This document shows positions 1 through 64,000 of a stretch of 64,000 bases of DNA, piece by piece. A program made the position numbers and the translations under genes. The notes beneath the pieces were generated by a model, which had not been told where the DNA came from, made no database searches, and saw nothing but the letters and a program-made list of their open reading frames with translations. Numbering within the stretch: position 1 is the first letter of the stretch; each line of letters opens with the position of its first letter. Location of the stretch: contig NZ_JABBGA010000001.1 in NCBI RefSeq assembly GCF_012927165.1, positions 434,001 through 498,000 on the forward strand. The letters are read 5' to 3'. Source of the stretch: Zoogloea dura. GTDB lineage: Bacteria; Pseudomonadota; Gammaproteobacteria; Burkholderiales; Rhodocyclaceae.

Positions 1-31
1 TGCAGGCGCCAAGCACGTAGAGCCCGCTCAT
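1..31 (-). CDS. kdpF: KdpF-like start of potassium ATPase operon (partial)
   Basis: Only the first ten codons lie in the window (MSGLYVLGAC). They begin with an ATGA overlap with the stop of the preceding 30-residue gene. KdpF is the small hydrophobic subunit of the Kdp high-affinity potassium ATPase and usually starts with a short Met-Ser-x-Leu-Tyr type hydrophobic run before kdpA. The call rests on that start, the small membrane gene in front of it and the KdpE-like repeat at 205-221. It cannot be verified without the sequence to the left. Confidence 0.5.
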   Translation of the reverse strand, partial: MSGLYVLGAC

Positions 32-120
32 CGCCCGCCTCCCAGGCGGTCGCATCCGACCGCAAGGCCGATCACCAGCGCCACCATGGCGGCGGTGATC
101 GCGAGGTATGTGAAGTCCAT
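28..120 (-). CDS. 30-residue membrane protein preceding kdpF
   Basis: A 30-residue protein with one membrane segment (about residues 4-22), a Gly-Cys-Asp turn and a short basic tail. A GAAAGGGA ribosome site lies 5 bases before the ATG. Its stop overlaps the next start by ATGA, so the two are translationally coupled. Tiny proteins of this kind (start MD..Y, end GC(D/E)RL) commonly precede kdpF in proteobacterial kdp operons. No function is assigned; a role in assembling the K+ ATPase would be a guess. Confidence 0.6.
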   Translation of the reverse strand: MDFTYLAITAAMVALVIGLAVGCDRLGGGR

Positions 121-204
121 GAATGTCCCTTTCGAAGCACGGAATTGAGTACCGTCATGCTAGGCAGGGCGGTATCAAAACGTTCGCAAAAGGGATGGTG
201 GCCT

Positions 205-221
205 TGTAAAGGACCTGTAAA
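205..221 (-). promoter_or_regulatory. Candidate KdpE binding site
   Basis: On the minus strand the sequence reads TTTACA-GGTCC-TTTACA, a direct hexamer repeat with 11-base periodicity, about 85 bases upstream of the first kdp-side start codon. OmpR-family response regulators bind such repeats, and the E. coli KdpE site is of the TTTATA-N5-TTTACA type. Position and match both suit potassium-controlled activation. Inferred by resemblance only. Confidence 0.5.
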
Positions 222-269
222 AAAGCCGGGAAAGCCCGCGAAAGGCTCACCCTGCCGGGCCCGGCATCC

Positions 270-1757
270 TCAGGCGACGGGCAAGCGCGCCAGGGCCCGG
301 GCCAGCCCGTCGAGGCCGGCTTCGATCTCGGCCGGCGCCAGGCTGGCATAGCCCAGGCGCAGCCCCCCGGGCAGGTCGCCGGTGGCACAGAAAGGCCGGG
401 ACGAAGGAATCTGCACCCCCTCCTCCCGCGCCAGCCGGATCAGGGCTTCATCGTCCACGCCCGGATCAAGGCGCAACCACAGGGCCAGCCCGCCGGGCGG
501 CAGGGTGAAATCCACCTGGGGCGGCAGCTGCGCCGCCCGGCCGGCGATCAGGCTCCGCCGCGCCTCATACACCCGCAGGGCGCGGCGGATGTGGCGCTTC
601 AGTTCGCCGCTGTCCATCAGGTCGCTCACCGCCCGCTCCGTCACCGGATTGCCCTGCCGGTCGATCAGCAGGATCTCCGCCGCGCAGCGGTCGATCAAGG
701 CCGGCGCACCGACCACGTAGCCGACCCGCAGCCCTGGCGCCAGCACCTTGGAGAGCGAGCCGACGTAGATCACCCGGCCCGAGCGGTCGACGCTGGCCAT
801 GGGGAACATCGGCCGGTGGGAAAAGTGGAACTCGTGGTCGTAGTCGTCCTCGACGATGGCGAAGTCGAACTGCTCGGCCAGCATCAGCAGGTGCACGCGC
901 CGCTCGGCCGGCATCAGCCGGGTCGTCGGAAACTGATGGTGCGGAGTGAGATACACAGCACGGATGCGCGTGCGGCGGCACAGCCGCTCGAGTTCGTCGG
1001 GCCGCATCCCGTCGGCGTCCATGGCGAGGCCATGCACTTCCGCCCCGGCCGCCCGGAAAGCCTCCCGGGCCGGCGGATAGCTGAGCGCCTCCACCGCCAC
1101 GTGGTCTCCCGGCCTCACCAGCAGGCGGGCGGCCAGGTAGATGCCCATCTGGCTGCCCCGCACGATGCAGACCTTGTCGGGCCCGGCCTGCAAGCCCCGC
1201 TCCTCGGCCAGCATGCGCGCGACGGACTGGCGCAAGGCCGGGTCGCCACGGGGGTCGCCGTAGCCCAGGCCGTTGTGCCGTGCCGTATCGATCAGGGCCC
1301 GCCGGTAGGCGCGCCCCAGCACGTCATAGGGAATCAGCCGGGCGTCCGGCACCCCATCCGAAAACGTGACTGCGGCCTGCTCCCCGACGGCCGGGGGGCG
1401 CTCCAGCGGCCGCCCGTACAGCCGGTAGGGCGGCTCACCGGAGGCCATCGGGCGAGCCGTGGCCGTGGGCACCTCCGGCGGCGGGCCGGGCAGTCGGGCC
1501 GCCACGAAGGTACCGCGGCGCCCCTGGGTGCTCACCCAACCCTGGGCCGCCAGCTCCTCGAAGGCCAGCACCACGGTCTTGCGATTGACAGCCAGGTCGG
1601 CGGCGACCTCCCGCGTGCCCGGCAAGGCCGAGCCCGGCACCAGGCGGCCGCGACCGATCTCGTCGGCCAGGTACTGGGCGATCTGCAGATGCACCGGCAA
1701 GGTGTGGTCGCGCTGGATCGCCAGCTTCATCTTCCAGGGGCGGAGCATGGAGGGCAC
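270..1757 (-). CDS. MocR/PdxR-type PLP-dependent GntR regulator
   Basis: A 495-residue transcription regulator: an N-terminal winged helix-turn-helix of the GntR type (about residues 15-85, with the PGTRE and NRKTV motifs), a proline-rich linker, and a fold-type I aminotransferase-like domain (about 115-490). The PLP lysine is in GSLSK (K337), after the acidic IVEDDYDHEF motif. MocR proteins use PLP, or PLP reacted with an amino compound, as effector. Start codons at residues 4 and 10 are also possible, since no strong ribosome site separates them. The gene diverges from the reductase at 1864 and probably controls it and itself. Which pathway it serves cannot be read from sequence. Confidence 0.85.
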   Translation of the reverse strand: MPSMLRPWKMKLAIQRDHTLPVHLQIAQYLADEIGRGRLVPGSALPGTREVAADLAVNRKTVVLAFEELAAQGWVSTQGRRGTFVAARLPGPPPEVPTATARPMASGEPPYRLYGRPLERPPAVGEQAAVTFSDGVPDARLIPYDVLGRAYRRALIDTARHNGLGYGDPRGDPALRQSVARMLAEERGLQAGPDKVCIVRGSQMGIYLAARLLVRPGDHVAVEALSYPPAREAFRAAGAEVHGLAMDADGMRPDELERLCRRTRIRAVYLTPHHQFPTTRLMPAERRVHLLMLAEQFDFAIVEDDYDHEFHFSHRPMFPMASVDRSGRVIYVGSLSKVLAPGLRVGYVVGAPALIDRCAAEILLIDRQGNPVTERAVSDLMDSGELKRHIRRALRVYEARRSLIAGRAAQLPPQVDFTLPPGGLALWLRLDPGVDDEALIRLAREEGVQIPSSRPFCATGDLPGGLRLGYASLAPAEIEAGLDGLARALARLPVA

Positions 1758-1772
1758 CTGCTTGGGTTTTAT

Positions 1773-1799
1773 CTGGACCAGTCATTTTCCAGAAACTGG
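1773..1799. promoter_or_regulatory. Candidate MocR operator between divergent genes
   Basis: The 106-base divergent spacer holds a dyad CTGGACCAG (1773-1781) and 7 bases later a second dyad CCAG-AAA-CTGG (1789-1799), giving four CTGG/CCAG half-sites within 27 bases. Paired half-sites in the spacer beside a MocR gene are the usual layout for autoregulation and control of the divergent gene. No experiment or close homologue site is recalled to confirm it. Confidence 0.35.
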
Positions 1800-1863
1800 C
1801 GGTTTTTGGTGGGCCAGCAGAATCCTAGCATGGGGGCCTTGATGAGCACCCGAGATCGCCCCC

Positions 1864-2937
1864 ATGCCCCGCACCGCACCGCCACCCGATCAGGCCCGCC
1901 TCCAGCCCTTCCGGCTGGAAGCGCTCACCCCGCTCAACCATGAAGTCCTGCGCCTGGAACTGAGCCAGATCGCCGGCCCGCCACTCACCTATCGGGAGGG
2001 GCAGTTCGTCACCGTCCGCCTGCCGGACGGCACTGCGCGCAGCTATTCCCCCGCCGCTGCCTGCCAGGGCGACGGCCGCCTCGAACTGCACATCCGGACC
2101 TTGCCCGGCGGCCGCTTCTCCACCTGGCTGCGCAGCGATGCAGCCTGCCCCGGCGCCCTCCTGGACATCGGCGGGCCTTACGGCGACTGCGTGTGGACGC
2201 CCCCGGACACGGCCGGGGCCCCGCTCCTGCTGCTGGCCACCGGCACCGGCATCGCACCGATCCGCGCCATGCTGGCCCGCCACCTGGGCGGTGCGGGCGG
2301 GCATCCGGTGCATCTGTACTGGGGCGGCCTGGACCAGCCGGATCTCTACCTCGGCGAGGAATTCGCAGCCCTCGCCATCCGCCATGCCCATTTCCGTTTC
2401 ACCCCGGTGCTCGCCGCACCCGCCGAGCCCTGGAGGGGCCGCCGTGGTTACGTGCAGGCGGCTGCAGCGGACGATCTGCCCAGGCTGGATGGCGCCCGCG
2501 TCATCGCCTGTGGCTCATCGGCCATGGTCGACGCGGCGCGGATGCTGCTGGTGGCCGCCTGCGGGCTCGCGCCGGATGCCTTCCACGCCGACGCCTTCGT
2601 GGCACAGGCCGCCGCGCCGATGTCCTCCAGCGACGCCAGCCTGAGCCTCGAGGTGGCGCTTCCACAGGCGCCCGCCCGCAGGCTCGCAGCCCCCCCGGGC
2701 AGCACGGTCCTGAACACCCTGGCCGCTGCCGGCCTGCTGCAGGGCGTGTGCGGCGGCCAGGCCGCCTGCGGCACCTGCCGGATCGGTATCGATCCGGCCT
2801 GGCGGGCCGCCCTGCCGCCGGCCGGACGCAAGGAGGCCCGTCTCCTCGCCGCCCTCGAGAGCGGCCCCGACCAGCGCCTGGCCTGCCAGATCTGCCTTGA
2901 AGCGCCCCTCGACGGCCTGCGCATCGAACTCCCCTGA
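1864..2937 (+). CDS. FAD/NAD(P)H oxidoreductase with C-terminal 2Fe-2S domain
   Basis: A 357-residue electron-transfer protein of the ferredoxin-NADP reductase superfamily. The FAD domain has the RSYS motif (59-62) and the nucleotide domain has GTGIAP (127-132). A C-terminal ferredoxin domain carries C296, C302, C305 and C341. The C-x5-C-x2-C-x35-C spacing is closer to adrenodoxin/ISC-type ferredoxins than to the plant-type C-x4-C-x2-C usual in oxygenase reductases. It would pass electrons from NAD(P)H via FAD to the cluster and then to a partner oxygenase or demethylase, but no oxygenase gene lies nearby. An M24 hydrolase follows 37 bases downstream. Confidence 0.85.
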   Translation: MPRTAPPPDQARLQPFRLEALTPLNHEVLRLELSQIAGPPLTYREGQFVTVRLPDGTARSYSPAAACQGDGRLELHIRTLPGGRFSTWLRSDAACPGALLDIGGPYGDCVWTPPDTAGAPLLLLATGTGIAPIRAMLARHLGGAGGHPVHLYWGGLDQPDLYLGEEFAALAIRHAHFRFTPVLAAPAEPWRGRRGYVQAAAADDLPRLDGARVIACGSSAMVDAARMLLVAACGLAPDAFHADAFVAQAAAPMSSSDASLSLEVALPQAPARRLAAPPGSTVLNTLAAAGLLQGVCGGQAACGTCRIGIDPAWRAALPPAGRKEARLLAALESGPDQRLACQICLEAPLDGLRIELP

Positions 2938-2974
2938 AACGCTTTTTCCACCACCCAGTGAAAGGATCCACCCC

Positions 2975-3673
2975 ATGACCACCCAAGCCATCAGCAGCCC
3001 GGACCAGGCCCGCCTCGAGGGCGTCGGCCCCGCCTTTGATCCGGAACGCCTCCTCCACGTCCGGACCCTGACCCGTCAGGCGATCGAGCGCATCGCCGCC
3101 GCCGTCCAGCCCGGCATGTTCGAGGAAGACGCCGTGGAGATGGCCCGCGACCTCCTCGCCGAAGCCGGCATGCTGCGCGGCTGGCACGATGTCTATGTGC
3201 GCTTCGGCAGCAACACCACCAAGACCTTCGGTGCGCCCTCCGACCCCGGCGTGGTGCTGGGCGAGGATGATCTCTTCTTCATCGACATCGGTCCGGTCTG
3301 GAAGGACTGGGAAGGCGACGGCGGCGACAGCTTCGTGACCGGCAGCGATCCCGACAAGGCCCGCTGCGCCGCCGATGCCCGCGCGATCTTCCACGAGGTG
3401 CGGCGCAAATGGCTGAGCGAAAGAGCGACCGGACGCGCCCTCTACGACTATGCGGTGTCCTGCGCCGCCGCCCGCGGCTGGGTCCTCAACATGGACCTCT
3501 CCGGCCATCGCATCGCCGACTTTCCCCATGCGGCGATCCATGAAGGGCCCCTGGCCGAGGCCGACTTCGCACCCTCGCGGCTGCTGTGGGTCCTGGAGAT
3601 CCATATCCGCCACCCGAGCGAAGCCTACGGTGCGTTCTTCGAAGACCTGCTGCTGGAAGACAGCTACTTCTGA
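2975..3673 (+). CDS. M24-family (Xaa-Pro aminopeptidase-like) metallohydrolase
   Basis: A 232-residue protein made of the pita-bread domain alone, without the N-terminal domain of typical aminopeptidase P. Likely metal ligands are the Asp of FIDIGPV, the Asp of GDGGDSF, the His of SGHRIADFPH, the Glu of WVLEIHI and the Glu in the final AFFEDLL. An AAGGA ribosome site lies 11 bases before the chosen ATG. M24 members are methionine or proline aminopeptidases, creatinases or related C-N hydrolases. Pairing with a reductase under a MocR regulator hints at small-molecule amide metabolism rather than peptide turnover, but that is inference. Confidence 0.75.
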   Translation: MTTQAISSPDQARLEGVGPAFDPERLLHVRTLTRQAIERIAAAVQPGMFEEDAVEMARDLLAEAGMLRGWHDVYVRFGSNTTKTFGAPSDPGVVLGEDDLFFIDIGPVWKDWEGDGGDSFVTGSDPDKARCAADARAIFHEVRRKWLSERATGRALYDYAVSCAAARGWVLNMDLSGHRIADFPHAAIHEGPLAEADFAPSRLLWVLEIHIRHPSEAYGAFFEDLLLEDSYF

Positions 3674-3734
3674 TCGCCGGGACGGGCCGCACCCCGACGA
3701 TAGACGGCGCTGCCGCTTTTGCGTACCATGCGCC

Positions 3735-3845
3735 CCGTCATTGGGGAGTAGCCGACCTTCTACCTGAAGGAGCCTGCGTCAACATACTTGGCCAACCAGC
3801 CATGGCGCAGGCAGTTCCCGAACCTGGCAAGACCTTTGACCACCC
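3735..3845 (+). ncRNA. yybP-ykoY manganese riboswitch
   Basis: The leader of the GDT1-type gene contains the hallmark yybP-ykoY elements in the right order: TTGGGGAGTAGCC (3741-3753), CGTCAACATAC (3777-3787) and GACCTTTGACC (3831-3841). These correspond to the conserved L1 and L3 metal-binding loops and closing strand of the Mn2+-sensing aptamer known from E. coli mntP and alx leaders. It sits immediately upstream of a manganese-exporter family gene, the known target class. Boundaries are approximate. Confidence 0.85.
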
Positions 3846-3856
3846 TCGCCCCCGGA

Positions 3857-3899
3857 CTGGCCGGACGGGCGTGGTGGTCATCCGTCTCCGTCCGGCCAG
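3857..3899 (+). promoter_or_regulatory. Expression-platform hairpin of Mn riboswitch
   Basis: A perfect 12-bp inverted repeat, CTGGCCGGACGG at 3857-3868 and CCGTCCGGCCAG at 3888-3899, follows the aptamer and ends at the AGGGAA ribosome site 5' of the ATG at 3911. There is no U-run, so translational masking of the ribosome site rather than termination is the likelier switching mode. The switching model is inference. Confidence 0.55.
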
Positions 3900-3910
3900 G
3901 GAATCAGATC

Positions 3911-4486
3911 ATGGAAGCCTTCCTCGTCTCCACGGGCATCGTCGCCCTCGCTGAAATCGGCGACAAGACGCAACTTCTCGCCTTCATCCTCGCGGCCAAG
4001 TTCCGCAAGCCCGTCCCCATCATCGTCGGCATCCTGGTGGCCACCCTGGTCAATCACGGATGCGCCGGTGCGGTCGGCGAGTGGATCACCCACCTGGTCA
4101 GCGCGCAGACGCTGCGCTGGGTGCTCGGCGTGTCCTTCATCGGCATGGCGATCTGGACGCTGATCCCCGACAAGTTCGAGGAGGAGGATGCCAAGCTGGC
4201 CCGCATGGGCGTGTTCGGCACCACCCTGGTGGCCTTCTTCCTGGCCGAGATGGGCGACAAGACGCAGATCGCCACGGTGGCGCTGGCCGCCCAGTACCAG
4301 AACCTGGCCGTGGTGGTGGCCGGCACGACGATTGGCATGATGATTGCAAATGTGCCGGCAGTGATTCTCGGCGACCGCATTGCCCACCGCATGCCGGTGC
4401 GCCTGGTGCATGGCATCGCCGCGGCCATTTTTGCGGTGCTCGGGGTGGCCACCCTGCTCGGTGCGGGCGAAGGTCTCGGCCTTTGA
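3911..4486 (+). CDS. GDT1/TMEM165 (UPF0016) family manganese exporter
   Basis: A 191-residue inner-membrane protein with six predicted helices in two homologous halves. Each half carries the family signature E-x-G-D-K-T-Q (E15-Q21 and E113-Q119), which lines the cation pathway. Bacterial members such as Vibrio MneA export Mn2+. The start at 3911 puts the ATG about 5 bases after an AGGGAA ribosome site; an upstream in-frame start would run through the riboswitch. The manganese riboswitch directly in front supports efflux under manganese excess. The gene converges with the GntR regulator at 4519. Confidence 0.9.
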   Translation: MEAFLVSTGIVALAEIGDKTQLLAFILAAKFRKPVPIIVGILVATLVNHGCAGAVGEWITHLVSAQTLRWVLGVSFIGMAIWTLIPDKFEEEDAKLARMGVFGTTLVAFFLAEMGDKTQIATVALAAQYQNLAVVVAGTTIGMMIANVPAVILGDRIAHRMPVRLVHGIAAAIFAVLGVATLLGAGEGLGL

Positions 4487-4518
4487 ACACCGCCGGGCCG
4501 GCGAGGAAGCGGCGGAGC

Positions 4519-5232
4519 TTAGCCCGGCTGCACCGCGCCAGCCCGTGCCAGACTCTCCTGGCGGGCGGCATGCAGATGGTGAAGGGTGATCTTGCGCACC
4601 TCGGCCTTGCTCGCCTCGATATGCGAGCGCAGCAGGATGCCGGCCTGGGCCGTCTTGCGCTGGATCAGCAGGCGCAGCAGCTGGGCGTGCTCGTCGTAGG
4701 TCGCCTGGATGCGCGCCGGGTTGGTGAAGTCCAGGCGGCGGATGACGCGGATCTTCTCGGTCACCTCCTGGTGCACCGCGGCCATCTCGCGGTTGCCGGT
4801 GGCCTGCATCAAGCCCTGGTGAAAGGCTTCGTCGAGGGCCGCCACGCGCTGGCCATCGGGCAGGCGCTCGGCCTTGTCCACCAGCCAGATGTCGGCCAGG
4901 GCGCTCAGGTCCGCGGTCTCCGGCGCCTCGCAGATGCGCTGCACGGCGGCCAGTTCCAGCACCGTGCGCAGGTCGTAGAGCTGGTCGAAACGGTCGAAAT
5001 CGAAATTGCGCACCGACCAGCCGCTGCGGAAATACACCTGCACGAAGCCCTCCCGCTCCAGGCGGTACAGGGCGTGGCGCACCGGTGTGCGTGATACGCC
5101 GTAGCGCTCGGCGATCAGGGTCTCGGTGAAGCGGTCACCCGGCAGCAGATGGAAGGAGAAGATCTCGTCCTTGAGCTGCTGGTAGATCCGGGAGGCAAGT
5201 GCGTTTTCTTTGGGGCGGCTGGTATTGCCCAT
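4519..5232 (-). CDS. FCD-type GntR regulator of the ureido operon
   Basis: A 237-residue FadR-subfamily regulator: N-terminal winged helix (about 10-75, with the ERYGVSRTPVRHAL recognition motif) and a C-terminal all-helical FCD ligand-binding domain. It is the last gene of the leftward run that begins at 13235 and starts only 4 bases after the stop of the AtzH-like gene, so it is probably co-transcribed and autoregulatory. The candidate operator is the dyad at 13247-13262. The likely effector is a ureido compound or pathway intermediate, by context only. Confidence 0.85.
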   Translation of the reverse strand: MGNTSRPKENALASRIYQQLKDEIFSFHLLPGDRFTETLIAERYGVSRTPVRHALYRLEREGFVQVYFRSGWSVRNFDFDRFDQLYDLRTVLELAAVQRICEAPETADLSALADIWLVDKAERLPDGQRVAALDEAFHQGLMQATGNREMAAVHQEVTEKIRVIRRLDFTNPARIQATYDEHAQLLRLLIQRKTAQAGILLRSHIEASKAEVRKITLHHLHAARQESLARAGAVQPG

Positions 5233-5236
5233 GGGC

Positions 5237-5623
5237 TCAGGTCAGCATGCTCACGTGGGCCGAGACGACCCGCCAGCCCTCGGGAAACAGCACCCAGGTC
5301 TGGCTCTGGCGCCCCACGGGATCACCGTCGCGCAGGAACTCCACGTCGGCGGTGGCGAAGGTCTCGCCAAAGGTGGTGATCACCAGGTTGCGCAGCTGTC
5401 TCGGCATGTTGGCGGGGGGAACGAACAGCTCCCGATATCGGCGGATCGCCTCGGCGCCGTAATGGATCTCGGCGATGCCGAAGCGGACGGTCAGCGGATT
5501 GTCCCAGAAAAGTTCGTTGAGGACCGCCACGTCGTTGGCGATCAGCGCGGCTTCGTAGCGTTCGAAGACCTGGGCCATGGCTTTGGCAACGTGGGGCAGG
5601 TTCACTGCAGGGGACAGGCTCAT
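5237..5623 (-). CDS. atzH: AtzH/DUF3225-like protein (SnoaL fold)
   Basis: A 128-residue cystatin/SnoaL-like protein with the AtzH/HpxZ-family features: the WDNPLTVRFGI and GAEAIRRYRELF motifs and a C-terminal QTWVLFPEGWRVVSAHVS strand pair. AtzH of Pseudomonas ADP has been described as a hydrolase of 1,3-dicarboxyurea that feeds allophanate to AtzF, and family members sit beside amidases in nitrogen-scavenging loci. The ATG at 5623 follows a GAAGGAG ribosome site. In an operon with biuret and allophanate hydrolases, a role on a carboxylated urea intermediate is plausible. The catalytic claim rests on family knowledge. Confidence 0.75.
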   Translation of the reverse strand: MSLSPAVNLPHVAKAMAQVFERYEAALIANDVAVLNELFWDNPLTVRFGIAEIHYGAEAIRRYRELFVPPANMPRQLRNLVITTFGETFATADVEFLRDGDPVGRQSQTWVLFPEGWRVVSAHVSMLT

Positions 5624-5633
5624 ACAGGCTCCT

Positions 5634-6299
5634 TCAGGTTTCGAGGCCCGCCGCGAGCGCCGCCAGCGGCGCCGTCCAGCCAACGATCGCGCCCTGGGCG
5701 CGGACCATCTCCAGGGTGGCCGCCTTGAAGGCCGGGAAATAGCTCTCGGTGGCGTCCTCGATCAGCAGGCATTCATAGCCCCGGTCGTTGGCCTCGCGCA
5801 GGGTGGTCTGCACGCAGACCTCGGTGGTGACGCCGGCGAAGATCAGGTGGGTGATGCCCTTCAGGCGCAGGATCTCGCCCAGCGCGGTGGCGTAGAAAGC
5901 CCCCTTGCCCGGCTTGTCGATGATGATCTCACCGGCCAGCGGCGCCACCGCCGGCAGGATGTCGTTGCCCGGCTCGCCGGCCACGAGGATGCGCCCCATC
6001 GGGCCGGGGTCGCCGATGCGCAAGCTGGCGGCACCCCGCTCCCGCTTGGCCGGCGGGCAGTCGGACAGGTCCGGGCGATGCGCCTCGCGGGTGTGGATCA
6101 CGGTGATCCCGTGGCGCCGGCACAGGGCCAGCAGCGCGGCCACCGTCGGCACGATGGCGGCCAGCAGCGAGACGTCGTTGCCCAGGCTCTCGCCGAAGCC
6201 GCCGGGTTCGATGAAGTCGCGCTGCATGTCGATGACGATCAGCGCGCTGCGGGCCGGCTCAAAGATGTAGTCGAAGGGTTGGGCATGGATGATCGGCAT
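5634..6299 (-). CDS. Isochorismatase-family cysteine hydrolase, candidate triuret hydrolase
   Basis: A 221-residue amidohydrolase with the family triad visible as D24 (IDMQRDF), K129 ([10 protein letters not shown]) and C162 (TTEVCVQTT). It resembles the BiuH encoded by the same operon in the DKPGKG motif and the TREAHRPDL segment but is clearly diverged. Two such hydrolases in one operon imply two sequential or alternative substrates. Known relatives hydrolyse biuret, triuret, ureidoacrylate or N-carbamoyl compounds. Triuret hydrolase, giving carboxybiuret that decays to biuret, is the option best fitting the neighbours. It lies 10 bases upstream of the AtzH-like gene and 7 bases after the ABC ATPase. 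Confidence 0.8.
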
Positions 6300-6306
6300 G
6301 ATTTCC

Positions 6307-7887
6307 TCAGTGGCCGTGGCCGGCCATGTAACGTCCGATGGCGGCCACATCGGCCTGGCCCGCCAGGGCCTCGTAGGCGATCACGCCCTCGGACATGACC
6401 ACGATGCGGTCGGACAGCTCGAGCAGCTCATCCAGGTCTTCGCTGACCAGCAGGATCGCCGCCCCCTCGTTGCGGGCCTGGTCAAGGCGCCGGTGGATGG
6501 CCTCCGTGGCGGCGAAGTCCAGCCCGAACACCGGGTTGGCCACCACCAGCAGCTGCACCGGGCCGGACAGCTCCCGCGCCAGCACGGCTCGCTGCACATT
6601 GCCCCCCGACAGGTTCTCGATGGCGGCGGCGGGATCGTCCGGGCGCACGCCGAAGGCCTCGATCAGGGTCTTCGCCCGGCGGGTCAGGGCGCCGCGCCGC
6701 AGGAAGCCCAGGCTCAGCCAGCCGCCCGCATACGGGGCGATGTCGAAATCCCGCAGGCCCATGTTCTCGGCCACGCTCATGGCCGGCACGCAGGCATTGC
6801 GCAGAGGCTCTTCCGGCAGGCTGAAGACGCCGTGGCGGCGCATCTGCGCGCGGCTGGCCTGGTAGTCCTCGCCGGCCACCCGGACCTGCCCGGCGCTGGC
6901 CTTGCGCTGACCGAGCAGGACTTCGACCAGCTCCTTCTGGCCGTTGCCGGCCACCCCGGCCACCCCGACGATCTCGCCGGCCCGCACGCTCAGGTCGAGG
7001 CCGCGCACCGATGGCGTGCCCCGGTCGTTGTCGGCGTGGAGCCCCTCCACGTCCAGCCGGACCTCGCCGATGGCCTGGGTCTGGTCGGCGGCGCAGCGGC
7101 GCCTCCCCGAACTCACCGCGACGCTGCTGCCCACCATCATCTCGGCCATCTCTGCCGTGCTCAGATCGCCGACCCGCCCGCTGCCTGCCAGCTTGCCGCG
7201 GCGCAGGATGGTGACGCCGTCGCCATAGGCGCTCACCTCGCGGAACTTGTGGCTGATCATCAGCACGGTGAGGCGTCCGTCACGGGTCATGCCATGCAGC
7301 AGGCCGAGCACCTCGTCGGCCTCGCCGGGGGTCAGGACCGAGGTCGGCTCGTCGAGGATCAGCAGGCGCTGGCCCAGGTAGAGCTGCTTGAGGATCTCCA
7401 GCTTCTGCTTCTCGCCGGCGGCCAGATCGGCCACCAGGGCGTTCAGGTCGAGGCGGAAAGGGGTGCTGTCCAGGAAGGCGGCGAGGGCCGCCTTTTCGTG
7501 GCGCCAGTCGATGCGCAGGGGCAGGTCGCCGCGGGCCAGCAGCAGGTTCTCGGCCACCGTCATGCCCGGCGCCAGGGTGAAGTGCTGGTACACCATGCCG
7601 ATGCGCAGGCGCTGGGCGTCGCGCGGGCTGCGGATGTCCTGCTCGCGGCCGTCCACCATGAAGCCGCCCTCCTCCGGCGGGTGGTAGCCCACCAGGCATT
7701 TGACCAGGGTGCTCTTGCCGGCGCCGTTCTCGCCCAGCAGGCAATGGAAGCTGCCCGCCTCCACCTTCATGGAGACCGCGTCGAGGGCGGTGAAGGCACC
7801 GAAGCGCTTGGTGACCCGGAAGGCCTCGACGGCAGCGCCGCGGTGCTGCAGGTCAGCCGCGGTGAGGGAGTGGGTGAGCGGATCCAT
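6307..7887 (-). CDS. Duplicated ABC ATPase of BMP-type importer
   Basis: A 526-residue cytoplasmic ATPase with two ABC domains in tandem, the organisation of nucleoside/simple-sugar importers. The first domain has Walker [10 protein letters not shown] and the signature-like LAAGEKQK. The second has the degenerate P-loop GVAGNGQKE and the signature LSGGNVQ. ATG at 7887 is chosen because it lies 4 bases after the BiuH stop; upstream in-frame starts would overlap biuH. It would energise the two permeases at 8613-10575, which receive substrate from the lipid- or Tat-exported binding protein at 10591. The substrate is probably a ureide rather than a nucleoside, given the operon. Confidence 0.9.
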
Positions 7888-7891
7888 GGCC

Positions 7892-8575
7892 TCAGCCCAG
7901 GGCCGCCAGCAGGCTGGCCGAGTCGGACACGGCACCGAAGACACCGCCCTGCATCTTGATCATCTTGAGCGCCGCCAGGTGGTTGCCGTGGTCGGTGGCG
8001 CCACAGCAGTCCTCCAGCAGCAGGCATTCGAAGCCCATGTCGTTGGCGTCGCGCATGGTGGTGTGCACGCACACGTCGGTGGTGATGCCGCTCAGGATGA
8101 TGTTGCGGATGCCGCGGGTGCGCAGCACCAGCTCCAGGTCGGTGGCGTAGAAGGAGCCCTTGCCCGGCTTGTCGATGATCACCTCGCCGGGCAGCGGCGC
8201 GAGTTCGGGGATGATCTCCCAGCCGGGCTCGCCGCGCACCAGGATCCGGCCGCAGGGCCCGCTGTCGCCGATTCCCGCGCCGATGCGTTGGGAGCGCCAG
8301 CGCTTGTTGGGCGGCAGGTCGGCCAGGTCGGGGCGGTGCCCTTCGCGAGTGTGGATGATGAAGAAGCCCAGGCTGCGCAGGCGGGCCAGCACCGCCTTGA
8401 TCGGCTCGATCGGGGCGCGGGTCAGGGACAGGTCGTAGCCCATCTTGTCCACGTAGCCGCCGACGCCGCAGAAGTCGGTCTGCATGTCGATGATGATCAG
8501 CGCCGTGTTGGCCGGCGTCAGGTCACCGTTCCAGGGCCAGGGATAGGGATCGGCCGCGAGGCTGAAGTCTGTCAT
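7892..8575 (-). CDS. biuH: Biuret amidohydrolase
   Basis: A 227-residue isochorismatase-fold enzyme that hydrolyses biuret to allophanate and ammonia. The catalytic residues known for Rhizobium leguminosarum BiuH (D36, K142, C175, with Q215 in the pocket) correspond here to D30, K136, C169 and Q209, all at the same offset of 6. Long stretches such as DPYPWPWNG, the [14 protein letters not shown] region and [16 protein letters not shown] are as I recall them in BiuH. The ureidoacrylate hydrolase RutB is a related family but is less consistent with these motifs. A neighbouring allophanate hydrolase would complete degradation to ammonia and CO2. Confidence 0.85.
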
Positions 8576-8589
8576 GGTCGTACTCCGGG

Positions 8590-8622
8590 TTCAGCGTTGA
8601 TTCAGCGTTGGGTTAGCGTTGA
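8590..8622. repeat. Three tandem 11-12 bp repeats at a gene end
   Basis: On the plus strand TTCAGCGTTG, TTCAGCGTTG and TTAGCGTTG occur in tandem with a period of 11-12 bases. They lie between biuH and the end of the downstream permease coding sequence. On the minus strand the left copy supplies the permease stop codon (CTCAACGCTAA), and the others contain in-frame-like TGA triplets. A local slippage duplication explains it best; a regulatory role is not evident. Confidence 0.7.
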
Positions 8623-9548
8623 GTGAGGGACAACTCGCCCGGGGCCCCGGCGAGGCTGCGGCCGGGCGTCCAGCTGGCCGCCATCAGGGCCAGGGTCAGC
8701 ACGTAGGGCGCCGCATTGAAGAGGTAGTAGCCGGCCGTGATGCCCTGCGACTGCAGGGCCGGACCGAGGGCCCCCGCCGCGCCGAAGAGCAGCGCGGCCA
8801 GCGCACAGCGCAGGGGGTTCCAGCGGGCGAAGATGACCAGCGCCACCGCCATCAGCCCCTGGCCGCTGGACAGGCCCTCGTTCCAGCTGCCGGGGTAATA
8901 CAACGACAGGAAGGCACCGCCGACCCCCGCCAGGAAGCCGCCCGCCGCCGTCGCGCCGATGCGGATGGGCACCACCGGGTAGCCCAGGGCACGGGCGGCC
9001 GCGGCGTTGTCGCCCACCAGGCGCAGGGCCAGGCCCCAGCGGCTGGCCCGGAAGCCCCAGTGCAGCAGCAGCGCCAGCAGCAGGCCGAGGGGCAGCAGCA
9101 CATTGATGCGCAGGGCCGACTGCAGCTGGGCGCTGTCGCTCCAGGCCCCCAGCTCGAGGGACGGCAGCATCGGCGCCTGGGGCTGGATCAGCGGCTTGCC
9201 CAGGAAGAAGGCCAGGCCGGTGCCAAAGAGCATCAGCGAGATGCCGACCGCAATGTCATTGACCTTGGCCAGGGAGCACAGGCCGCCATGCAGCAGCCCC
9301 ATCATCAGCCCGCACAGGCCGGCCGCCAGCACCCCCAGCCAGGGCGAGCCGCTGGCCAGCGAGACGCCGTAGCCGCTCATCGCCCCGAGCACGAGGATGC
9401 CTTCCAGGCCCAGGTTGATGCGCCCCGACTTCTCGGTGATGCACTCCCCCAGGCTGACGAAGAGAAACGGCGTGCTGACCCGCAGCGCGCCCCCCAGCAA
9501 GGCCAGCGCCAGGCTGCCGAAAGCAAGGCTGTCACCACCATCAGACAC
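8613..9548 (-). CDS. ABC permease, BPD_transp_2 family (second subunit)
   Basis: A 311-residue inner-membrane permease with about eight to ten hydrophobic helices and the family motif ITEKSGRINLGLEGILVLG near the N terminus. The GTG at 9548 is taken as start: it overlaps the end of the upstream permease gene by 8 bases and has AAAGGAG 6 bases before it. Any ATG farther upstream would read through that gene in another frame. It pairs with the permease at 9541-10575 to form the transmembrane channel of the BMP-type importer. Confidence 0.9.
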   Translation of the reverse strand: MSDGGDSLAFGSLALALLGGALRVSTPFLFVSLGECITEKSGRINLGLEGILVLGAMSGYGVSLASGSPWLGVLAAGLCGLMMGLLHGGLCSLAKVNDIAVGISLMLFGTGLAFFLGKPLIQPQAPMLPSLELGAWSDSAQLQSALRINVLLPLGLLLALLLHWGFRASRWGLALRLVGDNAAAARALGYPVVPIRIGATAAGGFLAGVGGAFLSLYYPGSWNEGLSSGQGLMAVALVIFARWNPLRCALAALLFGAAGALGPALQSQGITAGYYLFNAAPYVLTLALMAASWTPGRSLAGAPGELSLTQR

Positions 9549-10575
9549 GACGGACTCCTTTGCGGTTGAGGGTTTCGAAGGCCAGCAGGGCCACGAACAG
9601 GCCCCCTTGCAGCACCAGGGTAGCCGCGTCCGGCAGGTCGATGCGGCGCTGCAGCAGGCTGCCCGACGCGCCGATGCCGCCCACCAGGATGGCGCAGGCG
9701 ATGATGCCCAGCGGGTTGTGGCGGGCCGCGAAGGACACCAGGATGCCGGCGTAGCCATAGCCGGCCAGCAGCGCGGCATTGGCGCTGCCGTGCACCGCCG
9801 CCACCTCCAGCATGCCCGCCAGGCCGGCCGCTCCGCCGCCGAGGAAGCAGGCGGTGAGGATCAGCCCGCCCACCGGCAGGCCGGCCATCATGGCGGCCCT
9901 GGGATTGCCGCCGACCACCCCGACGGCAAAGCCGAACACCGTCTGGCGCACCAGGAAGCCCATCGCAAGGCAGATCAACACGCCCCAGAACAGCCCCCAA
10001 TGCACCTCCATCCCCGGCATCGCGCCGATCAGGAAGGGCTCCGCCAGGGGAGTGGTGGAGGGCTTGTTGAGACTGGCCGGGTCCCGCAGCACGCCTTCCA
10101 CCAGGAAGTTGAAGAGGGCGATGCCGATGTAGGCCAGCAGCAGGCTGGAGATGGTCTCGTTGATGCCCCGCGCGTGGCGCAGCCAGGCCGACAGGGCGAT
10201 CCAGGCTCCGCCCGCGATGAAGCCCGCCGCCGCCATCAGCAGCTGGACCGGCAGCGCCGGCCAGCCTGCGCAGGCCGCAGGCACCACGGCCGCCGCCAGC
10301 GCCCCCACCGCCAGGGCCCCTTCCCCGCCGATGATGACCAGCCCGGCACGGGCCGGCAGGGCCACGCAGAGGGCTGTGAGCATCAGTGGCGCCGCCCGCG
10401 ACAAGGTGTTCTGCCAGGCGAAGGAGGAACCGTAGGCGCCCTCCACCACCAGCTCCAGCGCCTCCATGGCGGGGAAACCCTGGGCGGCCAGGAACAGGGC
10501 GAACAGCAGCGCCGCGGCCAGCACCGCCGCGGTGAAGGGCATGAAGGGCGCGGCAAGGGTCCGGACGGCGTTCAT
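9541..10575 (-). CDS. ABC permease, BPD_transp_2 family (first subunit)
   Basis: A 344-residue integral membrane protein with about eight to ten hydrophobic segments. It has the typical RAGLVIIGGEGALAVGALAA motif and the INETISSLLLAYIG segment that follow the first helices in nucleoside/purine-type permeases partnering BMP proteins. It starts 15 bases after the binding-protein gene and its stop overlaps the next permease start. It forms the heterodimeric pore with the following gene. Substrate is inferred from the operon to be biuret, triuret or a related ureide. Confidence 0.9.
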   Translation of the reverse strand: MNAVRTLAAPFMPFTAAVLAAALLFALFLAAQGFPAMEALELVVEGAYGSSFAWQNTLSRAAPLMLTALCVALPARAGLVIIGGEGALAVGALAAAVVPAACAGWPALPVQLLMAAAGFIAGGAWIALSAWLRHARGINETISSLLLAYIGIALFNFLVEGVLRDPASLNKPSTTPLAEPFLIGAMPGMEVHWGLFWGVLICLAMGFLVRQTVFGFAVGVVGGNPRAAMMAGLPVGGLILTACFLGGGAAGLAGMLEVAAVHGSANAALLAGYGYAGILVSFAARHNPLGIIACAILVGGIGASGSLLQRRIDLPDAATLVLQGGLFVALLAFETLNRKGVRRV

Positions 10576-10590
10576 GGCGGCCCCCGTCGC

Positions 10591-11715
10591 TCAGATCTGG
10601 CCGATCACGCCATCGAGCAGGTAGTTCATGCCCTCCAGCAGCGGATCCTGCTGACCAAGCACCTTGCCGGCCGCCACCACCGTTTTGCCGGTGTTGTCCA
10701 CCAGGGGGCCCTTGAAGATGGGGAAGTCGCCCTTCATCATCGCCGCCTTGACCGCGTCGGACTTCTTGCGCGCCTCGGCCGACACCGCAGGGCCGAAGGG
10801 CGAGGGCTTGACGAAACCGTCCTTCAAGCCACCGCGCAGGAAGTTGACCATCGGCTTGCCCTCGATGGTGGCCTTGATGATCTGGGTATAGGGCGTCTGC
10901 CAGTCCCACTCCGCGCCGGTCAGGTAGCCCTTGGGCGCCAGCTTGGCCTGGCTGGCGTGGTAGCCGCAGCTGAAAGCGCCCCGCCGCTCTGCCGTCTCGA
11001 CGATGACCTTGGGGCTGTCCACGTGACAGGTCAGCACATCCACGCCCTGGTCGATCAGGCTGTTGGCGGCCTCCGCCTCCTTCACCGGCAAGGACCAGTC
11101 ACCGGTGAAGATGACCCGCACCGTGGCCTTCGGATCCACCGAGCGGGCCCCCAGCAGGAAGGCATTGATGTTGCGCAGCACCTGGGGGATCGGCTTGGCG
11201 GCGATGAAGCCGAGCTTCTTGCCCTTGCTCGCCGAGGCCGCGGCGATGCCGTTGAGGTACTGGCATTCGTCGATGTAACCAAAGAAGCTGCCGACGTTCT
11301 TCGGGTGCTTGCCCTCGGTCCACAGCCCGCCGCAATGGGCGAAGCGCACGTTGGGATACTTCTCGGCCATCTTCAGCACATGGGGGTCGAAGTAGCCGAA
11401 GGAGGTGGCGAAGATCAGGGTCGCCTTGTCCTGGTTGATCATGGCCTCCATGGTCTTCTGCACCGCCACCGTCTCGGGCACCTTTTCCTCTTCGATGACC
11501 TTCACCCCGGGCAGCTTCTTGATCACCGCCACCGCCTGGGCCTGAGCCTGGTTGTAGCCGAAATCATCCCGCGGCCCGACATAGATCACCCCGACCACCA
11601 GCTTGTCGGCGGCAGCGGCCCGCCCGATGCCGAAGGGCAGCATGTGGGTGGCGGCGCCGGCGCCGAGGAGACGCAGCAGATTGCGACGATGAGACTGGAT
11701 GCGGGATGCAGACAT
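10591..11715 (-). CDS. BMP-family periplasmic substrate-binding protein
   Basis: A 374-residue binding protein of the basic-membrane-protein (PnrA-like) family. The N terminus carries a twin-arginine-like signal (SHRRNLLRLLGAG followed by a hydrophobic stretch and AAA cleavage region), so Tat export is likely. The mature part shows the family core VGVIYVGPRDDFGYN, GYIDECQYLNGIAAA and the GAEWDWQTPYTQII segment. It is the second gene of the ureido operon, 77 bases after the amidase, and delivers substrate to the permeases immediately downstream. Confidence 0.9.
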   Translation of the reverse strand: MSASRIQSHRRNLLRLLGAGAATHMLPFGIGRAAAADKLVVGVIYVGPRDDFGYNQAQAQAVAVIKKLPGVKVIEEEKVPETVAVQKTMEAMINQDKATLIFATSFGYFDPHVLKMAEKYPNVRFAHCGGLWTEGKHPKNVGSFFGYIDECQYLNGIAAASASKGKKLGFIAAKPIPQVLRNINAFLLGARSVDPKATVRVIFTGDWSLPVKEAEAANSLIDQGVDVLTCHVDSPKVIVETAERRGAFSCGYHASQAKLAPKGYLTGAEWDWQTPYTQIIKATIEGKPMVNFLRGGLKDGFVKPSPFGPAVSAEARKKSDAVKAAMMKGDFPIFKGPLVDNTGKTVVAAGKVLGQQDPLLEGMNYLLDGVIGQI

Positions 11716-11792
11716 GGTTCAGCTCTCTTTCTGTCGGTTCGGAATGGGGGGACGGCTATCAGCGGTGACGGCCAGCGCCGTGCCGCAGCAAA

Positions 11793-13235
11793 TCAAGGAT
11801 TTCGCCTGCTGCCCGCCGGCTCGGCAAAGGGCAAGGGCGGCAGGCTCGCCGTGCAGCGCGGCGGCACCCGGAAGCTCACCCCCAGCCGGGCATGCAGGGC
11901 CGGCTCCCACTGGCGCGCGATCTCGGCCAGCAGGTGGTCGGCGCCGGCCGGGCCGATCAGGGTCACCCCCGCCGGCAGGCCGTCCGCCCGGAACGGCCCG
12001 GGCATGGCCAGGGCGCTCAGGCCCAGCAGATTGACGAAATTGGTAAAGCGCCCGAGCCGGGCATTGCGCTCGAAGGGGCGCTCGGCGACCTCCCGGCTCG
12101 TATAGGTGGTGGGCGTGGTGGGTACCAGCAGCACGTCGACATGCCGGAAGACGTCCAGGCAGACCGGCGTCAGCTCGTCGAGGCGGTAGCGCCCCAGGAA
12201 GGCATCGGCGGCGCTCATGCCGTCGGCCGAGGCGATGATGGCGGCCACCACCGGATCCATCCCGTCGCGGTGGGCATCGAAAAAGCTCCCGAGTGCGGCC
12301 CGGCGCTCGGCCACCCAGGGGCCGTCGTACAGGAGCGAGGTGACCTCGTGGAAGGGCGCCAGATCCACCTCCTCGAAGCCGGGCCCGTCCCCGTCGCCCA
12401 GTGCCACGAGCGCCGACTGGAAGGCATCCCAGGCCTGGGGGTCGAGCTCATCCTGCAACCCCGCCGGAACGCCCGCCACCAGCTCCCGCGGCGGCAAGCC
12501 CCGGGAAGGCGCAGTGCCGCCATCACAGGCAAGCCCCATGACCCGCCAGCCCTCCGCCACCGTGTGGGCAAATACCGACACGCAGTCCAGGCTGCGGCAG
12601 GCCGGCACCACGCCCTTGCTGGAGAGCAGGCCAGGCGTGGGCTTGAGCCCCACCAGGTTGCAGAAGGCCGCCGGGACCCGCCCCGACCCGGCGGTGTCGG
12701 TGCCCAGGGCAAAGGCCACGTGCCCCAGTGCCGTGGCCGCCGCCGAGCCGGAGCTGGAACCGCCGGAGATGTAGTCGGGATGAAAGGGGCTCTGCACCGC
12801 GCCATAGGGCGAGCGGGTCCCCACCAGGCCGGTGGCAAACTGGTCCAGGTTGGTCTTGCCCACCACAATGGCACCCGCCGCCTCCAGGCGCTGCACCACG
12901 TCTGCCGAGGCTTCGGGGAGGTAGGCAAAGGCCGGGCAGGCAGCCGTCGTCGCGAAGCCTGCCACGTCGATGTTGTCCTTGACCGCGAAGGGCACGCCGA
13001 ACAGAGGTTCGGCCTCCAGCACCGCGGCGGGGCCGGCACGCAGCCGCGCATCCATCCCGGCCAGCCTTGCCCGCAGCCCGCTGTCCGTCGCCACGCTGAT
13101 CCAGATCGTGGGGTCGTCGGCCGCGGCGATGCGGGCCAGCACCGCCCTGATCAGCTCGCTCGGAACGAAGCTTCCGTTCCGGTAGCCTTCAAGCACGAAT
13201 TCAATGGTCAGAACCGGCGGCAGACTGGCATTCAC
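11793..13235 (-). CDS. atzF: Allophanate hydrolase-like amidase lacking the C-terminal domain
   Basis: An amidase-signature enzyme of 480 residues from a GTG start (13235). The Ser-cisSer-Lys triad is visible as K86 (AVKDNID), S161 (GGSSSG) and S184 (TAGSGRVPAAF). The LVGLKPTPGLLSSKGVVPACRSLD stretch, split as KPTPGLLS and VVPACRSLDC, marks the allophanate hydrolase subgroup. AtzF proteins are about 600 residues because of a C-terminal domain that processes the N-carboxycarbamate product. Here the protein ends after the amidase domain, so that step would be spontaneous or done elsewhere. A longer ATG start at 13286 would place the candidate operator inside the gene. It is the first gene of the ureido operon. 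Confidence 0.85.
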   Translation of the reverse strand: MNASLPPVLTIEFVLEGYRNGSFVPSELIRAVLARIAAADDPTIWISVATDSGLRARLAGMDARLRAGPAAVLEAEPLFGVPFAVKDNIDVAGFATTAACPAFAYLPEASADVVQRLEAAGAIVVGKTNLDQFATGLVGTRSPYGAVQSPFHPDYISGGSSSGSAAATALGHVAFALGTDTAGSGRVPAAFCNLVGLKPTPGLLSSKGVVPACRSLDCVSVFAHTVAEGWRVMGLACDGGTAPSRGLPPRELVAGVPAGLQDELDPQAWDAFQSALVALGDGDGPGFEEVDLAPFHEVTSLLYDGPWVAERRAALGSFFDAHRDGMDPVVAAIIASADGMSAADAFLGRYRLDELTPVCLDVFRHVDVLLVPTTPTTYTSREVAERPFERNARLGRFTNFVNLLGLSALAMPGPFRADGLPAGVTLIGPAGADHLLAEIARQWEPALHARLGVSFRVPPRCTASLPPLPFAEPAGSRRNP

Positions 13236-13246
13236 TTGAGGACCCA

Positions 13247-13262
13247 ATCTTGGATACAAGAT
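13247..13262. promoter_or_regulatory. Candidate operator for FCD/GntR regulator
   Basis: A 16-base dyad ATCTTG-GATA-CAAGAT with perfect 6-base arms lies 12 bases upstream of the GTG of the first ureido-operon gene. FadR/FCD regulators typically bind short dyads of the TTGTATACAA kind, and the only such regulator here is the last gene of this same operon. The overlapping TTGGAT...ATCCAA arrangement (13251-13272) adds a second partial symmetry. Binding is inferred. Confidence 0.5.
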
Positions 13263-13435
13263 GGAATCCAAATAAGCAGCATGCATGCCACTTGAAGCCT
13301 TTCAGGCTTCCTCATAGCAATCAGCTACTTACAAAACGAATGGAAAATCCGCCGGATGGTGCGCTGCACCGTCAGTGGGAGAGGCCGCGCCTTCAGGCAC
13401 AAGCACAGTGCGCGGCCGGGCGCCGCACCCGACCG

Positions 13436-14407
13436 TCAGGCTGTCGTGGCGCTGCGCGAACGGGCGAGGCCCAGCTGCCGCTCGAACCAGGCGACTGTCC
13501 GCTCCAGCCCCTCGTCCAGTTCGACGGATGGCTGCCAGTCCAGCAGCCGCCGGGCCAGCCGGATGTCCGGCTGACGCAGCCGCGGGTCGTCACCGGGCAA
13601 GGGCTTGAAGACCAGCTCCGATGCAGCCCCGGTCAAGGCGACAACCTGCCGGGCCAGCTCGAGGATGGTGAATTCCCGGGGGTTGCCGAGATTCACCGGC
13701 CCTTCGGCTCCGGCCGGTGCCGCCATGAGCCTGATCAACCCGTCGATCATGTCATCCACGTAACAGAATGAACGGGTCTGCAGGCCATCGCCGAACAGCC
13801 CGAGGGGTTCACCGCGCAGGGCCTGGACGATGAAGCTGGAGATCACCCGCCCGTCCTCGGGCAGCATGCGCGGCCCGTAGGTGTTGAACAGCCGGGCCAC
13901 CCGGATATCCACGCCGTACTCCCGGTGATAGTCGAAGAACAAGGTCTCGGCGCAGCGCTTGCCCTCGTTGTAGCAGGCCCGCGGCCCGGTCGGATTGACG
14001 TTGCCGGGGTAGCTCTCGGACTGCGGGTGCACCTCGGGATCGCCATACACCTCGCTGGTGGAGGCCTGCAGGATGCGGGCCTTGTGCGCCCGCGCCAGAT
14101 CCAGCGTATGGAGCGCCCCCAGCACCGAGGTCTTCAGGGTGCCCACCGGATCGCTGCGGTAGTGCACCGGCGATGCCGGGCAGGCCAGGTTGTAGATCTC
14201 ATCCACCTGCTCCTCCAGCACCAGGGGGCGGGTGACGTCATGCTCGACAAAGCGGTAGTCCGGATGGGACAGCAAGGGAGCGATGTTGTCGCGGCTGCCG
14301 GTGTGCAGGTTGTCAATGCACAACACCCGGTGCCCCAGGCCGAGCAGGCGCTCGCACAGGTGGGAGCCCAGGAAACCGGCCCCGCCGGTCACGACGATGT
14401 GCGACAT
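13436..14407 (-). CDS. UDP-glucuronate decarboxylase (UXS-type SDR)
   Basis: A 323-residue extended short-chain dehydrogenase converting UDP-glucuronate to UDP-xylose. The NAD-binding motif is GGAGFLG (8-14), the catalytic residues lie in STSEVYGDP and Y146-x3-K150 (YNEGK), and the family segments [17 protein letters not shown] and TRSFCYVDD are present. ATG at 14407 is preferred for its AAAGGA ribosome site. An upstream ATG at 14449, overlapping the glycosyltransferase stop as TGATG, would add 14 residues. It supplies a pentose sugar nucleotide for surface glycans, probably used by the adjacent glycosyltransferase. Confidence 0.88.
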
Positions 14408-14448
14408 GGCCGGTGCGTCCTTTGTGTTCATGGTGGTGTGGTGAGGCA

Positions 14449-15204
14449 TCAATAGCCCTGATCGGCGGTGTGGCCGGCGGCCACCAGGTCGCGGTATTCG
14501 GCATAGCTGGTCTGGCGGTAGCGTTCCTCGGCCGGCAGCCAGACGTTCACCTTGGCGAAGTCGGGCAGCGGCAGCTTGCGCGACAGGTAGTGGATGGCAA
14601 AGGAGGTTTCGTAGTTGACCGTGGCCAGCGGCGAATGGACCCGGTGGGCGTTGCTCTTGCTCACCGCATCCCAGAACAGGCAGTCGCCGAGCCCACCGAT
14701 GCTGCGCGTCACCTGCTGCGTCCGCAAACCCCAGGCGGCAAACAGGGAGAAGGCCTGCTCCATGACCAGGTAGCAGTTGGTGTCGTTGAAGCGGCGGCCG
14801 TCGGACTCGGCGCACAGCCCGAGCAGCTCTCCGTTATCCGGCCGCACCAGGCGCCGGGCGCAGGTCACGACCAATGCGGCATGGCGTTGCTGGACCCGCA
14901 ACAGGGTCTCGATGTGATCGGGCTGGAACCAGTTGTCCGCATCCAGCAACAGCACGGCGTCGAAGGCCTGGGCCGCCGCCGAGGCACAACCTATCAGGCG
15001 GGGCGCGTCACCGGAATCGGCATGTGAGAGGGGCAGCGGGATGTGCTGGCAGCGCGGCCAGGCATTCACCTCGGCGCGCGGATAGCCGTCGGCCACCATG
15101 ATGTGGGTTACATCGGCATGGGTCTGGTTGATCACACTGGCATGGCAGCGTTCGAGCTTCTCCAGCGGCTCGCGGTAATAGGGGGTGACGACGGCTACAC
15201 GCAT
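14449..15204 (-). CDS. Family 2 glycosyltransferase
   Basis: A 251-residue GT-A fold enzyme with the N-terminal [15 protein letters not shown] nucleotide-binding strand and the metal-binding DAD motif (D88-A-D90, in [13 protein letters not shown]). No membrane segment is evident, so it acts at the cytoplasmic face. It is translationally linked to the UXS gene downstream, with which it probably serves capsule or LPS synthesis. The acceptor and donor are unknown. The start at 15204 is chosen because the conserved Rossmann strand begins there. Confidence 0.8.
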
Positions 15205-15300
15205 GAGGGCCTCTTCGGGTGAACGAAGGCACTCTACATCAGGGAGGCCGGGCACGCGCCCCCGGCCGCGGGCGTGAAGCCGCCACCGGACGAGCCGGGT

Positions 15301-15864
15301 TCAGTACGCCAGACGCCCCGACAACCGGTCCAGATCGCTCTCTTTCCAGCGCAACTGGTCACGCTCCCGTCGCAGGTCGCGATCCAGTTCGCGCAGTTCA
15401 TGGCGCAGGCGGGCACGCCGCTCGTCGCTCAGCTTGTCACTGCGCAGTTCCCGCTCGATCGAATCGGACTGCCCGTTAAGGGTAGAGATACGCGCCCGGG
15501 ACTCATGAACTTCGTAGGCGGCCCGGTGCAGGGAAACGAACGCCGCCTCCCTGCCGGGCGGGCAGACCCCGGCCTGATAGGAACGTCCGGCCAACCCCTC
15601 GCGCACCGCGTTGCGCGGCTGGCAATAGCTTTCCAGGCCGTCCAGGCGCCCGCGCGCATAGGCCCCAGGGTCGGGACGGATGCCGAATTCTGCGCAGGCC
15701 TCCTGGTGTTCGGCGAGCCGGCCCGCCGGATAGCCCATGCGGCCATCCCTGACTCCCAGCTCGCGCCAGCTGACGGAGCGGCATTCCTTTTCGTCGAGGG
15801 TCGCACAAGCACTCAAGGCAAGAACGGCAAGTATTACGGTACACGCAGCAGCAAAGGGGCGCAT
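15301..15864 (-). CDS. DUF2799-type lipoprotein
   Basis: A 187-residue outer-membrane or periplasmic lipoprotein with a signal peptide ending in the lipobox LSAC (C20). The mature part contains the DUF2799 repeats (WRELGVRDGRMGYPAGRLAEHQEAC, here split as WRELGVRDG and RLAEHQEAC) with conserved cysteines, then a highly charged C-terminal coiled coil rich in Arg, Glu and Leu (about 125-180). The function of the family is unknown. It lies between the glycan genes and the triple-repeat secreted protein on the same strand. Confidence 0.75.
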   Translation of the reverse strand: MRPFAAACTVILAVLALSACATLDEKECRSVSWRELGVRDGRMGYPAGRLAEHQEACAEFGIRPDPGAYARGRLDGLESYCQPRNAVREGLAGRSYQAGVCPPGREAAFVSLHRAAYEVHESRARISTLNGQSDSIERELRSDKLSDERRARLRHELRELDRDLRRERDQLRWKESDLDRLSGRLAY

Positions 15865-15895
15865 GGCGCAACTGGCTCCAGAGGGTCAGGACCAA

Positions 15896-16897
15896 TCAGG
15901 GCAGCATCAGGAAGCGGCCTTCCTTCACCACCCGACTCATTTCACGGCCATCCACGCTGTAGGTGATCCACAGCTTCTTGTCCTGGCGTTCAGCGGGGTC
16001 GTCACCCGCCGTCTCGTTGTCCACCTTGACATTCAGGCGGCCCTGACTGACCCGTTGTTGCAGGCGATAGGTGATGTCGATCCTGCGGTTGCTGGCGCCG
16101 TACTCGGCGCGCAGGATCTGCAGGCCGCTCCGGCTGCTGTTGTCGTAGCCATTGCCATAGCCCGGCCGCTCGCCGCCCCAGCCACCGCGCCAGCCGCCCT
16201 GCCCCCAGTTGCCCCCCGACCAGCCGGAAAACTGGGCACCGTCCACCCAACTGCCTTCTGTGTACTCGAAGGTACGGTTGCGACCGTTGGGACCTTCCGT
16301 ATAAATCCGCAGGACCTTGCGATGCCCCCGGTCCGGATCGACACCGAAGGTGTCGTTGCCCAGGCGGAAGCGCTCGTCGCGACGGGCCAGATCCTTGAGC
16401 CGCGATGTCACATCCACGTTGCGCTCGGCCGTGCCGTACTGGGCCTGGAGGATCCGGTACTCGCCATCACGACCATCCTGATGGCCCGGCCTGTCACCCC
16501 AGCCCGCATGCCCGTTGTCGTTGCGATCGCCGTCCCCCCAGGTGCCACCGCGCCAGCCTTCGAACTGGGAGCCATCCACCCAGCTGCCTTCGGTGTATTC
16601 GAAGGTACGGTTACGGCCATCGGGCCCCACCGCGTAGATGCGCAGGACCTTCCCACGCCCCCGGTCCGGATCCACGCCGAAGACACTATTGCCGAGCCGG
16701 AAGCGCTCGTCGCGCTGGGCCAGTTCCTTGAGCCTCGCGGTCACGTCCACATTGCGCTCGGCTGTGCCGTACTGCGCCCTGATGATCCGGTACTCACCCT
16801 GCTGCCACTCGGCCCAGGCCGGATGAATGGCCGCCAGCGACACCAGCACGCACGCACAGAAGTGCACGCAGGCGCGCATCAAAGCATGCTCAGACAT
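15896..16897 (-). CDS. Secreted protein with three DUF3395-like repeats
   Basis: A 333-residue protein with an N-terminal signal peptide (cleavage near AWA, residue 29). Three homologous repeats follow at about 35-115, 145-225 and 258-333. The first two are nearly identical (each begins EYRI(I/L) and contains QYGTAERNVDVT and FGVDPDRG), and the third is diverged and resembles the DUF3395 beta-domain found at the C terminus of DNAJC11-like proteins. Gly/Asp/Trp-rich linkers separate them. A GGGGAGG ribosome site precedes the ATG. The function is unknown; an extracellular or periplasmic scaffold, binding or lectin-like role is conceivable. Confidence 0.7.
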   Translation of the reverse strand: MSEHALMRACVHFCACVLVSLAAIHPAWAEWQQGEYRIIRAQYGTAERNVDVTARLKELAQRDERFRLGNSVFGVDPDRGRGKVLRIYAVGPDGRNRTFEYTEGSWVDGSQFEGWRGGTWGDGDRNDNGHAGWGDRPGHQDGRDGEYRILQAQYGTAERNVDVTSRLKDLARRDERFRLGNDTFGVDPDRGHRKVLRIYTEGPNGRNRTFEYTEGSWVDGAQFSGWSGGNWGQGGWRGGWGGERPGYGNGYDNSSRSGLQILRAEYGASNRRIDITYRLQQRVSQGRLNVKVDNETAGDDPAERQDKKLWITYSVDGREMSRVVKEGRFLMLP

Positions 16898-17022
16898 GTT
16901 GTTTTACCTCCCCGAATAATTGATGCAGCCATCCCGAAAAAAGCATGACTTTGAAACTGGAGGGACACTAACAGAATTTGGCGGGTCCCAAGGCCGCAAA
17001 CGCCCGCCCCCGCTCACGGTGG

Positions 17023-17823
17023 CTACCGAGGAGGCTCGCCGCCCAGCCATCGCCGCTTCAAGTGACCCAGGGTCCCCGTCCGCTGCATGTCGTCCAGGGC
17101 GGACTGCCAGCGCCTGACCACCGCTGCAGGCAAGTCGCGCGAAAAGGTCAGGTAACCAGTGTCGGGCGAAAGGGCAAACACGCGCTCGATAGCATCCGTG
17201 GGCACCCCCTCCTGCTTGAGCAAATCAGGCAGCATGAGCCTGTCCAGGACCATGACGGGCGCACGCCCGCCGAGGAGCATGCGCACACTGGCTTGCGGCG
17301 ACGCGGTCAGGTACAGGTTCTGGAATCCTGCCCTTTGAAGATTGGGTACGGGATAGAAGTCCCGCGGGATCAGGACACTATTCACCCTGCGAGCCTCCTC
17401 CAGGCTGTCGATGCGGACGCGATCCTGAGTGCGCGCGAAGAACTCGGTCGAAGTGCTGTACAGGGGACCGACCCACTGGAAGAGCCTTTCGCGCTCTTCG
17501 GTGCGCTTCGGGCAGATCAATACGGTATTGGGCTCGCTGAGGCCTGTCTGGTAGGCACGCGCCCAGGGCAGGCTGACGATTTCACCCCGATCCCCCGTAC
17601 GCCGCAGAAGCGCCCTGACGACTTCGACGCAGTAACCCGTGATGCTTCCATCCTTGTCCGTAAAGGCAAGGGGGGGAACCTCGGTCGTGTAGAAGTGGAG
17701 CACCTGCCCCTCGGCCTCAGCGGCCTGCACAGAGGTGGCAAGCGCAAGCAGGCTCGAGCAGGCCAGAACGATCCCTGCGACAAGCGCCCTTGAGACTTTC
17801 CGCACACCATTTGAGATAACCAT
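17023..17823 (-). CDS. Periplasmic solute-binding protein, SBP_bac_3 family
   Basis: A 266-residue protein with a cleavable signal peptide (hydrophobic stretch then SVQA-AEA near residue 36). The mature part looks like the amino-acid-binding (family 3) fold: VLHFYTTEVPPLAFTD, ITGYCVEVVRALL, and a C-terminal WQSALDDMQRTGTLGHLKRRW helix. No permease or ATPase is adjacent, so it may be an orphan receptor-type binding protein, perhaps coupled to signalling with the neighbouring GGDEF-EAL protein (75 bases away on the same strand), or serve a transporter elsewhere. The ligand is not evident. Confidence 0.8.
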   Translation of the reverse strand: MVISNGVRKVSRALVAGIVLACSSLLALATSVQAAEAEGQVLHFYTTEVPPLAFTDKDGSITGYCVEVVRALLRRTGDRGEIVSLPWARAYQTGLSEPNTVLICPKRTEERERLFQWVGPLYSTSTEFFARTQDRVRIDSLEEARRVNSVLIPRDFYPVPNLQRAGFQNLYLTASPQASVRMLLGGRAPVMVLDRLMLPDLLKQEGVPTDAIERVFALSPDTGYLTFSRDLPAAVVRRWQSALDDMQRTGTLGHLKRRWLGGEPPR

Positions 17824-17898
17824 TCACACAATATAGGCAATCGTCTCCTCGTCAAACAGGGGGTGGCCCCTCCATTCGACTGCCCCCCGTGAAGGTAA

Positions 17899-20058
17899 TC
17901 ACTGGGAGTGTGGCGTCGTCACCCTGGTGCCACTGCCCAGCAAGCGCCGGAAATCCTCTGCGCACAAGGGCTGGCTGAACTGGAAACCCTGGCCGTCGTG
18001 GCACTGGTGGGCACGCAGGAAGGCAAGCTGCTCCAGGGTTTCAACGCCCTCGGCGACGACCCGCTGCTTGAGACTGCGGCCCATGCCGATCATGGCACTG
18101 ACGATGGTCGCGTCATCCGCGTCGGTGGCGACATCATGAACAAAGGACTGATCGATCTTCAGGGTGTCGATGGGAAAGCGCTTGAGGTAGCTCAGGCTCG
18201 AATACCCCGTTCCAAAATCGTCGATGGCCAGTTGCATGCCCATGCGCTTGAGAGCAGTCAGCACCAGGGCCGAAGCCTCCGCATCCTGCATCAGGATGCT
18301 CTCGGTGAGCTCCAGCTCGAGAAGCTCCGGGGACAGGCCGGTCTCCGAGAGGATCAGAGCGACGCCTTCCAGGAAGCTCTTGTGGCGGAATTCCACCGCC
18401 GAGATGTTGACCGATACCGGTACCGCCAGCAGGCCGGCATCCTGCCAGGCCTTGAGTTGCCGGCAGGCTTCGCGCATGACCCAGCGGCCGATCGGCACGA
18501 TCAGCCCTGACTCCTCGGCAATGGGGACGAACTGGGCCGGCTGCATCAGGCCCAGTTGCGGGTCCTGCCAGCGGATGAGCGCTTCGGCGCCGGTCATCGT
18601 CCCCGAGTGCAGATCGATCTTCGGCTGGTAATACAGGAGGAACTCCCCCTGCTTCAGGGCCCGTCGCAGGCCGCTCTCGATGAACTGGCGCTGTACCGCA
18701 CGGGTGTTCATCTCAGGCCGGAACAGCTGGCAGTTGTTCCGGCCCCGCGCCTTGGCGTGATACATCGCCGTATCGGCGTTCTGCATGACGGCTTCTGCGT
18801 TGTCACCATCGTCCGGATAGACACTGATGCCGATGCTCAGGGTCACGTGGAGTTCGTGCCCATCGATGAGCTGGGGCAAGGAGAAGACCTGGAGCAGTTT
18901 CTCGGCGACCCGGGTGGCGTCATCGATGTGTTCGACCTCCGACAGCAGGATCACGAATTCGTCGCCCCCCTGCCGGCACACCGTATCGGTCGTCCGTACG
19001 CAGGCGATCAGGCGTTCGGCCAGGGCCTGCAGCAGCAGGTCGCCGATCCGGTGCCCGAGGGAGTCGTTGATATGCTTGAAGTAGTCGACATCGAGAAACA
19101 GCAGGGCCACCTGTTTGTGACGCCGCCGCGCCAGGCCGATGGCCTGTGACAGGCGCTCCGTCAGCAGCGCCCGGTTGGGCAGCCCGGTAAGAAAGTCGTG
19201 ATGTGCCAGATGCGACATCCTGGCCGCCATGGCGCGGGACTCGCTGACATCGTGGAAGACGATCACGGCTCCGCTGACCCGGCCGTCCCGGTTGTGGATC
19301 GGCGCTGCTGAATCCTCTATGGATGATTCCGAGCCATCCCGGTGCACCAGCACGCAGTCGGTTGCCAGTTCCACCGTCCGGTCCTCGGCCATGGCACGCC
19401 GTGCCGGATCCGCAGCCACCTCGCGGGTGAGCCCGTTGACGATGTGAAATACCTCGGCCAGGGGCCTGCCCAGCGCTTCGGCCCGCGACCAGCCGGTCAT
19501 CTTCTCCGCCACCAGGTTCATGTAGGTGACCTTGCCCGGCATGTCGGTGGTCAACACCGCATCGCCGATCGAGTTGAGCGTGACCTGGGCCCGCTCCTTC
19601 TCGGCGAACAAGGCCTCCTCCGCCAGCCGCAGCACCTCGTCGGCGGCCTTGCGATCGGAGATGTCCTCGACCGTCAACACATGGCCGGGCCGGCAATTGG
19701 CGCCCGGCAGGACGGCAGCGTTCAGCCGGACCCACGACAGGCTGCCGTCGGCACACAGCCAGCGGGCCTCGAGACGGAAGGGGATGCCCTGCTGCGTGGT
19801 CGCCGTCCATGCGGCCGAGGCCTGCAGGCGATCCTCAGGGCAGAGGAAGTGGTGCCAGTCGCAGCCCTCCAGCGGCTCGCCCCCCGGCCCGGCAATCCGG
19901 CAGCAGGAAGGATTGGCATAGACACAGATTCCCTGCGCATCAATGGCAAAGATGCCCAGTGGCGAAGTTTCGACAAGCGCCTGGAAGTAAGGCTCGGCAT
20001 CCTCCCGGCTATCGGCACCGTCTTCACCGGCCGGCGGTATGGCGGATTGCATGGTCAT
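17899..20058 (-). CDS. PAS-PAS-GGDEF-EAL cyclic-di-GMP enzyme
   Basis: A 719-residue cytoplasmic protein: PAS (about 25-137), PAS (about 156-275), GGDEF (about 285-450) and EAL (about 465-712). The cyclase site GGDEF (364-368) is intact and preceded five residues upstream by the RTTD I-site for product inhibition. The phosphodiesterase site has the EAL motif (492-494) and DDFGTGYSSL. Both activities could therefore be functional. ATG at 20058 follows a GAGGAG ribosome site. There is no transmembrane segment, so the PAS domains sense a cytoplasmic signal. The gene follows the hemolysin III gene by 13 bases. Confidence 0.92.
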   Translation of the reverse strand: MTMQSAIPPAGEDGADSREDAEPYFQALVETSPLGIFAIDAQGICVYANPSCCRIAGPGGEPLEGCDWHHFLCPEDRLQASAAWTATTQQGIPFRLEARWLCADGSLSWVRLNAAVLPGANCRPGHVLTVEDISDRKAADEVLRLAEEALFAEKERAQVTLNSIGDAVLTTDMPGKVTYMNLVAEKMTGWSRAEALGRPLAEVFHIVNGLTREVAADPARRAMAEDRTVELATDCVLVHRDGSESSIEDSAAPIHNRDGRVSGAVIVFHDVSESRAMAARMSHLAHHDFLTGLPNRALLTERLSQAIGLARRRHKQVALLFLDVDYFKHINDSLGHRIGDLLLQALAERLIACVRTTDTVCRQGGDEFVILLSEVEHIDDATRVAEKLLQVFSLPQLIDGHELHVTLSIGISVYPDDGDNAEAVMQNADTAMYHAKARGRNNCQLFRPEMNTRAVQRQFIESGLRRALKQGEFLLYYQPKIDLHSGTMTGAEALIRWQDPQLGLMQPAQFVPIAEESGLIVPIGRWVMREACRQLKAWQDAGLLAVPVSVNISAVEFRHKSFLEGVALILSETGLSPELLELELTESILMQDAEASALVLTALKRMGMQLAIDDFGTGYSSLSYLKRFPIDTLKIDQSFVHDVATDADDATIVSAMIGMGRSLKQRVVAEGVETLEQLAFLRAHQCHDGQGFQFSQPLCAEDFRRLLGSGTRVTTPHSQ

Positions 20059-20071
20059 TGCGTCTCCTCGA

Positions 20072-20716
20072 CTAGCCGGCATACCAGAGCACGGCAAAAA
20101 AATGGCAGCTGGTTCCCGCCATCACAAAGAGATGCCAGATGAAATGGCCAAACTTCAGCCGGGCGTCGGTCAGGTAAAAGACCACGCCTCCCGTGTAGGC
20201 CAGCCCCCCGGCGACCAGCCACGCCAGCCCCGTCGGGGAGACCCGCTCGATCAGCGGTACGGCGGCAATCACCACCAGCCAGCCCATCAGCAGGTACAGC
20301 CCGGTGGAGAGGTAGGGGTTGGACAAGCGGTCGAGGGCCTTGAGGACCAGACCGACTGCCGCCAGCCCCCACACCAGCCCGAGCAGCGTCCAGCCCCAGG
20401 CGCCGTCGAGCACGCCCAGCGCAAAGGGGGTGTAGCTGCCCGCAATGAACAGGTAGATCGCGCCGTGGTCCAGCTTTCCCAACAGCCGCTTGGCCCGGCT
20501 GTTGTGCGCCGGGGCTGCGTGGTAGAGCATCGAACTGAGGTAGAGCATCACCATGGTGCCGGCGAAGACACAGGCCCCCAGGATGTTCGCCGGCCTTCCC
20601 TGCTGGGCGCTGGAGGCGATCAGATCCGGCGCGGCAATCAGGGCCAGGACAAAGCCGAGCCCATGACTGATGCTGTTGGCGAGCTCTTCTGCAGCCGACT
20701 GGGGGCGATCACGCAT
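20072..20716 (-). CDS. Hemolysin III (PAQR/YqfA) family membrane protein
   Basis: A 214-residue protein with seven predicted helices and the family motifs NSISHGLGFVLA, SSMLYHAAP and FGHFIWHLFV, with conserved Ser, Asp and His residues that coordinate zinc in PAQR proteins. ATG at 20716 is chosen for the GGAGGG ribosome site. It is annotated as hemolysin III by homology, but most members are probably lipid-metabolising membrane hydrolases or stress proteins. It precedes and may be co-transcribed with the GGDEF-EAL gene. It diverges from the PHA synthase. Confidence 0.9.
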   Translation of the reverse strand: MRDRPQSAAEELANSISHGLGFVLALIAAPDLIASSAQQGRPANILGACVFAGTMVMLYLSSMLYHAAPAHNSRAKRLLGKLDHGAIYLFIAGSYTPFALGVLDGAWGWTLLGLVWGLAAVGLVLKALDRLSNPYLSTGLYLLMGWLVVIAAVPLIERVSPTGLAWLVAGGLAYTGGVVFYLTDARLKFGHFIWHLFVMAGTSCHFFAVLWYAG

Positions 20717-21001
20717 CTTGCTTCCCTCCATTCATGTCATGCACGCCGCCGGAGCAAGGTGCGGTAACCGGCGAGCCGGCCGTTCTGCAGATACACGCAA
20801 AGACGCGGAACCTCCGTGGAAGTTGATCAGCCCGCCCAGTATGCGACGGGTCTCCGTCCCACTCTGTGCGCTGACGCACTCAGGCTACAGGGTCTCGGCG
20901 CCTGCCGCCTGCGCCAGGCTTGGTGCGCTGCCATACAGACGCAGCGCCGACAGGTGGGGATGATGGCTCGCGTCATCCTCACCCAGGAAAACGGAATCCT
21001 C

Positions 21002-22744
21002 ATGAGCCATGTCCCCACTACCGGACTCCCCCTGCCGGGCGGCAATCTGGACCGCCTCACCCACGCCCAGCTCGCGCATCTGACCGGTGGCATCTCGCCC
21101 GCAGCGCTGGCCATGGCTTTTGAAGACTGGCTCATGCACCTCTCCCGCAACCCGGCAGAGCAGGCCGGACTCATCCGGGAGCTGGTCGAAGCCCTCATGC
21201 GGTTCCCCGGCCGCCTGCAGCAGGCCCCACGCCCTCCCGGCACCCTGGGCCTTGATCCATCCCTGCCCGACCGCCGCTTCACCCACCCGGGCTGGCAGGC
21301 GTGGCCCTTCAATATCTGGAGCCAGTCCTTCCTTCTCACCGAAGCCTGGTGGAAGAAGGCATCGACCGGCGTGCGCGGGGTGTCGCCCCATCATGAAAAC
21401 GTCGTCAGCTTCACCATCCGCCAACTGCTGGACCTGATGTCGCCAGCCAACTTCCTGTGGACCAATCCGGAGGTGCTGGAACGTACCGCCCAGACCGGCG
21501 GCGCCAACCTGGTCCAGGGCCTGCACAACCTGATGGACGATGTGCAGCAACGCCAGTCGAAATCAGGTCCACCGGGAGCACAGGCCTTCCGCCCCGGACA
21601 CGAGGTGGCAGTCACGCCGGGTCAGGTGATCTTCCGCAACCACCTGATCGAACTGATCCAGTACGCCCCCGCCGGCCCTCAGGCAAGGCCCGAGCCGATC
21701 CTGATCGTTCCGTCGTGGATCATGAAGTACTACATCCTCGATCTTTCGCCGGGCAACTCCCTGATCCGTTTCCTGGTGGACCAGGGGTATACGGTATTCA
21801 CCATTTCGTGGGCCAACCCTGGCCATCAGGATCGCAACCTGGGCATGGATGACTACCTGCGCCTGGGGGTGATGGACGCGCTCGATGCGGTCTCCAGCGT
21901 CGTGCCGGGGCAGCGCATCCATGCCACCGGCTATTGCCTGGGCGGCACCCTGCTGACGATTGCCGCCGCAGCCATGGGGCGCGACGGCGACGAGCGCCTG
22001 GCCTCGCTGACGATGCTGGCGGCCCAGACTGACTTCACCGAGCCGGGAGAACTGGCCCTGTTCATCGACGACAGCCAGGTCAGCTTCCTGGAGGACATCA
22101 TGTGGGACCAGGGCTACCTGGACACCACGCAGATGGCCGGCGCCTTCCAGCTGCTCAATTCCCGCGATCTCGTCTGGTCGCGACTGCTCAAGGACTATCT
22201 GATGGGCGAACGCCGCCCGCTGAGTGACCTGATGGCCTGGAATGCCGACGGAACCCGCCTGCCCTACCGCATGCACACCGAATACCTGCGGCGCCTGTTC
22301 CTCGACAATGATCTGGCCAGCGGCCGCTACCCCGTAGGCACCCTGCCGGTGGCACTGACCGACATCACCTGCCCGATCTTTTGCGTCGCCACCCTGCGCG
22401 ACCACGTGGCGCCATGGCGCTCGGTGCACAAGCTGCACCTGCTCGCCGACGTACCCGTCACCTTCCTGCTCAGTTCCGGCGGTCACAACGTGGGTATCGT
22501 CAATCCGCCCGGCGTAGCGGGCCGCAGCTACCAGGTGCTCACCCGCCCCCACGACGGCCGCTATTTCGACCCGGAGGCATGGCTCAGGGCCGCCCCGATC
22601 CATGACGGATCCTGGTGGCCGGAATGGACCGCGTGGCTGGATGCCCGCTCGGGCCAGCCTGTTGCCGCACCGCCGATGGGCAAGGCCGGCGCCGGTTTCG
22701 CCCCCTTGTGCGCAGCCCCCGGCACTCATGTGCTGCAGACCTGA
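21002..22744 (+). CDS. phaC: Poly(3-hydroxyalkanoate) synthase
   Basis: A 580-residue alpha/beta-hydrolase-fold polymerase. The catalytic triad is C312 in the modified lipase box GYCLGG, D467 (LRDHVAPW) and H495 (GGHNVG). The N-terminal region has the WPFNIWSQSFLLTEAWW and SPANFLWTNPEVL motifs of PhaC. It joins hydroxyacyl-CoA monomers into storage polyester on granules. The length fits class I synthases. ATG at 21002 is taken because conserved sequence begins shortly after; in-frame starts at 20816 and 20963 exist. No phaA, phaB or phasin gene is nearby, so this may be a secondary synthase. Confidence 0.9.
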   Translation: MSHVPTTGLPLPGGNLDRLTHAQLAHLTGGISPAALAMAFEDWLMHLSRNPAEQAGLIRELVEALMRFPGRLQQAPRPPGTLGLDPSLPDRRFTHPGWQAWPFNIWSQSFLLTEAWWKKASTGVRGVSPHHENVVSFTIRQLLDLMSPANFLWTNPEVLERTAQTGGANLVQGLHNLMDDVQQRQSKSGPPGAQAFRPGHEVAVTPGQVIFRNHLIELIQYAPAGPQARPEPILIVPSWIMKYYILDLSPGNSLIRFLVDQGYTVFTISWANPGHQDRNLGMDDYLRLGVMDALDAVSSVVPGQRIHATGYCLGGTLLTIAAAAMGRDGDERLASLTMLAAQTDFTEPGELALFIDDSQVSFLEDIMWDQGYLDTTQMAGAFQLLNSRDLVWSRLLKDYLMGERRPLSDLMAWNADGTRLPYRMHTEYLRRLFLDNDLASGRYPVGTLPVALTDITCPIFCVATLRDHVAPWRSVHKLHLLADVPVTFLLSSGGHNVGIVNPPGVAGRSYQVLTRPHDGRYFDPEAWLRAAPIHDGSWWPEWTAWLDARSGQPVAAPPMGKAGAGFAPLCAAPGTHVLQT

Positions 22745-22757
22745 AGCGCACGGCCAG

Positions 22758-22777
22758 GGGCGGAGCAGCTTCCGCCC
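22758..22777. terminator. Hairpin between convergent genes
   Basis: A perfect 7-bp inverted repeat GGGCGGA-GCAGCT-TCCGCCC sits between the convergent ends of phaC and the hydrolase gene. There is no strong T-run on either side, so it is a weak or factor-assisted bidirectional terminator candidate. Confidence 0.45.
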
Positions 22778-22791
22778 TCCTCCGTGGTCTT

Positions 22792-23502
22792 TCAGGTGCT
22801 CAGGCTTGTGACCCACTCCAGGAGCAGGCGCGCAACCTCGTCGGGCTGGTCGAGCGTGGACAGGTGCCCGCTCTTCTCCACCATGCAGAGCCGCGCGTGC
22901 CGAATCCCCCGGGCCATCTCCTCCGCCATTTCGGGCGGGGTGATGAGGTCTTCACGACCGCATATGACCAGTGTCGGGCACTCGATGCGCTCAAGGTCCG
23001 GACGGCTGTCAGGGCGAGTCATGATGATGCGCTGCTGGCGCAGGAAGACGTCCTTGCCGAGACCGGTCATCATCGAGTGGATGACCCCGCGTACCGCGGG
23101 CAGGTCCATCCGTTCGGGATGGGAGAGACGCGGCAGCATCTGTTCGAAAACGGCCTCGAGATCGGTTTCCGCGAGCTGCATCACGGCCTTGCGCGCTGCT
23201 GAAGCCTCGGTGGATTCGGGTCTGGCCGACGTATCGATGAGCGCCAGCGCACATACGCGCCCGGGAGCCCTGCGCATGATCTCGAAGGCCACGTAGCCAC
23301 CCAGCGACAGGCCCACCAGCACAAACGGTTCTTTCGGAGCCAGGTCGAGCACGGCTTCTGCCAGCCCCGGGAGGGACTCGGCGAGGGTCAGATCGGCCAC
23401 CGCAGTGGTCGCCACGGTGCCCAGGGCATCGAGCTGCGACTGGAAGAGACTGGCGTCGTTGAGCAGACCGGGCAGGAAAAGGACATGGGGTTTCGGTTTC
23501 AT
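22792..23502 (-). CDS. Alpha/beta hydrolase
   Basis: A 236-residue soluble hydrolase: VLFLPGLLNDASLF oxyanion strand, nucleophile elbow GLSLGG (S66), Asp in VICGREDLITPP and His in KSGHLSTLDQPDEV. GAGG precedes the chosen ATG by 8 bases. The substrate is unknown. Convergence with phaC could suggest a link to polyester or acyl-ester turnover, but the sequence lacks intracellular depolymerase motifs. Confidence 0.85.
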   Translation of the reverse strand: MKPKPHVLFLPGLLNDASLFQSQLDALGTVATTAVADLTLAESLPGLAEAVLDLAPKEPFVLVGLSLGGYVAFEIMRRAPGRVCALALIDTSARPESTEASAARKAVMQLAETDLEAVFEQMLPRLSHPERMDLPAVRGVIHSMMTGLGKDVFLRQQRIIMTRPDSRPDLERIECPTLVICGREDLITPPEMAEEMARGIRHARLCMVEKSGHLSTLDQPDEVARLLLEWVTSLST

Positions 23503-23574
23503 GGGAAAGCCTCGACGGCCGATGCGGGTGTGCTCATCAGTGACGGCCTGTACCGATGGCACTGGCTACCCACT

Positions 23575-23862
23575 TCAAGCCTTGTTGTCACAAATGATGG
23601 CCTCAACGTGGCGCTCCACCTCGTCGCGGATCACCGCGTGAATTGCGTGAGCCGCATCCAGCTTCGGCGCTGGCAGGCCGGGGTCCATGACCGCCCCTTC
23701 GGGCATCGGCTGGACCAGGACATCGCCAATGGCGTACCTGGCATGGAGCTCGGGGCGAGCCCTGAGGAATGTCCGGCCAGACTCCGCGGGGTCCGGCTTG
23801 CGACATTCGGGGGCGTCCATCGGGCCTTCGCCCGGTATGCGCGGTTCGACAGGCTGGTTCAT
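23575..23862 (-). CDS. Hypothetical 95-residue protein
   Basis: Not recognised. A small acidic, proline-rich soluble protein, with an N-terminal PEPRIPGEGPMDAPE-like low-complexity part and a C-terminal helix (AAHAIHAVIRDEVERHVEAII). The ATG at 23862 has GGAG 6 bases upstream; an ATG at 23868 is the alternative. It lies alone between the hydrolase and the fatty-acid hydroxylase gene on the same strand. Confidence 0.5.
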   Translation of the reverse strand: MNQPVEPRIPGEGPMDAPECRKPDPAESGRTFLRARPELHARYAIGDVLVQPMPEGAVMDPGLPAPKLDAAHAIHAVIRDEVERHVEAIICDNKA

Positions 23863-23959
23863 GCTCATCTCCGGCTGAGTTCCGTGACCTGCGTGAGTGC
23901 GGTGCAACGGTGAAGGTACAGTGGCAGGGTTCGCATGGCTTGTCGGTACGCCATCGCAC

Positions 23960-24520
23960 TTACCGGAGCGGGTGTCGCCCGGGATCAGTCCCCAGCCGGC
24001 GGTCCCAGAAGGCGGTCAGCGTGCCGAAGGCCATGGCGTCGTCGTCATGGTGGTGAAAGGCGTGGAGGCACTGTCGTCTGGCCAGCCAGCCCGCTCCCGG
24101 GCGCGTCGCCTGATGCATCCTGTGATGCGCGGACTCCTGCACCAGATGGCCCAGAAGCAAGCCACCGGAAAACGCCAGGGCGGAACCAGTGTCGGCCCAA
24201 AGAAGGAAAGGAACGATGAGCAGCACCAGCACGAATGCCAGGCTGAACAGCACCGGCGTGCGCATTGGCGCATCAGGTTCACGGTGGTGCTCCAGATGCC
24301 ATCGCCGGAAGGGCTCGAGCCGGTGCAGGATGAAGCGGTGCGCGACATACTCCACCAACGTCCAGGTGATCAGTCCGGCCGCCAGCATGCCGCCGCCGAG
24401 GGCCCAGCGGACATCCTGCAGACGCAGCCAGAAGCCTGCCAGCACGCAGATGGCCACCGACGGAATCAGCAAGGACTGGGGAAAGACGGCCGTTGCCGCA
24501 CAGAGCCGGAATTCACTCAT
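23960..24520 (-). CDS. Fatty-acid hydroxylase superfamily membrane enzyme
   Basis: A 186-residue membrane protein with four hydrophobic helices and the di-iron histidine boxes of the sterol desaturase/fatty-acid hydroxylase family: HRFILH, HLEHH, HHRMHQ and HAFHHHDDD. Such enzymes hydroxylate lipid acyl chains or carotenoid-like substrates using O2 and two iron atoms. The chosen ATG starts at MSEFRL. The protein is at the short end for the family but keeps all boxes. It is the first of a run of leftward envelope or stress genes. Confidence 0.8.
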   Translation of the reverse strand: MSEFRLCAATAVFPQSLLIPSVAICVLAGFWLRLQDVRWALGGGMLAAGLITWTLVEYVAHRFILHRLEPFRRWHLEHHREPDAPMRTPVLFSLAFVLVLLIVPFLLWADTGSALAFSGGLLLGHLVQESAHHRMHQATRPGAGWLARRQCLHAFHHHDDDAMAFGTLTAFWDRRLGTDPGRHPLR

Positions 24521-24619
24521 ATGTGGCGTGCCCCGACGTCTGGCCGGGGGCATGAATCCCGCCACCGACAGCAGACTGTCCGTTCGGCGGCGGCATGACT
24601 CAAAAGCGGGTCTCGGACA

Positions 24620-25051
24620 TCAGGCTGCGTACATCGGACGACCATAGTAGGCGCGGATGCCTTCGGCCCATTCCGGGTTGGCCATGTCGGGCCAGGTCTC
24701 CTTGTCGAATCCCGGAGCACGCTCGAGCTGCTCCTTCTCCACATCGAGCACGAAGCGCTTGTTCATGGTGTCGAGGGTCAAGGCCTCCCACGGTATGGCG
24801 AAAAGCTTGTCGCCCATGCCGATGAATCCTCCAAAGGAGAGCACCGCGTAGGCAATCCGCCCGGTGCGCATGTCGAGCATGATCTCCTTCACCTCGCCCA
24901 GCATCTCGGCCTTGCGGCTATACACATCGTTGCCGATCAGCGTGTCGGCCCCCATCAGGGCCGGCCCGGGCCCCTTCCCTGCATCGAGTCCGATCCCTCC
25001 GCTGGTGTTGGCCTTGTAGATACCGTAAGGGTCGCGTTCTTCGTAGTTCAT
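24620..25051 (-). CDS. PRC-barrel domain protein
   Basis: A 143-residue protein with a PRC-barrel core (about 40-110: LIGNDVYSRKAEMLGEVKEIMLDMRTG, here noted as GNDVYSR and LGEVKEIMLD, then AYAVLSFGGFIGMGDKLFAIPW). A C-terminal extension includes the DKETWPDMANPEWA segment common in stress-linked PRC proteins. PRC barrels mediate protein or RNA contacts. Relatives are induced by osmotic or desiccation stress in soil bacteria. Confidence 0.8.
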   Translation of the reverse strand: MNYEERDPYGIYKANTSGGIGLDAGKGPGPALMGADTLIGNDVYSRKAEMLGEVKEIMLDMRTGRIAYAVLSFGGFIGMGDKLFAIPWEALTLDTMNKRFVLDVEKEQLERAPGFDKETWPDMANPEWAEGIRAYYGRPMYAA

Positions 25052-25192
25052 GACAAACTCCTGATAATCCGCTTGGGGAGACAGCCGGAACGTCATACCA
25101 AGCCGATGACGCCCCCAGAACCAGGATAGGCGCCCGGCACAGCGTGGTCTGTTGGGTAGGCCACATGCAGGGCGCAGGAACCGCCGATCGGC

Positions 25193-25765
25193 TCAAGAGA
25201 CTTCGGTGGTCGTGCCCTCCCGGCCCCGGAATGAGGCTTCGAGGATGGCCCTGGCCAGGGTCCGGTCGGCCTCGCGGTGGGTGCGGACCACCACCACGGT
25301 GTTGCCGGCCTGGATCGCATCCGTCACCAGTTCGGAGAAACGACCTTCCTTGCGGTTGGCACCCACCGCCGCCCCGACAATGCCACCGAGGCCGGCGAAC
25401 CAGCCGAGCATGGCGAGGGGAGCCACCACCGGGCTGGCCACAAACAACGTCATGCCGGAGACCGCAATGGCGAGGGCGCCGAGAGCGCCGACCCCGGTGC
25501 CCATCGCCGTACCGATGCTGCCATCGACCAGGATGTCCTTGAGTACATCGTCACTGACTTCACCCACCACCGGTCCCGGGGCGGCATGGAAGACCCGGAT
25601 CTCCGCGGCAGGAATGCCCCGCTCCTCAAGCAGCTGGCGCACACCCTCGGCCTCGTCGCGGCTCGGATAGACGGCGGACAGCACATGGGTCTGGCGTTCT
25701 TCCGCCAGTTCCGGAGCCCCCTGGGAGGGCCCGCGGGTCGTACCCGATTCGATCAGATTGTTCAT
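25193..25765 (-). CDS. Glycine-zipper membrane protein, general-stress type
   Basis: A 190-residue protein. The N-terminal domain (about 25-85) resembles the general stress protein 17M fold with SAVYPSRDEAEGVRQLLEERGIP. A central hydrophobic, glycine-rich hairpin (GTAMGTGVGALGALAIA and AGLGGIVGAAVGA) predicts two membrane-inserting helices, and a C-terminal VVVRTHREADRTLARAIL strand-helix follows. AAGGAG precedes the ATG by 7 bases. A membrane-associated stress sensor or stabiliser is likely; the exact role is unknown. Confidence 0.7.
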   Translation of the reverse strand: MNNLIESGTTRGPSQGAPELAEERQTHVLSAVYPSRDEAEGVRQLLEERGIPAAEIRVFHAAPGPVVGEVSDDVLKDILVDGSIGTAMGTGVGALGALAIAVSGMTLFVASPVVAPLAMLGWFAGLGGIVGAAVGANRKEGRFSELVTDAIQAGNTVVVVRTHREADRTLARAILEASFRGREGTTTEVS

Positions 25766-25820
25766 GAGAGACTCCTTGTGAATAAGGGTGAAACACCGGG
25801 CCCGGGCATCGCATGAGGCC

Positions 25821-26900
25821 TTACTTAGGGCGGGGTGGACGCAATCCTGCATCCGCCGCGGTCAGGCCACCGGTGCGTAACTTCGCCACGGTGCTTGCCA
25901 CGGCGCTGGCCACGTTGAGGACCTCTTTCCGGACCATCGTGTCGAGATCCAGTGCCTCATGGCTTGCGGCGTAGGACTCGTAGTAGCCGATGAAGCGATC
26001 AAGCCGCGAGAGGGCTCCCGCGTCGATCAGGCCCATCCAGTCGAGCCAGTCAGACAGGCCCCGCCGGACACCTTCGATGCCGGCCACATCCCCGTGCACG
26101 ACCAGGCCGTAGGCGCGGCCCGCCAGGTGCTTGGGATAGTCCCAGCCGGCCAGCTCGAGCGCCTTGGCCAATTCGGCTTTCTTGCCCTGCGTCGTGGTGG
26201 GGTCGGGATTGCCACCGTCGGCGCAGACCAGGCGGTCGATCATCAGTTTCAGGACGGCAGGCGTCTGATACCAATAGACCGGCGTGAGGATGATGACGCC
26301 GTGAGCGGCCACCCACTTCTCGTAGATTTCCGCCATCCAGTCGTTGGTCTGGCGCATGCCGTGGTTGGGGTAACAGCTGCACGGCCAGTGGCACAGCGGC
26401 ATTGCCGTGGATACGCAGGCCTTGCAGGGGTGGATGTGAAGATCATAGGAAGAGGTCAGAAGACTGAGATCGAGCAGGTCGACCTCGATGCCGTCGGCCT
26501 CCAGGCACTCCCGCGCCCACTGACTCATCCGGAAGGTCTTGGATATTTCGCTGGCGCAACTCCCGTCATTGCGGGCGGAACCGCAGATCAGCAGGACCCG
26601 CGAGGGCGATGCCGGATCCTTCTGCTTCACCTCCGCCGCCAGCAGGCGGTCACGCGTGGTTTTCCATTCAACCGAGAGTGCATAGTCCGGGTCTGCAAAT
26701 CCCGGGCCGGCCTTTTCGGTGAGGAGAACCTTGTGGCCCTTTGTGTAGTTGTCCCAGGCCACCTCCTCGACCGAGGCCAGTGCATCCCGGACTTCATCGA
26801 ATGCAGCGTCGCGATGGCTGCGCTGAAACTGCAGATGGAATTCATCACGCCCGAGCTTGGCGGGTGCCTGACCCAGGCGGGGCTTGGGTGCGCTGATCAT
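25821..26900 (-). CDS. Flavodoxin-like NAD(P)H-dependent oxidoreductase
   Basis: A 359-residue protein with an N-terminal extension (1-95) and a flavodoxin-like FMN-reductase core: P-loop LLICGSARNDGSCASEI (about 103-119) and flavin-contact LTPVYWYQTPAVLKLMIDR. An unusual cysteine cluster HPCKACV...LCHWPCSC (about 158-176) could bind a metal or Fe-S cluster. GGAG precedes the ATG. It probably reduces quinones or other acceptors under stress. The start and the N-terminal extension are unusual for this family. Confidence 0.75.
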   Translation of the reverse strand: MISAPKPRLGQAPAKLGRDEFHLQFQRSHRDAAFDEVRDALASVEEVAWDNYTKGHKVLLTEKAGPGFADPDYALSVEWKTTRDRLLAAEVKQKDPASPSRVLLICGSARNDGSCASEISKTFRMSQWARECLEADGIEVDLLDLSLLTSSYDLHIHPCKACVSTAMPLCHWPCSCYPNHGMRQTNDWMAEIYEKWVAAHGVIILTPVYWYQTPAVLKLMIDRLVCADGGNPDPTTTQGKKAELAKALELAGWDYPKHLAGRAYGLVVHGDVAGIEGVRRGLSDWLDWMGLIDAGALSRLDRFIGYYESYAASHEALDLDTMVRKEVLNVASAVASTVAKLRTGGLTAADAGLRPPRPK

Positions 26901-26978
26901 TGTGGCTCCAGTGTGTCTGCCGGGCGCCAGGCACACTCTGTGTACCTGGCTGCCTGACTGCGGGACTCGCCGTCTCGC

Positions 26979-27194
26979 CTACTTCTTGATCTCGTGGCCG
27001 ATGATGCCGCCAACAGCGGCACCACCGACGGTTCCGGCGGTACTTCCACCCGTCAATACAGCACCTCCCACGGCGCCAATACCAGCGCCGACGGCGGTGT
27101 TCTTATCGCGTGCAGACATGCCTGCACAACTGGCCAGGCTCATGACCAGCGTCATTGCCGTGGCACACAGGGTGAGTTTTTGAAAACGTTTCAT
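26979..27194 (-). CDS. Small glycine-zipper lipoprotein (OsmB-like)
   Basis: A 71-residue lipoprotein with signal peptide and lipobox LASC (C23), followed by a glycine-zipper hairpin (AVGAGIGAVGGAVLTGG, then GTVGGAAVGGIIGHEIKK). This matches the OsmB/SlyB-type 2TM glycine zipper lipoproteins that reinforce the outer membrane and respond to osmotic or envelope stress. An AAAGGAG ribosome site supports the start. It is followed upstream by the SYLF-domain gene on the same strand. Confidence 0.8.
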   Translation of the reverse strand: MKRFQKLTLCATAMTLVMSLASCAGMSARDKNTAVGAGIGAVGGAVLTGGSTAGTVGGAAVGGIIGHEIKK

Positions 27195-27230
27195 GACAGG
27201 ACTCCTTTCGAGAAGAATCACCCGCCGGCA

Positions 27231-27794
27231 TCAGCGCTTGATGCGGGTGATCTTGGTTCCTTCGATGCTGAGGCTGGCCATCAGACCCTGCTGGTCGAAA
27301 ATGAAGGCATAGGCATCGTCCTTGAGGGTCGACGAAGAGAGGTTCTTGGCGATCCCCTCATTCACCACGACCACCGTCGGGCCCACGCCGATCTCCCAGC
27401 CCTGGGACTTGTCGAGATACGCCACGGCCTTTTCGCTCATCAGGAAGACCACGTAGCCATAGGATTCGGCCCCTGCCTGCAGGCCCCAGGACGCCGATAC
27501 CGAGTTGTAGTAGTCGATGGTCTTGCCCTCCCGGGTCAGAACGCCCTCCCCGTAGCTGCCACCGAATACCAGGCCCGCCTTGATGATCTTGGGAAAAATC
27601 AGGATGGCCTGGGCCTTCTTCGACAACACCTCTGCCGCGGGGCTGGTCTTGTAGAGGGTCTGCAGGGCCTGGGCGGCGTCCTTGTTCAAATCGTCGGCAC
27701 TGGCGGCCCATGCAGGGACACTCCAGGCGCCAAGGGAGAAGGAGGCGGCAGTCACGAGGATGAGCTTGTTGAAACTGCGTCTTACGGTCGGCAT
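27231..27794 (-). CDS. SYLF/YSC84 lipid-binding domain protein
   Basis: A 187-residue secreted protein with a signal peptide (cleavage near AWA-ASA) and the SYLF domain: AQALQTLYKTSPAAEVL, KAQAILIFPKIIKAGLVFGG, GEGVLTREGKTIDYYNS and SWGLQAGAESYGYVVFLM. Bacterial members are periplasmic and predicted to bind phospholipids. AAGGA precedes the ATG at 27794. Its place beside the OsmB-like lipoprotein suggests envelope maintenance. Confidence 0.85.
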   Translation of the reverse strand: MPTVRRSFNKLILVTAASFSLGAWSVPAWAASADDLNKDAAQALQTLYKTSPAAEVLSKKAQAILIFPKIIKAGLVFGGSYGEGVLTREGKTIDYYNSVSASWGLQAGAESYGYVVFLMSEKAVAYLDKSQGWEIGVGPTVVVVNEGIAKNLSSSTLKDDAYAFIFDQQGLMASLSIEGTKITRIKR

Positions 27795-27957
27795 GGTCTT
27801 TTCCTTCACACGGTTCGGTCATCGGGTGCGGTGCCGACCAAGCGTAAGGTGGACCGGGCACTGCGAGCCTTCATGCTGCGCCACTCGCCGCAGCCATACC
27901 GTGCGCTAACGAACCGAGAGGCATGCCTGCCTGCCCCTGGCCCGGCCCTGGGCGCGA

Positions 27958-29643
27958 TCAGACGCCGCGGCTCACGCTGTAAAGCACCCAGCGTGCGTCA
28001 TCGCCGAACTCCAGCACCCGGCGGTGATAGAACCGCAGCGACGGGCGGTGGGCAACACTCACGTAGGTGATGCCGCTGGCGGCGAGCAAGCCATACAGGT
28101 GCTCTTCATTCAGGGCATCGAGGGCACTGCTCGCCTCGTCAAGAATGGCGTAGCGGGGTTGGGCGAGCAGCAGCCGTGCGAAAGCAATGCGCTGCTGCTC
28201 GCCCACCGACAGGACCTTGGCCCAATCCAGCTCGGCGTCCAGGCCGCCAAAGCGCTCGGCGATATCGGGCAGGTTGACCTGCCGGAGCATGGCCAACAGC
28301 ACCTCGTCGTCGCGCCTGGGCAATTCCCGCGGATACAGGAGCTGGCTGCGCAGGCTGCCCAGCAGCATGTAGGGACGCTGGGGCAGGAACAGCATGTCGC
28401 CGGCCGGCGGGCGGGCAATGCGTCCGCGCCCGGAGGGCCATAGCCCGGCAATGGCACGCAGCAGCGAACTCTTGCCGCAACCGCTGCTGCCCACGATCAT
28501 CAGGCTTCCGCCCGGCTCTATCACCATGCTCAGCCCGGTGATCAGGGTGCGTTCCCGTTGCGGGGTCCACAGCGTCAGGTTGTCGATAAGCACCCGCGTG
28601 TCCGTGGAAAAGCGGATGTGTTCCTCATCGCCACCCTCCCGCGCATCCATGAAATGGGCGAAGCTGTCCAGCCTCTCGATACCGGCCGCAAACTTGCTGA
28701 AACTGTCGAAGTTGTCGACGATCACCGTGAGCGCCGCCAGGATCGCCGCAAAGGCACCCGCGGCCTGGATCGCCCGTCCCACCTCGAGCTCGCCGGAAAG
28801 CACCCGGCTGGCGATGATCGCACTGGGCAGGATGACGGTCAGGAAGCTGAAGGCGTACTGGAACAGGTTGAGCCGGAGTTGAACGCGGATCAGCCGGAGA
28901 TAGTTGCTGAACACCTCGCCAAAATGACGCTCGACCTGGCGTGCCTCCAGTTGCTCTCCCGCATAGAAGGCGATGGCTTCCGCGTTCTCGCGAATCCGTA
29001 CCAGGCTGAAGCGAAAGTCAGCCTCCCGCTTGAGCTGGTAGAAGTTGAGTCCGATCAGCACCTTGCCGAACAGCAGGACGGTGACGATCGTCCCGACGAT
29101 CGCATAGACGAAGAGAAACAGGACCAGCTCACGCGAAATCGACCAGAGCACCCCTGAAAAGGCCAGCAACTGGAGCAAGGCCCCGGCCACCACCAGCAAG
29201 AACTGGAGGGACTTCTGGGTGAATGTGCCGATGTCCTCGGCAATCCGCTGGTCGGGATTATCGATACCGGACCGGGCATCGAGCCTGAAATACACCTGCT
29301 TCGCCAGGTAGGCGTCGAGGTAGCGACGGGTCAGCCAGCGCCGCCAATGCACCCCGAGCCTGTCCCGCACGTAGTAATAGAAGGCGTGCACCGGCACACC
29401 CACCAGCAGCACGCCCAGGCATCGTGCGATGGAGGTCCAGAAACGCGACTCGTCCTTCGCCGCCAGTGCAGACGTGAATTCTCCGGTCTGCTCGTTCAGC
29501 AGCACCGCGAACACCGCCTGACCAAGCAACAGCAGCACCAGCAAGGCCAGCAGCCCCCGGGCCAGGCGCTTCTCCTCGCCCGACCAGTAGGGCGCGGCGA
29601 TTGCGCAGAAGCGCTTCAGGAGAGCCCGATCAAGGACAATCAT
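27958..29643 (-). CDS. SbmA/BacA-like ABC exporter-type protein
   Basis: A 561-residue half-size ABC protein: six-helix ABC_membrane_2 domain (about 20-330) with the characteristic NPDQRI motif (129-134) and EAIAFY segment, then an ATPase domain with Walker A GSSGCGKSS (385-393) and Walker B YAILDEASSALD. The signature appears as LSVGEQQR. This YddA/SbmA-related family moves peptides, lipids or vitamins; B12 or antimicrobial-peptide uptake is known for some. No accessory gene identifies the substrate. Confidence 0.88.
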   Translation of the reverse strand: MIVLDRALLKRFCAIAAPYWSGEEKRLARGLLALLVLLLLGQAVFAVLLNEQTGEFTSALAAKDESRFWTSIARCLGVLLVGVPVHAFYYYVRDRLGVHWRRWLTRRYLDAYLAKQVYFRLDARSGIDNPDQRIAEDIGTFTQKSLQFLLVVAGALLQLLAFSGVLWSISRELVLFLFVYAIVGTIVTVLLFGKVLIGLNFYQLKREADFRFSLVRIRENAEAIAFYAGEQLEARQVERHFGEVFSNYLRLIRVQLRLNLFQYAFSFLTVILPSAIIASRVLSGELEVGRAIQAAGAFAAILAALTVIVDNFDSFSKFAAGIERLDSFAHFMDAREGGDEEHIRFSTDTRVLIDNLTLWTPQRERTLITGLSMVIEPGGSLMIVGSSGCGKSSLLRAIAGLWPSGRGRIARPPAGDMLFLPQRPYMLLGSLRSQLLYPRELPRRDDEVLLAMLRQVNLPDIAERFGGLDAELDWAKVLSVGEQQRIAFARLLLAQPRYAILDEASSALDALNEEHLYGLLAASGITYVSVAHRPSLRFYHRRVLEFGDDARWVLYSVSRGV

Positions 29644-29677
29644 TAACGCGGGCCGGCAATATGCCCCGCAGTGGCAC

Positions 29678-30181
29678 TCACTGGCGACTGATGAAGGACA
29701 TCCGGACCAGACGCGCGCCCGCTCCCACCTGCAGCGGCTGGCTCCTCCAGGCGTCGTCGAGGCGGGCACTCATCCGGTAGCAGCCAGGCGGCAAGCGGAG
29801 ATACAGGAACGGCCCCTCGCTGACATCGGCATGCACGGGGCGGCCGTTGCAGGCCTTCACCGCAAAGGGCACATCGGCGAGGTAATGCCCCTGACGGTCA
29901 CTGAACACCATCAGCACGTTGTAGGAGCCCGCCATCGCGCGCAGCCGGTCACGATCCGGTGCGCCCACGCCGCCGCTCATCCACTCGACAGCCCTCGGTG
30001 ATGGGCCGGCTGATCTGCCAGATAACCCGCCGGATGAGCAGTAGAGTTGCTGCATGCCCCACTCGCCGGCCAGGACGGGAAGGCCGGAAGTCAGCAACAG
30101 CAAGCCGAACAGGCCGGCACGCAGCGTGTGCCCGAGGGGCGGGCGGGCACCCTGGAAGTCAGATGCAGAAGTGTTGTCCAT
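29678..30181 (-). CDS. Hypothetical periplasmic protein
   Basis: A 167-residue protein with a late-starting signal sequence (hydrophobic AGLFGLLLLTSGLPVLAGE near 20-40) and a beta-rich C-terminal half (LADVPFAVKACNGRPVHADVSEGPFLYLRLPPGCYRMSA, here noted as VPFAVKA and LRLPPGCYRMSA). That half resembles the Ig-like carboxypeptidase-regulatory fold, with two cysteines likely to form a disulphide. AAGGAGGAG lies before GTG-ATG at 30184/30181. Not assigned to a named family. Confidence 0.55.
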   Translation of the reverse strand: MDNTSASDFQGARPPLGHTLRAGLFGLLLLTSGLPVLAGEWGMQQLYCSSGGLSGRSAGPSPRAVEWMSGGVGAPDRDRLRAMAGSYNVLMVFSDRQGHYLADVPFAVKACNGRPVHADVSEGPFLYLRLPPGCYRMSARLDDAWRSQPLQVGAGARLVRMSFISRQ

Positions 30182-30470
30182 CACGGTGGCTCCTCCTTGA
30201 GAGGCCCCGACCCGATGGAGCGGGCACCCCGGTGGAATGAGCCTAGAGAGGAGCCCGGCGCCTGTCTGTCCGCTGACGAACACACGTGGCACAGCACACC
30301 CGGAGCTTCCCCGGGACGCCAGGGCAGCGTCCTGCCATCACGGGCTCCCGGCAGCCCTGGCCAACTGCAGGGTCAGTGCGTCAGCGTACCGACTCCGGCT
30401 GGCAGCGGCCCCATCCTTGCTCGACACCGGACTCATTCGAGCAAACCGGAACACTCCTGAAGGATCGATC

Positions 30471-31082
30471 ATGAAAAACCTGCAATCAGCCCTCCTCGCC
30501 AGCGCCATGTTTCTTGCCTTTGGCAGCACCGCGATCGGCGCGCCGCTTTCGAAAGCCGAATACAAGTCTGAAAAGGAGGCCATCTCCCGACAGTATTCAG
30601 CCGACAAGGCCGCCTGCGACAGCAAGGGCGATAACGCCAAGGATATCTGCATAGAAGAAGCCAAGGGCCGCGGAAACATCGCGAAGGCCGAACTCGAGGC
30701 GAAGTACGAGCCGTCGGTCAAACACCACTACGAAGTCCGGCTGGCCAAGGCCGATGCCGCCTATGAAGTCGCCAAGGAAAAGTGCGACGACATGGCCGGC
30801 AACGCCAGGGACGTCTGCCGCAAGGAAGCCAAGGCAGCCCATGTAAGCGCCAAGGCCGATGCCAAGGTGGCCGAAAAGACCTCCGACGCAAACACCGCGG
30901 CGCGCGAGAAGACCAGCGAAGCCAACATGGCGGCGCAGGACAAGACCAGCAGCGCCCGCAAGGACGCAGCCTCGGACAAGCGTGATGCCGGTTATGCGGT
31001 GGCCAAGGAAAAGTGTGATGCCCTGTCCGGTGACCCCAAGGCTGCCTGCATCAAGGACGCCAAGAGCCACTACGGCCAGTGA
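30471..31082 (+). CDS. Secreted alanine/lysine-rich protein with C-x10-C repeats
   Basis: A 203-residue protein with a signal peptide (cleavage after AIGA, residue 24). The mature protein is almost entirely helical and charged, and contains three spaced cysteine pairs with identical spacing: C49/C60, C105/C116 and C182/C193. The second and third repeats share A.Y.VAKEKCD and the pair is followed by KDAK/KEAK. Between them is a degenerate TS(D/E)AN-type repeat (132-165). Looks like a periplasmic coiled-coil hairpin protein held by disulphides. AAGGA precedes the ATG. Function unknown. Confidence 0.7.
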   Translation: MKNLQSALLASAMFLAFGSTAIGAPLSKAEYKSEKEAISRQYSADKAACDSKGDNAKDICIEEAKGRGNIAKAELEAKYEPSVKHHYEVRLAKADAAYEVAKEKCDDMAGNARDVCRKEAKAAHVSAKADAKVAEKTSDANTAAREKTSEANMAAQDKTSSARKDAASDKRDAGYAVAKEKCDALSGDPKAACIKDAKSHYGQ

Positions 31083-31091
31083 ATGAAGTCC

Positions 31092-31113
31092 GGCTGGCGG
31101 ATGTCCGCCAGCC
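31092..31113 (+). terminator. Hairpin after the C-x10-C repeat gene
   Basis: Ten-base perfect arms GGCTGGCGGA / TCCGCCAGCC with a two-base centre lie 10 bases after the stop codon. There is no T-run, so factor-independent termination is uncertain, but the position fits a 3' hairpin. Confidence 0.45.
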
Positions 31114-31162
31114 CCGGGGCGCAGTCCCGTGCCGGAAGGGCGCCCCATGAAGGGAGATCACC

Positions 31163-31354
31163 ATGCTGCACACGCTCGTCGTTGTCCTGCCACTCCTCTG
31201 GCTGCTGGGCAAGCTCACAACATCAATCCAACAGCCTCAACGCTCTCCGTGTCGCGTCAGGCAGAACCAGCGAGCTGACACTTGGGACAGATCGCCCCGA
31301 TCTCCACCTCCTGGCTCTCGAGCCGGTGCCCCGCCGCGGCAAGACTGTCCGTGA
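31163..31354 (+). pseudogene. Truncated small membrane protein (Lmo0937-like start)
   Basis: After a GAAGGGAG ribosome site, the frame starts MLHTLVVVLPLLWLLGK, very like the start of the roughly 45-50 residue Lmo0937/DUF5670 membrane proteins. It then changes to unrelated basic, proline-rich sequence running into the 3' end of the zur gene on the other strand. Expected second-helix sequence is missing. It is most simply the 5' remnant of a gene cut where the zinc island begins. Confidence 0.4.
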
Positions 31355-31742
31355 GGGCCTGGATCACCTGATCGTCCTGCAATTCGGTCACTCCGCTGCA
31401 GCGGGGACATACCAGGAACAACCCTGGCGAACGTTCATGGTGGCAGTGATAACTGCATGCGACAAAAAGATTCATCCGCCCGACCTTGTGAACAAGGCCC
31501 TGCTCCATCAGGAAATCGAGTGCCCGATAGACGGTGGGTGGTGAGGCGCCGGGTTTGTCCGCCTTGATCCGGTCGAGCAAGTCGTAGGCCTTGAGCCCCT
31601 TCGGATACCGGATCAGGATCGCCAGCACCATGCGGCGGATCGGCGTAAGGCTGGCACCACGGGAGCGGCAGACAGCCTCCACCTGATCAAGGATCGGGCT
31701 CTCGTCTGCAGGACCGGTTTCGGAAGGCGTGTTGTTGTCCAT
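31257..31742 (-). CDS. zur: Zinc uptake regulator (Fur family)
   Basis: A 161-residue Fur-fold repressor: winged helix (about 30-90, with TPIRRMVLAIL and PPTVYRALDFLMEQGLVHK) and a dimerisation/metal domain. The structural zinc site is CPRC (112-115) plus CPKC (152-155), and the ACSYHCHHE segment (96-103) supplies sensory ligands. Zur rather than Fur is indicated by the YHCHH motif, the HNR-less sensor and above all by the target genes: paralogues of zinc enzymes. With zinc bound it would repress from the palindrome at 31760-31789, shared with the rightward operon, and thereby itself. Confidence 0.9.
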   Translation of the reverse strand: MDNNTPSETGPADESPILDQVEAVCRSRGASLTPIRRMVLAILIRYPKGLKAYDLLDRIKADKPGASPPTVYRALDFLMEQGLVHKVGRMNLFVACSYHCHHERSPGLFLVCPRCSGVTELQDDQVIQALTDSLAAAGHRLESQEVEIGAICPKCQLAGSA

Positions 31743-31759
31743 GGGCAATATTTGGCGAT

Positions 31760-31789
31760 GTGGATGCAATGTTATAACATTGCATCCAC
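31760..31789. promoter_or_regulatory. Zur box (perfect 30-bp palindrome)
   Basis: A perfect 30-base palindrome with half-site GTGGATGCAATGTTA and its exact complement; the centre ATGTTATAACAT matches the core of known Zur boxes. It lies 18 bases upstream of the zur start and 25 bases upstream of the hisI-like start, so one site can control both directions. It is the clearest regulatory element in the window. Confidence 0.9.
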
Positions 31790-31813
31790 ACTATCATTCA
31801 CGATTGAAGCCCA

Positions 31814-32271
31814 ATGTTAGCCCGACTCGAGCATGCCCCCACGGGCAGCAGTGTTCCCCTCCCTGATTTCCTTGAGACCGTTCCCTGGAACGCGGACGGG
31901 CTCATCTGCGCGATCGCCCAGCAACACGACAGCGGCGACGTCCTGATGCTGGCCTGGATGAACCGGGCCGCGCTCGAGGAAACCCTGGCCACCGGCCAGG
32001 CCTGCTACTGGTCCCGCTCTCGCCGCGGCCTGTGGCGCAAGGGTGAAACATCCGGCTGCCGCCAGCGGGTGGTGGATATGCGTTTCGACTGCGATGGTGA
32101 TGCCCTTCTGATGCAGGTCGACCAACTGGGTGGCGCCTGCCACACCGGCCGGCGCAGCTGCTTCTACAACGGAGTCCGAGGCGATCGGGTGGAGGTCCTG
32201 AGTGCTCCCCTGCCGACTCCCCCCTCGGCACTCCCCACCCCGGCTCTCCCCAACTTTCCCGAGGAATGCCC

Positions 32272-32275
<4 letters not shown>
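31814..32275 (+). CDS. hisI: Phosphoribosyl-AMP cyclohydrolase paralogue (HisI2)
   Basis: A 153-residue enzyme of the third histidine-pathway step type (opening of the purine ring of PR-AMP). Family motifs are AWMN (47-50), [20 protein letters not shown] (92-96) and [10 protein letters not shown]. The zinc cysteines C93, C109 and C116 are retained. The His usually found in SGH-x-Q is replaced by Cys (SGCRQ, C82). A low-complexity proline-rich tail (about 130-153) is unusual. First gene after the Zur box, so it is a zinc-starvation copy. A housekeeping hisI should exist elsewhere. Confidence 0.88.
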
Positions 32276-33503
<1,228 letters not shown>

Positions 33504-33507
<4 letters not shown>

Positions 33508-34610
33508 GCGGCCAGACCAGCGACAGCCGGGTCCCCATCACGCTCCTCACCGGTTTTCTCGGGGCTGGCAAGACCACACTGCTCAACCACCTGCTCAAGC
33601 AGCCCGAGATGCAGAAGGCCGCCGTGCTGATCAACGAATTCGGCGAAGTCGGTGTCGATCATCATCTGGTGAAGCGCATCGACGACAACCTGGTGCTGCT
33701 GGATTCAGGCTGCCTGTGCTGCTCCGTGCGTGGAGAGCTCACCCGCAGCCTGGGCAACCTGTTCCTGCGGGCACTGAACAAGGACGTGCCGGTGTTCGAC
33801 CGGGTGCTCATCGAGACCACCGGCCTGGCAGACCCGGCACCGGTGATCCAGGCCCTGATGAACGACTTCTTCACGGCCCAACGCTTCCGCTTCGACGGCA
33901 TCGTCACCGCGGTGGACGCGATGTTCGGCCGCCAGCAGATCCAGCGCCAGCGGGAAGCCCTGCGCCAGATCGTGATGGCCGACCGCCTGCTGGTCACCAA
34001 GTGCGATCTGGCGAGCCGGGAAGACGTGGACGCGCTCGATCGGGATCTGGCCACCCTCAACCCGGGCGCCCCGCGGATCTATGTGCGGCGGGGCGAAGTG
34101 GCCGTTGCCTCGGTGGTGGATTGCGGCCTCTACGACCCGGCCGGCAAGGCACCCGACGTGGTCCGCTGGCTCGCCCCACCACCCACCGCAGGCCTGCGCT
34201 ACACCCCCAAGGGCACCCGGGCCGCGGTTCCCTCCCCGCACGACGGGGACATTCACAGCTTCACCGTGATCTTCGACGCGCCCCTGCCCTGGGTGAGCTT
34301 CGCCGACACCCTGGGCGAGCTGCTGGAGACCGTCGGCGACCGCGTGCTACGTGTGAAGGGACTCATCAACGTGGTCGGGGACGACCGGCCCTGGGTGGTG
34401 CACGGGGTTCACAACATCGCCTATCCGCCCATTCCCCTGGACGCCTGGCCGAGTTCCCCCCCTTTCGACGACAAGCGCAGCCGGCTGGTATTCATCGTCC
34501 GGGAGCTCTCCCGCGACACCATCGAAGACGCCCTCTCGCCCCTGCGCCGGGTGCAGCCGGCCCAGGCCGGAGCCCGGATCCCCTCCCCCACTGCCAGCGA
34601 CCCAGCCTGA
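33504..34610 (+). CDS. Second COG0523 GTPase (CobW/YjiA type)
   Basis: A 368-residue G3E GTPase with Walker A GFLGAGKT, the metal motif GCLCC (C70, C72, C73), ETTGLADP and TKCD. The start overlaps the previous stop by ATGA. It differs in subgroup from the first copy: shorter, with a VDHHLVKR segment and a C-terminal IHSFTVIFD / [19 protein letters not shown] domain like YjiA. Two different chaperones in one Zur operon suggest separate clients or metals. Confidence 0.88.
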
Positions 34611-34612
34611 CC

Positions 34613-36544
34613 ATGCCCTGCATCACCCTGCCCGATGGCAGCCAGCGCCATTACCCCCAAGCCGTCAGCGCCCTGCGCGTCGCCGAAGACATCAGCCCCA
34701 GCCTTGCCGGCAACAGCGTCGCCGCCCGTGTGGCGGGCCGCATCGTGGATGTCGGCGCGTTGATTGAAGAAGATGCAGCCCTGCAGCTCATCACCTCCGG
34801 GGATCCCGAAGGGCTGGCGATCCTGCGGCATTCCTGCGCGCATCTGCTGGCCATGGCGGTCAAGACACTCCACCCCGATGCGCAGGTCACCATCGGGCCG
34901 ATCATCGAGGATGGCTTCTTCTACGACTTTGCCTGCGAGCACTCCTTCACGCCCGACGATCTGGAGCGGATCGAAGCCCTCATGCGCGAGCTGGCCACTG
35001 CCGACCTGCCGGTGACCCGCCGGGTTGTCCCGGGAGACGAGGCCATCGCCCTCTTCGAACGCCAGGGAGAGCACTACAAGGCAGAACTCGTGCGTGCCAT
35101 TCCCGAAGGAGAAGCCGTTTCCCTCTATCGCCATGGGAGTTTTGAAGACCTCTGCCGCGGCCCCCACGTGCCGCGCACCGGGCTTCTGCGTGCCTTCAAG
35201 CTCACCAAGGTGGCGGGGGCCTACTGGCGAGGCGATGCGCGCAATCCGATGCTGCAGCGCATCTACGGCACCTGCTGGGCCGACGCGGAGGCCCTCGACG
35301 CCTACCTCGTCCGCCAGGAAGAGGCTGCCCGGCGGGATCACCGCAAGCTCGCTGCCGACCTCGATCTCTTCCATTTCGAGGACAGCGCGCCGGGCTCGGT
35401 GTTCTGGCACCCCAAGGGCTGGACGCTCTTCCAGCAACTGATCGCCTACATGCGTGCCCGGCACGACGCCGCGGGCTACGTTGAAGTCAACACCCCCGAC
35501 GTGATGGACCGGGCCCTGTGGGAAACGTCCGGGCATTGGCTCAACTACCGGGACCACATGTTCACCACCGTCACCGAGGACGAGCGGGTGCTCGCCCTCA
35601 AGCCGATGAACTGCCCCGGTGCCGTCTCCCTGTTCGCCCATGGCCTGAAGAGCTACCGGGACCTGCCCCTGCGCATGGCCGAGTTCGGCAAGGTGCATCG
35701 CTACGAACCTTCCGGCGCCCTGCATGGCCTGTTGCGCGTCCGCCACTTCACCCAGGACGACGCGCACATCTTCTGCACGCCCGCGCAGATGCCCGGCGAA
35801 TGTGCCCGGACCATCGCCCTGATCTTCGACATCTACAAGGATTTCGGCTTCACCGACATCACGGTCAAGTTGAGTACCCGCCCTGCCAACCGCATCGGCA
35901 GCGATGCCCTGTGGGACACGCTGGAAGCCGCCCTCGCCGGTGCGCTCTCGCAGATGGACATCCCCCACCGCCTCAATCCCGGTGAAGGGGCCTTCTACGG
36001 CCCCAAGCTGGAGTTCGTACTGCGTGACGCCATCGGCCGCGACTGGCAATGCGGCACCCTGCAGGTGGATCTGAACCTCCCCGAGCGCTTCGACATCGCC
36101 TACATCGACGCCGACGGCAATCGGGCCCGGCCGGTCATGCTGCATCGTGCCCTGTTCGGCTCCCTCGAGCGCTTCACCGGCATCCTGATCGAACATTTCG
36201 GCGGCCAGCTGCCTGCCTGGCTGTCCCCCGTACAGGCCATGGTCCTGACCATCAGCGAGGGCCAGGACGACTATGCCCGGCACGTACAGCGTGCCCTGAG
36301 ACAGGCTGGCCTGCGTACCGGCATCGACCTGCGCAACGAGAAGATCAGCTACAAGATCCGCGAACACAGCCTGCAGAAGCTCCCCTTCCTGCTGGTCGTC
36401 GGTGATCGGGAAAAGGCGGAAGGGCGGGTCAGTCTGCGCCTCCGCGGCAACACCACGGCAAGCAGCCTCGAGCTCCCTGCCCTGGTCGCCCACCTGTGCC
36501 GCGAGGCCCGCCAGCCCGGCCTGGACATCGCCCCCCTCAACTGA
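34613..36544 (+). CDS. thrS: Threonyl-tRNA synthetase paralogue (ThrS2)
   Basis: A complete 643-residue class II synthetase with TGS (1-60), editing domain (HSCAH, H73/H77, and C181 in DLCRGPH), catalytic core and anticodon domain. The active-site zinc ligands are intact: C334 (KPMNCPG), H385 (QDDAHIF) and H511 (PVMLHRA). Class II motif 2 departs from the usual wording (VHRYEPSG and RVRHFTQDD instead of HRNEPSG and RVRGFTQDD). Zur-linked thrS copies are known in several proteobacteria. Since the zinc site remains, this copy may bind zinc more tightly or be served by the COG0523 proteins. Confidence 0.93.
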   Translation: MPCITLPDGSQRHYPQAVSALRVAEDISPSLAGNSVAARVAGRIVDVGALIEEDAALQLITSGDPEGLAILRHSCAHLLAMAVKTLHPDAQVTIGPIIEDGFFYDFACEHSFTPDDLERIEALMRELATADLPVTRRVVPGDEAIALFERQGEHYKAELVRAIPEGEAVSLYRHGSFEDLCRGPHVPRTGLLRAFKLTKVAGAYWRGDARNPMLQRIYGTCWADAEALDAYLVRQEEAARRDHRKLAADLDLFHFEDSAPGSVFWHPKGWTLFQQLIAYMRARHDAAGYVEVNTPDVMDRALWETSGHWLNYRDHMFTTVTEDERVLALKPMNCPGAVSLFAHGLKSYRDLPLRMAEFGKVHRYEPSGALHGLLRVRHFTQDDAHIFCTPAQMPGECARTIALIFDIYKDFGFTDITVKLSTRPANRIGSDALWDTLEAALAGALSQMDIPHRLNPGEGAFYGPKLEFVLRDAIGRDWQCGTLQVDLNLPERFDIAYIDADGNRARPVMLHRALFGSLERFTGILIEHFGGQLPAWLSPVQAMVLTISEGQDDYARHVQRALRQAGLRTGIDLRNEKISYKIREHSLQKLPFLLVVGDREKAEGRVSLRLRGNTTASSLELPALVAHLCREARQPGLDIAPLN

Positions 36545-36686
36545 GCACCGCCGCCACGATGATGCGCAAGAACCCCATCGAAGCGCCCTGCTGCGCCGCC
36601 ACCACTACCGGGTCATCAAAGGACCTGGCACGCACCACCCCTTCGCGGGTGCAGGGCTGCAGGGCGCCGCGGAACGGGGCCTGAGC

Positions 36687-38018
36687 ATGCAAGCACGACT
36701 CCTGATCCGCAACGCGCGCCTGGTCAACGAAGGCCGCATCACGACCGGCGACCTGCTGGTTGCCGACGGGCGCATCGACCGCATCGCCCCTGCCATCGAC
36801 ACCTGTGCCGACACCGAGATCGACGCGGCAGGCGCATGGCTGTTGCCGGGCATGATCGACGACCAGGTGCACTTCCGCGAACCCGGCCTCACCCACAAGG
36901 GCTGCATCGCCAGCGAATCCGCTGCCGCAGTGGCCGGGGGCATCACCAGCTTCATGGACATGCCCAACACCCGGCCCCCCACCCTCGACATGGCCGCCGT
37001 GGCTGCCAAGCGTCATCTCGCGGCGGCCTCCAGCCACGCCAACTTTGCCTTCCACCTTGGTGTCAGCACCGACAACCTGGATGCGGTGGCACGTGCCGAC
37101 CCGCGCCTCATTGCCGGCGTCAAAGTCTTCATGGGTGCCTCCACGGGCAACATGCTGGTGGACGACCCCATGGTGCTGGAACGCCTGTTCGCCAGCGTAC
37201 CGACCCTCCTGCTGGCCCACTGCGAGCACAGCCAGACCATCACCGCCAATGAGGCGGAGTGGCGGCGCCAGCATGGCGATGCCATCCCCTTCGCGGCCCA
37301 CCCCCTGATCCGCAGCGCCGAAGCCTGCCTGCGCAGCACGACCCTCGCGGTGGATCTGGCTCGTCGCCATGGCACCCGGCTCCATGTGCTGCACCTGTCC
37401 ACTGCCCGGGAGCTGGCCCTCTTCGAGCCAGGGCCGGTCACCGGCAAGCAGATCACGGCGGAGGCCTGTGTCCACCATCTGTACTTTGACGATGAGGATT
37501 ACGAAGCGCTGGGCAGCCATCTCAAGTGCAATCCGGCGGTGAAGTCACGTGACGACCGCGTTGCCCTGCGGCACGCAGTGGCGACAGGCCGGATAGACGT
37601 GATCGGCACCGACCATGCGCCCCATACCCTTGCCGAGAAGGCCGCCCCCTACAGCCTCGCGCCGGCCGGCCTGCCCCTCGCCCAGCATGCACTTCCCGCC
37701 TTGCTGGAGCTGGTACATGACGGTCTCCTTGATCTGCCCACCCTGGTGGCCCGCTGCAGCCACGGGGTGGCCGAGCTGTTCCGGATCCGCGAGAGGGGTT
37801 ACCTCCGGGAAGGCTACTGGGCCGACCTGGCATTGGTGGACGATGGGCATTTCGCGGTGGAGGCAGCCCCCATCCTCAGCCGCTGCGGCTGGACACCCTT
37901 CGCGGGCAGGCACTTTCGCTCCCGGGTACGCAGCACCGTGGTATCGGGGCGGCTGGCCTGGCACCGGGGATGCCTGATGCAGGGTTGCCGCGGCCTCCCT
38001 CTCGAGTTCACGCGCTGA
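36687..38018 (+). CDS. pyrC: Dihydroorotase paralogue (PyrC2)
   Basis: A 443-residue amidohydrolase-superfamily protein, class I dihydroorotase type (carbamoyl-aspartate to dihydroorotate). Metal motifs: the usual H-x-H is Q60-V-H62 in DDQVHFREPG, then LLAHCEH, LHVLHLSTARE and GTDHAPH. Loss of the first His would weaken or remove one metal of the binuclear site. The IDDQVHFREPG form occurs in a known dihydroorotase subgroup, so this is probably still an enzyme. Zur-controlled PyrC2 is a recurring zinc-starvation gene. 142 bases separate it from thrS. Confidence 0.87.
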   Translation: MQARLLIRNARLVNEGRITTGDLLVADGRIDRIAPAIDTCADTEIDAAGAWLLPGMIDDQVHFREPGLTHKGCIASESAAAVAGGITSFMDMPNTRPPTLDMAAVAAKRHLAAASSHANFAFHLGVSTDNLDAVARADPRLIAGVKVFMGASTGNMLVDDPMVLERLFASVPTLLLAHCEHSQTITANEAEWRRQHGDAIPFAAHPLIRSAEACLRSTTLAVDLARRHGTRLHVLHLSTARELALFEPGPVTGKQITAEACVHHLYFDDEDYEALGSHLKCNPAVKSRDDRVALRHAVATGRIDVIGTDHAPHTLAEKAAPYSLAPAGLPLAQHALPALLELVHDGLLDLPTLVARCSHGVAELFRIRERGYLREGYWADLALVDDGHFAVEAAPILSRCGWTPFAGRHFRSRVRSTVVSGRLAWHRGCLMQGCRGLPLEFTR

Positions 38019-38023
38019 GCGCC

Positions 38024-38758
38024 ATGGCCATATCTCCCGCGCCCTTGCCAGCCGATCGCTCATCGGTGGCCCCCTACCATCCAGCCACCGAGACGGCGGT
38101 TCTCATCCGCAACCTGCGCTTCTGCTGGCCAGGCTGCCTCGTTCCCGCCGTGAATCTGCGTTCACTCGAACTGGCCGCCGGTGAGCATCTCTTCCTCCAT
38201 GGAGAGAGCGGCGCAGGCAAGACCACCCTGCTCAACCTGATCGGCGGCCTGTTGCTGGCCCAGGCTGGCGAACTGCAACTGTTCGGTCAATCACTTACCC
38301 ACCTCCCGACCAGCACCCGCGACGCGCTGAGGGCAGACCGCCTGGGATTCGTATTCCAGCAGTTCAACCTGCTTCCCTACCTCTCCGTACTCGACAACGT
38401 CCTGCTAGCCAGCCGCTTCTCGGCGTCACGCCACGCTCGCTGCATCCCAACCCCCCGTTCGGAAGCCCAGCGTCTCCTGGACACGCTCGAGCTGCCGCCC
38501 TCCCTCGCCGCCCGGCGCGCCTGCGAGCTGTCGGTGGGCCAGCAGCAGCGCGTGGCGGCGGCACGGGCATTGTTGGGCCGGCCGTCCCTGATCCTCGCCG
38601 ATGAGCCCACCTCGTCCCTCGACGCACGCAATGCCGCCCAACTGTTTCGCCTGCTCCTTGATGAAGCCGGACGCTGTGGCGCTGCCGTCATCCTGGTCAG
38701 CCACGACCCAGGTCTTGCCGCCGGGTTCACCCATCACCTGAAGCTGCCATCCGCATGA
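38024..38758 (+). CDS. ABC ATPase, LolD/MacB type, of Zur-linked module
   Basis: A 244-residue ATPase: Walker A GESGAGKTT, Q-loop FVFQQFNLLPYLSVLDNV, signature LSVGQQQR and Walker B LILADEPTSSLD, all typical of the MacB/LolD group. It starts 5 bases after pyrC and its stop overlaps the permease start by ATGA. With the permease and DUF3299 protein it matches the Zur-regulated PA4064-PA4066 set of Pseudomonas aeruginosa. It powers conformational work across the envelope rather than classical import. Confidence 0.88.
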   Translation: MAISPAPLPADRSSVAPYHPATETAVLIRNLRFCWPGCLVPAVNLRSLELAAGEHLFLHGESGAGKTTLLNLIGGLLLAQAGELQLFGQSLTHLPTSTRDALRADRLGFVFQQFNLLPYLSVLDNVLLASRFSASRHARCIPTPRSEAQRLLDTLELPPSLAARRACELSVGQQQRVAAARALLGRPSLILADEPTSSLDARNAAQLFRLLLDEAGRCGAAVILVSHDPGLAAGFTHHLKLPSA

Positions 38759-40041
38759 GGGCCATTCTCGACCTCGCCCTGGCCAGCGCCTGGAACCGGC
38801 GCACGAGCCTGGCCCTGGCCTGCCTGTCAATCACCCTGGCCACCGCCCTGGTGCTGGCCGTGGGGCGGATGGGCGAAAGCGCCCGCCGGGATCTTTCACG
38901 AACGAGCGCCGGGGTGGATCTGGTGGTGGGCCCAAGAGGCGGCACCCTCCCGTTGCTGCTGCGGGCCTTGTTCCACATGGGTGAAGCCACCGCCACCATG
39001 CAGTGGGAGAGCCACGTGAAGCTGGCCCGCGATCCGCGTGTGGCCTGGAGCGTACCCCTGGCCCTGGGCGACACCCACGGGGGCTACCCGGTGATCGGTA
39101 CGACCGCGGCGTATTTCCAGCACATGCGGAACGCGGATGGTGCCCCGCTCGCACTGAGTGCTGGCCGCCCCTTTGCCGGGCTGTTCGAGGCCGTCATCGG
39201 GGCCGAGGTAGCCCGTCGCCTCGGCTACCAGACGGGCACATCCCTCATCCTGAGTCATGGCAGCAGCCTGCCCGACACACATGACGGGCATGACGATCAA
39301 CGGACCAGCACGCATCAGGACAAGCCCTTCCGCGTCGTCGGAGTGCTCGCCCCTGCGGCAAGCCCTGTTGACCGGAGCGTACTGATCGGCCTGGACTCCC
39401 TGACTGCGCTCCACCTGGACTGGCAAGGGGGCGTGCCGATTCCCGGATTGCACATTCCCGCCGAACAGGTCGGCAAATTCGACCTCAGACCCCGCAGCCT
39501 GGATGCGGTTCTGATCGGTCTGCACCAGCGGACCGACGCACTGCGTCTGCAACGGCAGATCGCCGAGGCCCCGGGGGAGGCTCTGATGGCCATCCTGCCG
39601 GGCCCCGGCCTGGATTCCCTGTGGCAACTGCTAGGACAGATCGAACGCACCCTGAAAGCCTTGGGCGGCCTTGTCACGCTGGTCAGCCTGACAGGGCTGG
39701 TCGCGGTGATCCTTGCAGGTCTCGGCGAACGTCGAAGGGAACTTGCCATCCTGCGGGCGGTGGGAGCCGGCGTCCGCCACGTGGTCGCCCTGCTGATGGT
39801 GGAGGCGTTTGCCCTCACCATCACAGGACTGCTGGCCGGGCTGGCACTTGTCGAAGCCGGCGGGCTCCTCCTCACCCCCTGGCTACGGTTGCACTACGGT
39901 CTGGGCTGGCACGTCGGCCCGCGCGGGCACGAAATCGCGCTGCTTGCCTTACTGCTGGCTGCCGGGAGTCTGGCCGGCCTGATACCGGCGTGGCGTGCTG
40001 CCCGCCTGTCCATCGCTGACGGCCTGACACCCCGTCTCTGA
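38755..40041 (+). CDS. FtsX/MacB-type ABC permease with His-rich loop
   Basis: A 428-residue permease: one N-terminal helix (about 15-36), a large periplasmic domain (about 40-285), then three C-terminal helices in the FtsX-like domain (about 300-425, with LGERRRELAILRAVGAG split as LGERRRE and LAILRAVGA). The periplasmic domain holds a polar loop with four His and several Asp (H168, H176, H179, H187), a likely metal-binding site. In the zinc island this supports a mechanotransmission system that handles zinc or a zinc-binding protein. It overlaps the ATPase gene by 4 bases. Confidence 0.88.
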   Translation: MRAILDLALASAWNRRTSLALACLSITLATALVLAVGRMGESARRDLSRTSAGVDLVVGPRGGTLPLLLRALFHMGEATATMQWESHVKLARDPRVAWSVPLALGDTHGGYPVIGTTAAYFQHMRNADGAPLALSAGRPFAGLFEAVIGAEVARRLGYQTGTSLILSHGSSLPDTHDGHDDQRTSTHQDKPFRVVGVLAPAASPVDRSVLIGLDSLTALHLDWQGGVPIPGLHIPAEQVGKFDLRPRSLDAVLIGLHQRTDALRLQRQIAEAPGEALMAILPGPGLDSLWQLLGQIERTLKALGGLVTLVSLTGLVAVILAGLGERRRELAILRAVGAGVRHVVALLMVEAFALTITGLLAGLALVEAGGLLLTPWLRLHYGLGWHVGPRGHEIALLALLLAAGSLAGLIPAWRAARLSIADGLTPRL

Positions 40042-40043
40042 GC

Positions 40044-40613
40044 ATGCGTCGTAACCTGCTGGCCCTGCTGCTGCTCGCCCCGCTGCTCATCACGTCCCGG
40101 GACACACCAGGCCCCCCGACAGACGGGTGGCTTCCGCTCACCCTCTCTGCGGGGCAAGGCGGCTACGCCCCCCTCGCCTGGACGGATCTGATCCCCCCGG
40201 GCTGGGACCCGATGGGCCCCCTCCGGGAACTTGATGTCTCCCACCTGAGCGACAACGACCCTCGCGCCATCGCAGCGCTGGAGCAGATCCGCCAGGCCTG
40301 GGACGAAGCCCCCGTGGAGCCGTCTCTGGACGGGCGCCGGGTGCGCCTGCCCGGCTTCGCCATCCCCCTCGACCACCAGGGAGAGCAGGCCCGCGAGTAC
40401 TTGCTCGTACCCTACTTTGGCGCCTGCATCCACGCGCCTCCTCCCCCCGCCAATCAGATGATTCACGTGATCACCCGAGAGGCGCCAGACCGTCTGCAGA
40501 CCTTCGACCCGGTCTGGGTGAGCGGTACGCTCCGGGTCGGGAAAACGGAAACGGGGATGGGCAAGGCCGGCTACCGCCTGATCGCCGACACGACCCGACC
40601 CTATGTACAGTGA
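40044..40613 (+). CDS. DUF3299 periplasmic protein
   Basis: A 189-residue exported protein (signal peptide through LLLLAPLLITS). It carries the DUF3299 core: RVRLPGFAIPLD and the strongly conserved PYFGACIHAPPPPANQ with a Cys-x-His pair that could bind metal. It begins 2 bases after the permease stop. It is always found with this ABC type, and in Pseudomonas it is Zur-regulated, so it is probably the periplasmic partner of the transporter. The biochemical role is unknown. Confidence 0.85.
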   Translation: MRRNLLALLLLAPLLITSRDTPGPPTDGWLPLTLSAGQGGYAPLAWTDLIPPGWDPMGPLRELDVSHLSDNDPRAIAALEQIRQAWDEAPVEPSLDGRRVRLPGFAIPLDHQGEQAREYLLVPYFGACIHAPPPPANQMIHVITREAPDRLQTFDPVWVSGTLRVGKTETGMGKAGYRLIADTTRPYVQ

Positions 40614-40644
40614 CGTCATCCCAGTTCCGGGCCCCCGGGCAAGA

Positions 40645-43266
40645 TCAGGCCCTGCGACGTTGGCTCTTGCGTTCGTACATGCGTGAATCCGACAACGAGA
40701 GCAGTGCATCCAGAGAGCTTGCGTCTGAGGGATAGGTTGCCATACCTACGCTGCATCCCACCACGACACGGTGCGAGAAGATCTCGAACGGCTCTTCAAG
40801 CAGCCTGTTGATCTTGCCCTCGAGGGCAGCAAAGGCAGAATCCGAGATTGCTTCGTTCACTACAACGGCAAACTCGTCACCGCCTATCCGGGCCAATGTG
40901 TCGTCTTCCCGGAAGGCCTTCGCCAGCCGCCCTCCCACCTGTTTCAACAACTCATCCCCTGCGGCATGTCCATATCGGTCATTGACCGGCTTGAATCTAT
41001 CCAGGTCGATGAACAGCAAGCTCACCCCCCCTTTGTGCCTGTGGGCGTGTGCGATCGATCGTGCCAACCTGTCCTCGAAAAGCTGACGATTTGGCAGCCC
41101 CGTCAGCACATCATAATTGGCTTGCCTCCACACCAGGCCATCCATCCGCCGTTTCTCGGTAACGTCACTGAACAAGGCGACGTACCGCCGCTCATGCCCG
41201 GGTCGTTCCGGTATGACTGAAATCCGGATGGACTCCACATAGTCCGTTCCGTCCTTCCGGCGGTTGTGCAGATCCCCTTCCCAGTGGCCGACGATATTCA
41301 GGCCTGCCCACATCTGCTCATAGAACGACCTGGAATGCTCGCCACTGGCAAGCAAGGACGGGTCGCGTCCAATGACCTCGTGCGGCTCGTAGCCGGTGAG
41401 CCTGGTGAACGCCGGATTGACGGCAATGATCCTGTTTGCAGAGTCCGTCACGATGATCGCCTCCAGGGCAGCCTCGAACACCGACTGGGACAGGCGCAAG
41501 GACTCCTCGGCCTGAACGAGATCCGTGATGTCACTGAAGGAGACCACAGCCGAACACTTCATCTCCAAGTCGCCCTCGAGCGGCCTGCTATTCACGATCA
41601 CCCAGCGGTCAGCGCCATCCGGGCAACGAACGCTGAACATTGCCTGCCGGATGTACTCTCCGCGCAGGGTTCGGGCTGATGGAAAGTCATCCATGTCGAG
41701 CCGCGCACCATTGGGTCCTCGCAGCGCGTATTCCCGCGCCACCAATTGTTCCGGCGTGATACACAGGATTCCGAGTGCCGCTTCATTCCACGCGGTGATA
41801 TCCCCTTCAGGGCCGACAACGATAATGCCCTCTGCGATGGTCTTGAACAGACTGCGGTGAAGGGATTCGCTCTGCAACAGCTTGCGCTGAAGAATGGCCC
41901 TCTCGGTAACATCGTGGATTATGGAATAAAGAACGACCTTCCCGTTCAGGCCCACCGGCCCTGTATACACTTCCACATCCCGAATTTCCCCGCTGGCGAG
42001 CCGGTGCCGGAAATTCCTGCAGACGACGTTTGCCGATGACGCATGCCGTAACTGCTCCCTCACCAGATCGGAGGCCTGCATGTTGATCTCAAAGATATGC
42101 ATCGATCGAAGCGTGTCCAGATCGTATCCGTAATAGTGGGCTGCTGCCTTGTTCGCATCCAGGATCTGCCCTGACTCCGGGTCTACAACCAGTTTTATCG
42201 AAGTATTTCCATCGAAGAAGGCGCGGTACCTGCGCTCGCTCTCCTCAACGCGTGCCCGGCTCCTGGCGAGCCGATAGATGAAGGATGAAAGCAGGAACGA
42301 AACGAGTATGACGACCGTGGTCCAGACTTGCGCTCGCACCCGGGACCTTTCCAATTCATCCTCAACAGCGCGAAGTGCATTGACCTCATTGATTCCAACT
42401 ACCGTAACGACTGGGTATGCGTGGCCTCTGCTCCAGGCATAGCTCCTCTGAATACCGTCTATTGGGGAACGAGCCCGGTAGAGCCCGGACCCCGCAGCCA
42501 TTTCATCGAGAAAGGGGAGGTCTTGAGGAGCTCGACGCCCCAACACTGTTTCAAGGTGAATCGAGCGCACCAGGTATGCGCCGTCGGACAGAAAGAGGGC
42601 GACGACGTTCCCACTCTGCTTTGCAGCCTCCACGCCGATGCTCGAGAAGTAGGCGGGAGAAATTGAGGCTACGATTACTCCTCCCCGATACGGCCCAGCA
42701 TGAATCCGTCGGCTGAACTGGATCGACCATTGATTGCTGGCCCGTCCCAATACGGGCTCGCTGATATACAGATCGTCGATCTTCCTGGTCTTATGGATGC
42801 TGAAGTGCCTCCGGTCCCCCAGATAGATCCTTGAGGCCACCCCAGAAGAATGGCCTGAAACCAAGGACGACCAGGCAAGATAGCCGTCACAATCGATCAC
42901 GGCGATCTGGACAAGGCTTCCATTGGGAAATCGGCTTATGAGAGATTCCGCTGCCTGATTGCTATCCCGACCGGGTACGAACTGCTCCCTGAGTTGCATG
43001 AGAGCCAGATCGACGGACAGGATCATCGCCTCAGCCTTGGCTGCCTCAGCCAAAGCCAGCTCCTCCGCTCGCGAGGCAATCTGCCTGACTGACGCCGATC
43101 TCGTATGCTCGGCGGATTGCCAGAGGTGTGCCCAGAATACGAGACAGACTACGACGGACAGGAAGACCGGCATGATCGACGCTGCCAGCATTCCAATCCC
43201 CAAGCCGGAACTCACCAGTGCAGGGCTGCCCGCTTGGGACTCATGACTCATCTGGAACAAGACCAT
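40645..43266 (-). CDS. Membrane sensor diguanylate cyclase (Cache-PAS-PAS-PAS-GGDEF)
   Basis: An 873-residue inner-membrane protein: TM1 (about 25-50), a periplasmic dCache-like sensor domain to about 310, TM2 (about 312-332), three PAS domains (about 340-700, the last with NPAFTRLTGYEPHEVIGRDP), and GGDEF with the active GGDEF motif (795-799) and the REDD I-site (786-789). No EAL domain follows, so it should make c-di-GMP in response to an external ligand. ATG at residue 6 (43251) is also possible. It converges with the zinc-island end and follows the chemoreceptor on the same strand. Confidence 0.9.
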   Translation of the reverse strand: MVLFQMSHESQAGSPALVSSGLGIGMLAASIMPVFLSVVVCLVFWAHLWQSAEHTRSASVRQIASRAEELALAEAAKAEAMILSVDLALMQLREQFVPGRDSNQAAESLISRFPNGSLVQIAVIDCDGYLAWSSLVSGHSSGVASRIYLGDRRHFSIHKTRKIDDLYISEPVLGRASNQWSIQFSRRIHAGPYRGGVIVASISPAYFSSIGVEAAKQSGNVVALFLSDGAYLVRSIHLETVLGRRAPQDLPFLDEMAAGSGLYRARSPIDGIQRSYAWSRGHAYPVVTVVGINEVNALRAVEDELERSRVRAQVWTTVVILVSFLLSSFIYRLARSRARVEESERRYRAFFDGNTSIKLVVDPESGQILDANKAAAHYYGYDLDTLRSMHIFEINMQASDLVREQLRHASSANVVCRNFRHRLASGEIRDVEVYTGPVGLNGKVVLYSIIHDVTERAILQRKLLQSESLHRSLFKTIAEGIIVVGPEGDITAWNEAALGILCITPEQLVAREYALRGPNGARLDMDDFPSARTLRGEYIRQAMFSVRCPDGADRWVIVNSRPLEGDLEMKCSAVVSFSDITDLVQAEESLRLSQSVFEAALEAIIVTDSANRIIAVNPAFTRLTGYEPHEVIGRDPSLLASGEHSRSFYEQMWAGLNIVGHWEGDLHNRRKDGTDYVESIRISVIPERPGHERRYVALFSDVTEKRRMDGLVWRQANYDVLTGLPNRQLFEDRLARSIAHAHRHKGGVSLLFIDLDRFKPVNDRYGHAAGDELLKQVGGRLAKAFREDDTLARIGGDEFAVVVNEAISDSAFAALEGKINRLLEEPFEIFSHRVVVGCSVGMATYPSDASSLDALLSLSDSRMYERKSQRRRA

Positions 43267-43346
43267 ACGGTACTTCAGGACAACAGCAGGAGAGGGTACC
43301 GGGCCCCTCGATCATCTTACGCGCTCAACGTCGTGCTCTTCCGACT

Positions 43347-43381
43347 GCCGGGATACGCTGCCTGGAGCGGCGTATCCCGGC
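43347..43381 (-). terminator. Strong hairpin after the chemoreceptor gene
   Basis: Perfect 12-base arms GCCGGGATACGC (43347-43358) and GCGTATCCCGGC (43370-43381) with an 11-base loop, starting 15 bases past the chemoreceptor stop. There is no T-run on the minus strand, so it may act as a 3' end stabiliser or a factor-dependent terminator. Confidence 0.55.
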
Positions 43382-43395
43382 GCCTCCCGACCGGC

Positions 43396-45009
43396 CTAGA
43401 GCTTGAAACGCGAGACGCTGCTCTTCAGGCTGCTGGACACTGACTGCAGGGTATTGGCGGTGCGGGCCACCTCGCCGACCGCCGCCGAGTTTTCTTCCGA
43501 CATCTGGGCGATGGACTCGACATTGCGCGCGAGGTCCGTGGACGCCCCGCGCTGCTCCCTGAGTGCATCGCTGATACCACCGATGGCGAGCTGCATCGTG
43601 CTCGCCGATTCGCGGATCTCGCCCATCGACTCGCTGGCCCTGGCCGCATCCACCACGACCGCACTGACCAGGCTGCGGCTCGATTGCATGCTGGCCACGG
43701 CTTCCGACGCCCCGTGCTGGATGGCGCCGATGACAGAACTGATCTCCTGGACCGAGCTGGTGGTGCGCTCGGCCAGCTTGCGCACCTCATCCGCCACCAC
43801 CGCAAAGCCGCGCCCCTGCTCTCCGGCCCGGGCAGCTTCGATGGCCGCGTTGAGGGCCAGCAGATTGGTCTGATCGGCCACCTCGCGGATCACCACCGTG
43901 ATCCTGTCGATCTGCTGGACCTGCTGGGACAGGGTCTGAATCTGTTGTGCCGTGTTCTCGACCTGGCTGGCCACCTGCCCGATCTGCTGGGCGGCGTCAT
44001 CCACGCCCCGCCCGCTGCGGACAGCCAAACCCTCGGACTCCCTGGCGCGCCGGTTGGCATCATCGGCGCTGGTCCCCACGTGGTCGATGCTCACGGTGAG
44101 TTGCTCGACGGCCGCGGCGGCCGACGAAGTGGCACTCGACTGCTGCTCGCTGCTGATGGAGACCTGCTGGGCCGCACTGGAGAGCTGGCTGGCGGACTGT
44201 GCGACCTGCTCGGACTCCGAGGTGATCTCACCGATGGTTCTGGCCAGATCGGCACGCATCGACTCGAGTGACGAAAGAAGCTTGCCGATCTCGTCCTGGT
44301 TGCCCAGGGACAGGGTGCCGTCGCGGCCAAGATCTCCGGCGGCAATGCGTGCAGCCGACTGGTTGGCCCGTTCGATCCGCGAGGTGATGCTGCGAATGGT
44401 TGTCAGGCTGAGCAGGACCAGGCCGACGCTGGCAGCAAGCGACACCGCGAGACTGATCCAGGTTGCGCTGTCCCGCGTGGCGAGCGCCTGCTTCGCGCTG
44501 AGCCTGGCCAGGGATTCGTTGTACTTCATGTGGGCATTGAGCTGGTCCCCGAAATGTGCGGCATCCGGCGCGATGACAGCGAGTCTGGCGCGGGCCTCTT
44601 CCGTCTGGCCCTGTCGCGACAGGGCCAGGGCCTCATCGACACGCTTGTTGTAGGCGGCCAGCGCCTCACGTTCCGCCCGCAACAGCTGCTTGTCCTGATC
44701 ATCGGAGAGGAGCGGCTCATACGCCTTGAACTGTTGCTCGATGGACTCGCGGGCACTGACGATTCCCTTGTCGATCTCGACCTTTTCCTTGGGATCCGTG
44801 CTCAGCACATGCCGATAAGTCTGCACGCGCAGCTTGCCTGTTTCCGCGATCGCGGCCGACAGGACCTCCATGCTGGGGATCACGTTTATGTTGCTGTAAT
44901 TGGCATCATCGAAAACCCGCCCCATCTGGTAGTAAGAACTGCCGGTGATGACGGCGAGGGCAAGAATGGCGGCACCGACGATTGCGATAAGTCGTTGGGA
45001 AATGGTCAT
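43396..45009 (-). CDS. Methyl-accepting chemotaxis protein (4HB-type sensor)
   Basis: A 537-residue receptor: TM1 (about 8-28), periplasmic four-helix bundle (30-180), TM2 (184-205), HAMP, and the cytoplasmic signalling hairpin with tip [22 protein letters not shown] (split here as [12 protein letters not shown] and [14 protein letters not shown]). It ends in SRFKL without a docking tail. It lies outside the che operon but shares its upstream Crp/Fnr-type core site (45104-45119), so it is probably co-expressed with it. The ligand is unknown. Confidence 0.92.
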
Positions 45010-45103
45010 GAGTAGCGATCCCTTGTTCGATTGGCGTCCCCCTCCCTTGAGTCGGACCTCTGCACGACTTACGGCCGAACGGCAGAATAATTCACTTTAT
45101 TTT

Positions 45104-45119
45104 TGTGATGTAAATCACA
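45104..45119. promoter_or_regulatory. Crp/Fnr-family binding site upstream of the chemoreceptor
   Basis: TGTGATGTAAATCACA is a perfect dyad matching the CRP half-sites TGTGA-N6-TCACA, 95 bases upstream of the MCP start. Its core TGATGTAAATCA recurs exactly upstream of the che operon at 62422-62435. The factor could be a Vfr/CRP or FNR-type protein. Confidence 0.65.
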
Positions 45120-45413
45120 GATCACACTCACCCGCCCCACCACCCATGGCGTCCTGCGCCCGGCCTCGAAGGGGATCCCCGATGGACAGGCGGCGAGCCC
45201 CCACCTGCCGCAAGGGAGGTCGTTTCAGCCCCCGGCATTTCCCCGAAAAATCAAGGCACTGGGCCACTCCGATCAAGATTTCCCTTGATTTTCAATGACA
45301 GGAACACTACTAAATGTAGTAGAAAAAAAAGTTTATCCGCACTATTGATTTTTTTAAGTATTTGTTTTTAAACATTTAAAAAATTTGGTCTAATTTCTCC
45401 TTCGGGGTAAGCT
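45120..45413 (+). promoter_or_regulatory. AT-rich leader of nrdJ with two dyads
   Basis: The 404-base gap 45010-45413 has no convincing gene. Its right half is AT-rich. It holds perfect 10-base arms AAAATCAAGG (45247-45256) and CCTTGATTTT (45283-45292), an inner ATCAAG that could pair alternatively with the right arm, and a dyad CTACTA-AATG-TAGTAG (45307-45322) followed by A8. These lie 90-170 bases upstream of nrdJ and may be its control elements. I find no cobalamin-riboswitch core and no clear NrdR box pair. Confidence 0.4.
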
Positions 45414-48350
45414 ATGCGCCGAATTAAATCGCTTCCAATCACTCATCCAAGAGGCCCGCAACGCGCCATGACCGCCACGACGAAACCCGCAAAAGTCCAG
45501 CCCGCCACCGCCGCCAATCTCGAACCGCAGGAGATCTCCGGCGAGGTTCTGCTCGAGAAATACGCCAAGGGCAACGAGCAGACCATTGCCGATGTTCGTC
45601 TGCGCGTGGCGCGTGCCCTGGCGGCCATGGAGTCGGAAGAAAAGCGCCTGTTCTGGGAAACCAAGTTCCTTGAGGCGCAGGAGCGCGGCTTCGTGCCCGC
45701 CGGCCGCATCAACTCTGCCGCCGGCACCAACCTGGCAGCCACCCTGATCAACTGTTTCGTGCAGCCGGTCGGTGATTCCATCACCGAATCCGTGGACGGC
45801 CGCTGCGGCATCTACACCGCCCTCGCCCAATCCGCCGAAACCATGCGCCGCGGTGGCGGCGTGGGCTACGACTTCTCCTCTATCCGCCCCAAGGGCGCGA
45901 TGGTGCGCGGCACCCAGTCCAACGCCTCGGGCCCGGTGTCCTACATGCGCGTGTTCGACCGCTCCTGCGAGACCGTCGAGTCCGCCGGCTCCCGCCGTGG
46001 TGCCCAGATGGGCGTACTGCGCTGCGATCACCCGGACATCGAGGAGTTCATCCACGCCAAGGACCACGGCGACCTGACCAATTTCAACGTCTCCATCGCA
46101 GTGACCGACCTGTTCATGCAGGCCGTCGAAGCCGACGGCGACGTGGAGCTCGCCCACAAGGCAGAGCCCTCCGCCGACATCAAGGCGGCCGGCGGCTACC
46201 AGCGCGATGACGGCCTGTGGGTGTACCGCAAGGTGCGTGCCCGCGAGCTGTGGGACCAGGTCATGCGTTCCACCTACGATCACGCGGAGCCGGGCATCCT
46301 GTTCCTCGATCGCATGAACAAGGACAACAACCTCTACTACTGCGAGACCATCGAGGCCACCAACCCCTGCGCCGAACAGCCCCTGCCGTCCTACGGCTGC
46401 TGCTGCCTGGGCTCGATCAACCTGACCCTCTACGTCAAGGACGCCTTCAGCGACAAGGCCTCCTTCGACTTCGCCTCCTTCGGCAAGACCGTCGAAACCT
46501 CCATCCGCATGCTGGACAACGTGCTCGAGGCCACCCACTGGCCCCTGGAGCAACAGCACGCCGAAGCCCAGTCCAAGCGTCGCGTCGGCCTCGGCTTCAC
46601 CGGCCTCGGCAATGCCCTGGCCATGCTGCGCCTGCGCTACGACACGGACGCCGCCCTGGCCATGGCCACGAAGATCTCCGAGTACATGCGCGACCAGGCC
46701 TACCTGGCCTCCGTCGAACTGGCCAAGGAGCGCGGTGCCTTCCCGCTGTTCAATGCCGACCTCTACCTGTCCGGCGGCAACTTCGCCTCGCGCCTGCCGG
46801 CCGAGGTCAAGGACAAGATCCGCAAGCACGGCCTGCGCAACTCCCACCTGCTGTCCATCGCCCCCACCGGCACGATCAGCCTGGCCTTCGCCGACAACGC
46901 CTCCAACGGCATCGAGCCGCCGTTCTCCTACACCTACACCCGCAAGAAGCGTGTGGCCGACGGCACCTTCAAGGAGCACGCCGTCGAGGACTACGCATGG
47001 CGCCTGTACAAGCACATGGGTGGTGACGTCACCAAGCTGCCCGAGTACTTCGTGACGGCCCTCGAGATCTCCGCCAAGGCCCACAAGGACATGGTCGCGG
47101 CAGTGGCACCCTACGTGGACACCTCCATCTCCAAGACGGTGAACGTGCCCGAGGACTACCCCTACACCGAGTTCGAGAACCTCTACCTGGACGCCTGGAA
47201 GTCCGGCCTCAAGGGCCTGGCCACCTACCGCCCGAACAGCGTCCTCGGCTCTGTGCTGTCGGTCAGCCCCAGCTCCGAGCAGAAGCAGCCGCAGGACGTG
47301 GAGATGTCTGACGACACCAACCGCCGCCTGTCCATCAAGAGCCTGCCGGCCCCGGTGCTGTCCTCCCTGCGCTGGCCCGGCCGCCCGGATCTGCCGGACG
47401 GCAACGCCGCCTGGACTTACATGCTCAACACGCCGCAGGGCAACTTCGCCCTCTTCGTGGGCCACATGGACCCGGTCGAGGACAGCCCCGCCCGTGGCGC
47501 CTTCCCCTTCGAGGTGTGGGTCAACGGCGCCGACCAGCCCCGCGGCCTGGGTGCCGTGGCCAAGACCCTGTCCATGGACATGCGCGCCAACGACCGTGGC
47601 TGGCTCAAGCTCAAGCTCGAGACCCTGGCCAAGACGGTCGGCGAAAAGTCCTTCGAACTGCGCTTCCCGCCCCATGGCGAGCAGAAGCTGATGCCTGGCG
47701 TAGTGTCTGCCTTCGCCCAGGTGGTGCGCTACCGCTGCGAAAGGCTGGAAGCCCTCGAGGGTGACCTGCCGACCCCGGTGCTCGACAGCGTGTTCAGCCT
47801 GCAGGAGCCCAAGACCGGCACCGATGGCACCCTGTCCTGGACGGTGGACATCCAGAACCCGGCCACCGGCGAAGACTTCGTGCTGGGCCTCAAAGAGATC
47901 ACCCTGCCAGACGGCGTGACCCGCCCCTACTCCATGTGGCTGTCGGGCAACTACCCGCGCGCCCTGGACGGCCTGTCGCGCATCCTGTCCCTTGACATGC
48001 GCGTCATGGACCCGGCCTGGATCGGCATGAAGCTGCGCAAGCTGATCGACTACCCGGAACCCCTCGGCGACTTCATGGCCTTCGTGCCGGGCACCCGCCG
48101 CCAGCAAAACTGGCCGTCCACCGTGGCCTACCTGGCTGCGCTGATCATCCACCGCTACGCCATGCTGGGCGTGCTCGACGAAGCCGGCTACCCGACCCGC
48201 GAGATGGGCATCCTCGAGTCGCCCCGTGACACCAACGAGCCCAAGCTGATGCAGGGTTCCCTTTGCAACGAGTGCGGCAACTACTCGGTGATCCGCAAGG
48301 ACGGCTGCGACTTCTGCACCGCCTGCGGCGCCGTCGGCACCTGCGGCTGA
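45414..48350 (+). CDS. nrdJ: Adenosylcobalamin-dependent ribonucleotide reductase (class II)
   Basis: A 978-residue single-chain reductase making dNTP precursors without oxygen. The catalytic N-x-C-x-E is N317-P-C319-A-E321 (NPCAEQ), with CFVQ (C114) and C-terminal radical-chemistry loops such as APTGTIS. A C-terminal extension ends in a cysteine-rich finger (CNEC...CDFC..C...C) that re-reduces the active site. An ATG at 45469 would give a 959-residue form and fits conservation better; GGGGTAA before 45414 favours the longer form. It allows DNA synthesis at low oxygen, given B12. Confidence 0.95.
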
Positions 48351-48375
48351 CGGACACACCAAGGCGCGGCACCTG

Positions 48376-48406
48376 AGGCCCACCCCGCAAGGAGGTGGGC
48401 TTTTTT
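48376..48406 (+). terminator. Intrinsic terminator of nrdJ
   Basis: Stem GCCCACC (48378-48384) / GGTGGGC (48394-48400) followed immediately by TTTTTT (48401-48406), 26 bases after the nrdJ stop. This is a classic factor-independent terminator. Confidence 0.9.
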
Positions 48407-48530
48407 CTGCGCAGGACGATGACGAAGTGCAGCCTGGTTCTCACATGGACTTACGTAAACATATTGTTATATCGTCCTGTCTGGACACAGCGGCACTCAC
48501 TCCATGCCATCCACCACAGGAGAACGACAA

Positions 48531-49565
48531 TTGAAAGCCGTATTCATCACCGGTCACGGTGGCAATGAAGTGGTCGAGGTCGGCGAGCGTGAGCGTCCGG
48601 TGCGCCGTCCGGGCGAGGTGCTGATCCGCCTGCATGCGGCCACCCTCAACCAGGTCGACCTGTACATGCGCAACAGCGGTGCAGGCATCACCCACAGTCT
48701 GCCCCAGATCATGGGCCTGGATGGCGCCGGCGTGATCGAGGAGGTCGACGTGGACGAAGCCCTGCTCAAGCCGGGCCAGCGGGTCGTCCTGCATCCTGGC
48801 CTGAACTGCGGCCGCTGCGAGTTCTGCCTGCGTGGTGAAGGAGTGCTGTGCACCAGGATGCAGTTCCTCGGAGAACACCGGGACGGCAGCTTCGCTGAGT
48901 GGGTCAGCCTGCCCGCCCGCAACGTGTTTCCCATGCCGGTACACCTGGACTTCGTCGAAGCCGCAGCCCTGGGGGTCAATCACCTCACCGCCTGGCGCAT
49001 GCTGTTCACCAAGGCCCGGGTGAAGCCCTGGGAGACCGTGCTGGTCTTCGGCATAGGGGGCGGCGTATCGCTGGCCGCACTGCAACTGGCCAAGGCCACC
49101 GGGGCCCGGGTCATCGTCACCTCCCGCGAGGACGCCAAGCTCGAACGCGCCGTGGCGATGGGCGCCGATCACGGAGTCAACAGCCGGACCGAAGACATCG
49201 CCAAGGCGGTGCTGGCCTTCACCGGTGGCCGCGGCGTTGACGTCGTCATCGAGAACGTCGGTGAAGCCGTCTGGCCGGCAGCCATGAGGTCCCTGGTACG
49301 CGGCGGCCGACTGGTTACCTGCGGCGCCACCAGCGGCGACCAGCCTCCGGCTGATCTGCGTCGAATCTTCATCAGGCAGTTGCAGATTCTCGGGTCCACC
49401 CACGGGGACTTCTCCGAGTTCAACGACATGCTGGCCTTCATCGAACAACAGGGCATCGTGCCGGTGATCGACAGCCGCTTCACCATCATGGGCATCCACG
49501 AGGCCCTGAGCAGGCTGGAGTCGGGATTACAGTTCGGCAAGATCGGACTGACGCTGAAACAATGA
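48531..49565 (+). CDS. Medium-chain zinc-type alcohol dehydrogenase/quinone reductase
   Basis: A 344-residue MDR-family oxidoreductase. The structural-zinc cysteine loop is CGRCEFCLRGEGVLC; the NAD(P) motif is FGIGGGVSLAALQLA. The usual catalytic Cys near residue 38 is replaced (LNQVDLYMRNSG), as in crotonyl-CoA/quinone-reductase-like members, so it may lack the catalytic zinc. A TTG start at 48531 with AGGAG 9 bases upstream is preferred, giving the standard MKAVFITGHG start. An ATG at 48504 would add nine non-conserved residues. It overlaps the hydrolase gene by 4 bases. Confidence 0.85.
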   Translation: MKAVFITGHGGNEVVEVGERERPVRRPGEVLIRLHAATLNQVDLYMRNSGAGITHSLPQIMGLDGAGVIEEVDVDEALLKPGQRVVLHPGLNCGRCEFCLRGEGVLCTRMQFLGEHRDGSFAEWVSLPARNVFPMPVHLDFVEAAALGVNHLTAWRMLFTKARVKPWETVLVFGIGGGVSLAALQLAKATGARVIVTSREDAKLERAVAMGADHGVNSRTEDIAKAVLAFTGGRGVDVVIENVGEAVWPAAMRSLVRGGRLVTCGATSGDQPPADLRRIFIRQLQILGSTHGDFSEFNDMLAFIEQQGIVPVIDSRFTIMGIHEALSRLESGLQFGKIGLTLKQ

Positions 49566-50524
49566 AGACTACCGCTTCGCGGGCCGCGGCCCGCCGGGGA
49601 GCCGCTTTTCAACGAATGGTGCTGGCCCTGCTGCTCGCCGTCAGTGCACAGGCTGCAGGGGCCGGCCCGCTCCGCGATCGCCTTCGCGAAATACGAGCCG
49701 AGCGTCAGGCCTCAGCTGCACCAGGCGAGGCAAACCTGCCGTCCGGAGCACAGCATCTGGGCAACATCGCCTACGGCTCCCACCCGGCACAACGTTTCGA
49801 TGTCTATCTACCGGCCCGGACAGAGGCCGCCCCGGTCATCTTCGTGGTGCATGGCGGCGCCTGGAAATGGGGCGACAAGGAGATGGGGCGCGTCGTTGAC
49901 GCCAAGGTCGCCCGCTGGGTGAGCCGCGGCTTCATCCTGGTGTCCACCAACTACCGGATGCTTCCGGATGCCGCACCCGACGCGCAGTTGCAGGACGTGG
50001 CCCGGGCGCTGGCGGTGGCTCAGGACAAGGCGCCCTCCTGGGGCGGCGACCCGCAGCGCTTCGTGCTGATGGGCCACTCGGCCGGCGCTCACCTGGTCGC
50101 CCTGCTCGGTGCAGCCCCGCGCTACACCGGTGAGCCCGGACTGCGCCCGGTGATAGGCACCGTCGCCCTCGACAGCGCGGCCATGGACGTGACGGCCATC
50201 ATGAACCATCGCCACCTCCCGCTCTACGATGCCCCCTTCGGAAAGGATCCCGTGTACTGGCAGGCCATGTCGCCCATCCAGGCGCTCGCCCCAGGCGCCG
50301 CCCCCCTGCTGTCGGTCTGCTCGACCCGCCGCGACGACTCCTGCCTGCAGGCCGACCTGTTCGCTGCAAGAGCCGGCCAGCTTGGCGTCCGCGCCGAGGT
50401 GCTGCGCGAGGACCTATCCCACGGCGACATCAATGCACAACTCGGTCAGCCGGGCGCCTATACCAGTGCAGTCGAACGCTTTCTCGGCAGTCTGGACAAC
50501 GGGATCGCACGCAGGCTCCAGTGA
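49562..50524 (+). CDS. Exported alpha/beta hydrolase (esterase/lipase-like)
   Basis: A 320-residue protein with a signal peptide (hydrophobic VLALLLAVSAQAAGAG near 20-35). It has the HGGAWKWG oxyanion motif, nucleophile elbow GHSAGA and a His in LSHGDIN, the hormone-sensitive-lipase-like arrangement. The start overlaps the dehydrogenase stop by ATGA, so the two are one transcription unit. A periplasmic esterase on small esters is likely; the link to the dehydrogenase is unknown. Confidence 0.82.
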   Translation: MKTTASRAAARRGAAFQRMVLALLLAVSAQAAGAGPLRDRLREIRAERQASAAPGEANLPSGAQHLGNIAYGSHPAQRFDVYLPARTEAAPVIFVVHGGAWKWGDKEMGRVVDAKVARWVSRGFILVSTNYRMLPDAAPDAQLQDVARALAVAQDKAPSWGGDPQRFVLMGHSAGAHLVALLGAAPRYTGEPGLRPVIGTVALDSAAMDVTAIMNHRHLPLYDAPFGKDPVYWQAMSPIQALAPGAAPLLSVCSTRRDDSCLQADLFAARAGQLGVRAEVLREDLSHGDINAQLGQPGAYTSAVERFLGSLDNGIARRLQ

Positions 50525-50530
50525 TCCACA

Positions 50531-50773
50531 TTGTGTTTTTGCCTTCAGAGACGCCCCTGCCTACCCCATGTCCCCCTGTACCGCCTTACCCTGCTCACAG
50601 CCCTAGCCTGCTCCTGCGCCGCCTCCCACGCCGCCTTCAAGGACGAGGACTTCAGTGGCATCTACGACTGCACAGGCCAGGACAGCCAGGAAGGCCCCTG
50701 CCGGCAGCCGGCAGGGTCAGGCCCGTCGGCTGCCCCGACCAAGAATGGCGCCCGGGATGTCCCTGAGAGGTAG
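50531..50773 (+). pseudogene. Remnant of a small secreted protein cut by the che cluster
   Basis: The frame at 50579-50695 encodes a signal-peptide-like LTLLTALACSCAASHA followed by AFKDEDFSGIYDCTGQDSQEG, the start of a small exported protein. It then runs into non-conserved residues and the 3' end of cheB on the other strand. No ATG lies in frame at a sensible place (only a TTG at 50531). It looks like the truncated 5' end of a gene, left where the che cluster begins. Confidence 0.4.
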
Positions 50774-51787
50774 CACCCGATCCACTCCGCCCATTTTCAC
50801 CGCCTCCTTGGGCATGCCGTAAACCACGCAACTCGCTTCGTCCTGAGCCAGGGTCCAGGCTCCTGCATCATGCATCTCCTTCAGACCGCGGGCGCCGTCA
50901 TCCCCCATGCCGGTCATGATGATGCCCACGGCGTTCTTTCCGGCAAAACGGGCAGCAGAGCGGAACAGGACATCCACCGAAGGACGGTGCCTGCTCACGG
51001 GCGGGCCATCGACGACATCCACCATGTACTGGGCGCCGCTGCGCTTGAGCAGCATGTGCTTGCCCCCTGGGGCGATCAGAACCCGGCCGGGCATCACCCG
51101 GTCGCCATGCCGCGCCTCGCGCACCGAGACCTCGCACAGGGAGTCCAGACGCTGGGCAAAGGCCCCGGTGAACTTCTCGGGCATGTGCTGCACCACGACG
51201 ATCCCCGGGCACAGCCTGGGCAGGGCACGCAGGATGGCCTCCAGGGCCTGGGTGCCGCCCGTCGAGGTGCCGATGGCCACCACCATCTCGGTGGTCAATG
51301 CCATGGCACCGCCGGCGGGCAGCATCGCGTCCGCAGTCAGTCGCGGCGGTGGCGTGATCACCGGTGCTACTGCAAGACGGCGCACATTCGCCCGCGCCGC
51401 GGCCTTCACTGCAGTGACGAGATCGTCGGAGCTGTCGAGCAAGAACTGACGGAGCCCCATCCTGGGTTTTGCCACCACCGTCACCGCTCCGGCGGCCAGC
51501 GCCTGCAAAGCGGTCTCCGAGCCCTGTTCGGTGAGGGTCGAACAGATCACCACCGGAGTGGGTCGCTCCGCCATGATCTTGCGGAGAAAGGTGATGCCGT
51601 CCATGCGTGGCATCTCTACATCGAGAACAATCACATCCGGCCAGCGGACTTTCATCTTTTCCAGCGCGAAGACCGGATCCACAGCGGCACCGATCACCTC
51701 GATGGCATGATCTTCATCGAGGGCCGCGGAGAGCACCTGGCGGACCACCGCCGAGTCATCGACGATCATGACCTTGATGGCTGACAT
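50717..51787 (-). CDS. cheB: Chemotaxis response-regulator methylesterase
   Basis: A 356-residue two-domain protein. The receiver (1-120) has the phospho-acceptor D56 in [11 protein letters not shown]. The methylesterase/deamidase domain (about 165-350) has S175 (GTSTGG), H201 (VVQHMPEKF) and Asp in [10 protein letters not shown]. It removes methyl groups from receptor glutamates when phosphorylated by CheA. GAAGGAG precedes the ATG at 51787. It is the last gene of the che operon, 14 bases after cheD. Confidence 0.95.
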
Positions 51788-51801
51788 TGAGACTCCTTCT
51801 T

Positions 51802-52305
51802 TCAACGGCACGCCGTCACCCCGTCCTGGGGTCCGGTATGTTCAAGGGTGACCCGTCCGCTCCAGACATCAAACAGGAGGTGACGGTGACCGATACCCTC
51901 AACGTGGGCACCAATGCAGTTCAGACAGTGCTGCCTCATCAGGGCCCTCGCTGCGGCAACGTTCTGCGGGCCGATCGGGGCACGATTGCAACTCATGCCG
52001 GGGAACATGTTTCCACCCCCGAACATCCTCACCCGATACTCTGCAGGCAGGGTGTGCGCCGCACGGATCTCCTGCAGCATCAGGCAGAAGGCCTCGTCGC
52101 CATAGCGCCCGTCCAGCGGAGCAGGAGCAGGACGGCTGCGAGTGGGCAGGACGTAGTGGCACATGCCTCCAAGCAGCTTGAGGGGATGCCAGAACACCAC
52201 CGCCACGCATGAGCCGAGAACGGTACGTAGACGGGTATGCCGATCCCCGAAATACAGTTCTCCGGGCCGCAGGAAGATTTCGACCACGTCATCGGGTCGG
52301 CGCAC
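51802..52305 (-). CDS. cheD: Chemoreceptor glutamine deamidase
   Basis: A 167-residue CheD with catalytic C33 (LGSCVAVVF) and H50 ([10 protein letters not shown]) and the GGGNMFPGM loop. It deamidates receptor glutamines and can be recruited by CheC/CheX-type phosphatases or bind receptors directly. It starts 3 bases after the cheR stop. No cheC or cheX gene is present in the operon. Confidence 0.93.
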
Positions 52306-52308
52306 TCA

Positions 52309-53145
52309 TCAGGCCTCCGGTTTGCAGTAGACGGAAGGCCGCACCGCCTTCAGCGCATCGGACACGCCATTGAGGTTCTCCGAGTGGGACACCACGAAAT
52401 GCCCCCCCGGCCGCAACAGGGGCAGAATGCGTCGCACCACCTGCCGCTTGGTCTCGATATCGAAGTAGATCATCACGTTGCGCAGGAAGATCAGATCGAA
52501 GACACCGAGGTCGGGCAGACTGGCATTGAGATTCACCTGCCGGAACTCGATCCGCCCCCTCAATTCCGGCTTGATCATGAATGTGCCCTCCTGACTCCCG
52601 ACACCCTTGAGGCAGTACTTCCGGAGCAGCGGCCTGGGAATGCCTGCCGCATCCTCGATCGGATAGCGCCCCTGCCGCGCGGTGGCCAGCACCCTGGAGG
52701 ACAAGTCCGAGGCAACGATCCCCCAGGGCCGCCCGCCCAGGACTTCGGCCATCACCATGGCAAGCGTGTAGGGTTCCTCACCACTCGAGCACGCACCGCT
52801 CCACACCCTGACCGGCCCTTTCGACTTCAGGCCTGGCAGGATGCCGTCACGGAGAAAGTCGAAGTGCTTGGGCTCGCGGAAGAAATAGGTTTCGTTGGTG
52901 GTCAGCAGGTCGACCGCCGTCTGCATCTCCCCCCCATCGGCCTGAAGCCGGCGGAAATAGTCACCATAGCTGGACAGATTCAAGTGACGCAGGCGCTTGG
53001 CGAGGCGCCCCGCCACCAACTGTTTCTTGGCATCAGTCAGACTGATTCCGGCATGGCGATACATCAGATCCCGAAAGAGCCGGAATTCCCGTTCGTGAAG
53101 CGGGCCGCTTTCCCCGGCGACCCGGTCGACAGCAAGCGTCGTCAC
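52309..53145 (-). CDS. cheR: Chemoreceptor methyltransferase
   Basis: A 278-residue SAM-dependent methyltransferase: N-terminal helical domain (about 15-85), then the SAM-binding VRVWSGACSSGEEPYTLAM motif (split as VRVWSGACSSG and EEPYTLAM), and FDLIFLRNVMIYFD followed by LLRPGGHFVVSHSENL. It methylates receptor glutamates, opposing CheB. It starts 12 bases after the upstream receptor stop, within the che operon. Confidence 0.94.
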   Translation of the reverse strand: MTTLAVDRVAGESGPLHEREFRLFRDLMYRHAGISLTDAKKQLVAGRLAKRLRHLNLSSYGDYFRRLQADGGEMQTAVDLLTTNETYFFREPKHFDFLRDGILPGLKSKGPVRVWSGACSSGEEPYTLAMVMAEVLGGRPWGIVASDLSSRVLATARQGRYPIEDAAGIPRPLLRKYCLKGVGSQEGTFMIKPELRGRIEFRQVNLNASLPDLGVFDLIFLRNVMIYFDIETKRQVVRRILPLLRPGGHFVVSHSENLNGVSDALKAVRPSVYCKPEA

Positions 53146-53157
53146 GATGACGTTCCG

Positions 53158-55329
53158 TCAAGCCGCGAATTCGACATAGTCGGCCTCGAGCACGCGACTG
53201 CCATTGCTGGCAGCAGAGCGCATTCCCGCATCCCGCTTCACCGCAGGGCGCCTGCGGGCCGCCTCCCTTGCGGCAGAAGCCTGCCGCTCGTCCCCATTGA
53301 GCCGGAAATAGGCCATGGCACGGTTCAACAGCTCGGCCTGAGCGTTCATTTCCTCGGCTGTCGCCGCGAGCTCTTCGGAAGCCGAGGCATTCTGCTGGCT
53401 GGACTGGGACAACTGCCCCATGGCCAGGTTGATCTGGCTGATCCCTGAGCCTTGCTCTTCGGATGCGGAGCTGATTTCCTGAACGAGATCCGAGGTCTTG
53501 CTGATGCTCGGAATGATCACTTCGAGGAGCGCCCCCGCCCGCTCGGCCAGGGCAACGCTGCCTTTCGCGGTCTCGGATATCTCCTGGGCTGCAATCTGGC
53601 TGCGCTCGGCCAGTTTGCGGACCTCAGCTGCCACCACGGCGAAGCCCTTGCCGTGCTCACCGGCACGAGCCGCCTCGATGGCCGCATTGAGGGCCAGCAA
53701 ATTGGTCTGATAGGCGATGTCGTCCACGATGCCGATCTTGTCGGCGATGCTCTTCATGGCCTCCACCGTCGACCGGACCGCTGCGCCACCTTCCCGGGCC
53801 TCGGTGACCGCCTTGGAGGCCATGCCATCGGTCAGCCTGGCGTTGTCACTGTTCTGGCAGACCGAAGCCGACATCTGCTCGATGGACGCGGAGGTTTCCT
53901 CAATACTGGCCGCTTGCTCGCCGGCCCCCTGGGAGAGACTCTGGGCCGTCGCACTGACCTCCTCGGACGAGCTGCTGATTGCGTCGGATGTCACCCTCAC
54001 CTCGGCGATCACCCCGGCCAGTTTGCGCAGCGTACCGTTGAGCGCCTCTTTCAGCTCACCCAGCTGCCCACGGTACTCGCCCTTCACACTGCAGGTCAGA
54101 TCACCCTGCTCAAGGGCGGCTATCACCGTCATGACTTCGGCCAAGGGTCCGACGATGGCATCCAGGGTGCCATTCACCCCTTCCACGATGCGACGGAAGT
54201 CCCCCTGGTGCCGTGTCGCGTCGGCACGCGTATCGAGACAGCCCGCCGTGGCGGCCTGGGCCAGGGTAGCTGCGTCGGTGATCAAGGCCTTGATGTTGGC
54301 GCGGAGCTGCTCCACGTTGTCGTTGATGAAGCGCTTCTTGCCCGGGAATACCTCCAGCGGCGCGTCGAGATTGCCTTCTCCGAAGGCCCGGATGCAGGCC
54401 ATGGCCTTCTTCTTCACTGCGATGTGCCCGGCCACCATGCTGTTGACGCCCTGGGCAACCTCGGCAAACGCCCCCTGGAGGACGGACGTGTCAATCACCA
54501 CGTCAATATCGCCCCGGTCGTGCTCAAGGGACATGTGCTTCATTTCGTCCATCAGGCGCTGGAGTCCCAGGGTCATGCCCTTGAGAGCCGCCATCAGGCT
54601 GCTGGTGTCGCCGGGTTGGAGCGCGATGGGGGTGCTCAGGTCACCGGCCGCCACTCTCTTCGCCACCTCAACTGCCGCACCTGGCTCCCCACCCAGGAGG
54701 CGCATCAGCCCGCGAGTCGTGAAGAACCCCAGGCATCCCACACCGAGCACCACCAGCACAGCCGTCACCCCCAGAAAAAGGATCGCGCTGTCATGGATTC
54801 GCCGGGCCTCATCGGCAGACTGCCGGGCGAGCCCTTCAGCAAGCACCAGATGCTCTTCAAGCCGGGCCTTCAGCATGTCGCCCAGCGGCTGCGAGGCCTG
54901 GTAGGCCTCCTGCGCTTCAGTCCGGTGATGCGCGCGCTCAGCCTCAAGGAGCTCAACCATGCGTCGTTCGATCTCCCCGAAGAGTGCCCGCTCCTCCTCG
55001 AAGAGGCGGCGGCTACGCTCGTCGCTGGCGCTTGCCGCGCCTTTCTCAAGCCCGCTGCGCAGGCCCCTGGCAGCCTCACCCATCGACTTGGCGACTTCGG
55101 CAAAGCGCGAAGGCTGCTCTCCGGCGACCAGCTTTGCCATGGCCAGCTGGATCCTGCTGAACTGCTCGCGGTTGGTCACCACATCAAGCACACCGGGCAG
55201 ACTGCGTGCCCCGCTTTCATCCGTCACGGCCAGCAGACGGCTCATCTGACTTGTGCTGATCATGGCCAGTCCCAGCACGCCCAGCAGGGCGACCAATACC
55301 AGCAGGGTCATTCTTCGGGTTACGCTCAT
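53158..55329 (-). CDS. Chemoreceptor with multiple HAMP domains
   Basis: A 723-residue receptor: TM1 (about 8-26), periplasmic helical sensor (about 30-180, with a charged helical bundle), TM2 (182-204), then several HAMP-like units (about 205-420; for example [18 protein letters not shown] and GDLTCSVKG), and a signalling hairpin with tip [20 protein letters not shown]. The C-terminal linker ends in DYVEFAA, echoing the DYVQFEG tail of the other che-operon receptor. AAGGAGAG supports ATG at 55329. A GDVLKDILV-type ligand domain is not visible, so the ligand is unknown. Confidence 0.92.
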
Positions 55330-55385
55330 GGTGATCTCTCCTTGGGCAGGGGCCGTAGCCACTGGGTGCTGACGGTGCAGCAGGT

Positions 55386-55931
55386 TCATGCGACAGGCGA
55401 CGGCGTATGCTGAGAGGGCACTGCCTGGGCCATCTCCGACAACAGGGACAACTCGTCCGTGGACAGCACCGCGTGCACATCGAGCAGGATCACGAAACGT
55501 CCTTCGATCTTGCCCATGCCGCGAATGAAGTCGGCACGGATACGCGCCCCGAATGCCGGAGGCGCCTCGATATCGGCCGGAGGGATCTCCAGGACTTCGC
55601 TCACGGTGTCGACCACGATCCCGACCACCTGGTGATCGTCGTCGTCATCCAGTTCGATGATCACGATGCAGGTACGCCGCGTTGCCTCCGTGGCGCGCCC
55701 GCCAAAGCGGGCCTTCAGGTCGATGACCGGCACCACCGAACCGCGCAGGTTGATCACGCCACGGATGCTCGCGGGCATCATCGGGATGCAGGTGACCTGG
55801 CCGTATTCGATGATTTCCTTCACGCTCAGGGTTTCCACCGCGAACATCTCGCCGCCTATGGTGAAGGTCAGGTACTGCCTGGGCTCCGTGAGCCCTGCGC
55901 CGCTTTCGGGCGCCTTGATCAGCTCGCCCAT
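55386..55931 (-). CDS. cheW: CheW coupling protein
   Basis: A 181-residue SH3-like coupling protein linking CheA to receptors: [44 protein letters not shown] and a C-terminal [14 protein letters not shown], shown here in parts ([27 protein letters not shown]). The acidic loop [12 protein letters not shown] is longer than usual. It starts 3 bases after the upstream receptor gene stop. Confidence 0.93.
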
Positions 55932-55934
55932 GGC

Positions 55935-57539
55935 TCAGCCCTCAAACTGGACATAGTCCGATCCGAACAGCGGCGTGTTCGCCAGCGCGCTGCTGCGACG
56001 CTCGACCCGCGCCATCCGGCTCCGGCCAGCCCCTTGCGCCGGAGCGGACTCCAGCTTGAAGAAGGCCATGGTCTTGGTCAGTTGTTCGGCCTGGGCACTC
56101 ATCTCCTCCGCAGTGGCTGCCAACTCTTCGGAGGCCGATGCACTCTGCTGGGTGGCCTGGGACAACTGCGTCATGGCCGCATTGATCTGTCCGACACCGG
56201 AGGTCTGTTCCTCGGACGCCGAGCTGATCTCCTGCACCAGATCCGAGGTCTTGGTGATGCTCGGAATGATGACCTCGAAAAGATCTCCGGCCTTTTCAGC
56301 GAGGGCCACACTGCTCCTGGCGGTCTCCGATATTTCCTGGGCCGCCACCTGGCTCCGTTCCGCCAACTTGCGCACCTCCGCCGCGACAACCGCAAAGCCC
56401 TTCCCGTGTTCGCCGGCCCGGGCGGCTTCGATCGCCGCATTGAGCGCCAGGAGATTGGTCTGGTAGGCAATGTCGTCCACGATGCCGATCTTGTCGGCAA
56501 TGCTCTTCATGGCCGCAACCGTCGAACGCACCGCCTCTCCCCCCTCCACGGCTTCCTTCGCCGCTTTGGCCGCCATGCTGTCGGTGAGTTTGGCGTTGTC
56601 GCTGTTCTGCCCGACAGAAGCAGACATCTGCTCCATGGAGGCGGAAGTCTCCTCCACGCTGGCCGCCTGCTCCGTCGCCCCCTGCGAAATGCTCTGCGCC
56701 GTGGCGCTGACTTCTTCGGACGAGGAACTGAGCGAGTCTGCCGTGCTGCGCACCTCACCGATGATCCCCGAGAGACGCTCGACCATGCCCTTGAGATTGG
56801 CGGCCAGGCTGGCGTTATCCCCCGCACGGATGGGGATCGCCGTCGTCAGGTCGCCCCCGGCAATGCGCTGCACGGCCTGTGCAACCAGGGCGGGCTCGGC
56901 ACCAAGCTGGCGCAGCAGGCTGCGGGTACTGGCGATCCCGATGCCGATGACGCCGACCAGGGTGATGAGGGAGATCACAGCCGCCAGCCAGACTGCACTG
57001 CTCTGGGTGGCGGCGGCATCCTCCGCCGATCGCTTGCCCAGCTCAGCGTTGTACTGGCGATGATCATCGAAGGCTTCGGCGATGCGCCCCAGCAAGGCCT
57101 GGTTGTCCATCAGCAGGTCACGGGCTTCGTTGTTGCGGTTGGCACGTGACAGGGCCATCACCTTCTCGCGAAGTTGATCGTAGTCCGCCACGGCCTTGTG
57201 GTCTGCTGCCAGCAGCGCACGGTCCTTGTCGTCCGACACCAGGGACTCGTACCGCTTGAGGACATCGCTCACTTTCTGCCGATTGGCCAGGATGCGCTGC
57301 TCGATCTCGGCCATCCGGCCGGAATCGCTTTGCGCCATGTGCTGCCAGACCTGGGTCCGCATGGTTGCAGCCGGAACAGCAGCTTCATCGATGAGGAGGA
57401 TGCTCGGAACGGTGTTCGCGTTCGTGTAGTTCGTGACCTCGTAGATGCGCTTCATCTGGTACAGGCCGGTCGCGCCCAGGATCAGGATCCCCAGTGCCGT
57501 CGCAGTGAGCAGCACGACCATCTTTCGTATTACGGTCAT
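55935..57539 (-). CDS. Methyl-accepting chemotaxis protein (4HB-type sensor)
   Basis: A 534-residue receptor: TM1 (about 8-27), periplasmic four-helix bundle (about 30-180), TM2 (181-203), HAMP, and a cytoplasmic hairpin with tip [20 protein letters not shown]. The C-terminal tail after the bundle is about 35 residues and ends [10 protein letters not shown]. The sensor is similar in layout to the MCP at 43396 (both have the [10 protein letters not shown] / [10 protein letters not shown] type motif). Part of the che operon, 25 bases after cheA. Confidence 0.93.
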
Positions 57540-57564
57540 TATTTTGTCTCCTCCAAAGGTGGTC

Positions 57565-59784
57565 TCAGGCGGTCGCGGCGAGCGAGCCTTGCCTGGAACG
57601 TGACAGGCCGGTCTCCCGGGCGGTCACATGCCGCACGAGACCGGGAACATCGAGGATCAGGGCAACCTCGCCGCTGCCCAGGATGGTGGATCCGCCGATG
57701 CAGCGGATATGGCTGAAGACCTTGCCGAGCGGCTTGATGACGGTCTGGAATTCGCCGAACAGCTGGTCCACCACCAGCCCTGCCCGCTCTCCGGCGTATT
57801 GCACGACCACCACGTTTTCACGGCGAGGCGGCTCTCCCGGGATCTCGAAGAGATCACGCAGGCGGATGAAGGGCAGCACTTCGCCCCGCAGATTCAGATA
57901 GTTGGCACCCGAGGCAAGCTGACCGGCAAGCGGGAGCTCGATGCACTCCACCACCTGCTCCAGCGGCACCACGTAGGATGAAGGTCCGGCACCGATCAGA
58001 AAGCCGTCAATGATTGCCAGGGTCAGCGGCAGGCGGATGCGCACGGTGGTACCGTGCCCCTCGCTGCTCTCCAGATCCACGGTGCCTCGCAGCGCCTGGA
58101 TGTTGCGCTTGACGACGTCCATCCCGACGCCGCGCCCGGACAGGTTGCTGACCTGCTCCGCCGTCGAGAAGCCAGGCTCGAATACGAGGTTGAAGATGTC
58201 CTTGTCGGACAAGCCCTGCCCTTCAGCCACAAGCCCCCGCTCCATCGCCTTGGCGAGGATGCGTTCCTTCTTCAAGCCACCACCGTCATCGCTGACTTCA
58301 ATCACGATGCTGCCTGACTCGTGGAAGGCGTTGAGCATCAGCCTCCCCTGTGCAGGCTTGCCACGCGCGACTCGATCTGCAGCCGATTCAATGCCGTGGT
58401 CGAGTGCGTTCCGGACGATGTGGGTGAGGGGATCACCGATCTTCTCGACGATCGTCTTGTCCAGCTCGGTTTCTCCCCCACGGATATCCAACTGGATGTC
58501 CTTGTCCAGCTCAATGGCCACGTCCCTCACCACACGCCGGAACCGGTTGAAGGTCGCACCGATCTGCACCATGCGCAGGGTCAGCGCGGAATCCCTTACA
58601 TCCTCGACCAGACGGGACAGCACCCCGGTCGCCTCCACCAGGGCGGGAGCTTTGAAGCGACGCGCAGCCAGCTGGGCGCCGGCGCCGGCGATGATGAGTT
58701 CGCCGACAAGATTGATCAGTTGATCCAGCTTGGCCGCATCGACCCGGATCAGGGTCACTTCGGCCCCTTTTGTCTGGCGGACCTGCTGCTGCCTCTCGAG
58801 CGCAGCGTCAATGACTGGCTGTTCGACCAATTGCTGATCCACCAGTACCTCACCCAGACGCGGAGCGGGAGCCTGGCCGGCCTCGTCCTCCGCCAACCAC
58901 TCCTGGGTCGCCAGCGCCTGTGCCAGCTCCGCCTGGGTCAAGGAACCGCAGCGCAGCAACATCTGCCCCAGCAGCAGGCTGTCCTCGGGCATGTCGGCAA
59001 ACAACGCGCGGTAATCGGCGATCGGGCCGTATGGCGGAATCAGCCTCACCGTGCAATCGTCACGGACAAATGCAAAGGAATCCTCGATGGTCTGCGCATC
59101 GGCCTTGCTGGCAAAACTCAACTCGAACCCCATGTAGCAGGTCTCGGGATCAAGCTGATTCAGACGCGGAATACCCGCCAGCACCATCTCCAGGCTCACG
59201 ATCTGGCCGAAGGTGCCCAGATAGCGCAGGATAGACAAGGGGTCCAGGCCGAAGCGCAACAGATCAGGACCACCACGCAAGGAGATGTGCCAGAGGCCGC
59301 TCGTCACGCAACCGGGGCCGAAGACGGGGGGGGCCACCTGGGCCGGCGCGCCATCAGGCCAGTCGCCCGCAACCGGGAAAACCGCGGTCCCTTCCAGATG
59401 GTGGCTCAGTTGGCGGGCCAGTTCATCGCTCCGGGCCTGCAACTCTCCATTCACCTCCAGGCCCGAGGCCACCCTTTCGACGAGGGCGCCCATCTGGTCA
59501 CACACGTCCAGAAAGAGCCGAGCCAGAGCCGGATCCATGGCAATACGCTGCGCCCTGACCCTGTCGAGCACACTCTCGGCCACGTGGGTGAAGGCCACGA
59601 TCGGATCCAGCGAGAAGAGTCCCGCCGAGCCCTTGATCGTATGTGCCGCCCGGAAAATCGCATTGATGTTCTCGGTGTCGTCACCTCCCTGCCCGATCTC
59701 CAGCAGTGAAGCCTCCATCGTCTGCAACAACTCGCGGCTTTCGACGATGAAGGTCTGAAGTGCATCGTCCATGTTCGTGCTCAT
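57565..59784 (-). CDS. cheA: Chemotaxis histidine kinase with MshEN-like insert
   Basis: A 739-residue kinase: HPt domain (1-110) with phosphorylatable H48 (AAHTIKG), an unusual middle region (about 155-250) without a recognisable P2 domain, two MshEN-like motifs ([19 protein letters not shown] near 271-294 and [21 protein letters not shown] near 309-333, quoted in shortened form), then P3 dimerisation, ATPase (N box [25 protein letters not shown]) and P5/CheW-like domain (to about 735). It phosphorylates CheY and CheB. GGAG precedes ATG at 59784. Confidence 0.95.
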
Positions 59785-59801
59785 GTTCGTCGCTCCTTGC
59801 A

Positions 59802-60116
59802 TCAGGCCTGCGCAGGCAGCGCCTCCCGGAAAAAGTCTGTCAGGCGGCAGAACTCGAAGGCTTCGGTGATGCGCTCGGCAACCGCAACCAGGCGCAATGC
59901 GCGGTCCGTTGCCCTCGCCTCGAGGACCAGGGACACCAGCAGCTGAATGCCCGCGGCATCCACTTCGCTGACCATTCCCAGGTCGAGTTCCACATCACCC
60001 GGCGCTTCCATCGCAGACAGGAGACGGTCACGCCAGTCCCGTGCGGTGAAGATCGTCATTTCCCCAGCGATCGCCACGCGGCTGACGGCCAGGCAGGGCT
60101 GTTCCGATTCGTTCAT
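59802..60116 (-). CDS. STAS-domain protein of the che operon
   Basis: A 104-residue single STAS domain. The usual phosphorylated Ser of the D-x-S-G loop is Ala (D53-A-A-G56), so classical switch phosphorylation by an anti-sigma kinase is unlikely. Located between cheA and cheY, as in several alternative chemosensory clusters. Could tether or modulate the array. GAGGAAAC precedes the ATG at 60116. Confidence 0.85.
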   Translation of the reverse strand: MNESEQPCLAVSRVAIAGEMTIFTARDWRDRLLSAMEAPGDVELDLGMVSEVDAAGIQLLVSLVLEARATDRALRLVAVAERITEAFEFCRLTDFFREALPAQA

Positions 60117-60146
60117 GGGTGTTTCCTCCAGCAGGCCACACATGGA

Positions 60147-60515
60147 TCAGGGGAGAATCAGCTTGGAGACCGCATTGAGCATCTGCGGCGGCTGGAAGGG
60201 CTTCACCACCCACGCCTTGGCACCCGCGGCCTGCCCTTCGCGCTTCTTGTCGTCACCGGCTTCGGTGGTCAGCATGATGACCGGCGTGAACCGGTAGGCC
60301 GGCAGTTGCTTCAGGGCCTTCACAAAGCTGATGCCATCCATGTTCGGCATGTTCACGTCGCTGATGATCAGATGGACCTTCCGGCCATCAAGCTTGGCCA
60401 GGGCATCCTTGCCATCACAACCTTCGAGCACCTCATAGCCGGCGCCCTTCAGCGCGATACCGACGACTTGCCGCAGGGAGGCGGAGTCATCGACGATCAT
60501 GATCGTCTTTCCCAT
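60147..60515 (-). CDS. cheY: CheY-type response regulator
   Basis: A 122-residue single receiver domain with the acidic pair D9/D10, phospho-acceptor D53 (ISDVNMPNMDG), the TTEAGDDKK switch region and Lys in VVKPF. The absence of an output domain and the che context identify it as the output regulator, probably of the flagellar motor or pili. It starts 11 bases after the receptor-like gene with the CheZ-like motif. Confidence 0.93.
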   Translation of the reverse strand: MGKTIMIVDDSASLRQVVGIALKGAGYEVLEGCDGKDALAKLDGRKVHLIISDVNMPNMDGISFVKALKQLPAYRFTPVIMLTTEAGDDKKREGQAAGAKAWVVKPFQPPQMLNAVSKLILP

Positions 60516-60526
60516 GTTTCTATCCT

Positions 60527-61729
60527 TTAAAAGAAGGTGATGCCCGCGGGCTCCGGGGCTGCATTGCCGTCTCCGTGCAAGGCGTGTTGCTCCGCAGTGG
60601 TGTAGGTCCGGCGCATTTCGCGTGTCCAGGTGTCGCCATCCAGCGCCTCGGGGCGCCGCCCCGAATGCAGATCGTCCTGCATTGCGCGAAGGCGCTCTTC
60701 CAGGCGGGCCATGTCTCCCGTGACATGCGCCAATACCTGGCTGACCCGGTCCTGGAACTGCAATCCGACCAGCACATCGCCGATCTCGGCACCCACCGCC
60801 TGCCCCTCCTTGGCCATCGCTGCCGATGAATCCACGAGCGCCGCTGCCGCGGCCCTCAGGCGCTGCACCACCTGTCCGATCTGCTGGCTTGATGTGCTTA
60901 CAAGGAGTTCGTCACTTCGGGCCGAGTCACGGGAGACCTCAAGCGTCTCTCCGATCGTTCCGGTGACCGTTCTCACCGTCTCGGCGATCTTTCTGCCCAT
61001 TTCGCCAGAAGCGGTGGAGAGCTTCCGCACCTCATCGGCGACGACGGCAAACCCGCGCCCCGCCTCGCCGGCCCGGGCCGCTTCAATCGCGGCGTTGAGG
61101 GCCAGCAGATTGGTCTGTTTTGCCAGGTCACCGACTTCACCCGCCATCCGCTCCAGGGTGGATGTCACGCCACCCAGTTCGACGACGTGGGCCAACAGCA
61201 CCTCCTTGTGCTGAAGAGCCTGCCGCAAGGCACCGACAATCTCGTCCAGTTCGCTTTCGCTGGCATTGAGCAGGGAGACAAGGTCCTGCTCACCTGCACC
61301 GCGGGTGGCAAGGACCGAGGTTTCGACGCGGCGCGAGATATCGGCAAAACGGCGGGACAGACCCGTGATCGCATCCTCGGTCTGCCCTCGTACGACCTCG
61401 ACCTCGCCGCGCCACAACGGGAGAACCCGACCGCACAGACTGTCGAGCCCGTCGATCCTGGGCGTCTCCTGCGCCTGGCACAGCGCCTGCTCACCCACGT
61501 GGCGGCGCTGCCGCTCAAGCGTTTGAGCATGACTCCGCTCACTGGCCATGCCGGCCAACAGCGCCACACCACACTGAAGCACGGCGCCACCCAGCGTCAG
61601 CGGCCCTATCCCTCCCAGTACAAGCAGGAGCCCCGCCCCGAAACCACCGATCGCCAGCCAGCCCCAAGGAATGCGCCTGCCCGACACACCACTATCAGCC
61701 ACCAAGGTCATTGCATCCGAATAGCTCAT
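60527..61729 (-). CDS. Receptor-like protein with CheZ-like D-x3-Q motif
   Basis: A 400-residue protein: two adjacent membrane helices (about 22-41 and 45-62) with almost no periplasmic part, then a coiled-coil hairpin whose tip is [20 protein letters not shown]. After the hairpin comes LQFQDRVSQ (323-331), in which D327-x3-Q331 matches the catalytic FQDLTGQ motif of CheZ, and a tail ending AGITFF. No HAMP domain is visible. It could sense cytoplasmic or membrane state and dephosphorylate the adjacent CheY. The stop of the upstream gene overlaps its start by 4 bases. Phosphatase activity is inference. Confidence 0.8.
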
Positions 61730-62349
61730 CGCCCCTCCTCCAGCCCGCCACTGAACGTGCTCCTCTTGCGCCAGTTGCGCAGGAATGCCCTTACCAACTC
61801 TGCCAGTTCGCCTCCATCCACCGGGGTACGCACGATCACTGCTTCGTCCGGCAGGCGGGCCCGGATTCCGCTGCGTCCGGCGTCCGTATCCACCAGCACC
61901 ACGATGAGCATCGCCCTGTCCCGTGCATGGCCCAGTAGCGCCCGGACCATGTGAAACACGTCCAGGCCACTCACCATCAAATGGGTGATCAACACTTCGG
62001 GACGGCTCTCGCCAATCCGGATCAACCCCTCATAACCGTCTTCGACAACCCACACCCTGCAATCGGGCAGTAGAGGCTGGACGCCATCCCTCAGTGCAGC
62101 GCCTTCATTGGGATCCTCATGAAGAATCATCACGTGGCAAGGCTGCTCCAGCACCCGACCAACCCGGAGTTGCTCATCGCGTAGCCGGGCAACCGAGTCC
62201 AGCAGAATCCGGCGATGCCCGCCCGGGGTCTTCCACGCCTGCAGGCGCCCTTCCTCCACCCACAACTGAGCAGTGCGGACACTGACCCCGAGTTGCCGGG
62301 CAGCCTCGCGGGGAGAGCACGTGGAGGTAGTAAAAAGAGGCTTGTTCAT
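61726..62349 (-). CDS. HTH plus degenerate receiver regulator
   Basis: A 207-residue protein. The N-terminal helix-turn-helix (about 10-60; [20 protein letters not shown] and [16 protein letters not shown]) is of the excisionase/MerR type. A receiver-like fold follows (72-195) in which the phospho-acceptor Asp is His (H123 in [12 protein letters not shown]) and the conserved Lys is lost (RTPV). It is the first gene of the che operon and may regulate it by a phosphorylation-independent signal. It starts with a run of AT-rich upstream DNA. Confidence 0.75.
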
Positions 62350-62421
62350 ATATTTGTCAGTTTTTTTAATTTTAACGTTTTTGATATTAATGTAAATTAT
62401 TTTGTTATTTATTGTTTTTAT

Positions 62422-62435
62422 ATGATTTACATCAA
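62422..62435. promoter_or_regulatory. Crp/Fnr-type site upstream of the che operon
   Basis: ATGAT-TTAC-ATCAA, on the minus strand TTGAT-GTAA-ATCAT, matches the FNR box TTGAT-N4-ATCAA in nine of ten defined positions, 73 bases upstream of the first che gene. The inner 12 bases TGATGTAAATCA are identical to the core at 45104-45119. Confidence 0.6.
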
Positions 62436-62649
62436 TCTATCGGACGACTTCTTACAGCCAGAGTGGATTTTCGGAACGCACAAAAAACGCCTCAAAACAT
62501 CTGAATAAATTAATTTATTTAATTTATTCATAGACTTGATACGTATAAAACGGAGGATGCCGTCTGAAATCGAGCCAGAACGCAGGCTGAGGACGCAGCA
62601 AGATCGACAAAAATCGAAAAGCCATTTTTATCGTTTTTGTCGTTTCATG

Positions 62650-62688
62650 GAAAAAGGGATGCGCCGGGGGGGTGGGCTTGCCCCCCGG
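62650..62688 (-). terminator. Terminator of the WD40 gene
   Basis: On the minus strand, arms CCGGGGGG (62688-62681) and CCCCCCGG (62671-62664) form a strong hairpin 14 bases after the WD40 stop codon, followed by CGCATCCC and a TTTTT run near 62655-62651. Confidence 0.65.
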
Positions 62689-62701
62689 AAACGACCGTCG
62701 G

Positions 62702-64000
62702 TCAGGGAGAGGGGGGTTTGCCGAGCAGGCGATGAGCGAAGTCGATGAGCTCAGCGTCGGAGCGCGCCCAGACCTCGGCGTCAAAGGTGGTGATGCGGTC
62801 GCCATTGCGGCGGAGGATGCGCTTGCCGTCGCTGCTGAAGCGGGCATCGCGCACGCGGTCGGCGCCGCCCTCCAGGGTGCTCAGGGCGTGGCGCTGCCAG
62901 TCCCACACCCGGGCCGCCCCGTCTGCGCCGGTGGAGATGATGTAAGCCCCATCCGGCGCCACATCCACGCTCACCACCGGTCCGGTGTGCGCGAGCACCC
63001 CGTCCGGGTCAGCCTTGGCATCGTCCATGGCGTAGAAGCGCAGATATCCGTCCGTGCCGCCAGTGGTCAGACGCCGGCCCCGTCGATCAAAGGCCAGGGC
63101 TGCGATGGGGCTGCCCGTGTCATCGAATTCGAAGGAGTCCGCAGCTCCCGTCAGGGAGACGACGCGCAGCCGGCCCGAATGCATGCCCAGTGCCAACCAG
63201 CGCCCATCCGGACTGAATACGGCTACACGCACGCTCTCGCCTGGCTTCAGCAGGTTGCGGGGTGGTGCGTCCCCCTCGCCGGCGAACAATTGCCCGGTGG
63301 CGGTGCGAAAACTGTGGCGCCGGTCGGCACTCAGTACAAGTCCGTTGCCCTGAGGGGTGAGGAGGTCGGTGACGGGCATGCGCCATAGTCTGACCCCGCC
63401 ATCGGCCCCGGCACTGAGCACCCGCCCGCCGTCGGGTGAGAACACCGCATTGCGCATGGCAGCGCTGTGGCCGCGGAATTCCCGGGGCTGGAAGTGGAAC
63501 GGCGCTTCCCAGACCCGCAAGGTATCGTCCGTGCCGAAGGAAAGGATGCGCTTGCCGTCCGGACTGAAGGACACGGCCAGCGCGGTCCCCGAGCGATTGC
63601 CCGGCAGCATCACGGGGCCATCCAGCGGCTTCTCCTCGCCGGGCTGCAGGGTCCACATGTACACACCACCGTCGGAGCTGGCCACGGCCAGCAGGCGGCC
63701 GTCCGGTGAATGGCGGGCAGCCGTGGCAAGGGCCGGCGGCAGATCGGCGCGCACCGGCAGCGGCAGCTCGAGCGGCCTGCCGAGCAGCCGCCCCCAGGGG
63801 GTCCAACGGTAGACACTGCCGTCCGCCACCGCCACGGCGATCTCCTTGCCGTCAGGCGAGAAGCTGGCGGACAACACCTCGTCCGGGTGAGTCAGGGTCG
63901 CCAGCAAGGAACCGAGCCCGGCGTCCCAGACCCGCGCCGTGTTGTCATTGTTGCCGAAGGACAGCACCCGGTCGCCGCTCTCATCGAAACTGGCCGAGGC
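62702..64000 (-). CDS. WD40/beta-propeller repeat protein (N-terminal part missing)
   Basis: The C-terminal 432 residues of a protein that continues past the right edge. At least seven blades with the repeated (A/V)(S/A)FSPDG(K/R) and (D/A)G(S/T)(V/L)R(V/L)W wording are visible, including FSPDGKEIAVAVADGSVYRW (in parts) and FSPDGKRILSFGTDDTLRVW. The end has SDAELIDFAHRLLGKPPSP. Long WD40 proteins with N-terminal kinase, caspase-like or NACHT domains occur in bacteria; which applies cannot be seen here. It diverges in time and codon use little from its neighbours. Confidence 0.85.
   Translation of the reverse strand, partial: ASASFDESGDRVLSFGNNDNTARVWDAGLGSLLATLTHPDEVLSASFSPDGKEIAVAVADGSVYRWTPWGRLLGRPLELPLPVRADLPPALATAARHSPDGRLLAVASSDGGVYMWTLQPGEEKPLDGPVMLPGNRSGTALAVSFSPDGKRILSFGTDDTLRVWEAPFHFQPREFRGHSAAMRNAVFSPDGGRVLSAGADGGVRLWRMPVTDLLTPQGNGLVLSADRRHSFRTATGQLFAGEGDAPPRNLLKPGESVRVAVFSPDGRWLALGMHSGRLRVVSLTGAADSFEFDDTGSPIAALAFDRRGRRLTTGGTDGYLRFYAMDDAKADPDGVLAHTGPVVSVDVAPDGAYIISTGADGAARVWDWQRHALSTLEGGADRVRDARFSSDGKRILRRNGDRITTFDAEVWARSDAELIDFAHRLLGKPPSP

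Follow-up and report, generated by a model that had tools for sequence, protein, structure and literature searches.

A probable triuret and biuret nitrogen-scavenging operon in Zoogloea dura, with candidate nitrogen-starvation promoter elements and an AtzH-like protein that lacks Arg66

Triuret and biuret are by-products of urea and reach soils with urea fertiliser, according to the accessible part of PMC7948467. The triuret operons described there, from Herbaspirillum sp. BH-1 and Rhizobium leguminosarum 3841, bring together TrtA, BiuH and AtzF, and the route runs from triuret through carboxybiuret, biuret and allophanate to ammonia. By term search, promoter, NtrC, RpoN and permease are absent from the main text of that study, and 'transporter' turns up in a reference and nowhere else. 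The arrangement trtA-trtB-biuH-atzF-bmpA-nupABC, with a gntR gene in the legend of the synteny figure, is presented as a triuret pathway on contigs of ammonia oxidisers from floodplains in the accessible part of PMC12625717, which leaves the protein family of TrtB unstated; by term search, the main text of that paper is without promoter, sigma, RpoN, NtrC or operator. The third relative is the cyanuric acid operon atzDGEHF of Pseudomonas sp. ADP (PMC6219798, seen in part), which shares an AtzH-type protein and AtzF with the locus described here. In the accessible portions of this literature, control of the pathway and the ligand of the importer are not settled.

The window analysed is a stretch of 64,000 nucleotides from Zoogloea dura (contig NZ_JABBGA010000001.1, positions 434,001 to 498,000), which very probably carries a nitrogen-scavenging operon that would take triuret and biuret to ammonia, driven by sigma54 and NtrC and repressed by an FCD regulator. 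The pathway is already published, and this operon is an ordinary member apart from a shortened AtzF. The enzyme set and importer type are those of the ammonia oxidiser contigs, in different organisms. The features are as follows, in order of transcription.

13397..13411, minus strand: candidate NtrC site, GCAC-N7-GTGC, 107 nt upstream of the -24 element
13275..13290, minus strand: sigma54-type -24/-12 element TGGCATGCATGCTGCT, one of 3 window matches to TGGCAYRNNNNYTGCW, with 0.23 expected
13249..13260, minus strand: candidate FCD operator CTTGTATCCAAG, a palindrome downstream of the sigma54 element
11793..13235, minus strand: AtzF of 480 residues, amidase domain only, with a proposed GTG start at 13235 and an open frame up to an ATG at 13286
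11758..11829, minus strand: weak out-of-frame match to the lost AtzF C-terminal domain (24 residues, 50% identity)
10591..11715, minus strand: BMP-type substrate-binding protein of an ABC importer (PF02608; best PDB match AtzT, 6pi5)
9541..10575, minus strand: ABC permease 1 (PF02653)
8613..9548, minus strand: ABC permease 2 (PF02653), start codon near 9548-9551 and not fixed, sister alignment from about 9533
7892..8575, minus strand: probable BiuH, biuret amidohydrolase (NF050097, identity to 6AZO, BiuH-type residues)
6307..7887, minus strand: ABC importer ATPase with two ATPase domains (PF00005, two stretches)
5634..6299, minus strand: probable TrtA, triuret hydrolase (69% identity to 6XIX, residues, TrtA clade at 98/93)
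5237..5623, minus strand: AtzH-like protein, TrtB candidate (carboxybiuret decarboxylase; PF11533, 6bjt, Tyr22/Arg46)
4519..5232, minus strand: GntR-family regulator with an FCD domain (PF00392 and PF07729)

The nine genes lie on the minus strand in one tight run from 4519 to 13235, separated by gaps of 4-77 bp as judged from the coordinates, with the end of permease 1 probably overlapped by permease 2. The order agrees with the first-pass annotation. It begins with the amidase, the BMP binding protein and the two permeases, continues with BiuH, the double ATPase and the second cysteine hydrolase, and closes with the AtzH-like protein and the FCD regulator; the BMP-type importer claimed there is borne out by the Pfam matches to its four genes. 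The run itself stands, with a correction to the start of the amidase. The most likely start is the GTG at 13235, in place of 13262 or 13286, since the same GTG is found in four sister species and a start at the ATG at 13286 would fall within conserved promoter elements. No terminator was found 3' of the regulator gene. Among the best 80 TrtA matches, 49 loci reach at least 20,000 bases, and of these 47 have a BMP gene, 48 permease 1, 46 permease 2, 48 the ATPase and 45 BiuH, a few of the transporter genes being divergent (for instance at loci L068 and L080). The neighbours outside the window's run, an epimerase and GDT1, occur at none of the 49. The gene run is therefore not a chance assembly, because the importer and BiuH recur at TrtA loci and the outside neighbours do not.

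In the case of BiuH, the claimed identity agrees with the NCBIfam equivalog NF050097, for which the score is 420.7 bits against a cut-off of 370, with 81% identity over 219 residues to R. leguminosarum BiuH (6AZO), and with the BiuH-type residues Y41, Y47, S141, D167, T194 and V212.

The allophanate hydrolase proposed earlier is upheld for the amidase domain and not for the C-terminal domain, which is missing. The amidase exceeds the cut-offs of TIGR02713 (526.6 bits against 511.05, over model positions 2-418 of 563) and NF006043 (572.5 bits against 487), and its best PDB matches, 4gyr and 4cp8, are both allophanate hydrolases. The window AtzF has no AH_C domain (PF21986); the gene of one sister and the second AtzF copy of the genome do have it. 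The open frames of all four sisters carry the C-terminal domain, and its loss also sets the window gene apart from the triuret operons in the accessible part of PMC7948467; a full-length copy lies elsewhere in the genome, after urea carboxylase. The out-of-frame match at 11758..11829 is at the position expected for a remnant, with an E-value of only 0.13 over the whole window; the blastn alignment with the sisters breaks in this region, and about 335 bp are gone. A relaxed or dead enzyme was considered because AtzF is truncated and, at 73% identity to the sisters, less conserved than any other gene of the run. This found no support for the amidase domain, where the ratio of window-sister to sister-sister dN is 4.5, within the range of 2.5-12.6 for the other genes. 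With a window-to-sister dN of 0.194, 48% of synonymous sites different and a sister-to-sister dN/dS of 0.114, the amidase domain is, on these substitution patterns, still under purifying selection.

The second cysteine hydrolase, 5634-6299, looks like the triuret hydrolase TrtA, which lends substance to a triuret step that the first-pass annotation had offered as inference. Its best match is 6XIX, the crystallised and assayed TrtA of Herbaspirillum, at 69% identity over 216 residues. All 13 checked residues are equal to those of 6XIX (D24, F29, F35, N41, E72, K129, K132, A134, E160, C162, Y187, Q202 and I205), the catalytic Asp24, Lys129 and Cys162 having the same letters and the same numbering. 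The seven TrtA-type residues in the accessible part of PMC7948467 (Phe35, Asn41, Ala134, Glu160, Tyr187, Gln202 and Ile205) are all present, and are invariant in 11 aligned sequences including the window's, seven of which are class-2 proteins. Class 2 comprises TrtA-like proteins that share these pocket letters yet form a group of their own outside the TrtA clade, so that pocket letters alone are no proof of substrate. BiuH identity for 5634-6299 was rejected, since it scores 262.8 against the NF050097 cut-off of 370 and falls outside the BiuH rows of the tree. Membership of TrtA is assigned by alignment, residues and tree. In a 60-row tree with bootstrap values not fully settled, long outgroup branches and no guanylurea hydrolase reference among its rows, the protein falls not in a different known clade but together with assayed TrtA in the TrtA clade, separate from BiuH (98/93, 23 rows; 100/99 for 25 TrtA rows). 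A defence-system scan of TrtA gave no match.

The AtzH-like protein, which starts at 5623 and is the sole match of its family in the genome, belongs as claimed to PF11533 (DUF3225; 154.2 bits against a cut-off of 27) and matches the AtzH structure 6bjt with an E-value of 1.1e-33. Eight of nine AtzH pocket residues are kept, including Tyr22 and Arg46, the exception being Arg66. A one-residue insertion in the window and sister proteins leaves the residue aligned to 66 uncertain by one, with no Arg at either place. The operon differs from atzDGEHF, as described in the accessible part of PMC6219798, in an AtzH-like protein without Arg66 and in the predicted hydrolysis of biuret by BiuH and not AtzE; the genome has no AtzD-family match and no close AtzE. 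The best match to an AtzE query is 43% identical and GatA-like by eye, with a further 132-residue piece at 44%.

Among TrtA loci, Arg66 is kept in the AtzH-like protein at 34 of 34 with AtzE and at 1 of 28 without. The first sample counted only AtzE copies above 48% identity, and set apart a duplicate (L064) and five rows of other contexts; the second took any AtzE match that beat AtzF. The second sample had partly been seen before (L040 and L048) and may share genomes with the first; minus these two loci, Arg66 is kept at 10 of 10 with AtzE and absent from 6 of 7 without. Class-2 proteins, for example that of L048, also pass the 220-bit TrtA threshold, and the AtzE tallies of the locus survey include distant amidases at 31-34% identity. 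The exceptions are L293 (AtzE-linked, no TrtA in reach), which is without Arg66, and L301 (TrtA-linked, no AtzE), which keeps it. L283 was left uncounted for its partial TrtA match, and four TrtA-linked rows near contig ends were excluded, one with Arg66 (L067) and three without (L095, L141 and L181). An attempt to prove the Arg66 rule independently of the tree failed: the well-supported branches yield only one independent pair and the best tree five, so that one old split between subfamilies could be enough to produce the pattern. Linkage of the AtzH-like gene to AtzD was rejected, as the two are adjacent in none of 30 AtzD-family loci with short flanks; TrtA is next to AtzD in one of these 30. 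In 17 wider AtzD-family stretches, AtzH-like genes occur in two, within a TrtA operon (L181) and next to AtzE (L182). The association of Arg66 with AtzE suggests two wirings for carboxybiuret, namely deamination, or decarboxylation as predicted for the window operon.

These assignments compete with other readings of the enzymes. The second hydrolase might act on another ureide, such as guanylurea, formylurea or an N-carbamoyl amino acid, which the operon would then serve; guanylurea hydrolases belong to the same superfamily with up to 65% identity to other members (PMC9800807, accessible part), and class 2 shows the pocket letters outside the TrtA clade. However, the window protein groups with assayed TrtA and not class 2, its identity to 6XIX is 69%, and its gene shares a run with BiuH, the handler of the TrtA-pathway product, which makes this reading very improbable. 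The AtzH-like protein, in turn, might act on 1,3-dicarboxyurea as AtzH does, with carboxybiuret deaminated by an AtzE-type amidase encoded elsewhere. The family match and the eight kept pocket residues favour this, and the accessible part of PMC6219798 does not place Arg66 variants among the five described as reduced. Yet the genome's best AtzE-query match falls short of the 52-81% identity of AtzE genes at TrtA loci (distant amidases aside), and Arg66 is missing from 27 of the 28 TrtA loci without AtzE and from none of the 34 with it, so that 1,3-dicarboxyurea is an unlikely substrate.

For the importer, the question is whether it is a nucleobase transporter and a mere passenger in the operon. 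The nearest solved binding protein, AtzT, holds guanine (PMC6834077, accessible part), and importers of this type are called nucleoside transporters in the accessible part of PMC12625717. The window protein, with pocket residues Y54, S105, F106, Q178, N182, W207, H231 and D233, shares with AtzT the BMP family and the aromatic sandwich (Tyr45/Trp194, with Ser97/Phe98). In contrast, the residues by which AtzT reads the base are replaced in a conserved way, Glu165 by Gln in 58 of 69, Asn218 by His in 67 of 69 and Asn220 by Asp in 68 of 69, and importer genes are found at 46-48 of 49 TrtA loci. A passenger nucleobase transporter is thus rather unlikely, and uptake of an oligo-urea remains the preferred reading.

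The sigma54 consensus is TGGCACG-N4-TTGCW, with GG-N10-GC as its core. The window element has 2 mismatches in the 12 defined positions of the strict consensus, with GG and GC exact. At most 2 mismatches are found in 24 of 55 upstream regions (1.01 in shuffles, 1 on the reverse strand) and at most 1 in 17 of 55 (0.08 shuffled, 0 on the reverse strand), whereas 31 of 55 have more than 2; two of the close matches (L103 and L118) are probably within a small gene that precedes AtzE. As to the candidate operator, 8 of the 27 regions from loci that carry the regulator have CTTGTATNCAAG exactly, against 0.0 in shuffles, the pattern being defined post hoc and its exact copies coming mainly from the window's genus and Paraburkholderia-type operons. 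It is the only window site within 1 mismatch, both strands read. The genome has five copies of the 12-mer, and of the other four two are inside likely coding frames and two outside any listed frame. In all four sisters an NtrC-type palindrome precedes the -24 element by 106 nt, and its inner bases differ. Within the window GCAC-N7-GTGC is no rarity, with 4 copies against 2.95 expected; across upstream regions it occurs in 7 of 34 (0.25 shuffled; 0 or 1 for other spacings), with five of the seven from one genus. The genome encodes sigma54 and a full NtrC equivalog, and control of the operon by an NtrC/sigma54 nitrogen-starvation switch is probable, the sites being candidates. Counted against nitrogen control is an ntrC mutant of Burkholderia cenocepacia H111 that grew better, not worse, on biuret (PMC5491218, accessible part).

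Uptake and full breakdown of an oligo-urea nitrogen source, as read from the operon earlier, is supported. The sequence itself shows the gene content, the membership of TrtA and BiuH in their families with the specificity residues that were checked, the conserved synteny and the recurrence of the promoter elements. Each substrate, the transporter ligand, the decarboxylase role and the pairing of proteins with DNA sites are here predicted from sequence. The BMP/ABC importer would take up planar oligo-urea, TrtA would convert triuret to carboxybiuret and ammonia, and the AtzH-like protein, in the TrtB role, would decarboxylate carboxybiuret, for which a half-life of about 20 min is published, to biuret. 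BiuH would then yield allophanate and ammonia, and the AtzF amidase ammonia and CO2. Transcription would start from the sigma54 promoter, helped by NtrC, during nitrogen limitation, and the product of the last gene, the FCD regulator, would repress at the palindrome just downstream of the promoter until its ligand is present.

The accessible literature on the pathway was not found to mention the promoter elements, the Arg66/AtzE split, the AtzF domain loss or the difference in the binding-protein pocket; the nitrogen-starvation switch, and Arg66 as a mark of two versions of one step, may be new. The wider proposal, of two wirings marked by Arg66 and of the importer-enzyme operon as a nitrogen-starvation unit that is widespread, depends on NtrC/sigma54 and is held down locally by its FCD regulator, is tentative, and judged a little short of an even chance. 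If it is true, AtzE and an Arg66-bearing AtzH-like protein would go with deamination of carboxybiuret to 1,3-dicarboxyurea, and the subfamily without Arg66, as in the window, with decarboxylation to biuret for BiuH. Arg66, a pocket arginine around a two-carboxylate substrate, would then visibly mark the switch to a one-carboxylate substrate. The sigma54, palindrome and NtrC-type elements directly predict when these bacteria would use triuret and biuret, and the Arg66/AtzE association offers a single-residue test of what might set the carboxybiuret decarboxylase apart from AtzH.

Between 4519 and 13235 the minus strand of the window carries nine genes in tandem, and the leftward run reported in the first-pass annotation is present as stated. 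Family scans identify these, from 4519 to 13235, as a GntR/FCD regulator, an AtzH-like protein, an isochorismatase-fold hydrolase, an ABC ATPase whose ATPase domain is present twice, another isochorismatase-fold hydrolase, two permeases, a BMP binding protein and an amidase. The earlier coordinates were right for the genes, with the gene starts needing correction. The amidase probably starts at a GTG codon at 13235, because this codon is common to four sister species with close operon copies and lies downstream of conserved promoter elements.

In the case of the hydrolase at 7892-8575, a score of 420.7 bits against the equivalog model for biuret amidohydrolase (BiuH; cut-off 370), together with the BiuH letters Y41, Y47, S141, D167, T194 and V212 (a Gln being common to both enzymes), supports its original assignment as BiuH. 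The protein at 5634-6299 scores 262.8 bits against the same model, below the cut-off. Its best solved match is 6XIX (E 2.5e-95; 149 of 216 residues identical), which the accessible text of PMC7948467 describes as the triuret hydrolase (TrtA) of Herbaspirillum sp. BH-1, and where seven residues are considered for TrtA/BiuH discrimination. The window protein has the TrtA letter at all seven, with numbering identical to 6XIX. In a 60-row tree it groups with 6XIX in a TrtA clade (support 98/93 over 23 rows and 100/99 over 25) that is separate from both BiuH and class 2, a third group; this tree took in no guanylurea hydrolase reference, and has a bootstrap that is not fully settled, long outgroup branches and BiuH rows that are not one resolved clade. 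The proposed comparison with characterised triuret hydrolases thus places the protein closest to 6XIX and in the TrtA clade, outside the BiuH rows, and the suggestion that it is the triuret enzyme is supported by sequence.

The class-2 proteins have pocket letters identical to those of TrtA, yet form their own group. No BiuH was found in the stretches around six of the seven class-2 genes, and the seventh is ~3 kb from a TrtA gene. For the TrtA-like hydrolases of this kind, without BiuH in their stretches, at loci L041 (8321-8974), L043 (9535-10167), L044 (9939-10586), L046 (9890-10513), L047 (1858-2514) and L048 (9189-9839), guanylurea is one candidate substrate. A further genome, of the same order as the window, has four BiuH/TrtA-family hydrolases within ~20 kb (L038, on G081:C34, 2742-3356, 14194-14814 and 17835-18494; L039, 1121-1786), one of them a class-2 protein whose gene is next to AtzF, and these possibly represent further ureide specificities.

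The amidase, initially described as allophanate hydrolase-like (AtzF), retains an intact amidase domain under purifying selection, and in this respect the description stands; the C-terminal AH_C domain is missing from the window protein. The AtzF open frames of the four sisters are 627 residues long with matching C-terminal sequence, and AH_C was found by Pfam in the one sister tested. The window-sister DNA alignment is broken by ~335 bp where the C-terminal domain is expected, and a weak out-of-frame match to this domain is present at 11758-11829 (E 0.13). Misassembly is a possible source of the break. A second, full-length allophanate hydrolase with AH_C is encoded elsewhere in the genome (G000:C4), after urea carboxylase and UAAP1/UAAP2 genes.

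The product of TrtA is carboxybiuret, according to the accessible text of PMC7948467, and AtzH of Pseudomonas ADP is a proposed decarboxylase of 1,3-dicarboxyurea, the AtzE product (PMC6219798, in part). We read the window AtzH-like protein as a decarboxylase that would feed BiuH. In many TrtA loci an AtzE-family gene is found alongside the AtzH-like gene (for instance L102, TIGR02715 683.6 bits); the window has no AtzE gene, and the best match in the genome is 43% identical and GatA-like by eye. Every AtzH-like row retains Tyr22 and Arg46. In a first sample of TrtA loci, set up without one duplicate, three rows close to contig ends and five rows whose context was different, the pocket residue Arg66 occurs in 23/23 AtzH-like proteins with AtzE versus 0/20 without, and Arg96 in 23/23 versus 12/20. 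In a second sample, from an AtzH family search, TrtA-linked copies (two of them already in the first) have Arg66 in 11/11 with AtzE and 1/8 without, giving 34/34 versus 1/28 over both samples, with four rows omitted where AtzE was not judgeable. The remaining copies of this second sample usually have Arg66 whether AtzE is present or not; one AtzE-linked copy (L293) is an exception. The pattern may reflect a single subfamily, since the tree of AtzH-like proteins forces only one origin, with one independent pair on supported branches. In addition, the five AtzH variants reported as reduced in the accessible part of PMC6219798 do not include those of Arg66, which counts against a causal role. We read Arg66 as a marker, and perhaps a determinant.

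The nearest solved relative of the BMP binding protein is AtzT, where guanine is held between Tyr45 and Trp194 and bound by Glu165, Asn218, Asn220 and Ser97 (PMC6834077, accessible text). The BMP proteins of these loci were compared in 69 rows, with one genome represented twice and two rows that diverge clearly. Trp194 is shared with AtzT in 68 rows, and at position 45 there is Tyr in 57 and Trp in 11, whereas Glu165 is replaced by Gln in 58, Asn218 by His in 67 and Asn220 by Asp in 68. Among three paralogues not in such operons, Glu165 is retained by two, and the third has Leu at that position together with the His/Asp pair. This pocket fits a flat ligand other than guanine, which we infer to be triuret or biuret.

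A scan of named genomes gave at least 577 related stretches, and the best 80, a set biased to close relatives, include, by record title, alpha- and betaproteobacteria, Rokuibacteriota and one Spirulina. In the 49 TrtA loci among these 80 that are 20,000 bases or longer, the BMP protein is found in 47, permease 1 in 48, permease 2 in 46 and the ATPase in 48 (transporter counts that take in a few divergent genes), BiuH in 45, the AtzH-like gene in 30, the regulator in 24, AtzF in 22, and the window's outer neighbours in none. The Spirulina (cyanobacterium) record, L114, has an importer-BiuH-TrtA run, suggesting transfer between phyla or contamination. L181 (G229:C9) has AtzF, AtzH-like, importer, BiuH, TrtA, regulator and AtzD genes in a single run, uniting cyanuric acid and triuret routes, with no close AtzE seen within the stretch. 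L102, from Hydrogenophaga pseudoflava, has an extra carbon-nitrogen hydrolase (nitrilase) family gene (6700-7743; PF00795 122.3 bits) between permease 2 and BiuH. The search of 22 other genomes of the window's genus gave close copies (TrtA 85% identical) in four. In 19-kb stretches, DNA similarity between window and sisters starts and stops at the operon ends, while the four sisters have flanks in common; the unit therefore has another location in the window genome.

Operons that combine TrtA, BiuH and AtzF are known, with TrtB named as the carboxybiuret decarboxylase (PMC7948467). Ammonia-oxidiser contigs carry trtA, trtB, biuH and atzF together with a BMP/Nup importer, and one figure legend also names a gntR gene (PMC12625717). 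As far as these sources were accessible, the window operon likewise has the TrtA, BiuH and AtzF of the former and the enzyme set (with the AtzH-like protein as candidate TrtB), BMP importer and gntR of the latter, and the system is therefore already known in kind. Neither paper uses the words promoter, NtrC or RpoN in its main text. We take control elements upstream of the operon to be unreported in the accessible literature, most subscription papers being outside the search. Upstream of the first gene are three candidate elements:

13275-13290, minus strand: sigma54 -24/-12 pattern match, TGGCATGCATGCTGCT
13249-13260, minus strand: palindrome, candidate FCD operator, CTTGTATCCAAG, 17 bases from the -12 GC
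~107 nt upstream of the sigma54 element: candidate NtrC-type palindrome, GCACTGTGCTTGTGC

The sigma54 pattern has three matches in the window versus 0.23 expected; the other two exact matches are at 4333-4348 (plus strand), inside a GDT1-like frame (3788-4486), and at 61476-61491 (plus strand). Scoring of upstream regions used a strict sigma54 consensus. At most two mismatches are found in 24 of 55 regions (shuffles 1.01; reverse strand 1), and at most one in 17 (shuffles 0.08; reverse strand 0). A similar core is given in the accessible text of PMC5491218, where an ntrC mutant of Burkholderia cenocepacia grew better on biuret. Of the 31 regions with more than two mismatches, 14 precede an AtzE or AtzH-like gene, and here the promoter may be further upstream. 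The close matches of loci L103 and L118 probably fall within a small gene that precedes AtzE, and could be spurious.

The sequence CTTGTATNCAAG, a pattern defined after the palindrome was seen, is exact in 8/27 regions of regulator-bearing loci and 1/28 without regulator (shuffles 0.0), with most copies belonging to the window's genus or to Paraburkholderia-type operons; we infer that the FCD protein binds at 13249-13260. The GCAC-N7-GTGC frame is present at 106 nt in the four sisters, with inner bases that differ from the window's. A sigma54 element with three mismatches or fewer is present in 34 of 56 regions, and among these 34 the frame occurs in seven, five from one genus (shuffles 0.25; other spacings 0 or 1), and with one mismatch allowed in 15 (versus 6.28); the motif is not rare across the window as a whole. 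The genome encodes sigma54 and an NtrC equivalog. The operon is likely switched on by NtrC and sigma54 when nitrogen is limiting, and the FCD protein would act as its local repressor. The added value is in the control region and the AtzE/Arg66 split, both of which are testable.
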